DNA from: Rheinheimera sp. EpRS3
GTDB taxonomy: Bacteria > Pseudomonadota > Gammaproteobacteria > Enterobacterales > Alteromonadaceae
Direction of reading: 5' to 3'
Assembly: GCF_001513785.1 (NCBI RefSeq)
Contig: NZ_LNQS01000011.1
Coordinates: forward strand, 1-64,000
Length of the DNA: 64,000 nt
Positions 1-64,000 of this stretch are shown here, one piece after another. The number at the start of each line of letters is the position of its first letter. Position 1 is the stretch's first letter. A program made the translations under genes and the position numbers. The notes under the pieces are model-generated. The model was not told the DNA's origin. It made no database searches and saw only the letters and a program-made list of their open reading frames with translations.

Positions 1-60
1 AATCCATCATAAGTGCCCACACAGATGATTGATTGCGAATTGTTAAAGAGCGTGCTTTGA
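1..60 (-). other. Leader of a leftward rRNA operon, with boxA
   Basis: Read on the minus strand, this stretch contains CGCTCTTTAACA (revcomp of about 41-52), which matches the boxA antitermination element. It is followed by CTGTGTGGGCACTT, the sequence that precedes 16S rRNA in gammaproteobacterial rrn leaders. The rRNA genes themselves would start off the left edge and run leftward. No rRNA gene body is visible in the window. Confidence 0.8.
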
Positions 61-80
61 ACTCTCAAAGCGGGAGGCGT

Positions 81-108
81 ATGTTACACTTCCCAGTTTT
101 TAAGTCAA
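81..108 (-). promoter_or_regulatory. rrn-type promoter, proximal copy
   Basis: On the minus strand there is a -35 TTGACT (103-108), a 16-base spacer and a -10 TAACAT (81-86), followed by a GC-rich discriminator (ACGCCTCCCGC). A 16-base spacer with a GC-rich discriminator is typical of stringently controlled rRNA promoters. It lies closest to the boxA leader. Confidence 0.7.
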
Positions 109-202
109 GCGTGACGATGATTCTTACTTCAAAAACACATCGTCACACCAGACTTGTTTACTCATTTCACTGCGTTAAACACCACCGTGAAGCGAGGGCG
201 CC

Positions 203-230
203 ATTTTAGTGATTTAAGCCGATCTGTCAA
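203..230 (-). promoter_or_regulatory. rrn-type promoter, middle copy
   Basis: On the minus strand there is a -35 TTGACA (225-230), a 16-base spacer and a -10 TAAAAT (203-208), then GGCGCCCTCGC as a GC-rich discriminator. It has the same architecture as the copies on either side, about 120 bases from each. Confidence 0.75.
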
Positions 231-309
231 GCGTCTTTTTGAAAGATTTTTGCGAACCGGTTTAACTCACCTGAAGCACCCAAACTGCAGCACCCGTGGC
301 ATGGCGCGC

Positions 310-337
310 ATTATAGGGCGTTTTGAAATACCTGCAA
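310..337 (-). promoter_or_regulatory. rrn-type promoter, distal copy
   Basis: On the minus strand there is a -35 TTGCAG (332-337), a 16-base spacer and a perfect -10 TATAAT (310-315), followed by GCGCGCC. It is the furthest upstream of three similarly built promoters. The AT-rich sequence beyond it (345-500) could hold UP elements or Fis sites, but I cannot assign any. Confidence 0.75.
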
Positions 338-530
338 GCGGTTATTTAGTGAAAATGGGGTTTTACGTGCTGTTTGCTTACTAAATGGGCTTTTTGCATG
401 TTTTAGATACAAATCGAGTGCAAACAAGCTGTTGTTTATGGTTGCGGTTTATTACCTAACCGCTAAGATAAGGCTGCTTTATCTTATTAAAGCATTCCGA
501 TAAATAGAACTAAGTGCTTAGGATATTATT

Positions 531-1022
531 ATGTTACCCACTTTACGTGCTTCTTTGCCTTATACACTGGCATTAGCGGTGTTGGCTTATCTTGGCTTTG
601 CCTTTCTTCCTGTGCTGGGGTTTGCTCAGGAAATTTTCGTGGTGATAGGTGTTTTGTTAGCCGGCATACTGGTGCCGGTGTTAGTAGATGTTAAAGGCCG
701 TGCTGGCACGACTCCCTCGGCAGCACCTTTGGCGATGACTGACTATAAAGGTGATACGACTACCTTATATGTAGGTAACCTGCCTTATCGTGCAAACGAA
801 GATGCCGTGAAAGAGTTATTCCAACGGTTTGGTGTTGTCGTTAATGTCCGCCTGATGAAAGATCGCCAAACCGGTCGGCGTCGTGGTTTTGGTTTTGTCG
901 AGGTTGCGGCCAAAGACGGCGATAAAATGATCCAGAAGTTAAATGATTTTAATTTTCAGGAACGCACATTAAAAGTGCGTGAAGCTAAAGAGCGTCAGGA
1001 TACTGACGACACTGAAGAGTAA
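531..1022 (+). CDS. Membrane-anchored RRM-type RNA-binding protein
   Basis: This is a 163-residue protein. Residues about 8-52 form two hydrophobic segments, so the protein is probably anchored in the inner membrane with its RNA-binding part in the cytoplasm. Residues 77-152 form one RNA recognition motif with clear RNP2 (LYVGNL, 79-84) and RNP1 (RRGFGFVE, 117-124) sequences and the aromatic residues that stack on RNA. The tail is acidic (DTDDTEE). Single-RRM proteins with an N-terminal hydrophobic part occur widely in Alteromonadales and Shewanella, but their RNA targets are not established. An AGGA lies upstream of the ATG. The gene stands alone: leftward rrn promoters lie upstream and a strong terminator follows. 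Confidence 0.85.
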   Translation: MLPTLRASLPYTLALAVLAYLGFAFLPVLGFAQEIFVVIGVLLAGILVPVLVDVKGRAGTTPSAAPLAMTDYKGDTTTLYVGNLPYRANEDAVKELFQRFGVVVNVRLMKDRQTGRRRGFGFVEVAAKDGDKMIQKLNDFNFQERTLKVREAKERQDTDDTEE

Positions 1023-1039
1023 TTATCGATTATCGCTAC

Positions 1040-1066
1040 AAGGGAAGCTTTTGCTTCCCTTTTTTA
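1040..1066 (+). terminator. Rho-independent terminator of the RRM gene
   Basis: A perfect stem AAGGGAAGC (1040-1048) pairs with GCTTCCCTT (1053-1061) around a four-T loop and runs into a T tract. It lies 18 bases after the RRM stop codon. Confidence 0.9.
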
Positions 1067-1153
1067 TGCTCATTTTCCGCCCTGTTGAGATTCAAGGTTG
1101 GCTCAGCCTCTGCTCTGGCTTAAAATAGCTGTTTTGGTTTAATAGAGTTGCAG

Positions 1154-2248
1154 ATGAGCGTAGGTCAGGTTTTCCCCGAGCAGTATTCAGAGCAGTTGAC
1201 GGATAAGGTTAATGCTGTGCAACAGCTGCTATCAGATTTTAATGCCCCGGAGGCAGAGATCTTCAGATCTGAGCCCGATCACTACCGTTTGCGGGCGGAG
1301 TTCCGGATTTGGCACAATGGTGATGATATTTACCATGCTATGTTTGACTCGCAAACACGCGATAAGGTGCGTATTGACCATTTTCCGGTAGCCTGCCGCA
1401 CTATTGCCGATTTTATGCCGGTGCTGCTGGAAAATATTCAATTTAACCATGAGCTACGCTATAAATTATATCAAGTTGATTATTTAGCAACTCTGTCTGG
1501 TGAGCTGCTGGTTTCTCTTATTTATAAGCGGCCATTAACCAATAGCTGGCTGGAGCAGGCTAAACAACTGACGGATAAGCTGGCCGGACAATACCATGTG
1601 AAGTTTATTGGCCGCTCACGTAAGCAGAAGCTGATGGTAAGCACCGATTATGTCACAGAACAATTCGAACTTGATGGCTGCCTTTTGCAATATCAGCAGG
1701 TAGAAGGCAGCTTTACTCAGCCCAATGGTGAAGTAAACCGGCAAATGCTGGGTTGGACAAAAAAGATTGCTCAGCAACTATCAGGAGATTTACTGGAGCT
1801 GTATTGCGGCAATGGTAACTTCTCTATCGCCCTGGCACCCTGCTTTAATAAAGTGGTGGCAACAGAAATTTCCCGTACCTCAATTAAATCGGCACAATAC
1901 AACATTGCACTGAATAAGGTGGGTAACCTGCAAGTACTGCAAATGTCTGCTGAAGATGTATCAGCTGCACTGCAGCAAGGCTCTGTGCTAAAACAGCTGG
2001 ATTTAGCTGATATGCAACTGAACACGATATTAGTTGACCCGCCGCGCGCCGGGCTGGACAGTGCAACCGAACAGCTGGTCAGTCGCTTTGACAATATTAT
2101 TTATATTTCCTGTAACCCACAAACGCTGGCGCAGAACTTACAGACATTGACTAAAACCCACGATATTGCGCAACTTGCAGTGTTTGACCAGTTCCCTTAC
2201 ACCCACCATATTGAAAGCGGTGTGTGGCTACGTAGACGTCAAAGCTGA
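1154..2248 (+). CDS. trmA: tRNA (uracil-5-)-methyltransferase TrmA
   Basis: This enzyme makes 5-methyluridine at position 54 of tRNA (and acts on tmRNA) using SAM. The 364-residue protein follows E. coli TrmA along its length: FRSEPDHYRLRAEFRIWH near the N-terminus, the SAM site LELYCGNGNFS, VDPPRAGLD, the catalytic nucleophile Cys in ISCNP (Cys320) and the general base Glu in THHIESG (Glu354). An in-frame TTG lies two codons upstream at 1148, but the ATG at 1154 fits the family better. The gene is separated from the RRM gene by that gene's terminator and converges on fabR with 18 bases between the stops. Confidence 0.96.
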   Translation: MSVGQVFPEQYSEQLTDKVNAVQQLLSDFNAPEAEIFRSEPDHYRLRAEFRIWHNGDDIYHAMFDSQTRDKVRIDHFPVACRTIADFMPVLLENIQFNHELRYKLYQVDYLATLSGELLVSLIYKRPLTNSWLEQAKQLTDKLAGQYHVKFIGRSRKQKLMVSTDYVTEQFELDGCLLQYQQVEGSFTQPNGEVNRQMLGWTKKIAQQLSGDLLELYCGNGNFSIALAPCFNKVVATEISRTSIKSAQYNIALNKVGNLQVLQMSAEDVSAALQQGSVLKQLDLADMQLNTILVDPPRAGLDSATEQLVSRFDNIIYISCNPQTLAQNLQTLTKTHDIAQLAVFDQFPYTHHIESGVWLRRRQS

Positions 2249-2266
2249 TAAAGACCAGCTATAACG

Positions 2267-2875
2267 TCAGCCTTTTGGTTTACGGCCAGAACCAGCGGCA
2301 CCATGAGTCAACCAGCGTAGCTGGGTAATAGTGCGACTGGTTAAATAACTATACTGCTCTGGTGGCGCGTCCAGCGCGTCGGCACCGGCATGAAAAACCA
2401 ATATCACCATGGCTTCTGCCTGTGCCCTGGCTAATTCGTCCGGGCAGATGGTTTCCTTACGCAAATACTCGGCGAGTTCGGCAACAAAGTGCTGGATCTC
2501 GCGGGCTACTGCCCCTCTGAACGCTGCCGAGGTACCTGAGCGCTCGCGCAGCAATAAACGAAATACGTTACTGTTACCGGTAACAAACTCCATAAAAGTT
2601 TCAATAGAGGTGCGAATAACGCTGCCGTTTTTCTCAATACGTTGTCGGGCCTGGCGCATTAACTGTCTTAGCATCAGGCCTGCTTCATCGACTAAAGTAA
2701 GGCCTAATTCATCCATATCAGCAAAGTGCCGGTAAAAAGAGGTAGGCGCAATACCCGCTTCGCGCGCTACTTCACGTAAGCTTAAGCTGGCAAAGCTTTT
2801 ATCAGCGCTTAGTTGAGAAAAAGCGGCATTTATAATAGCGCGGCGGGTGCGCTCTTTCTGCTCTGCTCTAGACAC
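2267..2875 (-). CDS. fabR: Unsaturated fatty acid biosynthesis repressor FabR (TetR family)
   Basis: FabR is a TetR-type dimeric repressor that senses the balance of saturated and unsaturated acyl thioesters. The protein is close to E. coli FabR, with the N-terminal helix-turn-helix [40 protein letters not shown] and [21 protein letters not shown] place the start at the GTG at 2875, giving [12 protein letters not shown] and 202 residues. AAGGA lies six bases upstream of that codon, and the start then matches E. coli; a GTG six codons earlier at 2893 has no such site. The gene is divergent from an acyl desaturase whose promoter carries a FabR-like palindrome, so the desaturase is the likely local target. 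Confidence 0.93.
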
Positions 2876-2914
2876 AGATATTCCTTCATTCACTGAAAAG
2901 CACTATTTTATACC

Positions 2915-2942
2915 TTGACCCGGGGGTTGTGACCAGTAGAAT
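2915..2942 (+). promoter_or_regulatory. Promoter of the desaturase gene
   Basis: A -35 TTGACC (2915-2920), a 16-base spacer and a -10 TAGAAT (2937-2942) predict a start near 2949. That start falls inside the FabR-like palindrome at 2944-2961, which is a good position for repression. Confidence 0.55.
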
Positions 2943-2943
2943 G

Positions 2944-2961
2944 AGCGAACAGTTGTAAGCT
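2944..2961 (+). promoter_or_regulatory. Putative FabR operator
   Basis: AGCGAACAGTTGTAAGCT is an imperfect 18-base palindrome with outer arms AGC/GCT and inner ACA/TGT. It resembles the FabR boxes described at fabA and fabB in enterobacteria. It lies between fabR and a fatty acid desaturase and overlaps the predicted desaturase start site. Assignment to FabR is inferred from resemblance and position. Confidence 0.6.
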
Positions 2962-2973
2962 AAAGTGGAATTT

Positions 2974-4092
2974 ATGAAAAAAGCACCCATTATCTGGACT
3001 AACGTTCTGCTGTTTTCCATCACAACCCTGATTGCAGCCATCGGTGTGCCTTGGTACGCCTTAACTGTGGGCTTCGGTTGGTTTGAGGTTATCGCCACTG
3101 TTATATGCTTAGGCTACTGCGGTATGTCTATCACTGCCGGCTATCACCGGCTGTGGGCACATAAAACTTATGATGCACATCCCATATTGCAATGGATTTA
3201 CGCTATTGGCGGCGCTTTTGCGTTACAAAACAGTGCGCTGCATTGGTCAGCCGATCATCGTGTGCATCACCGTCATGTTGATGACAATGACAAAGACCCT
3301 TATTCTGCCGGACGTGGTTTCTGGTATAGCCATATTGGCTGGATGCTGCGTGATTATGAAGATGTAGAAAAACCGGACTACAGCAATGTAAGGGATCTGC
3401 AGAAAAACCCGATCGTAATGTGGCAACACCGCAATTACCTGTGGCTGACCATAGCCACCAACTTTGGTATCCCATTATTACTGGGTATTATCAGCGGTAA
3501 CATTCTGGGCATGTTATTACTTGCCGGCGTACTGCGTTTGGTATTAAGCCATCATTTCACATTTTTTATTAACTCACTGGCCCATGTGTGGGGCTCACAG
3601 CCTTACACAGAAAAAAACTCTGCACGCGATAACGGCATACTGGCTTTTGTGACATATGGCGAGGGGTATCACAACTTCCATCATATTTTTGAATATGATT
3701 ACCGCAACGGCATTAAATGGTATCAGTTTGATCCAACGAAGTGGTTTATTAAAACTGCCTCATGGGTCAAGCTAACTGGCAATCTTCGTACCGTTCCAGA
3801 AGAACGAATTGAACAAGCAAGGTTACAAATGCAGCTGAAACGGGCACAAGATAATGTGCGGCAAAAACCCAATGCAGAGCAGCTACTGCAATTGCTGCAG
3901 CATGAATACGAATTACTGCTTGCCAGAATGCAGGACTATTACAACATCAGAAAGCAACTGCTACTGCAACGCAAAGATAAACTGCTTGCACAGTATCAGG
4001 CGGTAGATTTCAAACATAAATACCACGAATTTAAACACCATCTGCAGCAGCAACAGCAACACTGGCAGCGGCTGGTGAATGCCGTCGCATGA
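2974..4092 (+). CDS. Membrane acyl-CoA/acyl-lipid delta-9 desaturase
   Basis: This is a 372-residue integral-membrane diiron desaturase that introduces a double bond into saturated acyl chains. The three histidine boxes are intact: HRLWAH (58-63), HRVHH (95-99) and HNFHH (233-237). Hydrophobic segments before box 1 and around residues 150-205 match the four-helix family topology. The last 90 residues or so are Q- and K-rich and predicted to be a coiled coil, an extension seen in some proteobacterial DesA-type enzymes. ATG 2974 is preferred because GGA lies five bases upstream; GTG 2965 is the in-frame alternative. It is divergent from fabR with a FabR-like site at its promoter, and it ends in a terminator. 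Confidence 0.9.
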   Translation: MKKAPIIWTNVLLFSITTLIAAIGVPWYALTVGFGWFEVIATVICLGYCGMSITAGYHRLWAHKTYDAHPILQWIYAIGGAFALQNSALHWSADHRVHHRHVDDNDKDPYSAGRGFWYSHIGWMLRDYEDVEKPDYSNVRDLQKNPIVMWQHRNYLWLTIATNFGIPLLLGIISGNILGMLLLAGVLRLVLSHHFTFFINSLAHVWGSQPYTEKNSARDNGILAFVTYGEGYHNFHHIFEYDYRNGIKWYQFDPTKWFIKTASWVKLTGNLRTVPEERIEQARLQMQLKRAQDNVRQKPNAEQLLQLLQHEYELLLARMQDYYNIRKQLLLQRKDKLLAQYQAVDFKHKYHEFKHHLQQQQQHWQRLVNAVA

Positions 4093-4095
4093 TAG

Positions 4096-4122
4096 AAAAA
4101 AGAGACTTCGGTCTCTTTTTTT
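4096..4122 (+). terminator. Rho-independent terminator after the desaturase gene
   Basis: The stem AAGAGAC/GTCTCTT with a TTCG tetraloop (4107-4110) is followed by seven T, and a matching A tract lies on the left. It begins four bases after the stop codon. Confidence 0.9.
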
Positions 4123-4179
4123 ATGTCTGATACCTGATATGCTCAAACTTAAGTTAGTTAAATCAGTGAGATTATCAGC

Positions 4180-5604
4180 GTGAGTGCGAGAAAAACGTCC
4201 CCGAAAAAAGCCAGCTTTGATTTTGATGCCATTGTTATAGGAACCGGCCCCGGCGGCGAAGGTGCGGCAATGTATCTGGCCAAAAGCGGGCTTAAAGTCG
4301 CGGCGATTGAACGCTATCATGCTGTCGGCGGTGGTTGCACCCATTGGGGCACCATTCCGTCAAAAGCGTTACGCCACTCGGTCAGCCGCCTGATTGAATT
4401 TAATGAAAACCCACTATTTCAGCTGGATGAACAGCATACCAAACTGACTTTCTCACAAATTTTAAAACATGCCGCCGGCGTGATCCGCAAACAAGTGCGA
4501 CTGAGAACCGGTTTTTATGACCGTAATCAGGTAAAGATATATCAGGGCGAAGCCCGCTTTATTGATAATCACAACCTGAGTATCAGCAGTGATGATGGCA
4601 GTTGTTTTGAACTCAGTGGCAAAACCATTGTTATTGCCACAGGTTCACGCCCCTACCGGCCGGCAGATGTCGACTTTAACCATAACCGGATTTATGATTC
4701 AGACACTATCTTGTCACTACAGCACGATCCCAAGCATATTATTATCTACGGTGCCGGTGTTATCGGCTGTGAATACGCCTCTATTTTCCGTGGTTTAGGT
4801 GTTCGGGTAGATCTGGTAAACACCCGTGACCGCTTACTATCTTTTATGGATGCCGAGATTTCAGATTCACTGAGCTACCATTTCTGGAACTCCGGTATGA
4901 CTATTCGCCATGGCGAAGAATTTGACCGCATTGAAGGTAAAGACGACGGCGTAGTGCTGCATCTAAAATCCGGCAAGAAAATGAAAGCGGATTGCTTTTT
5001 GTTTGCCAACGGCCGCACCGGTAATACTGATATGCTGAATTTAGCTGCAATAGGCCTTGAGTCAGACAGCCGCGGGCTGGTTAAAGTGAATAAACAGTAC
5101 CAAACCAGCATAGACAATATCTACGCCGTTGGTGATGTAATTGGCTACCCCAGTTTAGCCAGCGCGGCATACGATCAAGGCCGCTTAGCTGGCGAAGCCA
5201 TTGTTAAAGGTAACCTGGATGGCCATTTGATTGCTGACATCCCTGCAGGTATTTATACCATCCCTGAAATGAGCTCCGTTGGTAAAACTGAACAGGAACT
5301 CACTGCAGCAAAAATTCCTTATGAAGTGGGCCGCGCCCAGTTTAAGCATCTGGCCCGGGCGCAAATTGCCAATACCAGTGTGGGCAGCTTAAAACTGTTA
5401 TTTCATCGCGATACGCTGGAGATACTTGGTATTCATTGTTTTGGTGAGCGTGCCGCAGAAATTGTACACATCGGTCAGGCTATTATGATGCAGAAAAATG
5501 GCGGCAATACCCTCGAGTATTTTGTTCATACCACTTTTAATTACCCCACTATGGCAGAAGCATATCGGGTAGCTGCATTGAATGGCCTTAACCGGCTATT
5601 TTAG
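4180..5604 (+). CDS. sthA: Soluble pyridine nucleotide transhydrogenase
   Basis: SthA is a cytoplasmic FAD enzyme that moves reducing equivalents between NADPH and NAD+. The 474-residue protein tracks E. coli SthA throughout: FAD site [31 protein letters not shown](P) site [33 protein letters not shown] and the C-terminal dimer region [17 protein letters not shown]. As in true SthA, only one Cys remains where the related disulfide reductases have a CxxxxC pair (Cys-Thr-His-Trp-Gly-Thr here). The GTG start adds about ten basic residues compared with E. coli; no better downstream start is apparent. Confidence 0.96.
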
Positions 5605-5733
5605 CAATAAGATACTGATATTTAATAAATAAACAACTTAATTACCGTTGTAATATATATTTTTGTTTTGCCTGATAAATCGTTGTAAACTCAATTGCAT
5701 AATAATTAAATAAATAGTTTACGGGGGCTTTTT

Positions 5734-7098
5734 ATGCTGCAACTTAGGTACAGTTTAGCATTATTGTGGCTGACCATTTCGTTTCAGGCATATGCTGATT
5801 TCCCCACAGCAAAGGCCTTATTCGAGCAACAAGACTACTCGCAGGCCAAACCAAAGCTTGAAGCTTTGGCTGAGCTGGGTCACCTTGAAGCACAGTATCT
5901 GTTATCAAGAATGTATGCCGAAGGTTTAGGTGTAGATGCAGATATAAAACTAGCCTATGCCTGGACATTAATTGCCCGTGACGGTAAACACCCGTTAGCA
6001 GATGAACAATACAAGGCACTACGCACCAAACTTCCTTCGCGTTTGGCCGGAAAAGAAGTGTATACCACACTGAACAACCAGTATGGTAAACAAGCTCTGC
6101 TGGGTAACCTGTATCCAAGTGCCAACCGTTATGTAAAAACCAGCAGCAGATTAAAAGCAATAAGCCAGCCTGAACCTAAATATCCGTCCTATTTCGAGCG
6201 CGCAGGCGTCGCCGCCTGGGCAGTTGTTCACTATGACGTGACTGAAGATGGCACAGTAGAAAACGCCAGTATCGTTGCCAGCTTTCCTATCGATGGGATC
6301 AATGAGTACGTGCTGGATGCCGTGAAAAGCTGGCAGTTTGAGCCGCCAAAAGATTTATACGGCGATCCTGTGAGAATGGAACTACAATCGCATACCTTCA
6401 GAATAAAAAGCTCTGCAGGTTCACAAGCACGTAAATTCCAGCGCGATAGCCAAGAGTATACTGATGCCATTCTGGCGGCAGCTAAAGCAGAATCGGCCAA
6501 ATATCAGTACCTATACGCTGTATTGGCAGAGAATAATATTACTACCGATCCCTCACCTGTTAACTGGTATCTGCAGGCAGCTGTCAATGGTTATCAGCCA
6601 GCGCAGTATCGCCTGGCGCAATGTTTAATTACCGGTAATGGCTGTGATAAAGATCACAGTAAGGCGTTAAACTGGCTGGGTATATCTGCTGATGGCGGTA
6701 ATCCCAAAGCCGCTTATTTGTTAGCTCAGGAGCTACTGGACAGCAATAATGTTAATTATAATCCACATAAAGCTGCCGGTTATCTGGAAGGCGCGGCACT
6801 GCAAGAATACATGCCTGCAGTAACCGAATATGCCTCACTGCTGGCGATGTCAGATGATCCAACGTTGCGGGACCCACAAAAGGCGATCAGGCTGGCAGAA
6901 CAAGGCCGCGCTATAGATGCCAACAACCCCAATCTGCTATCCACCCTGGGGATTGCTTTTATTGAGCTTGGCCAGCAAAGCCGGGGCGAGTCAATGCTCC
7001 AACAAGCGCTGGAAGAAGCTAGGCGGCGTAACTGGACCATTGAAAGCTTTGAAGATTTGCTTGCCGATTACCAGACTGTCGCCACAAGCACAAACTAA
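5734..7098 (+). CDS. Periplasmic Sel1-repeat protein with an internal TonB C-terminal domain
   Basis: The 454-residue protein starts with a signal peptide (cleavage after SFQAYA, about residue 21). Residues about 25-75 carry one Sel1/TPR-like unit. Residues about 150-225 form a TonB C-terminal fold (YPSYFERAGVAAWAVVHYDV, then a VKSWQFEPP-type motif), the part that in TonB contacts outer-membrane receptors. Several Sel1-like helical repeats follow (PAQYRLAQCLITGNG, PKAAYLLAQELL and others) to residue 440. There is no N-terminal membrane anchor or proline-rich spacer, so it is not a normal energy transducer. It is probably a periplasmic adaptor. It stands alone, with an AGTTTACGGGGG stretch as ribosome-binding region. 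Confidence 0.8.
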   Translation: MLQLRYSLALLWLTISFQAYADFPTAKALFEQQDYSQAKPKLEALAELGHLEAQYLLSRMYAEGLGVDADIKLAYAWTLIARDGKHPLADEQYKALRTKLPSRLAGKEVYTTLNNQYGKQALLGNLYPSANRYVKTSSRLKAISQPEPKYPSYFERAGVAAWAVVHYDVTEDGTVENASIVASFPIDGINEYVLDAVKSWQFEPPKDLYGDPVRMELQSHTFRIKSSAGSQARKFQRDSQEYTDAILAAAKAESAKYQYLYAVLAENNITTDPSPVNWYLQAAVNGYQPAQYRLAQCLITGNGCDKDHSKALNWLGISADGGNPKAAYLLAQELLDSNNVNYNPHKAAGYLEGAALQEYMPAVTEYASLLAMSDDPTLRDPQKAIRLAEQGRAIDANNPNLLSTLGIAFIELGQQSRGESMLQQALEEARRRNWTIESFEDLLADYQTVATSTN

Positions 7099-7120
7099 TC
7101 ATGCCATGGCAGCTCAGGTT

Positions 7121-7142
7121 CTCCCCCGGTGTGATGCCGGGG
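7121..7142. repeat. GC-rich hairpin between convergent genes
   Basis: CCCCCGG and CCGGGGG pair around a seven-base loop, between the stop of the Sel1/TonB gene and the stop of hemE. There is no T tract on either strand, so it may stabilise mRNA 3' ends rather than act as a classic terminator. Confidence 0.5.
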
Positions 7143-7152
7143 GCTATCCGGC

Positions 7153-8232
7153 TTATTCGGTCAGATCAGTATTCATATGATAAGTGCGGCTAAATGCGTG
7201 CACAGCATCAATAAAAACGCTGACGCGCTCAGGATCGACATCAGGTGTAATACCGTGGCCAAGATTAAATACATGGCCGGTTCCCTGACCAAACCCATCC
7301 AGTATCATTTGTACTTCCTGGCGGATGCGCTCTGGTGAGCCTAACAAAATTGACGGGTCCATATTGCCTTGCAGCGCAACTTTATCGCCAACACGGGCTT
7401 TTGCATCACCAATATTGATAGTCCAATCCAGCCCCAAGGCATCGCAGCCGGTATTAGCGATTGTTTCCAGCCACAGGCCACCGTTTTTGGTAAACAATGT
7501 TACCGGTACTTTACGGCCGTCTGCTTCGCGGGTTAAACCGTTGACTATTTGCTGCATATAGCCCAATGAAAACTCCTGATAGTCACGCGGTGATAATACG
7601 CCGCCCCAGGTATCAAAAATCATCACAGACTGGGCACCTGCCGCTATTTGTGCATTCAGGTACAACACCACGCTTTGCGCCAGCTTATCCAGCAACAGGT
7701 GCAAGGCTTCAGGCTCGGAAAACATCATTTTCTTGATCGTACCGAAGGTTTTGCTACTGCCGCCTTCAACCATATAGGTTGCCAGCGTCCACGGGCTACC
7801 GGAAAAGCCAATTAGCGGCACACTGCCATTCAGCTCACGGCGGATAGTGCGCACCGCATCCATCACATAACGCAGTTCCTGCTCCGGGTCCGGAATAGGT
7901 AGATTGGCAATATCAACAAAATCACGTACTGGCCGCTGAAATTTAGGGCCCTCGCCTTCGCCAAAATAAAGGCCTAAACCCATAGCATCAGGAATGGTCA
8001 GAATATCACTAAACAGAATTGCGGCATCAAGCGCATAACGGCGCAACGGCTGCAAAGTCACTTCACATGCCAGCTCCGGGTTTTTGCACAGTGACATAAA
8101 ATCACCGGCCTGGGCTCTGGTAGCACGGTACTCAGGCAAATAGCGCCCTGCTTGTCGCATCATCCAAACCGGCGTTCTGTCTACCGGTTGTTTTAGTAAA
8201 GCTCTGAGGTACCGATCATTTTTTAATTGCAT
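7153..8232 (-). CDS. hemE: Uroporphyrinogen decarboxylase
   Basis: HemE removes four carboxyl groups from uroporphyrinogen III to give coproporphyrinogen III in haem synthesis. The protein has 359 residues (E. coli 354). Family signatures are present: [20 protein letters not shown] at the N-terminus, [20 protein letters not shown] with the conserved catalytic Asp, and [19 protein letters not shown] near the C-terminus. The ATG at 8232 begins [13 protein letters not shown], which aligns with E. coli, and GGCGGAC lies just upstream; a longer in-frame reading to 8250 adds residues the family lacks. nudC lies upstream on the same strand, as in E. coli, though 297 bases and an oppositely directed small-RNA-like unit intervene. 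Confidence 0.97.
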
Positions 8233-8336
8233 ATATTGTCCGCCATTCACAGGATTGGCGCTATTTTAACACTCTGCAGCCGCAGCGACTATGTTTTCGC
8301 TGTAAATGCTGTGTTCAGGTTTTTTATGCTAGATGC

Positions 8337-8365
8337 TTGTCATCAACAAATCGATCTGCTATAAC
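8337..8365 (+). promoter_or_regulatory. Promoter of the putative small RNA
   Basis: A -35 TTGTCA (8337-8342), a 17-base spacer and a -10 TATAAC (8360-8365) lie on the plus strand, opposite to the flanking hemE and nudC genes. The predicted start is near 8372. Confidence 0.6.
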
Positions 8366-8371
8366 ATTGCT

Positions 8372-8456
8372 GCGCTAGTGAAGAATAACAAGCAAGAAGC
8401 CCGTTTAAACGGGACCATGCAAACCATTTAGTTAAGCCACTTTATGTGGCTTTTTT
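8372..8456 (+). ncRNA. Putative small RNA between hemE and nudC
   Basis: A promoter with good -35 and -10 boxes is followed about 62 bases later by a strong terminator hairpin, with no convincing reading frame between. The predicted transcript is about 85 nt. It contains one internal palindrome, CCCGTTTAAACGGG (about 8400-8413), then a single-stranded A/C-rich linker (ACCATGCAAACCATTTAG) and the terminator. That layout resembles an Hfq-dependent trans-acting small RNA. I do not recognise a known family. Expression and boundaries are inferred. Confidence 0.55.
8434..8456 (+). terminator. Rho-independent terminator of the putative small RNA
   Basis: AAGCCAC (8434-8440) pairs with GTGGCTT (8446-8452) around TTTAT and runs into TTTTTATTTT. 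It lies on the plus strand, where no protein gene precedes it. Confidence 0.85.
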
Positions 8457-8529
8457 ATTTTCGGCCATCCATGGCACAAACCCTTACTGGCCCATCCCCG
8501 CCCTGTTAAAAATCTTCCCGGAAGATTGT

Positions 8530-9324
8530 TTATTTGCCTGCAATTTGCTGTAGTTGCTGAATAATTTTCCCTGAAAGCGTTTGTATTGGCGGCACCTCCG
8601 GTAAGGATGCCAGGTCAAACCAATATGCTTCTTCTATTTCTTGTGGCTGACAGACGATATCTCCACCGGCATAGTCAGCAATAAAACCTGCCATTAATGA
8701 ATGCGGAAACGGCCACGGCTGGCTGCCAACATAACGTAAATTAGTAATATCGACGCCGACCTCCTCTTTTACCTCACGCGCTGCCGCCTGCTCCAGCGTT
8801 TCTGCAGATTCTACAAAGCCGGCAAGAATAGAGAAAAAACCTTTCCGGTGCCGGTTGGAGCGCGCCAGCAGGATTTGTTTATCTTTGATAATACCCACCA
8901 GTACACAAGGTGCTATACGCGGATAGCAACGATGGCCGCACTTGTTACACAAAGCTGCCAGCTCCCAGCTGACCAGGCTCATGGCACTGCCACACTGGCC
9001 ACAAAAGCGGTGGGTTTGTAAAAATAATGCTACCTGCACCGCTCTGGCTGCCAGATGGAATATTTGTTCACCCTCGCTTAGCAAGTCTCGCGGCGACACC
9101 CACTCATTTTCATCTGCAATATGGTCATGATTAATCAGCAGATAGGCATCTTGCCCTGCCAGCTCACCCAGCCGGCATATCTGTTCAGGCTCTGCCGACA
9201 GCGTTAATGCACTTAGCATGCCTTGCGGGATCTGACGCGCGGCATTGACCCAGATACGGCCCCGGTTCACGACAAACCAGAGTCCGTGCTGATTTGGCGT
9301 TAAGCTGATACTGTGTTTGATCAT
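8530..9324 (-). CDS. nudC: NAD-capped RNA hydrolase / NADH pyrophosphatase
   Basis: NudC removes NAD caps from RNA 5' ends and cleaves NADH to NMNH and AMP. The protein has a zinc ribbon (CGQCG, then CNKCGHRCYP), the Nudix box GFVESAETLEQAAAREVKEE with the following VGV (pattern Gx5Ex7REUxEExGU), and the NudC-specific SQPWPFPHSLM that distinguishes it from other Nudix enzymes. I choose the ATG at 9324 (MIKHSISLTPN, 264 residues), close to the 257 residues of E. coli NudC; upstream in-frame starts at 9363 and 9387 would add an unusual extension. It lies upstream of hemE on the same strand and is divergent from rsd, as in E. coli. Confidence 0.95.
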   Translation of the reverse strand: MIKHSISLTPNQHGLWFVVNRGRIWVNAARQIPQGMLSALTLSAEPEQICRLGELAGQDAYLLINHDHIADENEWVSPRDLLSEGEQIFHLAARAVQVALFLQTHRFCGQCGSAMSLVSWELAALCNKCGHRCYPRIAPCVLVGIIKDKQILLARSNRHRKGFFSILAGFVESAETLEQAAAREVKEEVGVDITNLRYVGSQPWPFPHSLMAGFIADYAGGDIVCQPQEIEEAYWFDLASLPEVPPIQTLSGKIIQQLQQIAGK

Positions 9325-9468
9325 AAGTGGTTCTCTGCTGTACTCTGTAGTTCGCGCTATCATAATGCCGTTCACTGGGCTGACCAATAAAAAAACGGTT
9401 GATCTTTCGTGCGAAATTCATTTAATTAGAGTTAACTGCAGCAGAACGCTGCATTGAAGGAGAAGGCA

Positions 9469-9954
9469 ATGTACACCCGTGTGCAGACCGCGCGACAAAA
9501 ATGGGGTGGTTCGCTTACCGCCATAGACAACTGGCTGGACGAGCGCCAACAGCTTATTGTCAGTTATTGTAAACTGGCCGCATTGCCGCCTTTCGATAAC
9601 AAACGTACCAAGTTGCCTACGCAAACAGCAGTGCAGGAGTTTTGCCAGTTAATGGTGGATTATTTATCTGCCGGACATTTTGAAGTTTATGAACGTATTG
9701 TCTCAGAATGTGCGGTAAATGGCACGGACAGCCGTAAGCTGGCTGACAGCCTGTATCCGAAGATTGCGGTATCAACCGATCTGGCACTGAATTTTAATGA
9801 TCTTTACGCCGACCATTTAAGTACCAAACACAGCGCAGCTTTTGACCGCGAGCTGTCTGAGCTAGGGCAAGCACTGGAAGAGCGCTTTGCTTACGAAGAT
9901 GAACTTATTAATACCCTGTATGAAAAGCATATAGACAGCAACGTATCTGCCTGA
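9469..9954 (+). CDS. rsd: Anti-sigma-70 factor Rsd (Rsd/AlgQ family)
   Basis: Rsd binds sigma-70 in stationary phase, favouring alternative sigma factors, and in E. coli also activates SpoT with HPr. The 161-residue all-helical protein has the family core FCQLMVDYLSAGHFEVYERI and LGQALEERFAYEDELI. The ATG at 9469 follows AAGGAG with six intervening bases; an upstream TTG at 9454 overlaps that ribosome site and is not the start. The location next to nudC and hemE matches E. coli. Confidence 0.94.
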   Translation: MYTRVQTARQKWGGSLTAIDNWLDERQQLIVSYCKLAALPPFDNKRTKLPTQTAVQEFCQLMVDYLSAGHFEVYERIVSECAVNGTDSRKLADSLYPKIAVSTDLALNFNDLYADHLSTKHSAAFDRELSELGQALEERFAYEDELINTLYEKHIDSNVSA

Positions 9955-10287
9955 TAAGCCCTGGACGGTCAATATTTTGTAGCTGGTCTAAACTTAAATA
10001 AAGCAGCGCCTCAGGGCGTTGTTTTATTTGTGAATTTATAACTTAGCCACCAACTTCCCATCTCTCTGCAGTTCTGCCAGCACCGTAAGCCTACAAAATG
10101 CCAAACCCCAAAATAAACACAATAAAAACCTTAATGAAACTTTTTTTACAAAATAAACACTCTTAGCTAAGATTCAGGCTGAACTTATCATATAGTGAGT
10201 TCTGTACACTGCCTGTTGCCTGGCGAAAAAGCCGTGCCAGCCATGTTGTCAGCAGTAATTTGTGAAAATAAAAATAAGGAATACTGC
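9955..10287 (+). other. Intergenic region between rsd and the TonB receptor
   Basis: This is 333 bases without a gene. At about 10002-10030 an imperfect hairpin (CAGCGCC/GGGCGTTG) followed by TTTTATTT probably terminates rsd. The rest is AT-rich and must hold the promoter of the TonB-dependent receptor; I cannot place one confidently. AAGGA at 10276-10280 is the receptor ribosome-binding site. Confidence 0.5.
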
Positions 10288-13149
10288 ATGCGCTCCTATT
10301 CAACGATATACCTGAGTGTGCTTGGTGCTATAACCTTTGCACCAACAACCACCCAAGCTCAAGACACGACAACCGATAAAAATGTTGAACGTATAGAGGT
10401 CACAGGTAGCCGGATCAAGCAAACTGAGCTTGAAGGCCGCAGCCCTGTACAAATTCTGGATCGTGATGCAATTGACCGTTCGGGTTTATCTTCAATTGGC
10501 GATATTATCCAAAACATTACCGCCTCCGGTTCTGCACTCAATACCAAATTTAACTCTAGCGGCAACTTCGGTTTTCCGCCGGATGGTGGTGGGGTTGGCG
10601 CCGGGGCAACTACGGTAGATTTGCGGCATTTGGGGGCGAAGCGGGTATTGGTGTTGGTTGACGGCATCCGCTGGGTAAATGAAAGCTCTGCATCTGGGGT
10701 GGGCGGCGTGGTGGATTTAAATACCATCCCGCTGGCGATTGTTGAGCGTATTGAGGTGCTAGAAGACGGTGCTTCGTCAATTTATGGCTCAGATGCCATA
10801 GCTGGCGTAGTAAATATTATTACCCGACGCTCTGCTGTTGGCGCCACTGTTAGCACCAGCTTTGGCCAATTTAGCGAAGGCGACGGTGATACCAGCACAT
10901 TTGAGCTGAGCTTTGGCGGCGAAAGTGACAAACACAGCTACTTTATGGCGGCCAGCTACAACGAGCAAAAATCTGTTGCCGCAGATAGCAGAGCACAGTC
11001 CAGCCTGCCAGTACCAGGCACTGGCCTGGCTTTTGGCAGTTCAGCTATTCCAGGGGGCCGTTTTATTATCAATGACCCAAATACCGGCGCCTCATTAGAT
11101 TTAGTACCAAACGCCGGCGTTACCAGCCCAGATTACGATCCCTCCCTTGGCGAAAGCTGCGACCGCACTGATGACTTTCACTGCTTTACCACAGCAGACC
11201 GTTTTAACTATTCCAGCTTTAACCTGCTGCAGACACCGAACAAAAGAGTGTCACTTTACGCCCAGCAGCGCTATGAATTTACACCGGATACCAACTGGTA
11301 CCTGCGTGCTTTGTATAACCAGCGCAGCAGCGTAAATCAGGCAGCAGCTGAACCTATGTTTATTGGTACCTTCTCACCCAGTAACTACTGGATGGATAAT
11401 CTGACTATCGCCGCCGACAACCCATATAACCCGTTTGGTTTTGATCTGGTAGCTTCAGGAGACGACCCTAATCTGATACTGGCCGGCAAACGCCCGCTGG
11501 AAGGCGGAGCAAGACGATTCGAGCAAAAAGTGGATACCTTCTATATTGGCTCAGGTATCGAAGGCCAGCTGGAATTAGCCGGAAACCTTTACTACTGGGA
11601 TATCAACGCCGCGTACAGCACTAACCGGGCCAAGCAAGACAACTTCGGTAGCTACAATGCAAGACGCGTTGCCACCGCACTTGGACCTCTGGCCAGCTGT
11701 CAGGCTGATCCTGCTTGTGTGCCGTTGAATATCTTTGGTATCGGCAGTATCACGCCTGATATGCTCGGCTATATTCAACCGGTTGTCCGTGATACCAGCG
11801 AAAATAAACTTAGCTTGTATTCTGCCAATATTACCGGCGACATTGTGGAGCTACCCGCAGGGGCACTTAGCTTTGCATCAGGCTGGGAATACCGCAAATA
11901 CACCGGTGAATACACACCAGATGCCCTGACAGTAGCCGGTGAATATAACGGCGTAGTGTCCTCTCCTACTTCTGGCTCGCTTAACGTTAACGAGCTCTTT
12001 GTTGAATTTAATGTGCCTTTACTTGCCGATTTACCGCTGGCAAAACAATTAGATCTGAGCCTGGCCAGCCGCTACTCTGACTATTCCACTTTTGGTAGCG
12101 AAACGACCAGCAAAGTAGGTTTTCGCTGGCTAATGCAAGACGAGCTGCTCTTCCGCGGTAGTTGGTCTGAGGGCTTCCGTGCACCTAATATCGGCGAGCT
12201 ATTCGGTTCAGCCAGTGGTTTTGACGCTGTATTGTCTGATCCTTGCTCAGCGCCAACCCCTGCCCTTGCAGCAAACTGTGCGGCCCTTGGTGTGCCGGCC
12301 AGTTATCAGCAGCCTAACCCGCAGATCAGCGTGGTTACCGGCGGCAATCGTGAACTGGCACCAGAAACCTCCACCAGTTACAACCTTGGTACCGTATACA
12401 GCCCGGAGTACGCCAGCGCAACAGCCTGGTCAGAAAGTTTAGACATTGGCATCAGTTGGTATCAGCATGAGCTTAAAGGTGCCATTCAGGCGCTGGATGC
12501 ACAAACACAGCTTAACTTGTGTGTACAAACCCTGTCAGAAACCTTTTGTAATGGCATAGGCCGCAACCAGCTTGGTGCTATTGATCAGTTTAATAATGTC
12601 CTGACCAATATTGGTAGTATAGAAACCTCTGGCCTGGACTTCGACATTGGCTGGCTAATCCCCCAAACTGAGTTTGGTCAGTTTAATGTCAGGCTCAGAG
12701 CCACACTGGTGGAAGACTATACCGTAGTTGATGCCAACGGCCAGCAGCAACCTAAAACTGTCGGTATTGAAGTTAATGACTCAGCAATTCCAGAATGGAG
12801 CGGCAACCTGGCCCTTAACTGGCAGCATGAAGCCTGGCAGGCCAGCTGGACAATGCGTTACACCAGCGACCTAGAGGAAAGTTGCGGTGATGCTGCCGAT
12901 TTCGCGGTATGCCGTAATAATCCGTCTACCGGGCAAAACCGTCTGGGCAGCACTACTTACCATGATGCGCAAATCAGTTGGAACACCGACGCAATATTGT
13001 CTGGTATGCAACTGAGCTTTGGCGTGAATAACCTGTTCGGTAAAGAGCCTCCTATTTGTTTGTCGTGCTCACTGAACGGCTACGATCCATCAACCTATGA
13101 TATGCCGGGCAGCCGTTACTGGTATCTACGCGCGTCTTTTAGTATTTAA
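10288..13149 (+). CDS. TonB-dependent outer-membrane receptor
   Basis: The protein has 953 residues. It has a signal peptide ending near TTTQAQ, a TonB-box-like segment (VERIEVTGSRI), a plug domain about 40-175 (SVYGSDAIAGVVNIITR-type motif seen as DGASSIYGSDAIAGVVNI) and a beta-barrel to the C-terminal Phe-containing strand (YLRASFSI). The N-terminal VTGSRI style places it in the large receptor group common in Alteromonadales and Xanthomonads that takes up sugars, peptides or other nutrients rather than only siderophores; the ligand is unknown. The ATG at 10288 has AAGGA seven bases upstream; the reading frame extends back to 10195 but without a signal peptide at its start. Several Cys pairs lie in extracellular-loop regions. 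A terminator follows. Confidence 0.92.
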   Translation: MRSYSTIYLSVLGAITFAPTTTQAQDTTTDKNVERIEVTGSRIKQTELEGRSPVQILDRDAIDRSGLSSIGDIIQNITASGSALNTKFNSSGNFGFPPDGGGVGAGATTVDLRHLGAKRVLVLVDGIRWVNESSASGVGGVVDLNTIPLAIVERIEVLEDGASSIYGSDAIAGVVNIITRRSAVGATVSTSFGQFSEGDGDTSTFELSFGGESDKHSYFMAASYNEQKSVAADSRAQSSLPVPGTGLAFGSSAIPGGRFIINDPNTGASLDLVPNAGVTSPDYDPSLGESCDRTDDFHCFTTADRFNYSSFNLLQTPNKRVSLYAQQRYEFTPDTNWYLRALYNQRSSVNQAAAEPMFIGTFSPSNYWMDNLTIAADNPYNPFGFDLVASGDDPNLILAGKRPLEGGARRFEQKVDTFYIGSGIEGQLELAGNLYYWDINAAYSTNRAKQDNFGSYNARRVATALGPLASCQADPACVPLNIFGIGSITPDMLGYIQPVVRDTSENKLSLYSANITGDIVELPAGALSFASGWEYRKYTGEYTPDALTVAGEYNGVVSSPTSGSLNVNELFVEFNVPLLADLPLAKQLDLSLASRYSDYSTFGSETTSKVGFRWLMQDELLFRGSWSEGFRAPNIGELFGSASGFDAVLSDPCSAPTPALAANCAALGVPASYQQPNPQISVVTGGNRELAPETSTSYNLGTVYSPEYASATAWSESLDIGISWYQHELKGAIQALDAQTQLNLCVQTLSETFCNGIGRNQLGAIDQFNNVLTNIGSIETSGLDFDIGWLIPQTEFGQFNVRLRATLVEDYTVVDANGQQQPKTVGIEVNDSAIPEWSGNLALNWQHEAWQASWTMRYTSDLEESCGDAADFAVCRNNPSTGQNRLGSTTYHDAQISWNTDAILSGMQLSFGVNNLFGKEPPICLSCSLNGYDPSTYDMPGSRYWYLRASFSI

Positions 13150-13163
13150 TAGCGTCTGATAGC

Positions 13164-13190
13164 AAAAAGCCCCGCAATGCGGGGCTTTTT
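13164..13190. terminator. Bidirectional terminator
   Basis: AAAAAGCCCCGC pairs with GCGGGGCTTTTT around AAT. T tracts flank it on both strands, so it can end both the TonB receptor gene and the convergent DUF4124 gene. Confidence 0.92.
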
Positions 13191-13204
13191 CATCACAGAA
13201 TTCA

Positions 13205-13654
13205 TTAATTTTGTGCGTACTGACGTTCAAGACTGCCTACTTTTAGTTTTAAGCCCGCCAATGACGCTTTTTCTACCGCTATTTTCTCGTTGTACAACTG
13301 CTCTGTACGGGCAATTTTTTGTTGCAGCACAACCAGCTCTTCTGCTTTAGGGAAACTGCGACGCAGTTTGTAAAGTTCTGCTTTGAGCACTTCAAGGTCC
13401 TGCTGTTTTTGTTGCTCCAGCGAACTTATCTGAAACTCAACAAACCGGCTCTGACGCTTTAAGGCATCCACTTGCTGCTTATATTCACCGCGGGTGCCAA
13501 TCATGGCGGTGCCGAGCGGGCGCATGTCTACTGTTTCAGCATCACCTGAGCAGGGAAACTGGCTAAACTCTACAACACCGTTTTGCTCACACTTGTAGAC
13601 AGCGGCTTGTGCTGAAAACGCACTTAACAATAATAACCAAGCATATTTTATCAT
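13205..13654 (-). CDS. DUF4124-type periplasmic coiled-coil protein
   Basis: The 149-residue protein has a signal peptide cleaved after AFSAQA (about residue 17). It is followed by the DUF4124 pattern VYKCEQNGVVEFSQFPCSGD with two Cys that could form a disulfide. Residues about 55-145 form a long charged coiled coil (many Q, K, E and L heptads). DUF4124 proteins are small envelope proteins of unknown function in gammaproteobacteria. It is monocistronic between the TonB receptor terminator and speE. Confidence 0.8.
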   Translation of the reverse strand: MIKYAWLLLLSAFSAQAAVYKCEQNGVVEFSQFPCSGDAETVDMRPLGTAMIGTRGEYKQQVDALKRQSRFVEFQISSLEQQKQQDLEVLKAELYKLRRSFPKAEELVVLQQKIARTEQLYNEKIAVEKASLAGLKLKVGSLERQYAQN

Positions 13655-13775
13655 TTGCCACCCCGTTTATGAGCAATAAATGTACAAAAACCTTGCCAAA
13701 TAGGCAAGCTAAGCCCGGTATTTATTTATGCTGTTTTAATGCGCTTTCAGATACTGCTGTCATATCTGTCCCGCT

Positions 13776-14630
13776 TTAGCCCTGCAATGCTTTTTTCATA
13801 AAATTAGGCCAGGCTGATGCGGCTTTATGCACTTCGGCATTGTAATAATCTGTGCTAAATGCTGCCTGAGCCGCATCAGCTTCCCGAAAGCCATTAAAGG
13901 CTGCGCCTTTGCGCGCCAGAGTGCATGTCCACCAGCCAGACGGATACACCATTTGTGGGAATAACAGCGTTTGCAGTGCATCAAAACCGGCATCCAGCAT
14001 GGCATCACGCATGTCTTTAAGTAACGGCATATGGATCAGTGGCGATTCGCTCTGCTGTACTAAAATGCCGCCATGACGCAGCGCTTTGCGGCAGCTGTCA
14101 TAAAATGCCCGGTTAAACAGCCCTTCACCCGGCCCGATAGGATCGGTTGAATCCACAATAATGACATCTACTGACTCTGGCGCAGCTTCGCGCATATATT
14201 TAATGCCGTCGTCAAACTTCAGCGTAGCACGTGGATCACTGTTCGAGGCACACAGCTCCGGGAAGTACTTTTCAGCCATTCGCGTAACCTGCTCATCGAT
14301 ATCAATTTGCGTTACGCTTTCCACACCAGGGTGCTTTAACACTTCACGCAAAGTGCCACAATCACCACCACCAATAATCACCACGTTTTTCGGGCTAGCA
14401 TGGGTAAACAGCACCGGGTGGCTAAGCATTTCGTGGTAGAGAAAATTATCGCGGCTGCTCAGCATAATAACGCCGTCAATCACCATCAGATTGCCAAAAT
14501 GGGTGGTTTCAAACATTTCAATCTTCTGGAACGGCGACTGAACTTCATCCAGTTTCTTCGTGATAGTCAGACCAAAGGCGCTGCCGCTGGGGGCGAAAAT
14601 TTCAGTGAACCAATTGTTGTCGCCAGACAT
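13776..14630 (-). CDS. speE: Polyamine aminopropyltransferase (spermidine synthase)
   Basis: SpeE transfers an aminopropyl group from decarboxylated SAM to putrescine. The 284-residue protein matches the family: NNWFTEIFAPSGSAFGLTI, FGNLMVIDGVIMLSSRDNFLYHEML with LSHPVLFTH, the binding motif IIGGGDCGTLREVLKHPGVE and the catalytic IIVDSTDPIGPGEGLF. The ATG at 14630 is preceded by GAGGGTAA. It is divergent from speA, so two steps of the arginine-to-spermidine route are transcribed from one 135-base intergenic region. speD and speB are not in the window. Confidence 0.96.
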   Translation of the reverse strand: MSGDNNWFTEIFAPSGSAFGLTITKKLDEVQSPFQKIEMFETTHFGNLMVIDGVIMLSSRDNFLYHEMLSHPVLFTHASPKNVVIIGGGDCGTLREVLKHPGVESVTQIDIDEQVTRMAEKYFPELCASNSDPRATLKFDDGIKYMREAAPESVDVIIVDSTDPIGPGEGLFNRAFYDSCRKALRHGGILVQQSESPLIHMPLLKDMRDAMLDAGFDALQTLLFPQMVYPSGWWTCTLARKGAAFNGFREADAAQAAFSTDYYNAEVHKAASAWPNFMKKALQG

Positions 14631-14765
14631 AGTGTTACCCTCAAAACAAAATAGCCGCATATTTTGCCTGCTTGTGCCGCCAAGGACAAATATTTCGATG
14701 TTTTTTGCTGCAGCTTTACCACATTGGCTTTAAACTATGCACATCTTAATTTTAAAGGAACGACA

Positions 14766-16652
14766 ATGGCCGACTGGGGTACAGAAAAAGCACGCTCTAT
14801 CTATAACGTAGCGGTATGGAGTGAAGGGTATTTTGATGTTAATACTGATGGTGATCTGGTGGCTTATCCGGATCAGGATCACAGTAAAAAAGGCATCAGT
14901 TTTCCTGAGCTTACGGCACGTTTTAAAGAGGAAGGCTTAACCTTACCTGTGCTGGTACGCTTTACTGATATTCTGCAACACCGGGTAGACACGCTGATTA
15001 AGTCGTTCCAGCGTGCCAAAGCAGAAAAAGAGTATCAGGGCCAGTACACCGCAGTTTACCCAATCAAAGTAAACCAGCAATTCTCGGTGGTAAAACGCCT
15101 GATCAGCCACGACAGCGGCAAAGTAGGCCTGGAAGCCGGTAGTAAGCCGGAGCTGATGGCTATTTTAGGTGTTACCGATCAGCCACTGCAAATTGTCTGC
15201 AACGGTTATAAAGACAGCGAGTTTTTGCGCTTAGCCACTATTGGCCAGATGATGGGCCATACGGTGTATGTGGTGGTAGAAAAACTGTCTGAGCTGAAAA
15301 CCCTGCTGCGTGAAATTGATAATTTAGGCACCGCGCCACGTATTGGTATCCGTATCCGTTTAAATTCGGTGGGTAAAGGCAAGTGGCAAAACACCGGCGG
15401 CGAGAAGGGTAAGTTTGGCTTAACTGCTACTCAGGTGCTGCAGGCGATTGATGTACTGCGTGATGCCGGCAAGCTGGACTTACTGCAACTGGTGCATTTT
15501 CATATCGGCTCACAAATTGCCAATATTCGTGATATTCATAACGCCATTCGTGAATGCGCCCGCCATTATGCTGAACTGCGTACTTTAGGTGTGCCTATTA
15601 CTACCGTTGATGTGGGCGGTGGTTTAGGTGTGGACTACGAAGGCTCTAAATCACGCTCGGCCTGTTCGATGAACTACACCATGTACGAATATGCCCGTAA
15701 TGTGGTCAATGGCTTAAAAGAAGTGTGTGACGAGTACGACCTGCCGCACCCGAATATTATTACCGAATCTGGCCGCGCCATGACAGCACACCACGCCGTG
15801 CTGGTTACCGATGCGATTGATATTGAGCGGGCGCCAGGGCTGGTAAATTTACCAGAGCCAAGCGAAGACTCACCAACAGTGATCCTTGGCCTGTGGGAAG
15901 CCTACCAAAACGTTACACCGCGCACGGCGATTGAAGCTTACCACGATGCAGTGCATTACTTTACCGATGCCCATGCTCAATATGTGCATGGCCTGCTGAC
16001 ACTGAAAGATTGGTCGTTACTGGAGCAAATTTATTTTGCCACCATTAATAAAGTAAAAGCTAATCTGGATATGACCGCGCGCTCACACCGTTCGATTCAC
16101 GACGAGCTGAATGAAAAACTGGCCGATAAGTTATTTGTTAACTTCTCGCTGTTCCAGTCCATGCCGGATGCCTGGGGTATTGATCAGTTGTTTCCGGTAA
16201 TGCCGCTGGAGCGGATGAACGAGCCGCTGGACCATCGCGCTATCATTCAGGACATTACCTGTGACTCTGACGGCCAGCTGAAAAGCTACGCCGATGGTAA
16301 CGGCATTGAACCAAGCCTGCCGTTGCCACTGTATAAAGAAGACGAGCAGTACCTGTTGGGTATGTTTATGGTAGGCGCCTATCAGGAAATTTTGGGCGAC
16401 TTACACAACCTGTTTGGCGACACTGACTCAGTGCACGTTGAACTAACCGATGATGGCAGCTATAAACTAACCAACATAATTAAAGGCGATACAGTAGCCG
16501 ATGTATTGCGCTATGTGCAGTTTGATGCGAATAAGTTGATCGCTTCTTACACCCGTCAGCTGGCAAAGTTAGAGATTACCGACAGCAAGAAAGACGAAAT
16601 GCTGGATGAACTGAAAGCCGGTGTTTATGGTTACACCTATTTTGAAGATTAA
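14766..16652 (+). CDS. speA: Biosynthetic arginine decarboxylase
   Basis: SpeA is a PLP enzyme converting arginine to agmatine, the entry to putrescine. The protein has 628 residues (E. coli 658, with a longer N-terminus). The PLP lysine is Lys101 in YPIKVNQQ. Other fold III signatures are VHFHIGSQI, TVDVGGGLGVDYEG and TESGRAMTAHHAVL. ATG 14766 (MADWGTEKAR) has AAGGA seven bases upstream; the reading frame opens earlier at 14664 but lacks a ribosome site. It is divergent from speE and ends in a strong terminator. Confidence 0.97.
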   Translation: MADWGTEKARSIYNVAVWSEGYFDVNTDGDLVAYPDQDHSKKGISFPELTARFKEEGLTLPVLVRFTDILQHRVDTLIKSFQRAKAEKEYQGQYTAVYPIKVNQQFSVVKRLISHDSGKVGLEAGSKPELMAILGVTDQPLQIVCNGYKDSEFLRLATIGQMMGHTVYVVVEKLSELKTLLREIDNLGTAPRIGIRIRLNSVGKGKWQNTGGEKGKFGLTATQVLQAIDVLRDAGKLDLLQLVHFHIGSQIANIRDIHNAIRECARHYAELRTLGVPITTVDVGGGLGVDYEGSKSRSACSMNYTMYEYARNVVNGLKEVCDEYDLPHPNIITESGRAMTAHHAVLVTDAIDIERAPGLVNLPEPSEDSPTVILGLWEAYQNVTPRTAIEAYHDAVHYFTDAHAQYVHGLLTLKDWSLLEQIYFATINKVKANLDMTARSHRSIHDELNEKLADKLFVNFSLFQSMPDAWGIDQLFPVMPLERMNEPLDHRAIIQDITCDSDGQLKSYADGNGIEPSLPLPLYKEDEQYLLGMFMVGAYQEILGDLHNLFGDTDSVHVELTDDGSYKLTNIIKGDTVADVLRYVQFDANKLIASYTRQLAKLEITDSKKDEMLDELKAGVYGYTYFED

Positions 16653-16680
16653 GGTAAACTAGCTACTCATCGGACATGTT

Positions 16681-16710
16681 AACAGCAGGCTCGCCTGCTG
16701 TTATTATTTT
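16681..16710 (+). terminator. Rho-independent terminator after speA
   Basis: AACAGCAGG pairs with CCTGCTGTT around CTCG and is followed by ATTATTTTT. Confidence 0.88.
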
Positions 16711-16754
16711 TAGCCGGCAAAAAATCGGGCCGGCCACAAATACCAGGTGTTGTT

Positions 16755-17648
16755 ATGCTGCATTTTTTACCCCGTCCGCTAACGGGCATGCTTTCACTGT
16801 TGCTTTATATCGTCAATACGTTGTTCTGGTGCATACCCATTATGCTGCTGGCGATATTAAAGCTGCCGCCTATTACCCGCTGGCAAAGCTGGATGACCTA
16901 CCTGCTGGATGCCTGTGCCGTGGCCTGGATCAGCGTTAACAACTTCACCACCCGGCTGTTTACCCGTATTCGCTGGCAAATATCAGGCCTGGAAACTCTA
17001 TCGCTTAAAGACTGGTATCTGGTGCTGGCGAATCACCAGTCCTGGGCGGATATTCTGGTGCTGCAAAAAGTATTTAACCGCAATATTCCGTTTATTAAGT
17101 TTTTTCTGAAAAAAGAACTGATATATGTGCCATTTATAGGCATGTGCTGGTGGGCACTGGATTTCCCTTTTATGAAGCGTTACAGCAAAAGCTTTTTACA
17201 AAAAAATCCGCATTTACAGGGCAAAGACATAGAAACCACGCGCAAGGCTTGCCATAAGTTTCGCTTTAAACCGGCAGCAATTATGAATTTTGTGGAGGGT
17301 ACCCGCTTCACCCCGGAAAAACATCGCCAACAACAATCACCCTACCAAAACCTGCTAAAACCCAAAGCCGGTGGTATGGCTTTTGTACTGGGCGCTATGG
17401 GTGACCAACTACATAAAATTCTCGACATCACTATTCATTACCCCAAGGGCATTCCGAGTTTCTGGGACTATATTTCCGGCAAAGTGCGCGATATTACCGT
17501 GCAAATCCGGGTAATACCTATCACGCCCGAGCTGTTGGGCGACTACAACGATAGCGAGTACCGCGAGCGGTTTCAGCAGTGGATTAACCAGTTATGGCAA
17601 CATAAAGATCAGCAGCTAACCGCGCTGAAACAGGGAGAGAAGCAGTAA
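16755..17648 (+). CDS. PlsC/YihG-type membrane acyltransferase, first copy
   Basis: The 297-residue protein belongs to the 1-acyl-sn-glycerol-3-phosphate acyltransferase superfamily, closest in character to E. coli YihG. Two hydrophobic helices lie at about 12-42. The catalytic HxxxxD is HQSWAD (about residues 95-100), and the substrate site is NFVEGTRF (about 178-185). ALDFPFMKRYSK and KPKAGGMAFVLGAMGDQL are family-conserved. YihG-type enzymes influence acyl composition of phospholipids, including unsaturated chains. The stop overlaps the start of the next gene (TAATG), so the two are translationally coupled, and the neighbour is a paralogue. Confidence 0.9.
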   Translation: MLHFLPRPLTGMLSLLLYIVNTLFWCIPIMLLAILKLPPITRWQSWMTYLLDACAVAWISVNNFTTRLFTRIRWQISGLETLSLKDWYLVLANHQSWADILVLQKVFNRNIPFIKFFLKKELIYVPFIGMCWWALDFPFMKRYSKSFLQKNPHLQGKDIETTRKACHKFRFKPAAIMNFVEGTRFTPEKHRQQQSPYQNLLKPKAGGMAFVLGAMGDQLHKILDITIHYPKGIPSFWDYISGKVRDITVQIRVIPITPELLGDYNDSEYRERFQQWINQLWQHKDQQLTALKQGEKQ

Positions 17649-18577
17649 TGCTAAGTTTTTTACCCGGCTGGTTGCTGTTGCCTTTTAGCTTTAGCTTGTT
17701 TGCGTTAAATCTGGCGTTGTGGGGTATTTTGGTTACACCACTGGGCATCATCAAATTGCTGCTGCCGTTTAAAGCTGTGCATCGTGTAACTGCACTGGCG
17801 GGTAAAGGCTGCTATCGCGGCTGGACAGCAGTTAATACCGCCTTAATTAATCTGTTTAATCATGTTGACTGGCAAATAAGCGGTGCCCAAACGCTGGATA
17901 AGGCGAGCTGGTATCTGCTTATTTCCAACCATAAAAGCTGGCTCGATATTCCGGTTGTCAGCACAGTGGCCCATAGCCGTATTCCAGAGCCGAAGTTTTT
18001 CTTAAAAGACGAACTAAAATGGTTGCCGTTTTTAGGCACCGGCTGCTGGGCACTGGATATGCCCTTTATGAAGCGCTACAGCACAGCGCAACTGGCTAAA
18101 CGGCCTGAGTTAAAAGGCAAAGATATCGCTACTACCCGTGCGTCATGCCAGAAATTTAAAACCATACCCACCACCATTATTAATTTTGTTGAAGGCACCC
18201 GTTTTACCGACAGAAAAAAAACAGCGAAGCACAGCCCGTTCCAGCACCTGCTGCCCCCCAAAGCAGGTGGTATTGCTTTTACACTGGCCAGCATGGGCGA
18301 GCAGTTTAACGCCATACTGGACTTTACCCTGCTTTACCCCGATAACCCGCAGCATGTTGCTATGGATATGCTGATGGGTAAATTAAAACGGGTGGTGGTA
18401 CAGGTAGAAGTTCTGCAGGTAGATCAGCAGGTTATTGGCGACTATTTTAACGATGAACAGTTTCGTGAACGCTTTCAGTTATGGTTAAACCAGCGCTGGC
18501 AGCATAAAGACCAACTTATACAGCAATATCATCAGGCTCAGGTGTTAGCCACCGCACCCGACCAGCTGCCCTGCTAG
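17648..18577 (+). CDS. PlsC/YihG-type membrane acyltransferase, second copy
   Basis: The 309-residue protein is a paralogue of the gene just upstream, with the same order of motifs: N-terminal hydrophobic helices, HKSWLD as the HxxxxD box, FLKDELKWLPFLGTGCWALD, NFVEGTRF and PPKAGGIAFTLASMGEQF. The two have clearly diverged, for example HQSWAD against HKSWLD. The ATG overlaps the upstream stop by one base. Tandem copies probably differ in acyl-donor or lysophospholipid preference; this is inferred only. It converges on the methyltransferase gene with a seven-base gap. Confidence 0.9.
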   Translation: MLSFLPGWLLLPFSFSLFALNLALWGILVTPLGIIKLLLPFKAVHRVTALAGKGCYRGWTAVNTALINLFNHVDWQISGAQTLDKASWYLLISNHKSWLDIPVVSTVAHSRIPEPKFFLKDELKWLPFLGTGCWALDMPFMKRYSTAQLAKRPELKGKDIATTRASCQKFKTIPTTIINFVEGTRFTDRKKTAKHSPFQHLLPPKAGGIAFTLASMGEQFNAILDFTLLYPDNPQHVAMDMLMGKLKRVVVQVEVLQVDQQVIGDYFNDEQFRERFQLWLNQRWQHKDQLIQQYHQAQVLATAPDQLPC

Positions 18578-18584
18578 CTGTGGT

Positions 18585-19766
18585 TTATCTGGTTGCTGTC
18601 AGCAGCAGGTTACGTGGTGTTACCTGATAATCACAAAATTCGCTGATGCGGGTTTGATAACCATGTTGCTGCAAATATAGTGCTTTATCCAGCGCCAGCC
18701 ATAACTCCAGCGGCCGGCGAAATAAGTGTCTTATCAATTCAATACGCTGAACTGTAGCTGCACGTTGCTGTGCCCGCGCCAGATATACGTCTTCATCTAT
18801 CACGGCCGGTAGCTGCAACTGATGCTGCGCCGCAGCCCAGCAAACAAAGCCGGTAAAACTGCCGCTAAACCAGTGCTTACCAACCGACGCCAGCGGCCGG
18901 TAATGCTGCTGTCCGGTAAGGTCGGCGCGCAATTCATCATAAGCCAGCCGCCACAGCACTTCAGTTGCTCTGAGTTTTTCAACCCGCTCACCTGCTGTTA
19001 CCTGGCCCTGCACCACCAGCTTTAAATCGTCTTTGCTTAACGATAAATTGTGCTGCAAAGCAAGATCCGACATCGGCTGATACTGTGTTTGCGCAATCAA
19101 ATGGTAACAGCACGGCACTAGTTGTAACTGCTGGCAACCTGCCTGCACTGCCTGTTGCAGCATGGTAATATGTAACTGGCCACAGGCATGCAGCGCTACG
19201 ATATGCTGCTTTGGCTGTAAGGCAGCGCCAAGCGGGTCGCTTAATACGTCAGCACAAATAAACTGTTGTGACAGCTGATATTTTTTTGCCAATGCCGCAC
19301 CATCTTCACATAACTGTGGCTGCCATTCGACACTGGTTACCGGCACAGCAAAACGATGGGCCAGTATCCGGCCCAGATGCCCTTTGCCAGCACACCACTC
19401 CAGCACCGGTAACTTACTGTGTGGCCACTGCTGACACAATGCATCAATTTGCTGCAGCTTACGCCCGCCAATACCGTTTTCCAGCCAGAATGGTAACGCC
19501 AGCAAGGGGGCAGAATCAGCGGCAACAGCCACTAGCGGCAAAGCAAATAACGCCGGGAAAAATGACGAAAAATACTGTTGCTGCAAAATGCTGCTTTGGT
19601 CAATCTGCCTTAGCAGGCCATCATCCAGACCTGCTAACAACTGCTGCAGTTCACCATCCGACCACGGTATAGCGTCGCAGGTAAACGGCAGCAGTTGCCA
19701 ATATTGCCGGTACTGCTGCAGTACCGCGCTTAGCTGCTGAAATTGCTGCGTTAATATGTTGCTCAT
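18585..19766 (-). CDS. SAM-dependent methyltransferase, Methyltransf_32-like
   Basis: The 393-residue protein has a Rossmann SAM site LEWCAGKGHLGRILAHRF, an acidic VEWQPQL strand end, VALHACGQLHITMLQQA and LVPCCYH. The H-A-C-G and P-C-C-Y-H pattern is that of the Methyltransf_32 group (TRM13/RRNAD1-like), which suggests an RNA or amino-group substrate, but no specific substrate can be assigned. The ATG at 19766 (MSNILTQQF) follows GGACAG; the frame stays open to 19853, which would overlap the divergent kinase start. It is transcribed away from the kinase/receiver pair. Confidence 0.75.
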   Translation of the reverse strand: MSNILTQQFQQLSAVLQQYRQYWQLLPFTCDAIPWSDGELQQLLAGLDDGLLRQIDQSSILQQQYFSSFFPALFALPLVAVAADSAPLLALPFWLENGIGGRKLQQIDALCQQWPHSKLPVLEWCAGKGHLGRILAHRFAVPVTSVEWQPQLCEDGAALAKKYQLSQQFICADVLSDPLGAALQPKQHIVALHACGQLHITMLQQAVQAGCQQLQLVPCCYHLIAQTQYQPMSDLALQHNLSLSKDDLKLVVQGQVTAGERVEKLRATEVLWRLAYDELRADLTGQQHYRPLASVGKHWFSGSFTGFVCWAAAQHQLQLPAVIDEDVYLARAQQRAATVQRIELIRHLFRRPLELWLALDKALYLQQHGYQTRISEFCDYQVTPRNLLLTATR

Positions 19767-19841
19767 AAATATCTGTCCGCCGTTTTGCCAGGCCAGCGCT
19801 TGTGCTTTATAGTAAAGCAGTCCGCTTAGATTAAGGCCGCT

Positions 19842-21701
19842 ATGATAAATCAACGCGTTAGCAGAACCACTAATTTTATCAGTTGGCTGGGCAGCATCTT
19901 ATTGCTGATACTATTTAGCTATCTGGCATGGCGGGGATACCGGCTTAATCCAACTGACGATGTGTTACAACGCTGGGTACTGGCATTTTTAGCCAGCGAA
20001 TTGCTGTTATTAATACTGCTTTCTGAGGTTAAACGCTTAATCAGACATCTGCTACAAGAAGTAAAGCAGTCGGAGAGTTTAAAACAGCAACTCGCAGCAC
20101 AGCAAACGCAGAAATACCAGCAAGCACTTAGCACCTTAAACAATATCGCCGCCAGCTTTAACCCCGACTGGCGCAAGCAGCTACGCCAGGCGCTGCAGGT
20201 TGCTGCAGATTACCTGCAGTTACCCATCGCTGTGCTCAGTAAAATTGAGCAGCAGGATTATCAGATCCTGGTGCACAGCGCGCCAGCCGGTTTATTGCAG
20301 GACGACAGTCATTTTGAGCTGGGTAATACTTATTGCAGCCTGGCACTGGCCGAAGGCGGCATTTTTGCCACTAATCAAATGAGTGCAGGCCCCTATGCCA
20401 GCCACCCGGCCTTTAAAGCTTTTGCGCTGGAAAGCTATATTGGCAGTGCAGTGCAGGTAGAAGGAAAGCCATTTGGCACAGTGGGGTTTTCTTCGGCCAG
20501 TTCGCGTGAACTGGCTTTTAGCCAATTGGAGTGCGAATTTGTCAGCCTGCTGGCGCGCTGGATTGGCAGTACCATTGAACGCCGACGCTATCTGGATGCA
20601 CAAATAGAAGCCGCCGGGCGGTTACAGAAAATTGCCAGTCAGCTACCGGGCATGGTATTTCAGTTTCAGTTAGCACCAGATGGCAGTAGCTGTTTGCCTT
20701 ACTGCAGCGAGGGTATCCGTGATATTTATCAGTTGACACCTGAGCAGGTAAAGCTTGATGCCAGCCCGATGCTGTCGCTAATCCACCCGGATGATGCCCA
20801 ATTGATGTATGACAGTATTATCGCCTCAGCACAGCAACTTAGCCTGTGGAAACTGGATTACCGGATACAACGCCCTGATGGTGACGTGATATGGGTTAGC
20901 GGCCGCTCAGTACCTGAACGCCAGGCAGATGGCAGCGTACTGTGGTACGGTTTTATTAGTGACATTAGCGAAAGAAAAAAAATTGAGCGCCTCAAAGATG
21001 AGTTTGTCTCTACCGTCAGCCATGAACTGCGCACACCATTGACAGCAATTAGCGGCGCCATCGGCCTATTGCATGGTGAAGTATTTGGCCCACTGCCGCA
21101 GCAAGCTGCGCAGATGACACAGCTGGCACAGGCCAACGTTAAAAAATTACAGCTACTGATTAATGATCTGCTGGATATGGATAAGCTGATCGCCGGCAAG
21201 ATGTTGTTTGATATTCAGCCGCAACCATTATTACCTATCATAGAGACATCGTTGCACGATAACCAAAGCTATGCCCAGCAATATCAAGTTTCCTACCAAC
21301 TAGAGTCCACATCGGCCGATATGTGGGTAAATGTTGATAACATGCGCCTGCAGCAGGTTATGGCTAACCTGCTCTCCAATGCAGCTAAATTTTCGCCACC
21401 GCTGGCGGTGGTTAATATTATTGTGCAGCAACAGGGCAATAATGCATTGATCCGGGTAATAGACAGCGGCTGCGGTATTAACGAGCAGTTTAAACCCCAT
21501 ATTTTCAGCAAGTTTTCTCAGGCTGACAGCTCTGATATTAAAAGCAAAGGCGGCACAGGACTTGGTTTGGCTATCAGCAAACAGTTAATGAGCCGTATGC
21601 AGGGTGAAATAGGTTTTCAGTCAGAGCAAGATAAAGGCAGTGAATTTTATTTGTTACTGCCACTGGCCAGCACGGCAGAACTACCAGAGGTAGATTTATG
21701 A
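19842..21701 (+). CDS. Membrane histidine kinase with GAF and PAS sensor domains
   Basis: The 619-residue sensor kinase has two transmembrane helices (about 13-30 and 45-62), with almost no periplasmic loop between them. A short coiled coil follows, then a GAF domain (about 95-245), a PAS domain (about 265-375), HisKA with His394 in STVSHELRTPLTA, and HATPase_c with the N box (QQVMANLLSNAAKF), VIDSGCGI and GGTGLGLAISKQ. Sensing is therefore probably cytoplasmic or at the membrane. The stop overlaps the start of the receiver gene (ATGA), so the pair forms a two-component unit. The signal is unknown. Confidence 0.92.
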   Translation: MINQRVSRTTNFISWLGSILLLILFSYLAWRGYRLNPTDDVLQRWVLAFLASELLLLILLSEVKRLIRHLLQEVKQSESLKQQLAAQQTQKYQQALSTLNNIAASFNPDWRKQLRQALQVAADYLQLPIAVLSKIEQQDYQILVHSAPAGLLQDDSHFELGNTYCSLALAEGGIFATNQMSAGPYASHPAFKAFALESYIGSAVQVEGKPFGTVGFSSASSRELAFSQLECEFVSLLARWIGSTIERRRYLDAQIEAAGRLQKIASQLPGMVFQFQLAPDGSSCLPYCSEGIRDIYQLTPEQVKLDASPMLSLIHPDDAQLMYDSIIASAQQLSLWKLDYRIQRPDGDVIWVSGRSVPERQADGSVLWYGFISDISERKKIERLKDEFVSTVSHELRTPLTAISGAIGLLHGEVFGPLPQQAAQMTQLAQANVKKLQLLINDLLDMDKLIAGKMLFDIQPQPLLPIIETSLHDNQSYAQQYQVSYQLESTSADMWVNVDNMRLQQVMANLLSNAAKFSPPLAVVNIIVQQQGNNALIRVIDSGCGINEQFKPHIFSKFSQADSSDIKSKGGTGLGLAISKQLMSRMQGEIGFQSEQDKGSEFYLLLPLASTAELPEVDL

Positions 21702-22084
21702 ACGAATTAAAACGCATTATGCATGTAGAGGACGATCCGTCTATTCAGCAGGTAGCGAAAATTGCGCTGGAAGCCGTAGGTGGTTTTAGTGTGCATACTT
21801 GTGGCAGTGGCAAGCAGGCATTAACCGATTACCCTTCAGTAACACCGCAACTGATCTTGCTGGATGTGATGATGCCGGGTATGGATGGCCCCACTACATT
21901 GCAGCAGTTGCAAACCCAATACGATTTAACCAAAGTCCCGGTAGTATTTATGACAGCCAAGGTGCAAAGCAATGAAGTTGCGTCTTACAAAGCACTGGGG
22001 GCTGCTGATGTGGTAGCAAAGCCGTTTGACCCTATGACGCTGTCAAACCAGATCAGGCAGATCTGGCTCGACTTTCATCAGTAA
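21698..22084 (+). CDS. Single-domain response regulator
   Basis: The 128-residue protein is a receiver domain only. The phosphoacceptor is Asp56 in LILLDVMMPGMDG, with the acidic pair in HVEDDPS near the N-terminus and the conserved Lys in VVAKPFDP. It has no DNA-binding or enzymatic output, so it acts through a partner, as CheY- or Spo0F-like proteins do. It is translationally coupled to the upstream GAF-PAS kinase. Confidence 0.93.
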   Translation: MNELKRIMHVEDDPSIQQVAKIALEAVGGFSVHTCGSGKQALTDYPSVTPQLILLDVMMPGMDGPTTLQQLQTQYDLTKVPVVFMTAKVQSNEVASYKALGAADVVAKPFDPMTLSNQIRQIWLDFHQ

Positions 22085-22102
22085 CAACGGCCTGCTTTGG
22101 TA

Positions 22103-22960
22103 TCAGTACAGCAGGCTGTACAATTTACGCCGGTACAGCGTTGCCACACTGTCGCCTTTGGGCAGCGCAGCCAGAATATCCAGATACAGCTTTTTGCTGC
22201 TGCCGTAGTTTAAATCCTGTTGCAGAATACTCAGCAGCAGCGCCAACGCCTCTTCACTGCGCTGTACCGCCTGATATTGCACAGCCAGTTTTTCTTTCAG
22301 TTCGTTTTTATTTGGTGCAGCGTCGGGTTCTGCTGCCAGTGCAGTTTCCAGCGCCTTAATTTCTGGCGTGTCGGCAGCTTCCCTGGCCAGCTCCAGTTTG
22401 GCAACCACCGATTTATACAAGGCATCCTGATCAGCCAGCTTGATCTCGCTTAGCAGCGCTTCGGCTTGTGGCAACTGCCCCAGGCTAACAGCGGCATCGG
22501 CCAGCCACAGTTTGATCTCGGTACGCTCGGGTGCCAGGGTTAATGCGTCTTTTAACAACGGATAAGCAGCGGCGTAGTCCTGCGTTGCCAACAATTGTTC
22601 AGCCTGTGCCAGTAAATCATCTTCCGGCTTAGGTAAGTAAGCAGCCAGTTTATCGCGGATAGCCTGCTCGGTTTCTACTCCGGCAAAGCCATCAACCGGC
22701 CGGCCTTGTTTAATCATCATCACGGTTGGCAGCGATTGCACACCAAACTGCATAGCCAAGTCTTGTTCTTTGTCACAGTCTACCCTGGCCAGCAGTAACT
22801 GCTGCGGATATTGTTGTACTATGCGCTCCAGCACCGGGCTTAACTGCTTGCAACCCTCGCTGCGGGCCGACCAGAACTGGAATAGCACCAGTTTCTGCAT
22901 CGAGGCATCCAGTACCTCACGGGCGTTATTAATAGAAACATCAATAATAGGCTGGTGCAT
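22103..22960 (-). CDS. Thioredoxin-like co-chaperone (YbbN/CnoX type)
   Basis: The 285-residue protein has an N-terminal thioredoxin fold (1-110, VLFQFWSARSEGCKQLSPVL) and a C-terminal TPR-like region (about 115-285). The active-site CxxC is reduced to SxxC (Ser-Glu-Gly-Cys), as in E. coli CnoX (Ser-Gln-His-Cys), which works as a redox-tuned holdase handing substrates to GroEL or DnaK rather than as a reductase. The gene is monocistronic. A hairpin (GCCTGC/GCAGGC, about 22090-22116) overlaps its 3' end but lacks a T tract. Confidence 0.88.
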   Translation of the reverse strand: MHQPIIDVSINNAREVLDASMQKLVLFQFWSARSEGCKQLSPVLERIVQQYPQQLLLARVDCDKEQDLAMQFGVQSLPTVMMIKQGRPVDGFAGVETEQAIRDKLAAYLPKPEDDLLAQAEQLLATQDYAAAYPLLKDALTLAPERTEIKLWLADAAVSLGQLPQAEALLSEIKLADQDALYKSVVAKLELAREAADTPEIKALETALAAEPDAAPNKNELKEKLAVQYQAVQRSEEALALLLSILQQDLNYGSSKKLYLDILAALPKGDSVATLYRRKLYSLLY

Positions 22961-23309
22961 AAAACAAAAATCCTTGCTGGCAGATCAAAATTCAATTGTG
23001 TCTTACTATGTGGGCACAGCCGTGGCTTTGCAAGCCTTGTAAGTGCTGACACCCGACGCCAAAACGGCGGAAAAAAGCATCGACATCCGGCCGTCTATCA
23101 CGTAAATTAATACAGCGCACAAAAATGACTGCTCAGCAGCAAATAACCATAGCGCCATAGTTTGAGTTTAACAGCTTATCCTGTTTAACCAGTCCACGTA
23201 GCACACAGAATTAAAGCGGCCTTTGGTTGCTTTAAGAGTATTCACCCGCGCCTTTGCCTGCAAAGCCGTGGTGTGTTGTATTTGCCACAGCAAACTATGA
23301 GATAGCATA
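22961..23309. other. Intergenic region upstream of ilvI
   Basis: This is 349 bases between the divergent ybbN-like gene and ilvI. I looked for a leader peptide rich in branched-chain codons and a following attenuator on the plus strand and found none. A sigma-70-like TTGAGT occurs near 23162 but lacks a clear -10. The region is long enough for Lrp-type sites, which are too degenerate to call. Confidence 0.3.
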
Positions 23310-25079
23310 ATGACCAGCCAAACCCAGCCAGACGATAAGTCAGCCGACTCCACCAGAGCAACAGAAATGTTATCCGGTGCCGCCATGGTAATACGCGCCC
23401 TAGCCGATGAGGGTGTCGAATACCTGTACGGTTATCCGGGTGGCGCTGTATTACATATTTACGACGCCCTGTTTCAGCAAAACAAAGTTAAGCATGTCTT
23501 GGTACGACATGAACAAGCCGCTACCCATATGGCCGATGCCTACGCCCGTGCCAGTGGTAAAGCCGGTGTTGTGCTGGTAACCTCAGGCCCCGGCGCCACC
23601 AATGCGGTTACTGGTATTGCTACTGCCTACATGGATTCTATTCCGATGGTGGTGCTTACCGGCCAGGTAATGAGCCACTTAATTGGCGGTGATGCGTTTC
23701 AGGAAACCGATATGCTGGGTATCTCGCGGCCAATTTGTAAGCACAATATGTCAGTGCGCCGGCCAGAAGATATTCCCTATTTAATTAAAAAGGCCTTTCA
23801 TATCGCGCAAACCGGCCGGCCGGGCCCGGTGGTGCTGGATATCCCTAAAGATATGACCATGCCAAACCAGACATTTGCCTACCATTACCCGGCAGAAATT
23901 AACCTGCGCTCATATCAGCCCAAACTCAAAGGCCACAGCGGCCAGATTAAAAAAGCCGTTACGGCATTGCTGGCCGCGAAAAAGCCGATTTTATATGCTG
24001 GTGGCGGTGTGATTATGGGTGGCGCGTCAAACGAGCTGACCGAACTGGCTCAGTTGCTGAACCTGCCGGTAACTAATACTCTGATGGGCCTAGGCGCCTA
24101 CCCCGCCGGTGATAAACAGTTTATTGGTATGCTGGGTATGCACGGCAGCTATGAAGCCAACCAGACTATGCACCATGCGGACGTTATTCTGGCTGTGGGT
24201 GCCCGCTTTGATGATCGCGTGACGAACAACACCAAAAAATTCTGCCCGGACGCCACCATTATTCATATTGATATCGACCCGGCCAGCATCAGTAAAACCA
24301 TTAATACGCATATTCCTATCGTTGGCTTAGTACAACCGGTGCTGACAGAAATGCTGGAAGTGCTAAAACAGAAGAAGAAAAAGTTAGACAGCGGAGCACT
24401 GGAACAATGGTGGCAGCAAATTGAACAATGGCGCACTGTACATGGTGGCCGCTACGACAACACAGCACCACTGCTAAAGCCGCAATATGTAATTGAGCAG
24501 GTTAGTAAAATTACTAAAGGCGAAGCCTATGTTTGCAGTGACGTAGGCCAGCACCAGATGTTTGCCGCACAGTATTACAAGTTCAATAAGCCCAACCGCT
24601 GGATCAACTCCGGTGGCCTTGGCACCATGGGTTTTGGCTTGCCTGCCGCGATGGGTGTAAAGCTGAATTACCCCGATGCCGATGTGGTGTGTGTTACTGG
24701 TGAGGGCTCTATTCAGATGAATATTCAGGAGCTGTCTACCTGTAAGCAATACGGTTTAGGCGTAAAAATTATTAACCTGAATAACGGCTATTTGGGTATG
24801 GTTAAACAATGGCAGGACATGAATTACGAGTCGCGCTACGCCAGCTCGTACATGGATTCCCTGCCCGACTTTGTCAAGCTGGCTGAAGCTTATGGCCATG
24901 TTGGCATTCGTGTTACCACACCGGAAGAACTGCAACCGGCACTGGAACGTGCCTTTGCGTTAAAAGACCGGTTGGTGTTTCTGGATATTCATATCGATCC
25001 GAAAGAGCACGTTTACCCGATGCAGGTGCCGGGTGGCGCGATGAACGATATGTTTTTAAGCAAAACAGAGAGGACTTAA
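23310..25079 (+). CDS. ilvI: Acetolactate synthase large subunit
   Basis: This ThDP enzyme condenses two pyruvates to acetolactate, or pyruvate with 2-oxobutyrate, in valine, leucine and isoleucine synthesis. The 589-residue protein has the Glu-containing active-site start [15 protein letters not shown] with [15 protein letters not shown], the FAD region, and the ThDP/Mg site [20 protein letters not shown] followed by [12 protein letters not shown]. The first 18 residues or so extend beyond E. coli IlvI; ATG 23310 has a GAGAT upstream, and ATG 23367 (MLSGAAM) would match E. coli length. The small subunit follows after one base. Confidence 0.96.
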
Positions 25080-25080
25080 C

Positions 25081-25572
25081 ATGCGGCATATTATTTCTGT
25101 TCTGCTGGAAAACGAATCCGGCGCTTTAGCCCGCTTAGTTGGCCTGTTTGCCCAGCGCGGCTATAACATTGACTCACTAAATGTAGCCGCCACCGAAGAT
25201 CCAACCCTGTCACGCTTAACCCTGGTAACCCATGGCAATGATCAGGTGATAGAGCAAATCAGTAAGCAACTGCATAAGCTGATTGAAGTGGTCAAGGTGT
25301 CGGATATCAGCGAGGCGGCACATATTGAGCGCGAACTGATGCTGGTAAAAGTAAAAGCCAGTGGTAATCAGCGCGAAGAGGTAAAACGCTGCGCCGATAT
25401 TTTTCGCGGCCAGATTATCGACGTAACCCCCGCGACCTACACCATTCAGCTGGTAGGCACCAGCGACAAACTTGATGCCTTTATTCAGGCGCTTGGCACT
25501 ACGCCGATAATGGAAGTAGTGCGCAGCGGCGCTTCAGGCATTGCCCGTGGTGAAAAAACGCTGGCGTTATAG
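25081..25572 (+). CDS. ilvH: Acetolactate synthase regulatory subunit
   Basis: The 163-residue protein has an N-terminal ACT domain (ISVLLENESGALARLVGLFA, NIDSLNVAATEDPTLSRLTL) that binds valine for feedback control, and a C-terminal ALS_ss domain (ELMLVKVKA to SGASGIARGEK). It activates the catalytic subunit and makes it valine sensitive. Its ATG follows the ilvI stop by one base with AGAGAGGAC as ribosome site, so the two genes are co-translated. A terminator follows that overlaps the convergent antiporter gene. Confidence 0.96.
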   Translation: MRHIISVLLENESGALARLVGLFAQRGYNIDSLNVAATEDPTLSRLTLVTHGNDQVIEQISKQLHKLIEVVKVSDISEAAHIERELMLVKVKASGNQREEVKRCADIFRGQIIDVTPATYTIQLVGTSDKLDAFIQALGTTPIMEVVRSGASGIARGEKTLAL

Positions 25573-25596
25573 TTTTTAACAGGCATTATGCAAGCA

Positions 25597-25627
25597 CCAA
25601 CGGCAACTTTAGATTGCTGTTGGTTTT
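25597..25627 (+). terminator. Terminator of ilvIH
   Basis: A perfect ten-base stem, CCAACGGCAA (25597-25606) with TTGCTGTTGG (25614-25623), is followed by TTTT on the plus strand only. It overlaps the last codons and stop of the convergent antiporter gene (stop at 25609). Confidence 0.8.
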
Positions 25628-26853
25628 GGCTGATGCCTGCCATATACCCAGTGGAACAACGGCGATGCCATCAGCGTAGTGACTATCGCCATTACCACCA
25701 TAATCGAAAATAACGCTGGCTGGATAACGCCATAACTTAGGGCGATATTAATAATAATCAGCTCCATCAGGCCGCGCGCATTCATTAATGCGCCTATCGC
25801 CATTGCCGTACGGTTATCAGCCCCGTTCAACCGGGCCGCAGCCCAACAGGCCACACCTTTGGCAAATACAGAAACAGCCAGCACCACCAGCGCTACCGAT
25901 AACACCTGCCATGAACCCAGCACATCCAGTTGTGTGTTCAGGCCGGAATAGGTAAAAAACATTGGCAGCAACAGCAAGATAGTAAATTTTTCCAGCCGCT
26001 TACGCAGTTGCTCAACGATTACGCCGCGCGGCATGGCAATACCCAGTAAAAAGCCGCCGAATACAGCATGCAGGCCGACCCAATCCATGCTGTAAGCCGA
26101 CACGGCAAATAACAGCATAATGCCGATAAACTGGGCATAGCTCATATGGTTATTGCGGGCGATATTATCAGCCAGCGGCTGCAGCCAGTGCCGTACTCTG
26201 GTGAGCATGATAAACGCATACAAACCACCACCCAGCAGTGCTTTAAACAGCAACTCAGAGCCACCGCCAAAGCTGGCAAGCACAAAAGCCAGCACCAGCC
26301 AGGCGGCAGCATCGTCGATGGCACCGGCCGCCAGCGCCATGGTGCCCAGGGGTGTGCCGGCTAAACCACGCTCATAAATAATACGCGCCAGCATCGGAAA
26401 GGCCGTAATTGCAATGGCGGCGCCCATAAATAAGGCCGCGTTAAAATAAGAAATATCGGCCGCAAACAGCCCAGGCGTATCGGTAAGCCATAAACACAGC
26501 AAGGCTGCACAGGCAAAAGGCACTAACATACCCGCTAGCGATACGCTGACAGCACTCTTAGCATGGTGTTTAAACAACCGGGTGTTAAATTCCAGCCCGA
26601 CCAGAAACATATACAAGCCCACACCAAGCTGGGCGCCAAAGTACAGCAAGCTGCGGGTATCTGCGGTAAAAATGCTTTGCTGCAACTGTGGCGCCAGCCA
26701 ACCGAATAGCGACGGCCCCAGCAGCACACCGGCAATCATTTCACCCACTACTTTGGGCTGACCAATAAAGCGAGCTACCCGCCCCATAAGCTGCGCCGCC
26801 AGTAAAATCAGTAGGAGTTGTAACAGAAACAACAACACTGTACTAAACCCCAT
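25609..26853 (-). CDS. CPA2-type cation:proton antiporter
   Basis: The 414-residue protein has about 12-13 hydrophobic helices and belongs to the monovalent cation:proton antiporter-2 group (Na_H_Exchanger). It has the conserved GVGLYMFLVGLEF helix and AAGAIDDAAAWLVLA with the Asp pair that carries protons in this family. MNARGLMELIIINIAL near the end is also family-typical. There is no C-terminal TrkA-N (RCK) domain, so it is the short form, not KefB/C. It lies 15 bases downstream of the NRAMP-like gene on the same strand, suggesting one transcript. Confidence 0.85.
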   Translation of the reverse strand: MGFSTVLLFLLQLLLILLAAQLMGRVARFIGQPKVVGEMIAGVLLGPSLFGWLAPQLQQSIFTADTRSLLYFGAQLGVGLYMFLVGLEFNTRLFKHHAKSAVSVSLAGMLVPFACAALLCLWLTDTPGLFAADISYFNAALFMGAAIAITAFPMLARIIYERGLAGTPLGTMALAAGAIDDAAAWLVLAFVLASFGGGSELLFKALLGGGLYAFIMLTRVRHWLQPLADNIARNNHMSYAQFIGIMLLFAVSAYSMDWVGLHAVFGGFLLGIAMPRGVIVEQLRKRLEKFTILLLLPMFFTYSGLNTQLDVLGSWQVLSVALVVLAVSVFAKGVACWAAARLNGADNRTAMAIGALMNARGLMELIIINIALSYGVIQPALFSIMVVMAIVTTLMASPLFHWVYGRHQPKPTAI

Positions 26854-26868
26854 TGGCCAGCCCCTCAG

Positions 26869-28119
26869 TTAACTCAGTAAGCCACTGTACCAGCCTAAAA
26901 ACAGCAATGAAAAACCACTCAGATAGAATAAACCGGCCCAGCTAAGTAGCCGCAGCGGCCAGCTTAGCACTATGGCACCGTCACCGCGCATCAGGCTGTA
27001 GTTAAGCCAGGCAAACACCGGCGTGGTTAAAAATGCCAGTGTCATGGCAAAAGTTAACATAGGTGCCAGTGCGGCTTTAAAAAACAGGATCATTGCCATG
27101 CCACAGGCGGCCTGAACTATCAGCCAGTAATTCAGCGCCGCTGGGTGTTTAATCCAGCCCAGTTGTGCAAAAGAGGCATGCAAAGTACGGGCGTAACCGT
27201 CCAGCACGGTAATGGTGGTACCAAACATACATAAGAAGGCAATTAACGCTACCAACGGCCGCGCCCAGTCGCCAATGGTGCTGGCGTACATATTCATTAA
27301 TTGTTGCGCAAAAGCACTGCCTGCCAGCGCAATAGGTTGTTCACTGCCGTATTGCACCAAAGCGCCCAAAGATAAAAATACCAGTGCCAGAGCGGCAGTA
27401 AGCCAATAGCCCAGATTAAAATCAAACAGGCCCTGGGCGCGGGTTATATGGGTATGGCGTTGTTTGGCTTTTAACCACAGCGAGCTGATAGCCGATATTT
27501 CTATAGGTGCCGGCATCCAGCCCATCAGTGCCACCAAAAAGCCCAGGCTGGCCAGTGTCCAGGGCGAAGGGCCAACATAATCCTGCGGTGCCTGGGCGCC
27601 ATTGTGCCAGGCTATTACCGCAGCAATCAGCGTGGTAAATGTCAGCAGTATCATGATCAGCTTCGACACATTATCCAGTGCTTTGTAATGGCCCAGCAGC
27701 AAAATCAGCAAACAGGCAGCCAATATGCCCCAGCACAGTAAGGTGACCGATAAATTACCCGGCAGCGCATATTGCAACAGGCTGGCGGTTAGCAGCAGTA
27801 CTCCAGCCGTGTTAACCACTGCAGCAATAATATTCAGCACAATAAAGCTGTAGAAATAACCGCGGCCCTTACGCTGATACCCCACCAGCAGGCTTTCTTT
27901 GCGGGTTAGCGTGTACTCAACACCAAAACGGAAAAACGGATACTTCAGCACATTAACCAGCAGAATCAGCCAGGCCAGCTGCCAGCCAAATAAAGCCCCC
28001 GCTTGCGTAGACGCTACCAGATGCGAGCCACCAATAGCCGCCGTAGCCATTAAAATACCGGGGCCAAGCGCCTGCATACGGCCGCGCCAGCCATAATTTT
28101 CCTGTTGCATAGGTTGCAT
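26869..28119 (-). CDS. NRAMP-related transporter with altered metal-site motifs
   Basis: The 416-residue protein has about 11 transmembrane helices and the overall NRAMP layout. The first helix reads GPGILMATAAIGGSHLVAS: by alignment, the DPGN that binds the metal in true NRAMP proteins is GGSH here. The second half-site, normally MPHN in helix 6, reads MPAPIE. The metal-ligand Asp, Asn and the methionine environment are therefore changed, so manganese or iron transport should not be assumed. A clade with this kind of first helix is common in gammaproteobacteria and is usually annotated only by family. It is first in an apparent operon with the antiporter. The start is ATG 28119 or 28110. Confidence 0.8.
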   Translation of the reverse strand: MQPMQQENYGWRGRMQALGPGILMATAAIGGSHLVASTQAGALFGWQLAWLILLVNVLKYPFFRFGVEYTLTRKESLLVGYQRKGRGYFYSFIVLNIIAAVVNTAGVLLLTASLLQYALPGNLSVTLLCWGILAACLLILLLGHYKALDNVSKLIMILLTFTTLIAAVIAWHNGAQAPQDYVGPSPWTLASLGFLVALMGWMPAPIEISAISSLWLKAKQRHTHITRAQGLFDFNLGYWLTAALALVFLSLGALVQYGSEQPIALAGSAFAQQLMNMYASTIGDWARPLVALIAFLCMFGTTITVLDGYARTLHASFAQLGWIKHPAALNYWLIVQAACGMAMILFFKAALAPMLTFAMTLAFLTTPVFAWLNYSLMRGDGAIVLSWPLRLLSWAGLFYLSGFSLLFLGWYSGLLS

Positions 28120-28282
28120 AGGTTGCTCTTAATCCAAACTGAAGAGCGCTCCAGCTTAGCCAAAGCCACAGCTAAATACTATCTGGCGTAAGCTTTTTTC
28201 CGCAGCAGATTGGCAAGCGGCTGCAGATATTCCATACTGGCGCAACTACAATACAATGCACAAAAGCAATACTGAGGCCTTT

Positions 28283-28549
28283 ATGAGCGAAGAACTGCTC
28301 GATCAAGCCATGCTGTTTGAAGTGGTAGAAAACCAGCTGGCTGACAATTACCCGAAACAAGTTACTGAAACCCTAATGCGCCTGCGGATGACCGGCCACA
28401 GCCGGGAAGAAGCGGTTGAACTGATCGCCTGCGCGCTGGCACCTGAAATGATTGATGTGATTGAACATCAGCAAAGTTTTAATTTAGAGCGCTATGCTGC
28501 TCATCTGGCGCAATTACCACAAACACCCTGGCTGGGAGAAGACGCATGA
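28283..28549 (+). CDS. Small conserved hypothetical protein
   Basis: The 88-residue protein is predicted to be all-helical and acidic, starting MSEELLDQAMLFEVVENQLA and including LIACALAPEMIDVIEHQQSF. It has no signal peptide, membrane segment or cofactor motif. ATG 28283 has GAGGCC upstream; an in-frame ATG at 28256 lacks one. Its stop overlaps the ATG of the next gene (ATGA), so it is coupled to the GNAT-like protein. I do not recognise a function. Confidence 0.7.
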   Translation: MSEELLDQAMLFEVVENQLADNYPKQVTETLMRLRMTGHSREEAVELIACALAPEMIDVIEHQQSFNLERYAAHLAQLPQTPWLGEDA

Positions 28550-28794
28550 CAGAGGCCACTATTACACATCAGCCACAACAACAACGTTTTGTTATGACAC
28601 TGGATGGTGCCGAGGCCGTGCTGGACTACCAGTTAACCGGCAGCCAGATTAATTTCCATCATACCTTTGTCCCTCCGACGTTTCGCGGCAAAGGCCTGGC
28701 AGAAAAACTGGTGCGCCACGGCCTGGCATGGGCTAAAGCCCAGCAGTATCAGCTGCAGGCCAGTTGCTCTTATGTGCAGAAGTTTTTACGCTAG
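28546..28794 (+). CDS. Minimal GNAT-type acetyltransferase (YjdJ-like)
   Basis: The 82-residue protein has the compact Gcn5-like fold of the YjdJ/GNAT_like group: AEAVLDYQLTGSQINFHHTF, then the acetyl-CoA pyrophosphate loop FRGKGLAEKLVRHGLAWAKA, ending in CSYVQKFL. Full GNAT enzymes are about twice as long; this short form is a known family with unknown substrates. It overlaps the upstream small gene by four bases and is followed by a 14-base imperfect direct repeat. Confidence 0.85.
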   Translation: MTEATITHQPQQQRFVMTLDGAEAVLDYQLTGSQINFHHTFVPPTFRGKGLAEKLVRHGLAWAKAQQYQLQASCSYVQKFLR

Positions 28795-28797
28795 CGT

Positions 28798-28825
28798 TAG
28801 CTGAATTTTGTTAGCTCAATTTTGT
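28798..28825 (+). repeat. Short tandem direct repeat
   Basis: TTAGCTGAATTTTG is followed directly by TTAGCTCAATTTTG, two 14-base copies differing at one position, just after the GNAT gene. No function is evident. Confidence 0.6.
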
Positions 28826-28910
28826 TACACCGGCCGGTTACCGGCATTATAAGCCGTCGCAGAGCAGGCAGTCGCGACTTAGTGTTTTACCCTGACATAA
28901 GGACATTATC

Positions 28911-30830
28911 ATGCTATCGCGTCTTACCCTCGCCCTGCTGTTAAGCTCGGTGCTATTAACCGGCTGCAATAAAGCACCACCCACCACTGTTGCCACCGGC
29001 AATACTGCCGAACCAAGCGTAAGTGCCGCGATACCGCAGTACAGCGCCGAGCAATTTTTTGCCACTAAAACCTACATGGGCAACGACATTAACCATAATG
29101 CCAGTGCCCTGCTGGTCGCATCAGACGAAAGCGGCGTGTTTAACCTGTACCGGGTTAGCCTGGACGGCAAAGACTGGCAACCGCTAACGCAATCGGTAAG
29201 CGATCCGGCGTTCCCTGTCAGTTGGTTTCCGGCTGACGATCGCCTGCTGTATACCGCTGATCAGGGCGGTAACGAGCTAAACCACATTTATCTGCGCGAA
29301 CTTGATGGCACAGTGCGTGACCTTACCCCCGGCGATAAACTAAAAGCCGCGTTTGCCGGCTGGCATGATGATGGCAGCTTTTTTATTACCAGCAATGAGC
29401 GCGACGCGCGGTTTTTCGATTTATATCACTACAACAGCACCGACTACAGCCGCACACTGATATACGAAAACAACGACGGTTACAGCATTGATGCTGTTAG
29501 TAAAAACGGCCGTTATCTGGCATTAAGCAAAGAGCGCAACAACGCCGATAACAACCTGTTTTTAATCGACTTACAGGCAAAAGAACCCAGCGCCACGCTG
29601 CTAACAGAGCACGACGGTAATATTTCTCATAACGTGTATGGCTTTACTCCGGATAGCAGCACTCTGCTGTTTGGCACCGATGGCAACAGCGAGTTTGTAG
29701 AAGCTTACAGCTACCGCCTTGCCAGTGGCGAAACCAGCCCCTATAGCCGTGCCGACTGGGATATCAGCTTTATTTACTTCAGTGACGACAACAAATATCA
29801 GGTACAGGGTATTAATGCCGATGCCTCTACCCTGATCAGTATTACTGAGCAACAAAGTGGCCAAAGCCTGCAATTACCACCACTGCCAGCCGGCGATTTA
29901 CGCGGCGTAACCTTTTCGGCCGACAGCCAGTACCTGAGTTTTTACCTCAATGCCGACAACAGCCCGTCTAATTTATATGTCTGGAAACTGGGCGATGGCC
30001 AGGCTCAGCGCTTAACCCAGGCACTGGACAGCAGCATTGATGAAGCCAAACTGGTGCAAAGCAGTGTGGTGCGCTACAACAGCTTTGATGACTTAGCCAT
30101 ACCGGCATTGCTGTATCAACCAAAGCAAGCCAGCGCCACAGAAAAAGTACCGGCACTGATTTGGATCCACGGCGGCCCCGGCGGCCAGTCACGTACCGGT
30201 TACAGCCCTGTTATTCAGCATCTGGTAAACCAGGGTTATGCCGTGTTAGCGGTGAATAACCGCGGCTCGTCTGGTTATGGTAAAACCTTCTTTCATCTGG
30301 ACGATTTACGCCACGGCGAAGACGATTTACAAGATATCGTCTATGGCAAAAAGTATCTGCAAAGCCTCGACTGGGTTGCCGCTGATCGCATCGGCGTGAT
30401 GGGCGGCAGCTATGGCGGCTACCTTACTATGGCAGCTATGGCCTTTACCGACGAGTTTAAGCTGGGCATCAATATTTTTGGTGTAACCAACTGGGTGCGC
30501 ACGCTGGAAAGCATTCCACCTTGGTGGGAAGCATTTCGTGAATCGTTATATGCGGAGCTTGGCGATCCGGCGGTAGACGGCGAGCGCCTGCGTCGTATTT
30601 CCCCGCTGTTCCACGGCGATAAAGTGAAAAAACCGGTGCTGGTAGTACAAGGCGCCAACGATCCGCGGGTACTGCAGGTAGAAAGCGATGAAATGGTCGC
30701 TGCCATTCGTGCTAACAACGTACCGGTAGAATATGTGCTGTTTCCGGATGAAGGCCACGGCTTTTTGAAAAAGAGTAACCGCATTACTGCCCAGCAGGCT
30801 TACCTTAAGTTTCTGCAGCAATACCTGTAA
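28911..30830 (+). CDS. S9-family (prolyl oligopeptidase-like) serine peptidase lipoprotein
   Basis: The 639-residue protein has a lipoprotein signal peptide with lipobox LLTGC (Cys19), then a beta-propeller region (about 40-385) and a C-terminal alpha/beta-hydrolase peptidase domain. The catalytic triad is Ser500 in GGSYGGY, Asp584 in GANDPRV and His616 in DEGHGF. HGGPGGQSR supplies the oxyanion region. It resembles the acylaminoacyl peptidase/dipeptidyl peptidase branch that is abundant in marine peptide-degrading Alteromonadales. With its lipid anchor it probably acts at the outer membrane on imported peptides. It is monocistronic; a GC-rich hairpin (CAGGGGC/GGCCCCTG, 30839-30860) follows. 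Confidence 0.92.
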   Translation: MLSRLTLALLLSSVLLTGCNKAPPTTVATGNTAEPSVSAAIPQYSAEQFFATKTYMGNDINHNASALLVASDESGVFNLYRVSLDGKDWQPLTQSVSDPAFPVSWFPADDRLLYTADQGGNELNHIYLRELDGTVRDLTPGDKLKAAFAGWHDDGSFFITSNERDARFFDLYHYNSTDYSRTLIYENNDGYSIDAVSKNGRYLALSKERNNADNNLFLIDLQAKEPSATLLTEHDGNISHNVYGFTPDSSTLLFGTDGNSEFVEAYSYRLASGETSPYSRADWDISFIYFSDDNKYQVQGINADASTLISITEQQSGQSLQLPPLPAGDLRGVTFSADSQYLSFYLNADNSPSNLYVWKLGDGQAQRLTQALDSSIDEAKLVQSSVVRYNSFDDLAIPALLYQPKQASATEKVPALIWIHGGPGGQSRTGYSPVIQHLVNQGYAVLAVNNRGSSGYGKTFFHLDDLRHGEDDLQDIVYGKKYLQSLDWVAADRIGVMGGSYGGYLTMAAMAFTDEFKLGINIFGVTNWVRTLESIPPWWEAFRESLYAELGDPAVDGERLRRISPLFHGDKVKKPVLVVQGANDPRVLQVESDEMVAAIRANNVPVEYVLFPDEGHGFLKKSNRITAQQAYLKFLQQYL

Positions 30831-30871
30831 AACCGTCACAGGGGCCTGCCAGGGCCCCTGCTGATTTAACT

Positions 30872-30888
30872 CTGGCAGATAGCTTGCA
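30872..30888 (+). promoter_or_regulatory. Sigma-54-type promoter
   Basis: CTGGCAGATAGCTTGCA has GG (30874-30875) and GC (30886-30887) at exact -24/-12 spacing, within CTGGCA and TTGCA boxes close to consensus. The predicted start is near 30899, leaving about 42 bases to the ATG of the double-sensor gene. Confidence 0.6.
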
Positions 30889-30940
30889 TAAAATTATAAG
30901 GAACAACCACAGGGCTAGAAGCCCGGAGCAGTAACAGGTT

Positions 30941-32929
30941 ATGCAGCTGTTTGTTGAACAACATAAAAGTGTACTTAAAGCCACCCTGCAAGGTGTGTTG
31001 GAGCATGAGCTAAAATTACAACAATTGGACGATTGGTGGGGAAAAGTAAGCCTGATAGGCAAAATTAACAGTTTACGCCTTGGCTCTGACATTCTTACCA
31101 GTATGGACATTACCAAGCAGCGCTTTAATCAGCTACAACATACCCTTATTGATAACCTGCTGCAGGAACAAACTAAAAAAGTACTGCTGCACGACAAAGC
31201 CTGCTGCCAGATGGCAATAGATGTGTTAATTCGTAACCTGTTTGAACGCACTGCCGATATTGGCTTTCTGGCAACGGATCAGCAAATTTGTCATTTTATG
31301 GCTCAGCCTCTGGCCGATACTGAATTGCATGGCAAGCTACACCAGCACCTGCAGCATTATGTTGCCAATTATTCTGTTTACGATGATGTGGTATTGCTGG
31401 GTCTGGACGGCACTATTCTGCTGCGGCTAAACCAGCAGTACAGGCAAACTCACTCGGCCGATCCGCTGCTGCAATACAGCCTTGAACAGGGCAGTAATTA
31501 CAGTGAAACCTGCCGCTATAGCGATTTACAGCCCGATAAAAGCTTAAGCCTGATCTACTCACAGCCGGTATACGGTGATGCTGGCCAGCCGCTTGGCGTG
31601 TTGTGCCTGTGTTTTAATATCGCCGACGAACTAAACACCATTTTCAGCAAATTACTGCTAGCAAACCCACACAGTATTTTAGCGCTGGTTAATGCAGACG
31701 GCACAGTAGCCTTTAGCTCTGATCCGGCGCAGCTGCCCGCACAAACCCAGGCTGCAGTGGCAAATTACCTGAATTTACAACAACATCAGCAACACAGCTA
31801 TCTGGTCAGTTTTGCTAATAGCCGCGGTTATCAGCAGTACTTTGGCCCCGGCTGGCAGGTACAAATGTGGACACCGCTACAGTTACTTGCCAATAGCATG
31901 GCAAACAGCAACAGTACGGGCAGCCCGGCAGATGGCCAGCTGTTTCCGGCGCTGGCAGCGATAAAGCGTGAATCTATGCAGGTAAACGATGAACTGAGTT
32001 TAATTGTGCTAAACGGCGAAATTGCCGCAGCGCGCAAAGATGCTATAGAGTTTATCCCTGTGCTCAACGCTATCAGAGGCATTGGCCAGGATATTTATCA
32101 GGTGTTTTCGTCTTCTATCGACGAACTGGGTGCCACCATAATGCACAGCCTGCTGCAGGAGTTAACCACACTGGCAGAGCTGGCTGCGGACATTATGGAC
32201 CGCAACCTGTACGAGCGGGCAAACGACTGCCGCTGGTGGGCACAAAATGCCAGTTTTCGCACGGCTTTAGCCCAAAATACAATAAGTGTGGCGCAACAAC
32301 AGGAATTATCAACAGAGCTAGGTTACATCAATAGCTTATATACCGTGTATCACACTATTTATCTGTACAACACGGCACAGCAATTAGTGGCCATCTCAAC
32401 TGCCGACAACGGCAGCAGCCAGATTAACGATATCACCGGCGCCGCCAGTTGCCTGCAACTGACCCAGCCGCAGCAATACAGCGTCAGCGCTTTTGTGCCA
32501 AATGCGTTGTACCAGCAGCAAGCCACCTATATTTACAATGCGGCATTGTTCCACCCGGCAGAGTCAGAGCAGGTTATCGGCGGTATAGGTTTGGTGTTTG
32601 ACAGCGCGCCCCAATTCAGGGCAATGCTAAGTGATATTCTCCCCAAAAATGAGCAGGGCGACATTAAAACGGGCTATAGTGCCTGTTATGTTGATAGCGC
32701 AGGCAAGATTATTTCTGCCAGCCATGCTAACTGGCAAGTTGGTGCCCGGTTACCGTTGCCAGCAACGCTATATCAAAGGGCACAACAACATAGCGTAACA
32801 GAACAATGTGATGTAAACGGCCAGCGGTATCTGCTGGCGCTAGCACCGGCTAAAGGCTACCGCGAGTATAAAACCAGTGATGGTTATCAAAATCTGGTGT
32901 TTGCCTGCCTGTTACTGCAATACCGTTAA
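30941..32929 (+). CDS. Soluble double-sensor (Cache-like) protein with no output domain
   Basis: The 662-residue protein has no signal peptide, transmembrane helix, methyl-accepting, GGDEF, kinase or DNA-binding region. It has two sensor units, each introduced by a similar helix: IRNLFERTADIGFLATD (about 98-114) before one PAS/Cache-like fold (about 125-300), and MDRNLYERANDCRWWAQN (about 418-435) before a second (about 440-660). A helical linker with LNGEIAAARKDAIEFIPVL (about 355-375) resembles coiled-coil signalling segments. This RNLYER motif recurs in Cache-type proteins linked to chemotaxis in related bacteria. The ligand and partner are unknown. A sigma-54-type promoter lies upstream. 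Confidence 0.7.
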   Translation: MQLFVEQHKSVLKATLQGVLEHELKLQQLDDWWGKVSLIGKINSLRLGSDILTSMDITKQRFNQLQHTLIDNLLQEQTKKVLLHDKACCQMAIDVLIRNLFERTADIGFLATDQQICHFMAQPLADTELHGKLHQHLQHYVANYSVYDDVVLLGLDGTILLRLNQQYRQTHSADPLLQYSLEQGSNYSETCRYSDLQPDKSLSLIYSQPVYGDAGQPLGVLCLCFNIADELNTIFSKLLLANPHSILALVNADGTVAFSSDPAQLPAQTQAAVANYLNLQQHQQHSYLVSFANSRGYQQYFGPGWQVQMWTPLQLLANSMANSNSTGSPADGQLFPALAAIKRESMQVNDELSLIVLNGEIAAARKDAIEFIPVLNAIRGIGQDIYQVFSSSIDELGATIMHSLLQELTTLAELAADIMDRNLYERANDCRWWAQNASFRTALAQNTISVAQQQELSTELGYINSLYTVYHTIYLYNTAQQLVAISTADNGSSQINDITGAASCLQLTQPQQYSVSAFVPNALYQQQATYIYNAALFHPAESEQVIGGIGLVFDSAPQFRAMLSDILPKNEQGDIKTGYSACYVDSAGKIISASHANWQVGARLPLPATLYQRAQQHSVTEQCDVNGQRYLLALAPAKGYREYKTSDGYQNLVFACLLLQYR

Positions 32930-32958
32930 AATAGGCAGCGTTAACCCGGTAAGGCGTT

Positions 32959-33618
32959 TTAGCGCAGTAACGAAAACTGATTGCCGCCCCGATTTTGCGC
33001 ATGCAGCAGCGCTGCGGCGGCTCTTTCTATCAGTAAGCCGGCGTCGTTACCATCTTGCGGAAAACGGCTGATACCAATACTGACAGTGATCCCCAACGGC
33101 ATTACAGACACGCCGTGTAAGATCGACAGTTTCTGTTTTAGCTTTTCCGCTACCAACACAGCATCATAAATACGTGACACATCGGTTATCAGCAGTAAAA
33201 ATTGATCATCAGCCTGCTGGCTGATGCTGTCACAATCGCGCAGTGTCGCTACCATACGCGCAAGAGTTGCTTCGCTAACCTGTTTAGCCACTGCCGCGCC
33301 GTGGCCGTCATAAATATTTTTATAATGATCCAGTTGCACAAACAACACGGCAAAACTGCTGCCATTGCGCTGAGCCTGCTTAATCATGAAGCTTAGTTGG
33401 GGTTGTATTTGCAGTTTATCAGTCGCTTCAGCCTTAGTACCCAACAACTGGCTTTGTTGCAGCGCCAGTAGTTCGCACAAGGTACGCTCGGTAATACTTT
33501 CAGCCCGTTGCAGGGCTTGCTGCAACTCGGTATAGCTGCGCCTGGGTGATAACAATATTTTTTGCGCTGATGGCAAGGCACCGTGGATCTGCGTTACTAC
33601 ACTGAGTTTATTTTGCAT
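32959..33618 (-). CDS. Degenerate GGDEF-domain protein
   Basis: The 219-residue protein has a helical N-terminus (1-75) and a GGDEF-type domain (about 80-219), with LFVQLDHYKNIYDGHGAA and LGITVSIGISRFPQDGND in the usual places. The signature itself is ADDQF instead of GGDEF, so two of the residues needed for GTP binding and metal coordination are changed and diguanylate cyclase activity is unlikely. It may be a c-di-GMP or GTP sensor or a structural partner. It lies 27 bases downstream of the lmo0937-family peptide gene and is probably co-transcribed with it. Confidence 0.8.
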   Translation of the reverse strand: MQNKLSVVTQIHGALPSAQKILLSPRRSYTELQQALQRAESITERTLCELLALQQSQLLGTKAEATDKLQIQPQLSFMIKQAQRNGSSFAVLFVQLDHYKNIYDGHGAAVAKQVSEATLARMVATLRDCDSISQQADDQFLLLITDVSRIYDAVLVAEKLKQKLSILHGVSVMPLGITVSIGISRFPQDGNDAGLLIERAAAALLHAQNRGGNQFSLLR

Positions 33619-33645
33619 AAAGCCCCCTGCCCAGCTATGAAAATG

Positions 33646-33792
33646 TCAGATCCTACGGCCGCGGATCAAGCGTATGGCTACCACAACCAGGGCAACAATC
33701 AGCAAAATATGGATAAAACCACCCATGGTATAAGAAGATACCAGCCCCAACGCCCAAAGAATGACCAGCAGCACAATAATTGTTTCTAACAT
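33646..33792 (-). CDS. lmo0937-family small membrane protein
   Basis: This is a 48-residue gene read on the minus strand, beginning MLETIIVLLVILWALGLVSS and ending AIRLIRGRRI. It has two hydrophobic segments separated by a SSYTMGGFIH turn and a basic tail, the hallmark of the lmo0937 family of stress-associated small inner-membrane proteins. The start ATG is at 33792, with AGG nine bases upstream. A -10 TATAAT at 33826-33831 and a Crp-type palindrome at 33854-33869 lie upstream. The degenerate GGDEF gene follows 27 bases downstream. The biochemical function of the family is unknown. Confidence 0.85.
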   Translation of the reverse strand: MLETIIVLLVILWALGLVSSYTMGGFIHILLIVALVVVAIRLIRGRRI

Positions 33793-33853
33793 AGCAACTT
33801 ACCTGTAAATTATGAAAAGGGCTTTATTATACCGCGCGGCTTTTAATGCTGTA

Positions 33854-33869
33854 TGTGCGCTACACCACA
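33854..33869 (-). promoter_or_regulatory. Crp-type palindrome upstream of the lmo0937 gene
   Basis: TGTGCGCTACACCACA matches TGTGCGCTAGCGCACA at 13 of 16 bases. Its centre is 42.5 bases upstream of the start predicted from the perfect -10 TATAAT at 33826-33831, a class II activator position. Confidence 0.6.
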
Positions 33870-33877
33870 TAGCTATG

Positions 33878-33902
33878 TAAAAGCCCGTTTATATTAACGG
33901 GC
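33878..33902 (-). terminator. Terminator of the PRC-barrel gene
   Basis: On the minus strand GCCCGTT pairs with AACGGGC around a six-base loop and is followed by TTTTA. It lies 14 bases after the PRC-barrel stop codon. Confidence 0.8.
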
Positions 33903-33915
33903 CTGGTGAGTGCTA

Positions 33916-34335
33916 TTACACTGAGTCGGGAAAATTACCCGGCTGCTTTGTGGCATAGTAAGTATCAACATGTTTTGCCCAGGCTTTATCTGCCATATTC
34001 GGCCATTTGTTTTTGTCAAAACCCGGCGCTTCACGTAGGCGGTCTTTTTCTATGTTTAATACAAAGCGTTTGTTCTCTGTATCCAGTGTTAGCGCACTCC
34101 ACGGCACGGCAAACAGCTTTTCGCCCATACCTAAAAATGCACCAAACGACAACACGGCATAGCTGACTTTGCCATTGCCAACATCAAGCATAATTTCTTT
34201 AATGTCGCCCAGGCTCTCTTCCTTGTGGTTGTAAACATCGTTGCCTACCAGGGTATTGGCGCCCATCAGTTGCGGGCCTGGCCCATTTAAAGTGCCTTTG
34301 TACATACCAAAAGTGTCACGCATTTCGTAGTTCAT
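33916..34335 (-). CDS. PRC-barrel domain protein
   Basis: The 139-residue protein has a PRC-barrel fold at about 25-105: LMGANTLVGNDVYNHKEESL, IKEIMLDVGNGKVSYAVLSF and LFAVPWSALTLD. There is no signal peptide. Stand-alone PRC-barrel proteins of this type are frequent in stress-induced clusters with BON-domain and lmo0937 proteins; their ligand is unknown. It is divergent from the BON lipoprotein. The 212-base region between them carries one Crp-type palindrome for each promoter. The C-terminal 35 residues (NKWPNMADKAWAKHVDTYY) are helical. Confidence 0.85.
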   Translation of the reverse strand: MNYEMRDTFGMYKGTLNGPGPQLMGANTLVGNDVYNHKEESLGDIKEIMLDVGNGKVSYAVLSFGAFLGMGEKLFAVPWSALTLDTENKRFVLNIEKDRLREAPGFDKNKWPNMADKAWAKHVDTYYATKQPGNFPDSV

Positions 34336-34421
34336 ATGTTACTCCTGCCTGAAAACCTGCAGCCAAACGAGAGTGTTGGCGCACGTTTGGCAAAAGCATA
34401 ACGCAACAACAAGGTCGGCTC

Positions 34422-34437
34422 TGTGCGGTACAACACC
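34422..34437 (-). promoter_or_regulatory. Crp-type palindrome upstream of the PRC-barrel gene
   Basis: Read on the minus strand, GGTGTTGTACCGCACA matches the island palindrome at 11 of 16 bases. A -10-like TATGCT (34395-34400) puts its centre 41.5 bases upstream of the predicted start. It is the weakest of the six well-placed sites. Confidence 0.45.
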
Positions 34438-34456
34438 AAACAAATACAGTTCTATT

Positions 34457-34472
34457 TGTGCGCTAGCGCACA
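34457..34472 (+). promoter_or_regulatory. Perfect Crp-type palindrome upstream of the BON lipoprotein gene
   Basis: TGTGCGCTAGCGCACA is a perfect 16-base palindrome with the same outer spacing as the CRP site (TGTGA-N6-TCACA). A -10 TAACAT at 34494-34499 puts its centre at -41.5 from the predicted start 34506. Confidence 0.7.
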
Positions 34473-34547
34473 GAGTTTTGGCTTATTAACGCGTAACATT
34501 CAGCGGTAAAAAACCCATTTTCTACCCCAACAAACAGGACATACATC

Positions 34548-34859
34548 ATGAAAAAGCAAAGTATTTGCGCCATTTTATTAGTAGGCTTATTTAGCCTGAC
34601 ATTAGCAGGCTGCGGCGCCACAGCTACCCGGGCAGGCACCGGTGAATATGTAGACGACACCGTAATCACCACTAAGGTAAAAGCCGCTATTTTTAATACT
34701 GCTTCACTTAAAGTCAGCGAAATTAATGTCGAAACGTTTAAAGGCGTAGTACAACTAAGTGGCTTTGTCAGCTCTGCAGAAGACATTACTACCGCCATAC
34801 GGGTAGCGCGTGAAGTTACCGGTGTCACCTCAGTTAAAAATGATATGCGGGTTAAATAA
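34548..34859 (+). CDS. BON-domain lipoprotein
   Basis: The 103-residue protein has a lipobox LAGC (Cys about 22) and one BON domain (about 35-103): YVDDTVITTKVKAAIFNTAS, FKGVVQLSGFV and AREVTGVTSVKNDM. It resembles a single-domain OsmY/DolP-type envelope protein; BON domains bind phospholipid and support outer-membrane integrity under stress. The leader is 42 nt with ACAGGAC as ribosome site. The promoter carries the perfect palindrome at 34457-34472. A 20-base sequence shared with the next gene lies three bases after its stop. Confidence 0.9.
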   Translation: MKKQSICAILLVGLFSLTLAGCGATATRAGTGEYVDDTVITTKVKAAIFNTASLKVSEINVETFKGVVQLSGFVSSAEDITTAIRVAREVTGVTSVKNDMRVK

Positions 34860-34861
34860 TA

Positions 34862-34881
34862 TCATGCGCTATGTGTATTTT
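34862..34881 (+). repeat. 20-base exact repeat, intergenic copy
   Basis: This sequence is identical to 35121-35140 inside the downstream Crp/Fnr gene (which encodes MRYVYF there). It ends one base before the palindrome at 34883-34898. It may be a leftover of a partial gene duplication. Confidence 0.8.
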
Positions 34882-34882
34882 A

Positions 34883-34898
34883 TGTTCGCTGACGCACA
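34883..34898 (+). promoter_or_regulatory. Crp-type palindrome upstream of the first Crp/Fnr gene
   Basis: TGTTCGCTGACGCACA matches the island palindrome at 13 of 16 bases. A -10 TATACT (34919-34924) puts its centre at -40.5. This suggests that the regulator gene is itself under the same control. Confidence 0.6.
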
Positions 34899-34957
34899 AA
34901 GCTAACATTTTGCTTAACTATACTGATAACCACTCCTGATAACATAAGGACATCGTT

Positions 34958-35737
34958 ATGCCCCAGCCGGCATCACAGCAACACTGTGCCACCGTTAAAA
35001 ACCAGCCAACGCAAAACCTTTTGCTTAATGCCGCGCCTGCTGATGTGCAGCAGCGGTTATTTCCGCATCTGGAGTTGGTGGAGATGCCGCTGGGTAAGGT
35101 GTTGTATGAGTCTGGCGATGTCATGCGCTATGTGTATTTTCCTACTAATTGCATAGTGTCCTTGCTGTATGTCATGGAAAATGGCTCCTCGGCTGAAATT
35201 TCAGTAGTCGGTTACGAGGGCCTTGTTGGCGTTGCGCTGTTTATGGGCGGCGAAAGCACCACCAGCCGCGCCATAGTGCAAAGTGCCGGTTTTGCTTACC
35301 GGTTACTGGGCCAGCGGATGAAAGACGAGTTTAACCGCCATGGTGAGCTGTTGCAGTTAATGTTGCGCTACTCGCAGGCCTTACTGACACAAATGGCGCA
35401 AACCGCGGTATGTAACCGCCACCATAGTATTGATCAGCAATTATGCCGCTGGTTATTGCTATCGCTGGACAGGTTAAAAGATAATCACCTGGTGATGACA
35501 CAAGAGCTGATAGCAAATATGCTTGGCGTACGCCGTGAGGGCGTAACCGAAGCGGCCGGCCGCTTACAAAAGCAAGGCGTTATTGACTACAGCCGTGGCC
35601 ATATCATGGTTATCAACCGGCCTAAACTGGAACAACTAAGCTGCGAATGTTACGAAGTGGTAAAAGCTGAAACCGACCGCTTGCTGCCGCTAAAGCAGCA
35701 CGAGCATGCCTGCAAAAAACCTGTGCTGCCCAACTAA
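34958..35737 (+). CDS. Crp/Fnr-family transcription regulator, copy 1
   Basis: The 259-residue protein has a cyclic-nucleotide-binding-like barrel (about 35-150; LGKVLYESGDVMRYVYFPTN, SVVGYEGLVGVALFMGG) and a C-terminal winged helix (about 165-240) with the recognition region LGVRREGVTEAAGRLQ. The FNR iron-sulfur cysteines are absent, and the cAMP phosphate-binding Arg-Ser of CRP is not evident, so the effector is unknown. Relative to E. coli CRP, the Arg-Glu of the recognition helix is kept but the later Arg is replaced by Glu. AAGGA lies ten bases before the ATG. A TGTGC-N6-GCACA-type site overlaps its own promoter. Confidence 0.9.
   Translation: MPQPASQQHCATVKNQPTQNLLLNAAPADVQQRLFPHLELVEMPLGKVLYESGDVMRYVYFPTNCIVSLLYVMENGSSAEISVVGYEGLVGVALFMGGESTTSRAIVQSAGFAYRLLGQRMKDEFNRHGELLQLMLRYSQALLTQMAQTAVCNRHHSIDQQLCRWLLLSLDRLKDNHLVMTQELIANMLGVRREGVTEAAGRLQKQGVIDYSRGHIMVINRPKLEQLSCECYEVVKAETDRLLPLKQHEHACKKPVLPN
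35121..35140 (+). repeat. 20-base exact repeat, copy inside the Crp/Fnr gene
   Basis: It is identical to 34862-34881, 259 bases away. Here it is coding sequence for the conserved MRYVYF segment. Confidence 0.8.
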
Positions 35738-35800
35738 CGGTTAGTGTTAACCACATTGTCGTCAGCTATGTACGGCATCGAACCGACAACAGACTAACCG
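35738..35800 (+). repeat. Two-tier inverted repeat between Crp/Fnr gene and glucan synthase
   Basis: CGGTTAGT (35738-35745) pairs with ACTAACCG (35793-35800). Inside it, TTGTCG (35756-35761) pairs with CGACAA (35784-35789). There is no T tract. It starts at the stop codon of the Crp/Fnr gene, so it could be a terminator-like or cruciform structure separating that gene from the glucan synthase. Confidence 0.55.
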
Positions 35801-35848
35801 CCCTATAAGCTAAGCCGTTATCGCTTATGCTATTAGCTGCAGGTTGCT

Positions 35849-38800
35849 ATGTCTGTTTTCCGTACTTTTTTCCGTGACACCTCTGCTTTACTGTTACAGC
35901 CGTTTTTCACGCTGCACCAGCGCAGTGGTAATTGGTTTACCCCCGAACTATGGCAACAAACCAGCCCGGTTCGTGCCGAACTGTTTAGTGTTGAACGGCT
36001 GGAGCTGCATGCTCACAGCCTGGCGAAAACCCAACCAGTTGTCAGCGAATTTACGCTGTTACAACAGGTTCGCCAGTATTGCCGGCCCGCACTACAACAA
36101 AGGCTGACAGCCAACGCCCACACCCTGCTGGCCGCTTACCGCGTTAGCGCGGCTGAATTGCAGGCCGGCCACAACATAGTACCCGCGGCAGAATGGCTGC
36201 TGGACAACTACCATATTGTTGAGCAGCAAATCCGTGAGATTCGCGACGACCTGCCTCCTGGCTATTATCGCCAGTTGCCCAAGCTGGCCACGGGCCCGTT
36301 TAGCGGCTATCCGCGCGTACTAGGTATTGCCTGGGCTTATGTTGCCCATACCGACAGCCATTTTGATCCGGCAATTTTACAGCGCTTTTTAATGGCTTAT
36401 CAGCAAGTACAGCCACTAAGCATTGGTGAGCTATGGGCCGTTGCTATTACGCTACGCATAGTGCTGATTGAAAACCTGCGCCGTTTAACTGATCAAATCA
36501 GCCTGGGCCTGCGCCAGCGCGCAGCAGCGGATCAACTGGCCGATGCCCTGTTAAAGGGTGCAGACTGGCAGCACGCCATAAACAACCACAGCACAACAGA
36601 CACCGCATTAAACGACAACTTTGCCGCCCAACTGGCCAAACGCCTGCGCGATCAGGACCCGGGCGTAACACCGGCTCTGCAATGGCTTAGCCAGCAACTG
36701 ACGATACACGGCGACAGCATTGACACTGTGGTGCAAAGAGCACAGCAGCGGCTAGGCGCCTCTAACGTCAGCGTGCGTAATGTGATTACCAGCATGCGGC
36801 GTATCTCGGCCATCGACTGGACAGAACTGTTTGAAAGCGTCAGCCTGGTAGATCAGCAGCTTGCTGCGGGCAGCCGCTTTAACGAAATGGATTTTGCCAG
36901 CCGCAACCTTTACCGCACAGCCATTGAGCAACTGGCCCGCCGCGCTGAAAGCCCGGAGCTGACGATTGCCGCAGCAGTATTACAAACCGCCCGCCTGGCT
37001 GCCGCGAAGTGCAGCAACCCGATACAGGCAGAGCGCGAGGCCGACTGTGGTTACTATTTAGTGGGTAACGGCAGGCAGGCATTTGAGCAACAGCTGGGCA
37101 TTAAGCGTAGCGGCGGGCGCTGGCTGCGCCATTGTATTGGCCGCCGGGGTATTAAAGGTTATATCAGCTTGTTTGTCTTGCTTAGCACTGGCTTATTACT
37201 GCTGGCTGGCTGGTTGCTGGGAATTAGCGGTATTGGCTGGCTTTGGCTGGTGCTGCTGGCCGCTATTCCGCTCAGCGAAGTGGCCAGTGCTTTGCTGCAA
37301 AATATGGCCAGCCGCTATAACGGCGCGCAACTATTACCGGCGCTGGAATTAGCCGGAGGTATTCCCGCTGAACTGCGCACCCTGATCGCGGTGCCGGTGT
37401 TACTAAACAGTAGTACCGAACTGCACCAGCACCTGCAGCGGCTGGAAGAACACTATCTGGCAGCCGGTAATGGCGATATCAGCTTTGCGCTGTTATCGGA
37501 TTTTGTTGACGCCCCTGTGCAGCACCAGCCAACCGATCAGGCACTACTGGAACAAGCGATAGCGGGTGTTGCAACATTAAATAACCACTATGGCGCAGGC
37601 CTGGCAGGGCCGCGCTTTTTATTGCTGCATCGCCAACGCAGTTATAACCCAGCCGAGCAAAGCTGGATGGGCCGCGAACGTAAACGCGGCAAGCTAAGCG
37701 ATTTAAACCAGGCACTGCGTGGGGCTGCCAACAGCAATGACAGTGAGCAAAACCCTTTTTCTGGCAGCAGTGCACAGTACCCGCTGTTGTCTAACCTGGT
37801 ACCGGCGCAGGTGCGATATGTGATTACACTGGATGCTGATACCCGGCTGCCGCGCAACGCAGCCGTTAAGCTGGTGGGTAAAATGGCGCACCCGTTAAAC
37901 CAGCCGCAATTTTGCCCGCGCCAGCAACGTATTATTGCCGGCTATGGCATTTTGCAGCCACGGGTAACACCGGCACTGGCACTCGCTGAGCATGGTTCGC
38001 GCTATTTGCGCTTAAGTTCTGGCCCGGCCGGTATCGACCCCTACGCCAGCGCAGTGTCTGATTTGTATCAGGATTTATTTGCCGAAGGCTCTTTTACCGG
38101 TAAAGGCATCTACAATGTCGAGGCTTTTCATGCGGCGTTAAACGGCAGAGTGCCAGACAACACCATGCTAAGCCATGATCTGTTTGAAGGCATCTTTGCC
38201 CGCGCGGGTCTGGTATCAGACATTGAAGTAGTAGAGGATTTTCCTACCCGATACGACGTTGCCGTTAAACGGCAGCACCGCTGGACCCGCGGCGACTGGC
38301 AGTTGTTGCCCTGGCTATGCCGCGCGTTTAATAAGCCGCGCAGTGCCAAAGCGGGCATGCCGTTACTGGGCCGCTGGAAAATGCTGGATAACCTGCGCCG
38401 CTCAACGCTGGCACCGGCTGGCTTTATCGCTTTAGTGCTGGCCCTGCTGCTGCCCTGGCCGCTGGCGCTTAATACCACCCTGTTGCTACTGGCGGTATTG
38501 CTGTTACCCACCTTACTGATGCGCCGTTTTACCTTATTGCCGCAGCACAGTATTTTACAAAACGGCGGCGCTATTGCGCTGCGCAGCCTGTATGGCAACC
38601 TGCTGGCCGATATAGGCCAGACCCTGAGCCAAAGCCTGTTGCAGATTATTTTGCTGGCTGATCAGGCCTGGCGCATGGGCCACGCCATCAGCGTTACGTT
38701 GTGGCGTGTGCTGGTAAGCCGCAAACAGCTGTTGCAGTGGGTCACCACGGCACAAAACAGTGCCCACCAGCCGCTAAGCCTGGCTGGCTATTACCGCCAG

Positions 38801-41800
38801 ATGGCACCCGGGCTGCTGTTGGCCTGGCTAACCGCTGCGCTGGTGCTGTGGCTGGCACCGCATAATCTGGTATTACTGGCACCACTGCTGCTGTTATGGC
38901 AACTGGCACCGGCGCTGATGTATTGGCTAAGCCTGCCCACCGGCCAGCAGCAAACCCGGCCACTGACAGCACCTGAGGCCAATAGCCTGCGCTTGGTTGC
39001 CCGGCGCACCTGGCGCTTTTTCGAGCGTTTTGTCAGCGCTGATGACAACTGGCTGCCACCGGATAATTTCCAGCAATTACCAGAGCCGGTTATTGCCCAC
39101 CGTACGTCGCCCACCAATATTGGCGTGTATTTGCTGTCGGTTGTTACCGCACGGGATTTCGGTTGGCTGGGCAGCCATGCCAGTGCCGATAAACTGGAGC
39201 AAACCTTTGCTACTTTACAGCGGCTTAGCCTGTATCAGGGCCACTTTTTTAACTGGTACGATACCCAGACTTTGCAACCGTTAGCACCGGCGTATATCTC
39301 ATCAGTTGACAGCGGCAATCTGGCCGGGCACCTGCTGGCGCTGGCCAACAGCCTGGAAGACTGGCAACAACAGCTGCTGGCTCCGCTGGCATTGCAGGGG
39401 CTGAGTGACACCCTGGCACTGGCGCAACTTAGCCTGCAGCAGTGCGACAACAGCCTGCAGCATAATCAGCAGTTGCATATCCGCCTGGAAAAAATGGCAC
39501 AGTTACTCTGTGCTACTTTTCGCCCGGCGCCGCTGCATAAAGAGCTTATCCGGCTGGCCGCTGAAGCGCACACGGCATACCAAAGTGCTGTCGCAGAGCA
39601 TATCGCTGGCGTAACAGAGCAGAGTCATCTCGACAACCTGCAGTTTTATCTGCAAGCGCTGCTGCAAACACTGCAGCATCATCAGCAAGATAATCTGGCT
39701 GACAGCGCACAGCAGCATCAGTTACGCCAGCGCTTTGCCACACTGGCCGCACAAAGCCGGGCCATGGCATTACAAATGAACTTTGCCTTTTTGCTTAATA
39801 CCGAGCGTAATTTGCTGTCGATTGGCTACACCGTTGCCGACAATAAACTCGATAACAGCTGTTACGATTTACTGGCCTCTGAAGCCCGCCTTGCCAGCCT
39901 GTTTGCCATTGCCAAAGGCGATATCGATGCCAAGCACTGGTTCAGGCTGGGCCGCGGCGCTACCCCGCTGGGGGCTGGCGCGGCGTTGTTGTCCTGGTCG
40001 GGTTCAATGTTTGAATATCTGATGCCGTCACTGGTTATGCGCGCCGCAGTGGGCAGCCTGCTGGAACAAAGCAACCGGCTTATTGTCGCGCGGCAAATCA
40101 GTTATGCCCGGCAACACAATGTGCCCTGGGGTATTTCAGAATCGGCCTACAATGCCCGCGATCTGCACCTTACCTACCAGTATTCTAACTTTGGGGTGCC
40201 GGGGCTGGGCTTAAAACGCGGCCTGGCGCAAAACCTGGTAATAGCGCCCTACGCTACCGCGCTGGCCAGTATGGTAGATGCCCCTGCTGCCTGCAGTAAC
40301 TTTGCCCGGCTGCAACAACTGGGCGCGCTGGGTAATTACGGTTTTTTTGAAGCGATAGACTATACCCCGGCCCGGTTGCCAGACCCAGCTCAACCCGTGC
40401 TGGTGCAAAGTTTTATGGCGCACCACCAGGGCATGACACTGATAGCAGTGCTTAACACCCTGCAACAGGGCCTGATGCGCAGCCGTTTTCATCGCGAACC
40501 AATGATCAGCGCCTGTGAACTGTTGCTGCAGGAGCGGGTACCGCGCGATGTGCTTAATGCTCACCCCAAAGCAGAAGCGGTAACCATTGCCGCTGGCAGC
40601 AGCAGTGAATCACTGACCGAATTAAGCCTGGACCCAACCGCAAGCGGAGCACCGCACACGCACATTCTCAGCAATGGCAACTACAGTGTTATGCTTAGCG
40701 CCGCAGGCAGCGGTTACAGCCGCTGGCGCGGTATTGCCATCACCCGCTGGCGCGCCGACACTAGCCTGGATAACTGCGGTAGCTATATTTTGCTGCGTGA
40801 GCGCAATAACCCACAGTTCTGGGCAACCAGCCTGCAACCACTGGCAAGTGACAGCCAGCACACCACAGCGGCCAGCTTTAGCGTAACCTTTAGTGAAGAC
40901 GGTGCAGAATTCAACGTACAGTCTGGCGAAAAACAGCAGGACATCAGCGCCAGAGTCACGGTAGTGGTGTCGTCGGAGCATAACGGTGAAGTACGCTGCG
41001 TTACCTTATGCAACCATGGCCGGCACGAGCAGGAAATTGAGCTAACCTCGTACGCTGAGCTGGTACTCAGCAGTGCAGCCAGTGACAATGCTCACCCGGC
41101 GTTTTCCAAGTTGTTTGTGCAAACTGAATTTATCAGCGAACACGGTGCCATTATCGCTACCCGCCGGCCGCGTACACCGCACGAACAACCACTGTGGCTG
41201 GGCCACTTCGCAGTAGTTGAAGGTAACAGCAGCGCCCCCCTGCAATATGAAACAGACCGGGCGCAGTTTTTTGGTGCCGGCACCAGTTTGCAGCAAGCAC
41301 GCGCAATGCAGCACAACCAGCCATTAAGCAATAGCAGCGGCACCGTGCTGGACCCCATTCTGTGTTTACGCCCAACGGTAACGCTGGGCGCAGGTAAACA
41401 GCTGAAAGTGGCATTCTGGACGCTGCTGGCCAACTCGCGTGAAGAACTGCTGCAACTGATCACCCAGCATAACGAATACAGCGCCTTTGAACGCGCCGCC
41501 ACCCTGGCGTGGACGCTGGCACAGGTGCAGTTACGCCACCTTACCGTCACCGTGGCCGAAGCGGCGCTGTTTCAGCGCCTTACCGGCCCTTTGCTATACA
41601 ACGACAGCCGCTTTCGCGCGCCGCCTGCCGCTATCAGCCGAGGTGCCGGGCTGCAGTCTGGTGTATGGCAGCACGGTATCTCCGGCGATTTACCGGTGTT
41701 GTTGCTGCATATTGACGATATTGAAGATGTTGACAGCGTGCGCCAGTTACTGCGGGCACATGAATACTGGCATCTGAAGCAACTGCCAGTGGATTTGGTA

Positions 41801-44572
41801 ATTATTAACGAGCGCGCCAGCTCTTACGTACAGGATTTACAGCAGGCGATAGAGGCGCTGGTACGCAGCAGCCAAAGCCGCCCGGCGGCAGTACCGTCAG
41901 CCAATGGCCCGCAACTGGCGAATGGTAAAGTGTATACGCTGCGTGCCGATCTGATGAGCGTCGCCAGCCGCAGCTTGCTGGCCTCAATTGCCAGGGTAGT
42001 ATTGTATGCCAGGCGCGGCAACTTGCAGCGCCAGTTGCAACGTCTGGCACCAGAGCCATTGCCGGTAGCAAGGGCTGCAGCAAAACAGCTATCCCGGCCA
42101 ACCATCGCCGATGCTTCAGCAACGGCTGACTATCTCAGCAGTGAGCTGGAGTTTTTTAACGGCCTGGGCGGTTTTGCCAGCGATGGCCGCGAGTATGTCA
42201 TTTTGCTGCACAACTACCAGCGCACGCCGATGCCCTGGCTGAATGTTATCGCCAATGCGCAGTTTGGCTTTCAGGTGTCGGCCAGCGGCAGCGGTTACAG
42301 CTGGGCAGAAAGTAGCCGGGAAAACCAGCTAACCCCCTGGTCGAATGATCCGGTTACCGACCCCTGTGCAGAAGCTATTTATGTGCAGGATGAAGACAGT
42401 GGCCAGTTATTTACCGCCACCAGCGCACCCATAAACGACGGCGGCCACTACAGCGCCTGCCACGGCTTTGGCTACAGCCGCTTTGTACACCAGGCAGCAG
42501 GTATTCACTTAAGCCTGTTGCAGTATGTCCCGCTGGACGAACCGGTTAAAATTTCCCGCCTGACACTACGTAACACCTCAGATAAACGGCGCCAGCTAAG
42601 GGTAACGGCTTATGCCGAATGGGTACTGGGCCGTGACCGTGCAGCCTGCGCGCCTTACTTAATCAGTGAATTCGAACACGAGCACTCAGTGTTGCTGGCA
42701 CAAAACCCGTGGCAAACCGCTTTTGTCAGCAAAGTGGCTTTTGCCGCGCTGGGCACAAGCACACCGCTGTCGGGCTGGACGGCCGATCGCACCGAATTTA
42801 TTGGCCGTAATCGCAGTACGCAAAGCCCGCAGGCACTGGTGCAACAGCAATTACTCGGCGCCAGCGCAGGTGCTGCGCTGGACCCCTGCGCAGCCTTGCA
42901 ACACAGCCTGAGCCTGGCACCGGGTGAGCAAATTGAGCTGGTGTTTTTGCTTGGCCAAACTGCTGACAAAGCCAGCGCACTGGCATTGGTGCAACGCTAC
43001 CGCCAGGCCGATTTAGCGGCAGAGCTGCATAAGGTGCACCAGCACTGGCAACAGCTGTTACAGGCAGTACAGGTGAAAACGCCGGATCGCTCGATGGACA
43101 TTATGCTCAACGGCTGGCTGCTGTATCAAACCATTGCCTGTCGTATTTATGCCCGTGCAGCGTTTTATCAGGCCAGCGGCGCTTATGGTTTTCGCGATCA
43201 GTTACAAGACACCATGGCACTGAGCTTTGCCGCGCCAGAGCTGACCCGTGCACACTTGTTGCGCGCTGCACAGCGCCAGTTTGTTGAAGGTGACGTGCAG
43301 CACTGGTGGCTGCCGCACAGCGGCCAGGGCGTGCGCGGCCGTATTTCTGACGACAGAGTATGGCTGGCCTTTGCCTGCGCCCGCTATATCGATACCTCAG
43401 GCGATAACGCAGTATTGGATGATAACGTCAGCTTTTTGCAGGGGCCGCAACTGGAACCGGGCCAGCATGATACGTTTTTCCAACCTATGCCGACCGACGC
43501 TGTAGCGCCTTTGTATGAGCACTGCGCCCGTGGCTTGGATCAAGCCATTAGCTTAAGCAGTGCACGCGGTTTACCGCTGATGGGCAGCGGCGACTGGAAC
43601 GATGGTATGGATCAGGTTGGCAGCGAAGGTAAAGGTGAAAGTATCTGGCTGGGCTGGTTACTGCTTAGCACACTGCGCCGGTTTATTCCGCTGGCACAGG
43701 CGCGGCAAGACCCGCGCGCCGAAGTATGGCAACAGCACAGCAACACCCTGCTTAGCGCGATGGAGCACTACGGCTGGGACGGCAACTGGTATAAACGTGC
43801 CACCTATGATGATGGCAGCTGGCTTGGCAGCCAGCACAGTGACGAGTGCCAGATAGACTCGCTAAGCCAGTCGTGGGCCGTGCTGTCGGGCCTAGCAAAT
43901 CCGCAGCGCGCCGCCAGCGCCATGGCGGCGGTAGATAAGCACTTAGTACAGCACAGACAGCAATTGCTGTTGCTGTTTACTCCACCGTTTGACCAAAGCA
44001 CACACAACCCCGGTTATATAAAAGGCTATCCGCCGGGGCTTAGAGAAAACGGCGGCCAGTACAGCCATGCTGCCATGTGGGTGGTAATGGCTTTTGCCAG
44101 ACTGGGCCAGGCAGACAAGGCCCATCAGCTGTTTAGCATGTTAAACCCGTTAAACCATGCCTTAACCCCGGCCGGCGTTAGCCGTTATAAGCTGGAACCT
44201 TATGTGGTAGCAGCTGATATTTATTCGGTAGCGCCGCATAGTGGCCGCGGCGGCTGGAGCTGGTATACCGGCGCCGCAGGCTGGATGTACCGCGCCGGTG
44301 TAGAAAGCCTGCTGGGCCTTAGCCGCCATGGCAGCCATATTCGTATCGCCCCATGCCTGCCAGCAAGCTGGCCGGGCTTTAGTGCCACCATAACCATTGG
44401 CGACAGCCGTTATGCACTATGCATTAACCAAACTCATGGCCAGCAGCCAGACCTGACACTGGATGGTGTAATAATCACTGCAGAGTCAGCAATCTTTGTC
44501 AGTCAGCACTGCATAACACTGCCGTTAGATAACCAGGCGCATCAGCTTAGCTGGAACAGGGTAAATCATTAA
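35849..44572 (+). CDS. ndvB: Cyclic beta-1,2-glucan synthase (NdvB/Cgs type)
   Basis: The 2907-residue multi-domain inner-membrane protein has the same size as rhizobial NdvB and Brucella Cgs (about 2830-2870). In order: an N-terminal soluble part, membrane helices at about 435-480, a GT84 glycosyltransferase domain with DADTRLPR (about 662) and KRQHRWTRGDWQLLPWL (about 805-822), further helices at about 850-1030, a glycoamylase-like domain (about 1080-1560, including SGSMFEYLMPSL and FMAHHQGMTLIAVL), and two carbohydrate-binding sandwiches. It ends in a GH94 phosphorylase domain with GSGDWNDGMDQVG (about 2577), which trims the chain length. It makes periplasmic cyclic glucan from UDP-glucose. 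No dedicated exporter (ndvA) is adjacent. The flanking genes are two Crp/Fnr regulators. Confidence 0.93.
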   Translation: MSVFRTFFRDTSALLLQPFFTLHQRSGNWFTPELWQQTSPVRAELFSVERLELHAHSLAKTQPVVSEFTLLQQVRQYCRPALQQRLTANAHTLLAAYRVSAAELQAGHNIVPAAEWLLDNYHIVEQQIREIRDDLPPGYYRQLPKLATGPFSGYPRVLGIAWAYVAHTDSHFDPAILQRFLMAYQQVQPLSIGELWAVAITLRIVLIENLRRLTDQISLGLRQRAAADQLADALLKGADWQHAINNHSTTDTALNDNFAAQLAKRLRDQDPGVTPALQWLSQQLTIHGDSIDTVVQRAQQRLGASNVSVRNVITSMRRISAIDWTELFESVSLVDQQLAAGSRFNEMDFASRNLYRTAIEQLARRAESPELTIAAAVLQTARLAAAKCSNPIQAEREADCGYYLVGNGRQAFEQQLGIKRSGGRWLRHCIGRRGIKGYISLFVLLSTGLLLLAGWLLGISGIGWLWLVLLAAIPLSEVASALLQNMASRYNGAQLLPALELAGGIPAELRTLIAVPVLLNSSTELHQHLQRLEEHYLAAGNGDISFALLSDFVDAPVQHQPTDQALLEQAIAGVATLNNHYGAGLAGPRFLLLHRQRSYNPAEQSWMGRERKRGKLSDLNQALRGAANSNDSEQNPFSGSSAQYPLLSNLVPAQVRYVITLDADTRLPRNAAVKLVGKMAHPLNQPQFCPRQQRIIAGYGILQPRVTPALALAEHGSRYLRLSSGPAGIDPYASAVSDLYQDLFAEGSFTGKGIYNVEAFHAALNGRVPDNTMLSHDLFEGIFARAGLVSDIEVVEDFPTRYDVAVKRQHRWTRGDWQLLPWLCRAFNKPRSAKAGMPLLGRWKMLDNLRRSTLAPAGFIALVLALLLPWPLALNTTLLLLAVLLLPTLLMRRFTLLPQHSILQNGGAIALRSLYGNLLADIGQTLSQSLLQIILLADQAWRMGHAISVTLWRVLVSRKQLLQWVTTAQNSAHQPLSLAGYYRQMAPGLLLAWLTAALVLWLAPHNLVLLAPLLLLWQLAPALMYWLSLPTGQQQTRPLTAPEANSLRLVARRTWRFFERFVSADDNWLPPDNFQQLPEPVIAHRTSPTNIGVYLLSVVTARDFGWLGSHASADKLEQTFATLQRLSLYQGHFFNWYDTQTLQPLAPAYISSVDSGNLAGHLLALANSLEDWQQQLLAPLALQGLSDTLALAQLSLQQCDNSLQHNQQLHIRLEKMAQLLCATFRPAPLHKELIRLAAEAHTAYQSAVAEHIAGVTEQSHLDNLQFYLQALLQTLQHHQQDNLADSAQQHQLRQRFATLAAQSRAMALQMNFAFLLNTERNLLSIGYTVADNKLDNSCYDLLASEARLASLFAIAKGDIDAKHWFRLGRGATPLGAGAALLSWSGSMFEYLMPSLVMRAAVGSLLEQSNRLIVARQISYARQHNVPWGISESAYNARDLHLTYQYSNFGVPGLGLKRGLAQNLVIAPYATALASMVDAPAACSNFARLQQLGALGNYGFFEAIDYTPARLPDPAQPVLVQSFMAHHQGMTLIAVLNTLQQGLMRSRFHREPMISACELLLQERVPRDVLNAHPKAEAVTIAAGSSSESLTELSLDPTASGAPHTHILSNGNYSVMLSAAGSGYSRWRGIAITRWRADTSLDNCGSYILLRERNNPQFWATSLQPLASDSQHTTAASFSVTFSEDGAEFNVQSGEKQQDISARVTVVVSSEHNGEVRCVTLCNHGRHEQEIELTSYAELVLSSAASDNAHPAFSKLFVQTEFISEHGAIIATRRPRTPHEQPLWLGHFAVVEGNSSAPLQYETDRAQFFGAGTSLQQARAMQHNQPLSNSSGTVLDPILCLRPTVTLGAGKQLKVAFWTLLANSREELLQLITQHNEYSAFERAATLAWTLAQVQLRHLTVTVAEAALFQRLTGPLLYNDSRFRAPPAAISRGAGLQSGVWQHGISGDLPVLLLHIDDIEDVDSVRQLLRAHEYWHLKQLPVDLVIINERASSYVQDLQQAIEALVRSSQSRPAAVPSANGPQLANGKVYTLRADLMSVASRSLLASIARVVLYARRGNLQRQLQRLAPEPLPVARAAAKQLSRPTIADASATADYLSSELEFFNGLGGFASDGREYVILLHNYQRTPMPWLNVIANAQFGFQVSASGSGYSWAESSRENQLTPWSNDPVTDPCAEAIYVQDEDSGQLFTATSAPINDGGHYSACHGFGYSRFVHQAAGIHLSLLQYVPLDEPVKISRLTLRNTSDKRRQLRVTAYAEWVLGRDRAACAPYLISEFEHEHSVLLAQNPWQTAFVSKVAFAALGTSTPLSGWTADRTEFIGRNRSTQSPQALVQQQLLGASAGAALDPCAALQHSLSLAPGEQIELVFLLGQTADKASALALVQRYRQADLAAELHKVHQHWQQLLQAVQVKTPDRSMDIMLNGWLLYQTIACRIYARAAFYQASGAYGFRDQLQDTMALSFAAPELTRAHLLRAAQRQFVEGDVQHWWLPHSGQGVRGRISDDRVWLAFACARYIDTSGDNAVLDDNVSFLQGPQLEPGQHDTFFQPMPTDAVAPLYEHCARGLDQAISLSSARGLPLMGSGDWNDGMDQVGSEGKGESIWLGWLLLSTLRRFIPLAQARQDPRAEVWQQHSNTLLSAMEHYGWDGNWYKRATYDDGSWLGSQHSDECQIDSLSQSWAVLSGLANPQRAASAMAAVDKHLVQHRQQLLLLFTPPFDQSTHNPGYIKGYPPGLRENGGQYSHAAMWVVMAFARLGQADKAHQLFSMLNPLNHALTPAGVSRYKLEPYVVAADIYSVAPHSGRGGWSWYTGAAGWMYRAGVESLLGLSRHGSHIRIAPCLPASWPGFSATITIGDSRYALCINQTHGQQPDLTLDGVIITAESAIFVSQHCITLPLDNQAHQLSWNRVNH

Positions 44573-44584
44573 GTGTTGTTACTG

Positions 44585-44600
44585 AGTGGCTTAGCGCACA
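44585..44600 (+). promoter_or_regulatory. Crp-type palindrome upstream of the second Crp/Fnr gene
   Basis: AGTGGCTTAGCGCACA matches the island palindrome at 12 of 16 bases, with an intact right half. A -10 TATACT (44621-44626) puts its centre at -40.5, the same as at the first Crp/Fnr gene. Confidence 0.55.
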
Positions 44601-44694
44601 GAGCCACAACCCAAAACCATTATACTCAGACGCCAAGGCTGCACAGCACCTGTCTTGCGCCATTACGGCAATGCCCGTGCTAGAGGCCAGCGCT

Positions 44695-45453
44695 ATGTCT
44701 GTTTCAACTGTTCCGCTTATTACTAATCATTTAGTTAATTTGCTGTCAGAAAAAGAACGTGTATTGCTGTTGCAACATTGTGATGTGGTAGAGCTGGAGT
44801 TTGGCACGCTATTGTGCGAGCCGCAGCAGCGCTACCGCTATTTGTATTTCCCGCTAAGTGGCTTTATTTCGCTGGTAACCAAGCTGGCCGGGCATAAACC
44901 GCTGGAAATGGGCTTAATTGGCAACGAAGGTATGCTGGGCGTTACGCTGGCACTTGGCATAACTACCGCGCCGATGCAGGCTGTGGTGCAAGGCAAAGGC
45001 ACGGCCTGGCGTATCGATATTGCCGCGCTGCAGCAACTGCTGCAGGACTGCCCACAACTGCAGCATATATTGCAGCAATATCTGTTTGTGTTAATGGCGC
45101 AGTTGTCACAAAGCGCGGCCTGCGCGCATTTTCATGAGCTGGATTACCGCCTGGCGCGCTGGCTGTTAATGAGCCATGACCGGGCGCATAGTAATAGCTT
45201 TCATCTGACACATCAGTTTCTGGCAGATATGTTAGGCGTGCGGCGCAGTGGCGTTACCATAGCAGCAGGCATTTTGCAGCGAAAACAATATATTAGTTAT
45301 AGCCGTGGCATGATGAGTATATTAGACCGCACCGCGTTAAAACATGCGGCCTGTGAATGTTATCAGATAGGAATAGACAATTATCGTCGCTTGCTGGGCG
45401 AACCAACACCCGACACCGCAAAACGTTTATTAGCAGAACAAGGTACGCCCTAG
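44695..45453 (+). CDS. Crp/Fnr-family transcription regulator, copy 2
   Basis: The 252-residue protein is a paralogue of the regulator at 34958, on the other side of the glucan synthase. It has the barrel (RYRYLYFPLSGFISLVT, MGLIGNEGMLGVTLALG) and a winged helix with LGVRRSGVTIAAGILQ. In the recognition helix the Glu of copy 1 is Ser and a second Glu is Ile, so DNA preference may differ. It has no iron-sulfur cysteines. I place the start at ATG 44695 (MSVSTVPLI), with AGAGG upstream; an in-frame ATG exists at 44671. A terminator shared with the OmpA operon follows. Confidence 0.88.
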   Translation: MSVSTVPLITNHLVNLLSEKERVLLLQHCDVVELEFGTLLCEPQQRYRYLYFPLSGFISLVTKLAGHKPLEMGLIGNEGMLGVTLALGITTAPMQAVVQGKGTAWRIDIAALQQLLQDCPQLQHILQQYLFVLMAQLSQSAACAHFHELDYRLARWLLMSHDRAHSNSFHLTHQFLADMLGVRRSGVTIAAGILQRKQYISYSRGMMSILDRTALKHAACECYQIGIDNYRRLLGEPTPDTAKRLLAEQGTP

Positions 45454-45460
45454 TATACAA

Positions 45461-45486
45461 AAAACACCCGCCGCAGCGGGTGTGTT
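45461..45486. terminator. Bidirectional terminator between convergent genes
   Basis: ACACCCGC (45464-45471) pairs with GCGGGTGT (45476-45483) around CGCA. On the minus strand it runs into six T, giving a strong end for the OmpA operon. On the plus strand GTTTA follows, ending the second Crp/Fnr gene. Confidence 0.88.
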
Positions 45487-45509
45487 TATCAGGTTAACGC
45501 CTGGTAATA

Positions 45510-46436
45510 TTATTCTGCAATATTGGCGATAATCACTTCTACCCGGCGGTTTTGCTGCTTGCCACCGGCTGAATCATTGCTGGCCAATGGTGTAGTTTCG
45601 CCTTTGCCAGATGCATCCAGGCGGCTGGCAGCAATGCCCTGCGCGACCAAAAATGCTTTAACGGTATCGGCGCGCCGCTGTGACAACAGCATATTGGCAG
45701 CGTCAGAGCCTACGTCGTCGGTATGGCCTTCAATTTGCGCTGTACGTGTTGGATAAGCATTTAAAAACTCCGCCAGTTTATCCAGATGATTGCTGGTGCC
45801 GCTTTTCAGGTTAGCCCTGCCGGTGTCAAACAACACGTCGCCCAGTGTTACCACTAAACCTCTGTCGGTTGGCCTGGCATTAAGCTCAGCTATTTGGGCC
45901 CGCAGATCTGCTGTAGTGGCAGCAGCGGTTGCTGCGGCGGCATCGGCTTGCTGGCGTGCCATGGCGGCGCTGGCCTGAGCATTGCTGGCTTGCGAACGGG
46001 CCATTTCAGCATCACTGCGTGCATCACTGGCGTCAGCGCGGGCGCTGGCGGCTTCCTGAGTGCGGGCAGTCAGCCGTACTTCGTCACGTTTCTGGCTTAA
46101 ACTGTCGCGTTGTAACTCCAGCAAACGGGTTTGCGCCTGGGTGCTGGCCATATTTACTTTACGTTCGGCCATAATCACCCGGTGGGCGGCTAAAGCGGTA
46201 TTTTTTTCCGGTTGCTCAGCGGCAATAACAGCTTGCTCTGCTTCTTTTATAGCCAGTGGCGCTAACACCGCCAATTGTTGGTTGCCTTGCAGTTGAATAA
46301 GCTGCTGGCGCACATTAGCTGCACCATCCGGGCTTTTCGGTGCGCTGGCACAACCGGCAACAAACACGGCCGCCAGGCTCAGGCTAAGCAAGGTTTTGCT
46401 AACAGACATTTTTTCTGAAGAAAGCGCGCTATTCAT
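45510..46436 (-). CDS. OmpA-family lipoprotein with DUF4398 region
   Basis: The 308-residue protein has a signal peptide with lipobox VAGC (Cys about 29). A DUF4398-like helical region (about 45-120) and a long alanine-rich coiled coil (about 120-190, many ADASDARSDAEMARSQ-type units) follow. It ends in an OmpA/MotB peptidoglycan-binding domain (about 195-305; LGDVLFDTGRANLKSG, IEGHTDDVGSDAANMLLSQR, NRRVEVII). The layout suits a lipid-anchored spacer tying the outer membrane to peptidoglycan. Its ATG overlaps the stop of the upstream DUF4398 gene by four bases. Confidence 0.92.
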   Translation of the reverse strand: MNSALSSEKMSVSKTLLSLSLAAVFVAGCASAPKSPDGAANVRQQLIQLQGNQQLAVLAPLAIKEAEQAVIAAEQPEKNTALAAHRVIMAERKVNMASTQAQTRLLELQRDSLSQKRDEVRLTARTQEAASARADASDARSDAEMARSQASNAQASAAMARQQADAAAATAAATTADLRAQIAELNARPTDRGLVVTLGDVLFDTGRANLKSGTSNHLDKLAEFLNAYPTRTAQIEGHTDDVGSDAANMLLSQRRADTVKAFLVAQGIAASRLDASGKGETTPLASNDSAGGKQQNRRVEVIIANIAE

Positions 46437-46864
46437 AGTTTTACTCCTGACATATTACGCTGTGCTTCCTGCTGCACGGCGTCAATACTTTGCTGCATAT
46501 CTTTATTTACTGCCTGCGCTTTAACCAGCTCTGCGCGTGCTAATGCCAGCTCGGCATTTAGCTGCGCTTGCAATGCCAGGCGTCTGGCTTGCGGCATATT
46601 TTCTTCAGTTATGGCTAGGCGTGCAGCTGCCAGCTCTTTACGCGCAGTATCAAGCTCGACAGTGGTGTAACGCACAACCTGCGCCTGCTCAGCCGTGCCA
46701 ATGGCGCGTTCTGCTGCCTGCATTTCAGCCGTGGGTGGCAGTGGTGCTGAAGCACAGCCGCTTAATACTACAACGGCGCTGGCCAGTAACAGCCAGCGTT
46801 TGCCAGATCGTGCTCTGGATAAAGGCTCTGCGCTAACCAGAGTGTCGGCAATATGTGTTTTCAT
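46433..46864 (-). CDS. DUF4398-domain lipoprotein
   Basis: The 143-residue protein has a signal peptide with lipobox LSGC (Cys about 37) followed by a DUF4398 helical hairpin (about 50-130): EMQAAERAIGTAEQAQ and ARRLALQAQLNAELALARAE. It is the first gene of a two-gene operon with the OmpA-type lipoprotein, which carries the same kind of helical region, so the two may interact. AGGAG precedes the ATG. The promoter carries a near-perfect TGTGC-N6-GCACA-type palindrome at the same distance from the start codon as in the BON lipoprotein gene. Confidence 0.88.
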   Translation of the reverse strand: MKTHIADTLVSAEPLSRARSGKRWLLLASAVVVLSGCASAPLPPTAEMQAAERAIGTAEQAQVVRYTTVELDTARKELAAARLAITEENMPQARRLALQAQLNAELALARAELVKAQAVNKDMQQSIDAVQQEAQRNMSGVKL

Positions 46865-46939
46865 CTATAGCTCCTGATAAACCGGGGCTGCAGCGAAAGT
46901 GAGCCCTGTTTTACTATGCCGTTAAAACCAACCGCTGTC

Positions 46940-46955
46940 TGTGCGCTAGCGCGCA
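46940..46955 (-). promoter_or_regulatory. Crp-type palindrome upstream of the DUF4398-ompA operon
   Basis: The plus strand reads TGTGCGCTAGCGCGCA, 15 of 16 identical to the perfect site at 34457. A -10-like CATAGT (46913-46918) puts its centre at -41.5. The centre is 83.5 bases from the start codon, exactly as at the BON lipoprotein gene. Confidence 0.68.
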
Positions 46956-46981
46956 TAGCGATAACAACTTTACACCAGGTT

Positions 46982-47704
46982 TTAACAAGCCCGGCTGCCA
47001 CCTTGTTGCTTGGCACGGTACATAGCAGCATCTGCATAGCTAATAAGGGCCTTAGCACTGTTGCAGTGATCAGGATATATCGCAATGCCAATACTGGCCG
47101 ACAGCAAAACACTGCGCCCTTCTATCTGATAAGGCTGCGCCAACACCTGCACCAGTTTATTGGCAAACAGAGTTGCAGCCTCATTGTCTGAAATATCGTT
47201 AAGCAGCAACAGAAACTCATCGCCGCCGTGCCGGCTTAGCGCATCGCTGTCTCGCACCGCAGCAGTTAAACGTTCGCAAACCTGCAGTATTACTGCATCA
47301 CCGGCAGCATGGCCATATTGATCATTTACCGGTTTAAACCGGTCCAAATCAATAAATAACAGTGCAAACCGGCGTTGTTGCCGTTTTGACATGCTGATGG
47401 CCTGGCTAATGCGGTCCAGCATAATATTGCGGTTAAGTGTTTTGGTCAGCGCATCGCACTGGCTGTCGAGGGTAAGTTGCTGCAGTTTGGTTTGGGTACT
47501 GGCATTTTGGCTAACCGCCTGCATCAAGGTTAGTAGCAGCAACTGATTATGTTGTTGTAAATGCTGCTGTTGTCGCAGCCAGATATTTTGCTGCAATATT
47601 ACTTCGCAGCGCATCCGCACCATTTCGGCACTTAGTGCTTCAACGTTAAGCTGCAGCATAGTGTTACGCAGCACTTGCGGGTTTGCATACTGAGGCTCAT
47701 TCAT
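46982..47704 (-). CDS. Diguanylate cyclase (GGDEF)
   Basis: The 240-residue protein has an N-terminal Q-rich helical region (1-75), then a complete GGDEF domain (about 80-240): DALTKTLNRNIMLDRI, IDLDRFKPVNDQYGHAAGDA, the intact SRHGGDEFLLLLND and a conserved ASIGIAIYP. It should make c-di-GMP in the cytoplasm. I see no RxxD inhibition site in the expected position just before GGDEF (DSDALSRHGGDEF). It lies 85 bases downstream of the triple-BON gene and may be co-transcribed. Confidence 0.9.
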   Translation of the reverse strand: MNEPQYANPQVLRNTMLQLNVEALSAEMVRMRCEVILQQNIWLRQQQHLQQHNQLLLLTLMQAVSQNASTQTKLQQLTLDSQCDALTKTLNRNIMLDRISQAISMSKRQQRRFALLFIDLDRFKPVNDQYGHAAGDAVILQVCERLTAAVRDSDALSRHGGDEFLLLLNDISDNEAATLFANKLVQVLAQPYQIEGRSVLLSASIGIAIYPDHCNSAKALISYADAAMYRAKQQGGSRAC

Positions 47705-47789
47705 ATCAATGCCAACCTTTTCCAGTTAATAAAGTTCAAAAGATGGGTTGGGCCGGCAAACATAACCTAAGCCGCCCCATACAAACCGT

Positions 47790-48626
47790 TTAGAAAATAA
47801 GCTGGCGTGATGTAACACTTTTCACACCGCGGATATTCTGCGCCAGTTCAATTGCCAGAGCTTGCTCTGCACCACTGCCTACCTCGCCAGACAGCGTAAC
47901 AACACCCTTGTCGGTCTTAACCGAAATATCAGATCCGGCAACATTGCTGGAGTACATAAAAGTTGATTTAACCTTGGTGGTAATCCAGCTATCGGCAATC
48001 ACACTGCCTTTTTCCGCGTCGGCTTTTTTATAGCTTTTGCCATCAGTGGTTTTGTCGCTAACCTGCAGTTTATTGTCTACCGAGCGCACGCCGTCAGTAT
48101 TTTTTGCCAGCTTTTCTGCCTGCTGTTTTGCCTGTTGCGTGGCTACTGTGCCGCTTAGCTCGACTTTACCTGCGTTAGTTACCACCTTGGTGTCCATACC
48201 TTCGGTATGCTTGCTCCACAGCAACTTTGACTTTACTGCAGTGGTAATAGTGGCATCGTCTACTACATCGCCGTACCCGCGGGTGCTACTGCGATCAGGC
48301 GCTTTGTAGTCGGCATCTACGGTAATTTGGTTATCAACATCGTCAATACCACTGACACCCGCAGCAATAGCACCGGCCAGATCTTTGTGTACATCTTCTT
48401 CCACGCTACCGCTAAGCGTGGCTTTGCCATCCAGCACGGTAACGGTTAAATCATTGGCCCGTAAATAGCGGTTTAGCGTGTAAGTAGTCCATATCTGCGC
48501 CTCTTGACGGGCATCAGCTACAGGCCCGCTTTTAGCTGCCACTTTGTCATCGGCCATAACGGGCGCGTTACCTAACGCCAGCGCTATAGCGGCGGCAAGT
48601 AATAATTTGGGGGTGTATGTTTTCAT
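47790..48626 (-). CDS. Periplasmic triple-BON-domain protein
   Basis: The 278-residue protein has a signal peptide (MKTYTPKLLLAAAIALALG, cleavage near PVMA). Three BON domains follow, at about 40-105, 120-190 and 205-275, recognisable by TVLDGKATLSGSV, VVTNAGKVELSGTV and VKTDKGVVTLSGEV. It is an OsmY-type protein with one extra domain; OsmY is a periplasmic, osmotically and stationary-phase induced phospholipid-binding protein. AGGAAG precedes the ATG at 48626. The frame is open upstream to 48911, but that part is an out-of-frame reading of the D/K/T repeat gene and is not part of the protein. Confidence 0.9.
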   Translation of the reverse strand: MKTYTPKLLLAAAIALALGNAPVMADDKVAAKSGPVADARQEAQIWTTYTLNRYLRANDLTVTVLDGKATLSGSVEEDVHKDLAGAIAAGVSGIDDVDNQITVDADYKAPDRSSTRGYGDVVDDATITTAVKSKLLWSKHTEGMDTKVVTNAGKVELSGTVATQQAKQQAEKLAKNTDGVRSVDNKLQVSDKTTDGKSYKKADAEKGSVIADSWITTKVKSTFMYSSNVAGSDISVKTDKGVVTLSGEVGSGAEQALAIELAQNIRGVKSVTSRQLIF

Positions 48627-48711
48627 TTTAACTTCCTGTAAAGGCGTTACAACATTGCGCCGGAGCTTAATACACAGGCTCCGGAGCTCATTTTGGCAAT
48701 GCCGGACATTG

Positions 48712-48924
48712 TTACCCAGAACGCTTTTTATCGGATTTATCCGTTTTATTACCTTTGTCAGTTTGGTTATGTTTATCTGTTTTATTGGATTTGTCCGTTT
48801 TGTCGGTTTTATCCGCTGTAGTGGATTTATCTGTTTTGTCAGATTTGTTGGCGGTATAGGCCCGGTCTGTTTTATCCAGTTTGTCTGACGTTTCGCCACG
48901 GTATTGCTCATTGTACTTACTCAT
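48712..48924 (-). CDS. Asp/Lys/Thr-rich repeat peptide
   Basis: The 70-residue protein is very hydrophilic, starting MSKYNEQYRGETSDKLDKTD and then mostly repeats of the pattern DK(T/S)(D/N)K with Thr, Ser and Asn. It has no signal peptide, cysteine or hydrophobic stretch, so it is predicted to be intrinsically disordered and soluble. ACGAGG lies upstream of the ATG. It sits first in line with the triple-BON gene, and a probable Crp-type palindrome lies upstream. Its composition recalls desiccation- or osmo-protective hydrophilins, but that is inference from composition only. Confidence 0.6.
   Translation of the reverse strand: MSKYNEQYRGETSDKLDKTDRAYTANKSDKTDKSTTADKTDKTDKSNKTDKHNQTDKGNKTDKSDKKRSG
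48730..48860. repeat. Imperfect tandem repeat coding for DK(T/S)DK units
   Basis: Short degenerate units of about 15-18 bases, each with a (G/A)ATTTGTCCGTTTT-like core on the plus strand, are repeated through the D/K/T-rich gene. Such arrays can change copy number by slippage. Confidence 0.6.
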
Positions 48925-49003
48925 ATAAACCTCGTTTTCAGCTCAGACAGTGCAGAAATGCACTATCCGGTACCATACAATGAGCTTGTTATTTATGCCG
49001 TTC

Positions 49004-49019
49004 GGTGCGGCAGCGCGCA
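49004..49019 (-). promoter_or_regulatory. Probable Crp-type palindrome upstream of the D/K/T-rich gene
   Basis: GGTGCGGCAGCGCGCA matches the island palindrome at 12 of 16 bases. At -41.5 the -10 would be CATTGT, which is poor, so this is the least certain of the seven sites. Confidence 0.4.
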
Positions 49020-49120
49020 TAAGGCATTTTAAATGCTACAACCGTGCAACCAGAAAATAATCTACAAACCATTAACCTTGCGTTATAGTACGCCGCAGTA
49101 TTGGCACCAACAGGAGTTCG

Positions 49121-49693
49121 GTGTTGCAAACCAGCCAGTTGCTTATTCAGTTAATGTTGTATGTGTTTCTGCCATTGTGGGGTATTGCCGGTTTTATTGA
49201 CTGGTGCTGCCACCGCGCCACCCGGATTGAACATACCTCGGGTTTAAAAGAGTCGCTTATTCACTCGTTAATGGGCATCCAGATGGCGGTGCCGATTTTG
49301 CTTTGCCTGCTGTTTAAGGTAAATGTGCTGATTATGCTGATTTGCATTGCCGCCTGGCTGGCACACGAAGCCGTAGCCCACTACGACGTGCATTACGCGG
49401 CGCCCAAGCGCCATATCAGCTTGTGGGAAATGCATGCGCATAATTATCTGGCCACATTACCGCTGTATATGTTGCTGTTAATTGCCGTGATTAACTATCC
49501 GGTAGTGGTGAAACTGCTGACATTCGATTGGCAGGGTGAATTTTATTTCCAGCGCATGCCTTACGCCCATGGCGGCGACACTTACCTGCCGTATTATCTG
49601 GGCTTTATGGCCATAGTCTGTGTGCTGCCCTATATGGAAGAAAACCTGCGCTGCTTAAAGGCGGCACTACAGCAGCGCAAGGTGAACGCATGA
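49121..49693 (+). CDS. His-rich multi-pass membrane protein of the KAS III operon
   Basis: The 190-residue protein has about four hydrophobic helices (about 5-25, 50-80, 108-130, 155-175). Histidines cluster near membrane edges: DWCCHRATRIEHTSG (about 27-41), AHEAVAHYDVHYA (about 87-99) and EMHAHNYL. Such clusters recall membrane diiron hydroxylases or desaturases, although the classic HxxHH boxes are not present. The start is GTG 49121, with CAGGAG four bases upstream. Its stop overlaps the start of the KAS III gene (ATGA). It is the first gene of a five-gene operon; the function is unknown. Confidence 0.75.
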   Translation: MLQTSQLLIQLMLYVFLPLWGIAGFIDWCCHRATRIEHTSGLKESLIHSLMGIQMAVPILLCLLFKVNVLIMLICIAAWLAHEAVAHYDVHYAAPKRHISLWEMHAHNYLATLPLYMLLLIAVINYPVVVKLLTFDWQGEFYFQRMPYAHGGDTYLPYYLGFMAIVCVLPYMEENLRCLKAALQQRKVNA

Positions 49694-50796
49694 GTGTGTA
49701 TATCAACAGCACAGGCCACTTTTTACCCGGCCCGGCCATCAGCAATGACGAAATGGAGCCGCTGCTGGGCTACGTGCATGGCAAACCCAGCCGGTTAAAG
49801 CGGCGTATTTTGCAATCTAACGGCATTCAAACCCGGCACTACGCTATCGATGCCAACCACAACACCACTATATCTAACGCCTCAATGGCAGCGCGGGCGG
49901 CAGAGCATTGCTTAACCGGCAGCTTTATTGGCAAACGGCAGATTAAGATGCTCAGCGCTGCTACCAGCCAGGGCGATGTGGTACTGCCGGGCTTTGGTTC
50001 TATGCTGCAGGCTGAATTGGGCTTAAGCGATATAGAACTGCACAGCAGCCACGGTATTTGCTCCGGCAGTATGATGGCGCTAAAAGCGGCGTTTACTAAC
50101 CTGAAAGCCGGCGAGCAGCCCAATGCGTTAGTGGTGGCCAGTGAGCTGACCTCACGCTTATTTAAAGCCAGCCGTTATGAAGCCGCCGGCACAGAACTGG
50201 ATTTTAACGCCGAGTTTCTGCGCTGGATGTTATCCGACGGCGCCGGTGCCCTGCTGCTGGAAACCCAAGCGCGTGGCCGCTGTTTTCGTATTGACTGGAT
50301 CCGCAGCTTTTCGCATGCCGATGCCTATCCGGTGTGTATGAGCGTGGGTTACCCAACGGACAGCAACCACAGCCAAAGCTGGCAGGATTACGCCACTTAT
50401 GCCCAGGCCGAAGCGGCCGGTGCGCTGCTTATTCGCCAGGATGTGCGCCTGCTGGAAAATATCGTTAAATTGGGCGTCGATGGTTACCTGCGTTTAATCA
50501 GTGAGGGCCGCGTGCAACCGGACAAGGTCGACCACGTATTGTGCCATTACTCATCGCATTATTTTCGCGGCAAAATATTCGACATGCTGCAGCGCGCCGG
50601 GGTCGGCATTGCTGAGCATAAGTGGTACAGCAATCTGTACAGCCGCGGCAATACCGGCTGTGCCTCTATTTTTATTATGCTGGACGAATTTCGCCGCACG
50701 CAAAGCTATAAAACCGGCGATACCATAGTGTGCATGGTGCCGGAGAGTGGCCGCTTTAATAATGCCTATATGCAACTGACCGTAGTGGAGGCCTGA
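49690..50796 (+). CDS. Beta-ketoacyl synthase III, StlD/DarB-like
   Basis: The 368-residue thiolase-fold condensing enzyme keeps the catalytic triad: Cys124 in HGICSGS, His286 in CHYSSHYFR and Asn321 in RGNTGCAS. It is longer than FabH (317 residues), and the His motif differs from the HQAN of housekeeping FabH. The GNTG..SI region and length resemble the StlD/DarB group, which condenses acyl chains into resorcinols or related lipids. No aromatase (DarA/StlC) is present here, so a different product is likely. It sits between the His-rich membrane protein and the haem-oxygenase-like enzyme, and the next ATG follows its stop directly. Confidence 0.88.
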   Translation: MSVYINSTGHFLPGPAISNDEMEPLLGYVHGKPSRLKRRILQSNGIQTRHYAIDANHNTTISNASMAARAAEHCLTGSFIGKRQIKMLSAATSQGDVVLPGFGSMLQAELGLSDIELHSSHGICSGSMMALKAAFTNLKAGEQPNALVVASELTSRLFKASRYEAAGTELDFNAEFLRWMLSDGAGALLLETQARGRCFRIDWIRSFSHADAYPVCMSVGYPTDSNHSQSWQDYATYAQAEAAGALLIRQDVRLLENIVKLGVDGYLRLISEGRVQPDKVDHVLCHYSSHYFRGKIFDMLQRAGVGIAEHKWYSNLYSRGNTGCASIFIMLDEFRRTQSYKTGDTIVCMVPESGRFNNAYMQLTVVEA

Positions 50797-51483
50797 ATGA
50801 CAGAGCACGTATTAAGCCCGCAGGGCCAACAATGTTTACAGGCGCTAATGCGGGTATGGTTTGAATTTGAACGCCAGCTCGGCCGCGTGCCACTGTTGCA
50901 ACGGCTGGAGCGTGGCCAGTTTAGTAAAGCCGATTATTGCCAACTGCTGCTGAACTGGCGCCAGCAGGTGATTGAAGGCTCACGCTGGATCAGCCGCTGT
51001 GCCTCCAGCTTTGACCGCGATTACAGCGATGTACGCTCCACCATTATCGGCCATGCCCGCGAAGAGCACCGCGACTATGAAATGCTCGAGCGCGATTACG
51101 TTGCTGCCGGCGGCAGTTTAAGCGACATCCAAAACGCAGCGCGTAATATCGGCACTGAAGCGCTGCATGGTTTTTTAATGTACCGCGCCAGCCAGCCAAA
51201 CCCGGTCGATTTAATTGGCGCCATGTGGATTATTGAAGGCCTGGGCCAGAAAATGGCTAACGACTGGGCAGCACAAATCGACAAGGCTAGCGGCGGTGAT
51301 GGCAGCTACACCCGCTTTATGCGCTACCACGGCGCCAATGATGACGACCACATGCAAAAGCTGTATCAGCTGATCGACCGCTTATGCCAAAGCCCGGCGC
51401 AATTAAGCAGTATCGTGCGCACCGCCCGTGTTACCGCCAGGCTGTATTGCCTGCAACTGGAAGAGGTTGAGCATGACTACTGA
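50797..51483 (+). CDS. Haem-oxygenase-like diiron oxidase-type enzyme
   Basis: The 228-residue all-helical protein has the TenA/haem-oxygenase-like fold. Candidate metal ligands are in HAREEHRDYEML (about 88-99), WIIEGLGQK (about 147-155) and YHGANDDDH (about 179-187). The last gives H-x3-D-x2-H, the spacing reported for haem-oxygenase-like diiron oxidases such as SznF. UndA, which cuts fatty acids to 1-alkenes, is another member of the superfamily. A role in oxidising or cleaving an acyl product of the adjacent KAS III is plausible but inferred. Its ATG follows the KAS III stop with no gap, and its end overlaps the next gene by 11 bases. Confidence 0.78.
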   Translation: MTEHVLSPQGQQCLQALMRVWFEFERQLGRVPLLQRLERGQFSKADYCQLLLNWRQQVIEGSRWISRCASSFDRDYSDVRSTIIGHAREEHRDYEMLERDYVAAGGSLSDIQNAARNIGTEALHGFLMYRASQPNPVDLIGAMWIIEGLGQKMANDWAAQIDKASGGDGSYTRFMRYHGANDDDHMQKLYQLIDRLCQSPAQLSSIVRTARVTARLYCLQLEEVEHDY

Positions 51484-52333
51484 TCGTCATAACAGCAACC
51501 GCAGCGGCCCAAGCGCCTATTTAAAGGCCATTGCTAACGATAACTCGCTGCCCATCGAACAGGCCGCGCTGGATTTATGGTTAAAAGACTTACAAAACCC
51601 GCTGCGCTGGGGCATGCGGCCACTGCTGCAGTTTATTTTTGCTATTTTGCTGCATATCACCTGGTTTTTTAAGCGCTTACCCTTACCGCAGTTTAGTGCG
51701 CATAACAGCTTACAAAAGCTGATTTGCTGGTTTTGCACGCATTTTGTCAGCAAAGAAGCCAACTTACTGATTTTACGCCACTATGCTACTGAATCTAATG
51801 TGCTGAATTTTCTGGCTGCCAATAGCCGCAATAGCGGTGTTAACCCGGTGCAACTGTATCCAAAATGCGTTGCCGATATGCAACACGCCAGCTTTGTTGA
51901 GCATGACCAGCAGCTGTTTCGCTTATTTGCGGAGCTTGGCAGCTGGCACCACCCGAAGCAGCCGTTAACAGCTGGCGAGCTTAACTGGCAGCACTGGCAA
52001 AGTATTGATATGGCACAGTTTGAATTTACTGAGAAACGTACGCAATGGCTTGATTTTGAAAGCGCCCATGCGCTGTTTATGTGTTTATTCTGTCTGCTGT
52101 TAACCCGCGAAGAATACCGCGATGCGATAAACGGCTTTAACCTCGACCAATCCATTGCTATCCGCATCGGCGACTTGGTTGGCGATAAGTCTTTGAGCGA
52201 AATGGCCTATAACAAGTACCCGCATTATTTAGTCGGGCCATGGAATTTAGGCCAGCGCTTTTTAATGCATGGCTTTTTTACCGAGCAGCTGTATGCCTAT
52301 CTGGAGCAACAGCGCAAACAACAACAGGCCTGA
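51473..52333 (+). CDS. Uncharacterised protein of the KAS III operon (DUF6999-like)
   Basis: The 286-residue protein has a probable membrane-associated hydrophobic helix (LLQFIFAILLHITWFF, about 46-61) and is otherwise soluble and helical. Conserved-looking stretches are CTHFVSKEANLLILRHYATE, ALFMCLFCLLLTREEYRDA and YPHYLVGPWNLGQRFLMHGF, with several His and Glu. I believe it corresponds to the DUF6999 family that accompanies KAS III and iron-redox genes in other genomes, but I cannot confirm that here. The ATG at 51473 overlaps the previous gene by 11 bases and follows GAAGAGG. No function can be assigned. Confidence 0.65.
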   Translation: MTTDRHNSNRSGPSAYLKAIANDNSLPIEQAALDLWLKDLQNPLRWGMRPLLQFIFAILLHITWFFKRLPLPQFSAHNSLQKLICWFCTHFVSKEANLLILRHYATESNVLNFLAANSRNSGVNPVQLYPKCVADMQHASFVEHDQQLFRLFAELGSWHHPKQPLTAGELNWQHWQSIDMAQFEFTEKRTQWLDFESAHALFMCLFCLLLTREEYRDAINGFNLDQSIAIRIGDLVGDKSLSEMAYNKYPHYLVGPWNLGQRFLMHGFFTEQLYAYLEQQRKQQQA

Positions 52334-52336
52334 GCG

Positions 52337-53212
52337 ATGAAAACCGTAGCGCTGATTACCATTCATGGCATGGGCGAAACCCAGCCGGATTATGCTGACA
52401 AACTGTTTGCCCGGTTACAGCAAAGTGTTTCCACTGCGCCGCTTTATTATGGCACAGTGTATTATCAGGACTTACTGCAATACAACGAGCAGCGGGTGTG
52501 GCAGGCTACAGGTACACGCCTGCGCTGGGGCAAACTGCGCCGCTTTATGTTATTCGGTTTTGCCGACGCCGCGGCACTGGAGCATCGTAAAGAGCATCCA
52601 CACAGTTTGTATCATTACAGCCAGCTGAAAATAGCCCGCGCGCTGTATCTGGCAAAACAGCAGTTAACTGCCGATGGCAAGCTGGTATTACTGGCACATT
52701 CATTAGGCTGCCATGTGTTGTCCTGCTACTTGTGGGATGCACAGCAAGCCAAAGCCGGGCTAAAACCGGCAGCCGGGATCTGGCGGAACATTAAGCGCTA
52801 TCAGGCGGCTATCAGCGGCGATAGTCTGCTAACTGAGGAGGATATCGCGTTTTTACGCGGTGATAGTCTGGTGAGCCTTATCACCACCGGCTGCAATATT
52901 CCGATCTTTGTTGCCGCACACGCCATGGAGCAAATAATTCCATTCCCTAAACCCAGCAGCGTTTTTATCTGGCATAACTACTATGACAAAGACGATGTAC
53001 TGGGCTGGCCACTGGCCGAGTTATCAGACGGCTATGCCGCAATGGTAACCGATATTGAAGTTAACGCCAGCGGCGGAGGTTTTTTCAGCTGGTTAACTGC
53101 TAGCTGGAACCCGTTGTCGCATAATCTGTACTGGCATGATCAAGCCATTGTTAAAGCGCTGAGTGAACAACTGGCAGCCGCACTGCCAGCTATTAACGGG
53201 CTTACACCTTAA
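52337..53212 (+). CDS. Alpha/beta-hydrolase (lipase/thioesterase-like) of the KAS III operon
   Basis: The 291-residue protein has the oxyanion start TIHGMGET (about 7-14) and the nucleophile elbow AHSLGCH (Ser about 121). A likely acid/base partner is the His in [14 protein letters not shown] near the C-terminus, and an Asp is in [12 protein letters not shown]. There is no signal peptide. It is the last gene of the five-gene operon, starting three bases after the previous stop, and probably releases or trims an acyl product. Its 3' end overlaps the convergent ABC permease gene by 11 bases. Confidence 0.8.
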
Positions 53213-53963
53213 CTTTATAGCCGGTGTGGAAAATCCAGCAAATTACCGCAATACAGCTGGCCATAAACAACAGGATCATCGCCAGGCTCAGGCCAACATT
53301 GACATCGGCCACACCGTAAAAACTCCAGCGAAAACCACTGATCAGATATACCACCGGGTTAAACAGCGTAATTTGTTGCCACAGCGGCGGCAGCATACTG
53401 ATGGAATAAAAGCTGCCACCCAAAAAGGTTAGCGGCGTGATCACCATCAGCGGCACAATTTGCAGTTGTTCAAAGCTGTTAGCCAGCACGCCGATAATAA
53501 AACCAAACAGGCTAAAGCTAATGGCGGTAAGCACTAAAAAGGTTAACATCCATAGCGGGTGCATTATGCTGAAATCGACAAAAAACTGCGCTGTCAGCAA
53601 AATAATCAGCCCCAGTACAATAGCTTTACTGGCCGCAGCACCGACATAACCGAGGATAATTTCCACCGCTGACACCGGTGCCGATAAAATCTCGTATATG
53701 GTGCCGGAAAATTTTGGCATATAAATACCAAAAGAAGCGTTCGACGTACTCTCTGTCAGCACCGTCAGCATAATTAAGCCCGGCACAATAAAGGCGCCAT
53801 AACTGATGCCGTCAATGGCCACCATACGTGAGCCAATAGCAGAGCCAAACACAATAAAATACAACGAGGTAGATAACACCGGTGAGGCAATACTTTGCAT
53901 CAGCGTGCGCCGGGTGCGGGCCAGCTCAAACAGGTAAATGGCTTTAATGGCGAAGAAGTTCAT
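53202..53963 (-). CDS. yadH: ABC-2 type permease (YadH-like)
   Basis: The 253-residue inner-membrane protein has six predicted helices and the ABC-2 pattern of E. coli Yad[21 protein letters not shown] at the N-terminus, then [20 protein letters not shown] and [20 protein letters not shown]. It forms an exporter with the upstream ATPase; the substrate is unknown in the family. Its ATG overlaps the ATPase stop (ATGA). Confidence 0.9.
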
Positions 53964-54886
53964 GCGGCATCTCCCATCAGGCTGATAAAGATATCTTCCA
54001 GCGAGCTTTCTCTGGTATGCAGATCACTAAACTCTATGCCCTGAGTATTCAACTGGCGTAACAAGCTGGTGATAGTGGCCTGCTCCTGCTGCGCATCAAA
54101 GGTGTAAATAAGTTGGTTGTTGTCAGCAGATAACTGCAACTGATAGGCCGACAGCGCAGCCGGTATTTGCGGTAATGGCGTTGTCAGTTGCAACAGTAAT
54201 TGCTTCTTACCCAGCTTTTGCATCAGGCTGGTTTTGTCATCTACCAGGATCAATTTACCGGCACGGATCACGCCAATGCGGTCGGCCATATCTTCGGCTT
54301 CTTCAATATAATGGGTAGTAAGAATAATAGTCACGCCACTGTCGCGCAGCCGGCGGATCATCTGCCACATATCACGGCGCAGCTCTACATCCACCCCGGC
54401 GGTAGGTTCATCCAGAAACAAAATTTGTGGCTGATGTGCCAGCGCTTTGGCTATTAAAACCCGGCGTTTCATGCCGCCGGACAACGTCATAATTTTGCTG
54501 TCTTTTTTATCCCACAGTGACAAGTCGCGCAGCAGTTGCTGCAAATAGGCCGGGTCAGCCGGTTTACCAAATAAACCCCGGCTAAAGCTAACGGTATCCC
54601 ATACTGTTTCAAAAATACTGACCGACAACTCCTGCGGCACCAGACCGATGCGCTGGCGGGCCTTGCGGTACTGCTGCACTATGTCCAGGCCGTCTACCAG
54701 CACAGTGCCCTCGCCCGGGTTAACAATGCCGCAAATAATGCTGATTAAAGTAGTTTTGCCAGCCCCGTTCGGCCCCAGCAAAGCGAAAATTTCACCACGG
54801 CGAATATCCAATTGAATGTTTTGCAGCGCCTGAAAACCGGATGGATAGGTTTTGCTTAAGTTGTTTACCTGAATAATAGATTGCAC
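53960..54886 (-). CDS. yadG: ABC exporter ATP-binding subunit (YadG-like)
   Basis: The 308-residue protein has Walker [10 protein letters not shown] (about 38-46), a Q loop (VPQELSV), the signature LSGGMKRR, Walker [13 protein letters not shown] and an H loop in [13 protein letters not shown]-terminal extension (about 225-308) is typical of this drug- or polymer-export class. It is the first gene of the yadG-yadH pair. The pair converges on the KAS III operon, which makes export of that operon's product possible but unproven. Confidence 0.92.
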
Positions 54887-55155
54887 TTTACCCCCTATAA
54901 CCTTGAGATTGCCGCTAACAGTTTAGCTTAACCCCTGCCAGAAGCTGGCAGCAGTAGAACAGCATCAGAAGCTATGACCTCAAGCTAACTTAAGGTCAAG
55001 TGTTTATTTTGGGAAATAGGAAAAGAGATTGGGGCAAATTAGCTAATTTGCGCGGATACCTCAGTCTCTGCCCTCAGTTAATTCCTTCAAATACATGGGT
55101 AGAAAACTACCTATACAGATTTTTTACACTCTCTGGCTTAGGAGTAAACTAAGGT
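54887..55155. other. AT-rich intergenic segment with a perfect palindrome
   Basis: No gene is seen. The promoter of yadG must lie in the first 100 bases. A perfect 18-base palindrome, GCAAATTAGCTAATTTGC, occurs at 55034-55051. The base composition is visibly more AT-rich than the flanking operons. Confidence 0.5.
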
Positions 55156-55353
55156 TTATGTTGCTATACCAACCAGGTTAACAAAATAGAGAAACTGTGG
55201 CATGCCGTGCACGATACCATAACACGCAACCACTACTTCAAAACGACGGGTGATTTACCGGAGCAGATTGAGCACTTTATGGATAACGCCGCTCTATTTC
55301 CGGGGGCTGCTATGGCTTACAGCGGTTATAGCAGAGCTATGATCAGCATTTAG
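55156..55353 (+). pseudogene. IS630-type transposase remnant (C-terminal fragment)
   Basis: Translation in the frame of 55156-55353 gives YTNQVNKIEKLWHAVHDTI, then TRNHYFKTTGDLPEQIEHFM and a stop at 55351. The Y-x-N-x-x-N-x-I-E-x-L-W pattern (normally YSPxLNxIExLW) with the following RNHYFKT segment is the end of IS630/Tc1-type DDE transposases. The first three quarters of the gene and recognisable ends are missing, so it is a decayed relic. Confidence 0.7.
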
Positions 55354-55500
55354 CGTATGAAACATTTTGCTAAGAAATTAACTCTTGCTTCAAGCTAAAA
55401 AAATGTAAATTCAGTATTGATATTGCCCTTTGATATGTTGAGGGCAACTAATTACGTTATAATTTTCAGCCAAACTTGTTTTATTTTTGATTACAAAGTG
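55354..55500. other. AT-rich spacer between transposase remnant and peptide promoter
   Basis: No reading frame or structure stands out. The sequence is strongly AT-rich. Confidence 0.4.
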
Positions 55501-55529
55501 TTGACTTTATTTTTTTGGCTAAATATTAT
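55501..55529 (+). promoter_or_regulatory. Promoter of the cysteine-rich peptide gene
   Basis: A -35 TTGACT (55501-55506), a 17-base T-rich spacer and a -10 TATTAT (55524-55529) give a start near 55536 and a leader of about 49 nt. Confidence 0.68.
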
Positions 55530-55584
55530 GAGTTGTTTAGAAAAAACTAAACACTAGTAATAAATTGAATCATGAGGGTTGGAA

Positions 55585-55737
55585 ATGAAGAAAAATAAAA
55601 AGACTGTAGTATTTGCTTTTGTCATAGCAACGTTTACATCAGCTGCCGCCTTTGCTATTGATAATTGCAGTGGACTGGAACTTTGTAACTGGTGGCCATC
55701 ATACCCGATGTGTCAAAATCAATGTCATGTGCAGTAG
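55585..55737 (+). CDS. Small secreted four-cysteine peptide
   Basis: The 50-residue protein has a basic start (MKKNKK), a hydrophobic stretch (TVVFAFVIATFTSAAAFA) and a signal-peptidase site after AFA (about residue 24). The mature peptide would be about 26 residues, IDNCSGLELCNWWPS onward, with Cys at 28, 34, 43 and 47, two adjacent Trp and an uncharged tail ending CHVQ. Four Cys in so short a peptide suggest two disulfides formed in the periplasm. A promoter and a terminator bracket it exactly, supporting a real gene. A TTGGA lies just upstream of the ATG. I do not recognise the family; a secreted bioactive or signalling peptide is possible. Confidence 0.65.
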   Translation: MKKNKKTVVFAFVIATFTSAAAFAIDNCSGLELCNWWPSYPMCQNQCHVQ

Positions 55738-55767
55738 TTTAAGCATTCAATAATTGAGTGTTAATGC

Positions 55768-55795
55768 AGGGCTGTAAAGGCCCTTTATTGTTATT
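55768..55795 (+). terminator. Terminator of the cysteine-rich peptide gene
   Basis: AGGGC (55768-55772) pairs with GCCCT (55780-55784) around TGTAAAG and is followed by TTATTGTTATTG. It lies 31 bases after the stop codon. Confidence 0.65.
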
Positions 55796-56057
55796 GTTGT
55801 ATTTTCAGATAGCTCAATAAATGGGTCTAATAATGGTGCTGTGTTATGTAGCTATTATGTACCTGATTACCAGTAAACGTTTTATAGCAGGATAAAAAAC
55901 AGCAGTCGCGCAAAATGCGGCCTTACCCTGCCTGAAAAACAGTAATACTGCCAACCAAAAGTAAAAGGCTAAAAAAATCCGGTTTTTTTGTCCATCCCAA
56001 GTGTGTGAACGGCATGAACGCTGCACAGTTTTGCATCAACTTTTATAAATAAAAATA
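55796..56057. other. Intergenic region downstream of envZ
   Basis: No convincing gene is seen. An A7/T7 hairpin (AAAAAAATCCGGTTTTTTT, about 55972-55990) could act as a weak terminator for envZ on the minus strand or from the plus side. A 24-codon hydrophobic plus-strand frame near 55820 lacks a ribosome site. Confidence 0.4.
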
Positions 56058-57362
56058 CTAGCGTAGCGGCAAATACACCGTTACCACTAAGCCGCCGTAA
56101 GCGTGGTTATGCAGCGTTATATCGCCATGGTGCATATCGACTATTTTCTTAATAATAGCCAGCCCCAACCCCGAGCCACCACTGCCGCGGGCTACATCGC
56201 CCTGGGTAAAGGGTTCAAACATGGCTTTCATCTGGCTTTCCGGTATGCCAGGGCCATGATCACGAATTTGCAGGTAAATACGTTTACGGTTGCGCTCATA
56301 ACCAGTGGTTATTTCAATATCGCCATCGCTGTAACGCAGGGCGTTTTCCAGTAAATTATTCAACAGCCGCTTTATGGCAATCCGCCTTAACATCACTTCC
56401 GGTAGGTTATCTGCCAGCACGGTGGCAATATGGCGCTGCTGTAAATGCTCGGCCTGCACCAGCTCCCGTACCAGGGTGTTAAGGTTTTCTTTCTGGCCGG
56501 GTTCTTCTTTGTGGTGGCGCAGGTAGTCAATAAACTGGTCGATAATGGCGTTCATATCTTCAATATCGTTGATAATGCCCTCACGGATCCAGTTATCCGG
56601 CTCTTGCATCATCTCCGACGCTAGCCGGATACGGGTTAGCGGGGTGCGTAAATCGTGCGATACGCCGGCCATCAGTAAGGCCCTGTCCTGCTCCAGCTGG
56701 CGAATGCCGCGCGCCATATAATTAAAGGCTTTGGTTACAGCAATAATTTCGGTAGAGCCTTTATGCTCTGGCAAAGGTGGCGGAAACTCGCCGCCGCCTA
56801 CCTGTAATGCCGCCTGCTGCAGGCTTTTTAGTGGCCGGTTTAACTGGCGGGCAAACAGCCAACCGCCACCAACGCTTAGCACACCAATCATCAGCAAATA
56901 AAACGTCAGCGGTGAAAAGTCGGTTTCATCCAACCCGGTAAGCGGTACTTTTACCCAATAATGTGGTGCCTGCGGTGGCCGCACCCAAAAAGCATAAGTT
57001 TCGCCCTGCGCTACCCGTACTTCAGCGGCGCCACCCAACTCACGCGACATCAGATCAGAGAAATAACCATAGTAACTGGCCTCTGCCAGGCCCTGCTGTA
57101 ATGCTTGCTGCTCGGTATACACTTCAATGCCGGTTGCTTCGCGAAAGCGCTCCGTCAGCTCATTAGACAAAACCGATTGCTGATGCCCAACATCAATAAA
57201 AACCACTTTAATTTGCTTGGCAATCAGGTGATTAATTTGTTGCGTGGTGGGTTTTATCACATAAAACGCCACCGAAAGATAAGACACTAACTGATTGATC
57301 AGCAGCAACAGGCCTATCAGGAAAACAGTCTGGCCAAAGGCACTGCGCGGGAAGCAACGCAT
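56058..57362 (-). CDS. envZ: Osmosensor histidine kinase EnvZ
   Basis: The 434-residue protein has two transmembrane helices (about 14-35 and 153-172) with a periplasmic domain between, then HAMP (about 172-225), HisKA with His236 in [20 protein letters not shown], and HATPase_c ([33 protein letters not shown]). It phosphorylates and dephosphorylates OmpR. Its ATG directly follows the ompR stop. In E. coli the same order, ompR-envZ divergent from greB, is found. Confidence 0.95.
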
Positions 57363-58088
57363 CTAACTGACGCTGCCATCCGGTACAAACACATACCCCA
57401 GGCCCCATACCGTTTGAATATAGCGCGGGTTAGCGGCGTCATCTTCCAGCATCCGGCGCAGGCGCGATACCTGCACATCGATGCTGCGTTCCATAGCGGA
57501 ATAATCGCGCCCCCGAGCCTGGTTCATTAGCTTGTCACGTGATAAAGGCTCCCGCGGGTGGCTTACCAGCACTTTAAGTACTGCATATTCGCCACTGGTT
57601 AGCGGTAATAGCTGCTCGCCCTTGCGCATTTCACGCGTGGCCAGATTAAATTTAAACGGGCCAAATTCCACCATGCCCTCAGCCTGGCTAGGGGCACCCG
57701 GCAGCTCTTTACTTTTGCGCCGCATTACTGCTCGGATACGCGCCAACAGCTCGCGCGGGTTAAATGGCTTGGGTAAGTAGTCATCAGCGCCCATCTCCAG
57801 GCCAATGATGCGGTCTACTTCATCGCCTTTTGCCGTTAGCATAATGATCGGAATTTCATTTTCCTGCTGGCGCAGGCGGCGGCAGATAGACAAGCCATCT
57901 TCACCCGGTAGCATGAGATCCAGCACCACCAAATGAAAGTTTTCGCGTTCCATCAGGCGTTGCATCTGCTCGTAATTTGCCACGCTGCGCACTATATATC
58001 CCTGCTCAACCAGATAACGTTCAAGCAAGGCACGCAAACGCATGTCATCATCAACTACCAGAATTTTTGGGGTTTCTGAACTGGCCAT
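57363..58088 (-). CDS. ompR: Response regulator OmpR
   Basis: The 241-residue protein has a receiver domain with Asp57 in LVVLDLMLPGEDG and a C-terminal winged helix (about 140-235; ATREMRKGEQLLPLTSGEYA, SREPLSRD in the related form, SRLRRMLEDDAANPRYIQTV). It regulates porins and osmotic responses. envZ follows without a gap. The promoter must lie in 58089-58165, shared with the terminator of the small lipoprotein gene. Confidence 0.96.
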   Translation of the reverse strand: MASSETPKILVVDDDMRLRALLERYLVEQGYIVRSVANYEQMQRLMERENFHLVVLDLMLPGEDGLSICRRLRQQENEIPIIMLTAKGDEVDRIIGLEMGADDYLPKPFNPRELLARIRAVMRRKSKELPGAPSQAEGMVEFGPFKFNLATREMRKGEQLLPLTSGEYAVLKVLVSHPREPLSRDKLMNQARGRDYSAMERSIDVQVSRLRRMLEDDAANPRYIQTVWGLGYVFVPDGSVS

Positions 58089-58122
58089 AGTGAAGCCTCC
58101 ACAATATTTGCTTCACTATAAA

Positions 58123-58160
58123 CGAAAAAACCGCCATGGCGAAAAACCTTGGCGGTTCTT
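58123..58160. terminator. Terminator between the small lipoprotein gene and ompR
   Basis: AACCGCC...GGCGGTT forms a long stem with an internal CATGG/CCTTG part. On the minus strand it runs into TTTTTTCG, ending the lipoprotein gene. On the plus strand CTTTATG follows, which is weaker. Confidence 0.8.
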
Positions 58161-58181
58161 TATGTTACAAAGTTTGTCAGC

Positions 58182-58388
58182 TTATTTTTGCTCACTCACC
58201 GGTACCCGCTTCATCGGCGGGTTAACCCATACTACATGGCCTGCATGAGCATTGGTGCGGGTTAAATTGTCTGCTTGTTCTGCTAAATCCGGATCTATCA
58301 CATAAGTATATTTGGCTGGCGCTGTTGAGCAACCTGCCAGGGCTATAACCATTAATGATACTGCCACGCTTAATAATTTTGTTTTCAT
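58182..58388 (-). CDS. Small lipoprotein
   Basis: The 68-residue protein has a signal peptide with lipobox LAGC (Cys20) and a mature part of about 49 residues: STAPAKYTYVIDPDLAEQAD, then NAHAGHVVWVNPPMKRVP. There is no known domain; the VVWVNPPMKRV tail looks like a surface-exposed strand. GAGGTAAC precedes the ATG. It sits between greB (divergent) and ompR (same strand) but has its own terminator. The function is unknown. Confidence 0.8.
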   Translation of the reverse strand: MKTKLLSVAVSLMVIALAGCSTAPAKYTYVIDPDLAEQADNLTRTNAHAGHVVWVNPPMKRVPVSEQK

Positions 58389-58645
58389 GCGCTGTTACCT
58401 CTTTTTTGACCAGTGAAGTAACTATAGCCAAGGCCGCCCCCGCTAGCTAGCATATTTTTGTTACATCTAAATGACAGTGAAGAAATATTTTCAATTATTA
58501 ATTAAGCTAATGTTTTTAAACAAAATAAAATAAAAACCCAAGCTCAGAACACTGAGAGGCTGTCAAAATTATGGCGGCAAATAGCCCACATACAATAAAA
58601 ACTGCTACCATTCCCGGCCTGCTTTTACCGAACGACACCAACACA

Positions 58646-59116
58646 ATGCGAACCGACTTAATTACCCGTGAAGGCTTTGAAGCCTTACAACATGAGCTGA
58701 ACTATTTATGGCGGGAAAAACGCCCCGAGGTAACAGCCAAAGTAGCCTGGGCAGCCAGCCTGGGCGATCGCAGTGAGAACGCCGATTACCAGTACAATAA
58801 AAAGCTGCTGCGCGAAACGGATCGGCGCATTCGTTTTTTACGCAAACGGCTGGAAGTGCTGCGTGTGGTAGATTACTCGCCGCAGCAAGACGGCAAGGTA
58901 TTTTTTGGCGCCTGGGTTGAGATTGAAAACGAACAGGGTGAGCAGCTGAGCTTTCGTATTGTCGGGCCGGATGAAATATACGGCCGCAAAGATTACATTT
59001 CTATCGACTCACCGATGGCGCGGGCACTGCTGAAAAAAACCGTAGACGATGAAGTATTGGTACCTACGCCTACAGGCAATAAACTGTGGTTTATTAACCA
59101 AATCCGCTACAACTGA
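58646..59116 (+). CDS. greB: Transcription elongation factor GreB
   Basis: GreB stimulates transcript cleavage by backtracked RNA polymerase. From ATG 58646 (MRTDLITREGFEALQHELNY) the protein has 156 residues, close to E. coli (158), with the coiled coil tip LGDRSENADYQYNKKLLRET that reaches the polymerase active site and the C-terminal FKBP-like domain (YGRKDYISIDSPMARALLKK). A longer form from ATG 58571 would add 25 residues; that ATG has GAGAGG about 12 bases upstream while 58646 has no clear ribosome site. The start is therefore uncertain. The neighbours ompR and tex match E. coli. Confidence 0.93.
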   Translation: MRTDLITREGFEALQHELNYLWREKRPEVTAKVAWAASLGDRSENADYQYNKKLLRETDRRIRFLRKRLEVLRVVDYSPQQDGKVFFGAWVEIENEQGEQLSFRIVGPDEIYGRKDYISIDSPMARALLKKTVDDEVLVPTPTGNKLWFINQIRYN

Positions 59117-59239
59117 GCGCGGCGTAACAGCGCCGGATTGGATTTTTTGCCCCACAAAGTGGACAATCGGCATATTACAGTGTCTTTAGTTTGATATTTT
59201 TCACCTTATCGGTGCTTTTTAATTAGGAATTTTTTGTTT

Positions 59240-61558
59240 ATGTCTATGATTGTTAAACAAATTGCAGCAGAAATTGCCGCCCGCCCAGAGCAAGTTTCCG
59301 CGACTATCGCGCTATTGGAAGAAGGCGCCACCGTACCTTTTATTGCCCGTTACCGCAAAGAAGTGACCGGCGGCCTGGATGATACCCAGCTACGGCATCT
59401 GGAACAGCGTTTAACTTACTTGCGCGAGCTGGAAGAACGCCGTCAGGTGATCTTAAAAACCATAGACGAACAAGGCAAATTAACCGCTGAGTTAAAACAA
59501 GACATACTGGCAGCCGACAATAAAACCCGGCTGGAAGATTTATATCTGCCGTATAAAGCCAAACGCCGTACCAAAGGCCAGATTGCGATTGAAGCCGGCA
59601 TTGCCCCGCTGGCCGACGCCTTAATGGCGAACCCCGGCCTGAACCCGGAAACGGAAGCCGCAGCCTATATTAACGCCGATGCCGGTTTTGCCGATGTAAA
59701 AGCCGTGCTTGATGGTGCCAAGTATATTCTGATGGAGCGCTTTGCTGAAGATGCGAACCTGCTGGCCCGCTTGCGCCAACACCTGGCACAACATGCGGTA
59801 CTAAAAAGCACCTTGGTTGCCGGTAAAGAGCAGGAAGGGGCTAAATTCCGCGATTACTTTGCGCATACTGAAAGCTGGAAAACCACACCGTCGCACCGCG
59901 CGCTGGCCATGTTCCGCGGCCGTAACGAAGGTGTGCTGCAACTGCAGTTAGTGCCCGATGCCAATGAGGAAACTGCCCACAGCCTGTGCGAACAAATGGT
60001 GGCCAGCCACTTTAATATTAAAGACGAAGGCCGCGCAGCAGATGCGTTTTTACGCACAGCAGTACAGTGGACCTGGAAAGTAAAACTGCAGCTGCATTTA
60101 GAAAATGATCTGCTAAGCGAACTGCGCGAAAAAGCCGAAGAAGAAGCCATTAAAGTGTTTGCCCGCAACCTGAAAGACCTGCTAATGGCAGCACCGGCCG
60201 GTATGCGCAATACACTGGCGCTGGACCCGGGCCTGCGTACCGGCGTTAAAGTAACTGCCATTGATGAAACCGGCAAATTGCTCAGCCAAACCACTATATT
60301 TCCGCATGCGCCACAAAATATGTGGGATAAATCGGTGCGTACTCTGGTAGCACTGTGTCAGCAACATAAGATAGAACTGATTGCCATTGGCAACGGCACT
60401 GCATCGCGTGAAACCGACAAATTGGCCGCCGATGTATTAAAAGCTCTGCCGGCACAAAAACTGCAAAAAATCATGGTGTCAGAAGCAGGCGCGTCAATAT
60501 ATTCCGCCTCTGAACTGGCCGCGCTGGAGTTTCCGGATCTGGATGTATCGCTGCGTGGCGCAGTGTCTATCGGCCGCCGTTTGCAAGACCCATTGGCCGA
60601 ATTGGTAAAAATTGAACCCAAAGCCATTGGTGTCGGCCAGTATCAGCACGACGTAAACCAGAGCCTGCTGACTAAATCTCTCGATGGCGTAGTAGAAGAC
60701 TGCGTAAACGCGGTCGGCGTTGATTTAAACACGGCTTCAGTACCTCTGCTGGCCCGTGTGGCAGGGTTAAATAAAACCCTGGCACAAAATATTGTGTTCT
60801 ACCGCGACAGCAACGGCCGCTTTAACGAGCGTAAAGAGTTGCTAAAAGTACCACGGTTGGGGCCAAAAGCTTATGAACAGGCGGCAGGCTTTTTACGGAT
60901 TAATAACGGCAAAAACCCGCTGGATGCGTCATCTGTGCACCCGGAAGCCTATCCGCTGGTAGAGAAAATTATCAGTGCCCATCAAAAATCGGTTGATCAG
61001 ATCATCGGTAACAGTAGCTTCTTAAAAAGCATTGATGCCAAAGCCTTTGCCGACGAGCATTTTGGTGTGCCAACCATTAGCGATATTTTAAAAGAGCTGG
61101 ACAAACCCGGCCGTGATCCACGGCCGGAATTTAAAACTGCCAGCTTTAAAGACGGTGTTGAAACATTAAAAGATCTGCTGCCCGGTATGCTGCTGGAAGG
61201 CGTAGTGACTAACGTTACTAACTTTGGCGCCTTTGTTGATATTGGTGTGCACCAGGATGGCTTGGTGCATATATCGTCGCTGACCGATAAATTTGTCAGT
61301 GATCCGCATCAGGTGGTAAAAGCCGGTGACGTGGTAAAAGTAAAAGTGCTGGAAGTAGATATTGAACGCAAACGCATTGCGCTTACCATGCGGATGGACG
61401 AACAACCGGCGCCCAGAAATGCGGATAAAGCAGCCGATAAAACCGGCGCACGCCCACAACACAATAAAGCCGCCACGCCACGCCAGGCTAAACCAGCAGA
61501 CAATAACGCAGTAATGGGTAATGCTTTTGCTGAAGCCTTTGCCAAGCTGAAGAAGTAA
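59240..61558 (+). CDS. tex: Tex/YhgF-type RNA-binding transcription accessory protein
   Basis: The 772-residue protein has an N-terminal Tex domain ([30 protein letters not shown]), a YqgF/RNase H-like domain (about 325-450; [13 protein letters not shown]), helix-hairpin-helix modules (about 495-600; [20 protein letters not shown]) and a C-terminal S1 domain (about 650-720; [20 protein letters not shown]). A basic, Ala-rich tail follows. It affects transcription and RNA turnover and tolerance to stress. The reading frame opens six bases earlier with TTG, but ATG 59240 is the likely start. The conserved neighbour is greB, as in E. coli. Confidence 0.95.
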
Positions 61559-61591
61559 TTAAACGACCGGGTATGGCGGGTGCTATACCCG

Positions 61592-62473
61592 CTAAACCTG
61601 TTGCAGCGATTGCTTAATTTGTGGCTCTGTCGCCATTTGATAAAACCCGGCGATAACACTGCGACGCAGTTGCATTTGAGCTGAGCTGGCCAGCGTATCG
61701 CGTTGCGGATACACCACGGCACTGCCGCCGTTGTTATCTGACACACTGTAGCTGATATCGGTTTGTGCGACCTGTTCGGCAAAGCCGTTACTGGCTGCTG
61801 TTTGTTCTGTGTCGCTATTTTGCCCTGTGGCTGAATTTTGCTTAACAAGTTCGGCCTGTGCCTGAATTTGCCGCTGGGCCGCTTCTGCGGCAATGCGTCT
61901 GTCTGCTGCCGAAGGCTCTGCCGGAGCTAATGCAGCAGCGCGTACCTGCTGCATTTTTTGTACTGTCGCTTGCGGGTCGCCGGGTATTGGCGAAATGTCT
62001 ATTTGCACTTCACCGCCCACAGCATACTGCTTGCCATCAGGGCCTAGCTCGTAAGAGTAGCTTGGCGCACCAGCGTAACGGCCGCCAACTGCTGCATGCG
62101 CCTGCTCGTGGGTTTTTACTTCCTGATCCCGGGCTTTAAGCTCCTGAACTTCTTGTTGTTCCTGCTGCTCGGCTTGTTGTTTTGGCGCCTGCTCGCCTTT
62201 CTCGTCTTGCTGGTTATCCGACTTTTCGCCACGGTCATCTATGGCCTGCTGTGTTTCTGTTTCTTTACCGCTGGCATCGTACAGGTTAACTTGCGCCCCG
62301 CCATTGTTGCCAGACCGGGCTTTTTCATCAGTAGCAACCGGTTTTTCAGTACCGGGTTTTGCCGTTTCTTTTACCGGTTCAAATAAATCCCGCCGTACAG
62401 CATCACGCCGCGCCATCTCCGTTGGCGGATTGGCGGTGTTAATACTGACATTAGGATAATTCGAAACCAGCAT
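61592..62473 (-). CDS. Putative metalloprotease of the CJM1_0395/SprA-related family
   Basis: The 293-residue protein has a Q/E-rich, low-complexity middle (about 60-115), then the family core with ELKARDQEVKTHEQAHAAVG containing HEQAH (an HExxH zinc motif) and YSYELGPDGKQYAVGGEVQI, followed by DISPIPGDPQATVQKM. A second disordered region follows, ending near QIKQSLQQ. There is no signal peptide. The family is predicted to be proteolytic from the zinc motif, but I know of no demonstrated substrate. The next gene upstream on this strand is five bases away, so the two are an operon. Confidence 0.82.
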   Translation of the reverse strand: MLVSNYPNVSINTANPPTEMARRDAVRRDLFEPVKETAKPGTEKPVATDEKARSGNNGGAQVNLYDASGKETETQQAIDDRGEKSDNQQDEKGEQAPKQQAEQQEQQEVQELKARDQEVKTHEQAHAAVGGRYAGAPSYSYELGPDGKQYAVGGEVQIDISPIPGDPQATVQKMQQVRAAALAPAEPSAADRRIAAEAAQRQIQAQAELVKQNSATGQNSDTEQTAASNGFAEQVAQTDISYSVSDNNGGSAVVYPQRDTLASSAQMQLRRSVIAGFYQMATEPQIKQSLQQV

Positions 62474-62478
62474 TTTGC

Positions 62479-62784
62479 TCAGACCCGGATATCTATCACC
62501 GTACCCAACACCTCATCGGCGGTTTGGATACTTTTTACATTGGCCTGGGCGTTACGCTCTTCCTGCCCCAACTGCACTAAGCTGCTGGTTAATGAGCCTG
62601 GTTGTTCTGCCGTTTGCAACTGGCGCGGCTGCTCTGCAGCCTGTGTTGGTGTAACGGCTTGCTCGGTTTCATTTAGCCGGTTGGCACGGGTTTGGCGATT
62701 AATATCAATTGTCGCATCCGTGACACCAGCACTGGCTCGCTGAAAACCCTGCACACCAGAATACAACGCGGATTGAATGTCCAT
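62479..62784 (-). CDS. Flagellar rod/hook-like small protein
   Basis: The 101-residue protein begins MDIQSALYSGVQGFQRASAG and ends ANVKSIQTADEVLGTVIDI. Both ends look like the terminal coiled coils of flagellar axial proteins (FlgC/FlgE/FlgK style), with a Q/T-rich centre of only about 50 residues. No flagellar cluster lies in the window. It is followed five bases later by the HExxH protein, and the two may work together. A 17-base palindrome lies 30 bases upstream. Confidence 0.7.
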   Translation of the reverse strand: MDIQSALYSGVQGFQRASAGVTDATIDINRQTRANRLNETEQAVTPTQAAEQPRQLQTAEQPGSLTSSLVQLGQEERNAQANVKSIQTADEVLGTVIDIRV

Positions 62785-62813
62785 GGTACAACTCCTGCAA
62801 CATTATCTGACAG

Positions 62814-62830
62814 TGGTTAATTATTAACCA
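62814..62830. promoter_or_regulatory. Palindrome upstream of the rod-like gene
   Basis: TGGTTAATTATTAACCA is a perfect 17-base inverted repeat about one base turn by the start of the rod-like gene promoter region. It could be an operator; no regulator is evident. Confidence 0.35.
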
Positions 62831-62884
62831 AAACGGACTAAAAAGAAAGCCAACACAAAAAGGGTTTAGCTGCAAACACCCGGC

Positions 62885-63673
62885 TCAGTTAAACGCCGGG
62901 CTTAGCCATTGCCTGAGCCAATGCATAAATTCGTCCTGATGCGAAATAAACGGCGCATGTGATGCGTGCGCGGCTATGCTGAACCGCCCTTGTGGCTGCA
63001 ACTGCTGCAGTAAATCAGTTACTTTTACCGGTACTAATGAATCGAGCCGGCCAAAAAAGCCACTGACAGGCTGGGTTAATGCAGCAAACTCAGTGCGTAA
63101 ATCAGCTTTGAGCAACTGCAAGGCGCCCTCTACTGCATTAGCATCGGCCATTGGGTAAGCCATTATGGCTTGTTTCAGTACTTTAATGTCAGCGCGGGCA
63201 GTGCTGCTGCCCATCGCCTGAATGGCTAAAAAGCGCTCGATGGTCAGCGGCAGGTTTTCACTTAACGAACGGGCGAACTGCTGCATAATCGTCTCTGCCA
63301 TACCGGGCCAGTTGTGTTGTGCCAGAAAACAAGGCGATGCAGCAATTAACCCCAACTGATTTACTTTGTGCGGATAACGGTGTGCCAGTGCAATCGCTAA
63401 CAGGCCACCTAACGACCAACCGCAAACATAGCTTTGCGCTGGGATCTGTGCAGCCAGTATATCCACTACGGCATCAAGCTGATAAGGCTGTGGATATTCA
63501 CGGCATAAGCCAAAGCCGGGCAAATCCGGGGTCAGCAACTGCACCATGTCTTCCGGTTGGTCTTCCGGTTGGCGTTCCAGTTGCTGCGCCACACTTTGCC
63601 AGACGCCCTGATTTACCCCCCAACCATGTAACAACACCAATACCGGTTTGTCTGAAGTCATTTTCTCTGCCAT
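62885..63673 (-). CDS. bioH: Pimeloyl-ACP methyl ester carboxylesterase BioH
   Basis: BioH removes the methyl group of pimeloyl-ACP methyl ester before biotin ring assembly. The 262-residue alpha/beta-hydrolase has LLHGWGVN (oxyanion), the nucleophile Ser in CGWSLGG (about 90), FGRLDSLVP with the catalytic Asp and ASHAPFISH with the catalytic His. It carries a small in-frame duplication (QPEDQPED, about 36-43) not found in E. coli. The start may be ATG 63673 or 63661. It is divergent from gntX, as in E. coli. Confidence 0.93.
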   Translation of the reverse strand: MAEKMTSDKPVLVLLHGWGVNQGVWQSVAQQLERQPEDQPEDMVQLLTPDLPGFGLCREYPQPYQLDAVVDILAAQIPAQSYVCGWSLGGLLAIALAHRYPHKVNQLGLIAASPCFLAQHNWPGMAETIMQQFARSLSENLPLTIERFLAIQAMGSSTARADIKVLKQAIMAYPMADANAVEGALQLLKADLRTEFAALTQPVSGFFGRLDSLVPVKVTDLLQQLQPQGRFSIAAHASHAPFISHQDEFMHWLRQWLSPAFN

Positions 63674-63695
63674 AGTTACAAAATTGTAAATTTAA

Positions 63696-64000
63696 ATGGA
63701 ATTTAATTTGCTAAGCCAGCTTTTATCTCAGTTTGGCCACTTGTGGCACCTGTTACTGCCCTCGCCTTGCCTGTGGTGTAGTTTACCGGTGCATAGTTCG
63801 GGCTGCCAGCTTTGCCGCTGCTGCCAGGAAGCATTGCCGCAACTGCCGTATCAGCTTTGCCATTTTAATTTGCTGTGGCTGCCGCAGGTAGCAAGAGGCC
63901 TGAAAAAACCAAGGTTTGACGCCCTGTTGAGTGTTGGTTACTACCGCCAGCCCTATCAGCACTGGCTGCAACGCTGGAAGTTTCAGCAGGATTATGGCGC
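63696..64000 (+). CDS. gntX: ComF/GntX family phosphoribosyltransferase-like protein (partial)
   Basis: This is the first 101 codons of a ComF-type protein that runs off the right edge. It starts MEFNLLSQLLSQFGHLWHLL and has an N-terminal cysteine cluster (PCLWCSLPV, GCQLCRCCQEAL) of the double-zinc-ribbon type seen in ComF/GntX. VGYYRQPYQHWLQRWKFQ, typical of the family, follows. ComF proteins take part in DNA uptake and use. Divergence from bioH matches E. coli. The C-terminal phosphoribosyltransferase domain is not visible. Confidence 0.85.
   Translation, partial: MEFNLLSQLLSQFGHLWHLLLPSPCLWCSLPVHSSGCQLCRCCQEALPQLPYQLCHFNLLWLPQVARGLKKPRFDALLSVGYYRQPYQHWLQRWKFQQDYG

What the first reader, a model, noticed from the sequence alone, without database searches (positions are those of the whole stretch)
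55501..55795. Complete transcription unit for a secreted 26-residue, four-cysteine peptide
A sigma-70 promoter with a 17-base spacer, a 49-nt leader, a 50-codon gene with a clear signal peptide and a terminator are packed into under 300 bases in an AT-rich gap beside a transposase relic. The mature peptide has Cys spacing C-x5-C-x8-C-x3-C and a Trp pair. Small disulfide peptides of this size can be bacteriocins, toxins or signals, but the sequence matches no family I recognise.
Basis: partly seen in the sequence, partly recalled or inferred. Interest (0 to 1): 0.75.

Follow-up and report, generated by a model that had tools for sequence, protein, structure and literature searches.

The report
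Orphan gene for exported four-cysteine peptide
A Rheinheimera bacterium carries, in a scrap of DNA between two transposon relics, what looks like a complete tiny gene for an exported peptide with four cysteines; no relative was found in the collections searched, so it is probably a real but unexplained strain-specific gene rather than a recognised toxin or bacteriocin.

Summary
The promoter alone is unremarkable. Signal peptide, SD, ATG and at least 4 mature cysteines occur together in 0 of 3000 shuffles; in 641 kb of own and relatives' loci no other ORF passes, even at 3 cysteines. So it is probably a gene. The host is Rheinheimera, judged by a neighbouring gene. No homologue was found in 31 genus, 295 family, 394 order or 369 class genomes, genome contigs, IMG/VR, plasmids, phages, Pfam, NCBIfam, PHROGs, PADLOC or PDB; weak hits look like chance. 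The gene lies in a 450-bp AT-rich scrap between an IS630 right end and a decayed rve-transposase tip, within an insertion hot spot that holds a CDI-type locus in one relative tested (another by ORF size). Best reading: an orphan Sec-exported peptide, oxidised in the periplasm, carried as strain-specific cargo. Bacteriocin or toxin activity is possible but unsupported. 'Secreted' should read 'exported to the periplasm'. Cysteine conservation could not be tested.

The parts
55501..55529 (+). sigma-70-type promoter-like site, TTGACT-17-TATTAT
   Evidence: a 10/12 site occurs in 482 of 5000 shuffles, so weak
55574..55577 (+). Shine-Dalgarno-like GAGG, 7 nt before the ATG
55585..55737 (+). 50-codon ORF for an exported four-cysteine peptide (stop included)
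55585..55656 (+). Sec signal peptide, 24 residues, ending AFA (inferred from the sequence; my crude rule cut at residue 20)
   Evidence: sequence
55657..55734 (+). predicted mature peptide, 26 residues, C-x5-C-x8-C-x3-C
   Evidence: sequence; no relatives
55768..55784 (+). terminator-like hairpin followed by a T-rich tail
   Evidence: 29 of 5000 shuffles give one of this grade
55176..55354 (+). IS630-family right-end relic; the IS end is at about 55354
55807..56020 (+). decayed 3' tip of an rve-type transposase gene plus its downstream repeat

Best explanation
A real, lineage-restricted (orphan) gene. It is transcribed from its own promoter as a single-gene message; the 50-residue precursor is exported by Sec and cut by signal peptidase after AFA; the 26-residue product is oxidised by DsbA-type enzymes to two disulfides in the periplasm. 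It arrived or survived as cargo in a transposon-scarred hot spot that in a relative carries a contact-dependent-inhibition locus. My guess at its job is a small envelope-acting peptide used in competition or stress, staying periplasmic or leaving by a TolC-like route. Shown: the ORF, its signals, its surroundings, its absence from the relatives searched, DsbA-family genes in the genome. Inferred: transcription, export, disulfides, any activity.
For: ORF and signals in place; signal peptide + SD + ATG + at least 4 Cys in 0 of 3000 shuffles; the only ORF with signal peptide, SD, ATG and at least 3 mature Cys in 641,328 bases of overlapping own and relatives' loci; coding frame fits the window's codon usage better than the other two frames; the CDS is richer in G+C (39%) than the stretches next to it (25%, 29% and 33%); 29 of 5000 shuffles give such a terminator; three DsbA-family matches in the genome; hot-spot site.
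Against: No homologue in any collection searched, so no test of selection or of cysteine conservation; statistics are post hoc; codon support is weak (87 of 2000); the promoter is no better than chance; the scrap lies among decayed elements; no partner gene suggests a function; the single-sequence fold is uninformative (mean pLDDT 64.3, one long helix).
Confidence: 0.6

Rival explanations
1. Chance ORF in AT-rich relic DNA: a random open frame that happens to look like an exported Cys peptide; transcription, if any, is noise.
For: No homologue or sister copy; sits between decayed transposons; 482 of 5000 shuffles give an equal promoter; 122 of 3000 shuffles give some signal-peptide-like ORF; 87 of 2000 open shuffles match its codon score.
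Against: 0 of 3000 shuffles give signal peptide + SD + ATG + 4 Cys; unique in 641 kb; uncommon terminator (29 of 5000).
Confidence: 0.3
2. A special case of the best reading: a bacteriocin or toxin made with a Sec signal peptide, folded by DsbA and released through an outer-membrane channel, acting on neighbours (works like, not related to, known Sec-exported disulfide peptides).
For: Size, signal peptide and cysteines; hot spot occupied by a CDI-type locus in a relative; strain-restricted distribution.
Against: No immunity or export gene seen in the 450-bp scrap; no family match; no homologue.
Confidence: 0.15
3. A small metal- or haem-binding periplasmic peptide: M-C-x3-C-H resembles copper sites or an unusual haem c motif (both recalled) rather than a disulfide.
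For: The sequence ends MCQNQCHVQ. A paper search for CXXXCH with heme and cytochrome returned 10 papers (listing only).
Against: No cytochrome or metallochaperone family match; chance translations among the weak hits show the same C-x3-C-H (L015, L026, L117), so it is easily met by chance; in the one paper opened the term was not found in the main text.
Confidence: 0.06

Closest known systems
E. coli heat-stable enterotoxin STa type of maturation (works-like comparison only)
   Same: Small peptide that DsbA oxidises in the periplasm and whose release needs TolC (passages of PMC8973357); Sec export of it is stated there for enterotoxins in general.
   Different: No sequence relation: no family or precursor-structure match here and only chance structure hits for the mature part; four cysteines, not six; no evidence of release or toxicity.
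Class II microcins (recalled)
   Same: Small peptide genes of Gram-negative bacteria, sometimes with disulfides.
   Different: They use double-glycine leaders, ABC export and an adjacent immunity gene (recalled); here a Sec signal and no partners seen in the scrap.
Orphan small exported proteins of bacteria in general (recalled)
   Same: Short, signal peptide, no homologue, in a variable region.
   Different: Nothing that I can show sets this one apart, except the four cysteines and the Trp pair.

Membership tests
Class II microcin | double-glycine leader (recalled definition) | tested here: not met
   leader ends AAAFA, Sec type
Class II microcin | adjacent immunity and export genes (recalled definition) | tested here: not met
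   only a 46-aa TTG frame and an overlapping 33-aa TTG frame besides it in the scrap; the flanking ABC ATPase is met at the same locus in relatives that lack the peptide, so it is not a partner of it
Lipoprotein | lipobox Cys directly after the signal peptide | tested here: not met
   first Cys is the fourth residue after the AFA site
Any Pfam, NCBIfam, PHROGs or PADLOC family | profile match | tested here: not met
   0 families at E up to 10 in each library; HMMER filters drop many weak matches
Cytochrome c | CXXCH haem motif in a cytochrome domain | tested here: not met
   only C-x3-C-H present; no profile match
Disulfide-bonded exported peptide | cysteines paired in the mature peptide | not testable with these tools
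   DsbA-family genes exist; pairing unknown
Disulfide-bonded exported peptide | cysteine conservation among homologues | tested here: inconclusive
   no homologue found

The most novel reading that the evidence does not exclude
A new, single-lineage two-disulfide peptide unrelated to known ones, used in interbacterial competition and dropped into a site that elsewhere in Rheinheimera carries a contact-dependent-inhibition system.
Probability: 0.1. Interest if true: 0.6.

Novelty: new member of a known kind. Interest (0 to 1): 0.3.

Why it matters
If expressed, it is a clean test case for how orphan exported peptides arise and persist: one gene, one promoter, one terminator, between two transposon scars at a hot spot that in a relative carries a competition system. 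As it stands it is one of many unexplained small orphan genes.

Tried and rejected
Rejected: homology through weak hits. The genus, family, order and class searches gave 36 non-self loci (L003-L026, L096-L105, L116, L117). My first translations read the loci of minus-strand matches on the wrong strand and covered only part of them; one search translated all 36 on the right strand. None is an intact short frame with a signal peptide and four cysteines. For 21 of the 36 I checked the frames across the match: for 19 of them the longest frame there is a different one, of 209-736 aa, so the match is a shadow reading; these include the recurring '..LCNMWNRYP..' reading, which lies opposite frames of 527-669 aa. 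The other two, L003 and L097, lie in the long frame itself. Resemblances told in full: L005 (same genus) reads C-x7-C-x8-C-x3-C then a stop, the last two spacings as here, but the match holds a TAG and overlaps a 209-aa frame of the other strand; L015, L026 and L117 end in C-x3-C-H and are shadows of long frames; L098, L102 and L103 share 'DWWPSY' but each holds a stop and was not checked further. L004 (107-aa frame) and L097 (377-aa frame) look like real exported proteins that match mainly in the signal peptide. DNA hits of 27-57 bases to the AT-rich scrap in 8 other genomes of 394 were not followed; they are short and AT-rich. Rfam gave one sub-threshold hit, snR82, E 0.47, taken as chance. 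PDB hits of the mature peptide (E 0.45 to 1.7) are taken as chance. Paper searches (listings and abstract starts only) showed nothing on this peptide; passages of PMC8973357 were read; PMC9084895 had no passage with the term.

Full report
What is there. The described unit is in the sequence at the stated place: promoter-like 55501-55529, SD, ATG 55585, 50 codons, stop ending at 55737, hairpin 55768-55784. The leader is a textbook Sec signal (MKKNKK, hydrophobic core, AFA|ID), and the mature part would be IDNCSGLELCNWWPSYPMCQNQCHVQ.

Is it more than chance? Element by element the promoter is not (482 of 5000 shuffles of the 231 nt upstream), while the terminator is uncommon (29 of 5000). The ORF is the strong part: 2719 of 3000 shuffles of 55354-55840 give some ORF of 35-110 aa, 122 one with a signal-peptide-like start, 9 one with an SD as well, 4 one with signal peptide and four mature cysteines, 1 one with SD too, 0 with ATG too. 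In the whole window four ORFs pass signal peptide + 4 Cys with any start; only this one has an SD and only this one an ATG. In 641,328 bases of fetched loci of 3.9 kb and more (overlapping; own genome and relatives) it is the only ORF with signal peptide, SD, ATG and at least 3 mature cysteines. Codon usage favours the frame modestly (87 of 2000 open shuffles as good or better). The rules are my own crude ones, set after seeing the ORF.

Whose DNA. The neighbouring kinase gene places the window in Rheinheimera: its protein is 100% identical in R. hassiensis and in a gammaproteobacterial MAG, and 99% in R. pacifica DSM 17616 and R. oceanensis. The genome has 4.4 Mb in 14 contigs.

Surroundings. 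Left of the gene is an IS630-family right end: the six copies looked at in relatives diverge from each other at or within a few bases of the position that corresponds to 55354, so the AT-rich DNA beyond it is the flank of that insertion. On the right, from about 55807, the sequence aligns with the last codons and the downstream region of an rve-type transposase gene that lies on another contig of the same genome and in relatives. The peptide gene thus occupies about 450 bp between two transposon relics. The larger gap between the EnvZ-type kinase and the ABC ATPase is an insertion hot spot: 1.2 kb here, 3.2 kb in G017, 4.1 kb in G027, 6.6 kb in G016, 24.5 kb in G024 and 27.0 kb in G005. In G014 the two genes are also within 3 kb but in another relative orientation; in G003 and G015 they are on different contigs; only 10 of 31 genus genomes have the ABC ATPase at E up to 1e-100. 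In G024 the gap holds a ShlB/FhaC-type transporter and a giant exoprotein with a TPS domain and a CDI toxin end; G005 has two large ORFs of similar size (domains not tested); G017 and G027 have subtilases there.

Relatives. None found. Genus: 6 of 31 genomes match at E up to 0.1, one being itself. Family: 22 of 295 at E up to 0.05, one being itself. Order: 10 of 394 at E up to 0.01, one being itself. Class, mature peptide only: 3 of 369 at E up to 0.01, one being itself. The family, order and class sets are samples and overlap. All 36 non-self loci were translated on the right strand (searches had minus-strand matches wrong) and none is an intact signal-peptide, four-cysteine frame; 19 of the 21 checked are shadows of longer frames and the other two lie in the long frame itself. 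The nearest in spacing, L005, has C-x7-C-x8-C-x3-C but a stop inside the match and a 209-aa frame opposite. Genome contigs: 567 stretches matched an octamer pattern, none a relative. IMG/VR: 52 stretches, none a relative. Plasmids and phages: no match to the protein or to the DNA scrap. Pfam, NCBIfam, PHROGs, PADLOC: 0 families. PDB: nothing with the precursor, three chance-level hits with the mature part. The fold predicted from one sequence is uninformative.

Reading. I take it as a probable orphan gene for a Sec-exported peptide that is oxidised in the periplasm (three DsbA-family matches in the genome). What it does is open. The hot spot's use for a competition system in a relative makes a competitive role a fair guess, but nothing in the 450 bp supports it, and a chance ORF remains at about 0.3. 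Since no homologue exists to test, the cysteine pattern carries no evolutionary weight yet.

Noticed in passing
window 54886-56058: The interval between the ABC ATPase and the EnvZ-type kinase is an insertion hot spot in Rheinheimera (1.2 to 27 kb), holding a CdiB/CdiA-type locus in G024 and perhaps, by ORF size, in G005, and subtilase genes in G017 and G027.
   Followed up: partly
window 55841-56020; L092 4676-4921; L069; L093: Repeat that is the 3' end of an rve-type transposase gene plus a downstream repeat; in the own genome another copy lies just past a 1416-aa ORF that reads like a haemagglutinin-repeat exoprotein (by eye, no profile run) and a small ORF.
   Followed up: partly
L069 4920-5615: IS200-like transposase (Y1_Tnp; REP-associated type by recall) within the hot spot of G016.
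   Followed up: no
window 55078-55134: A stretch of about 57 bp with copies in several relatives, often near contig starts (G018), probably another insertion-sequence end.
   Followed up: no
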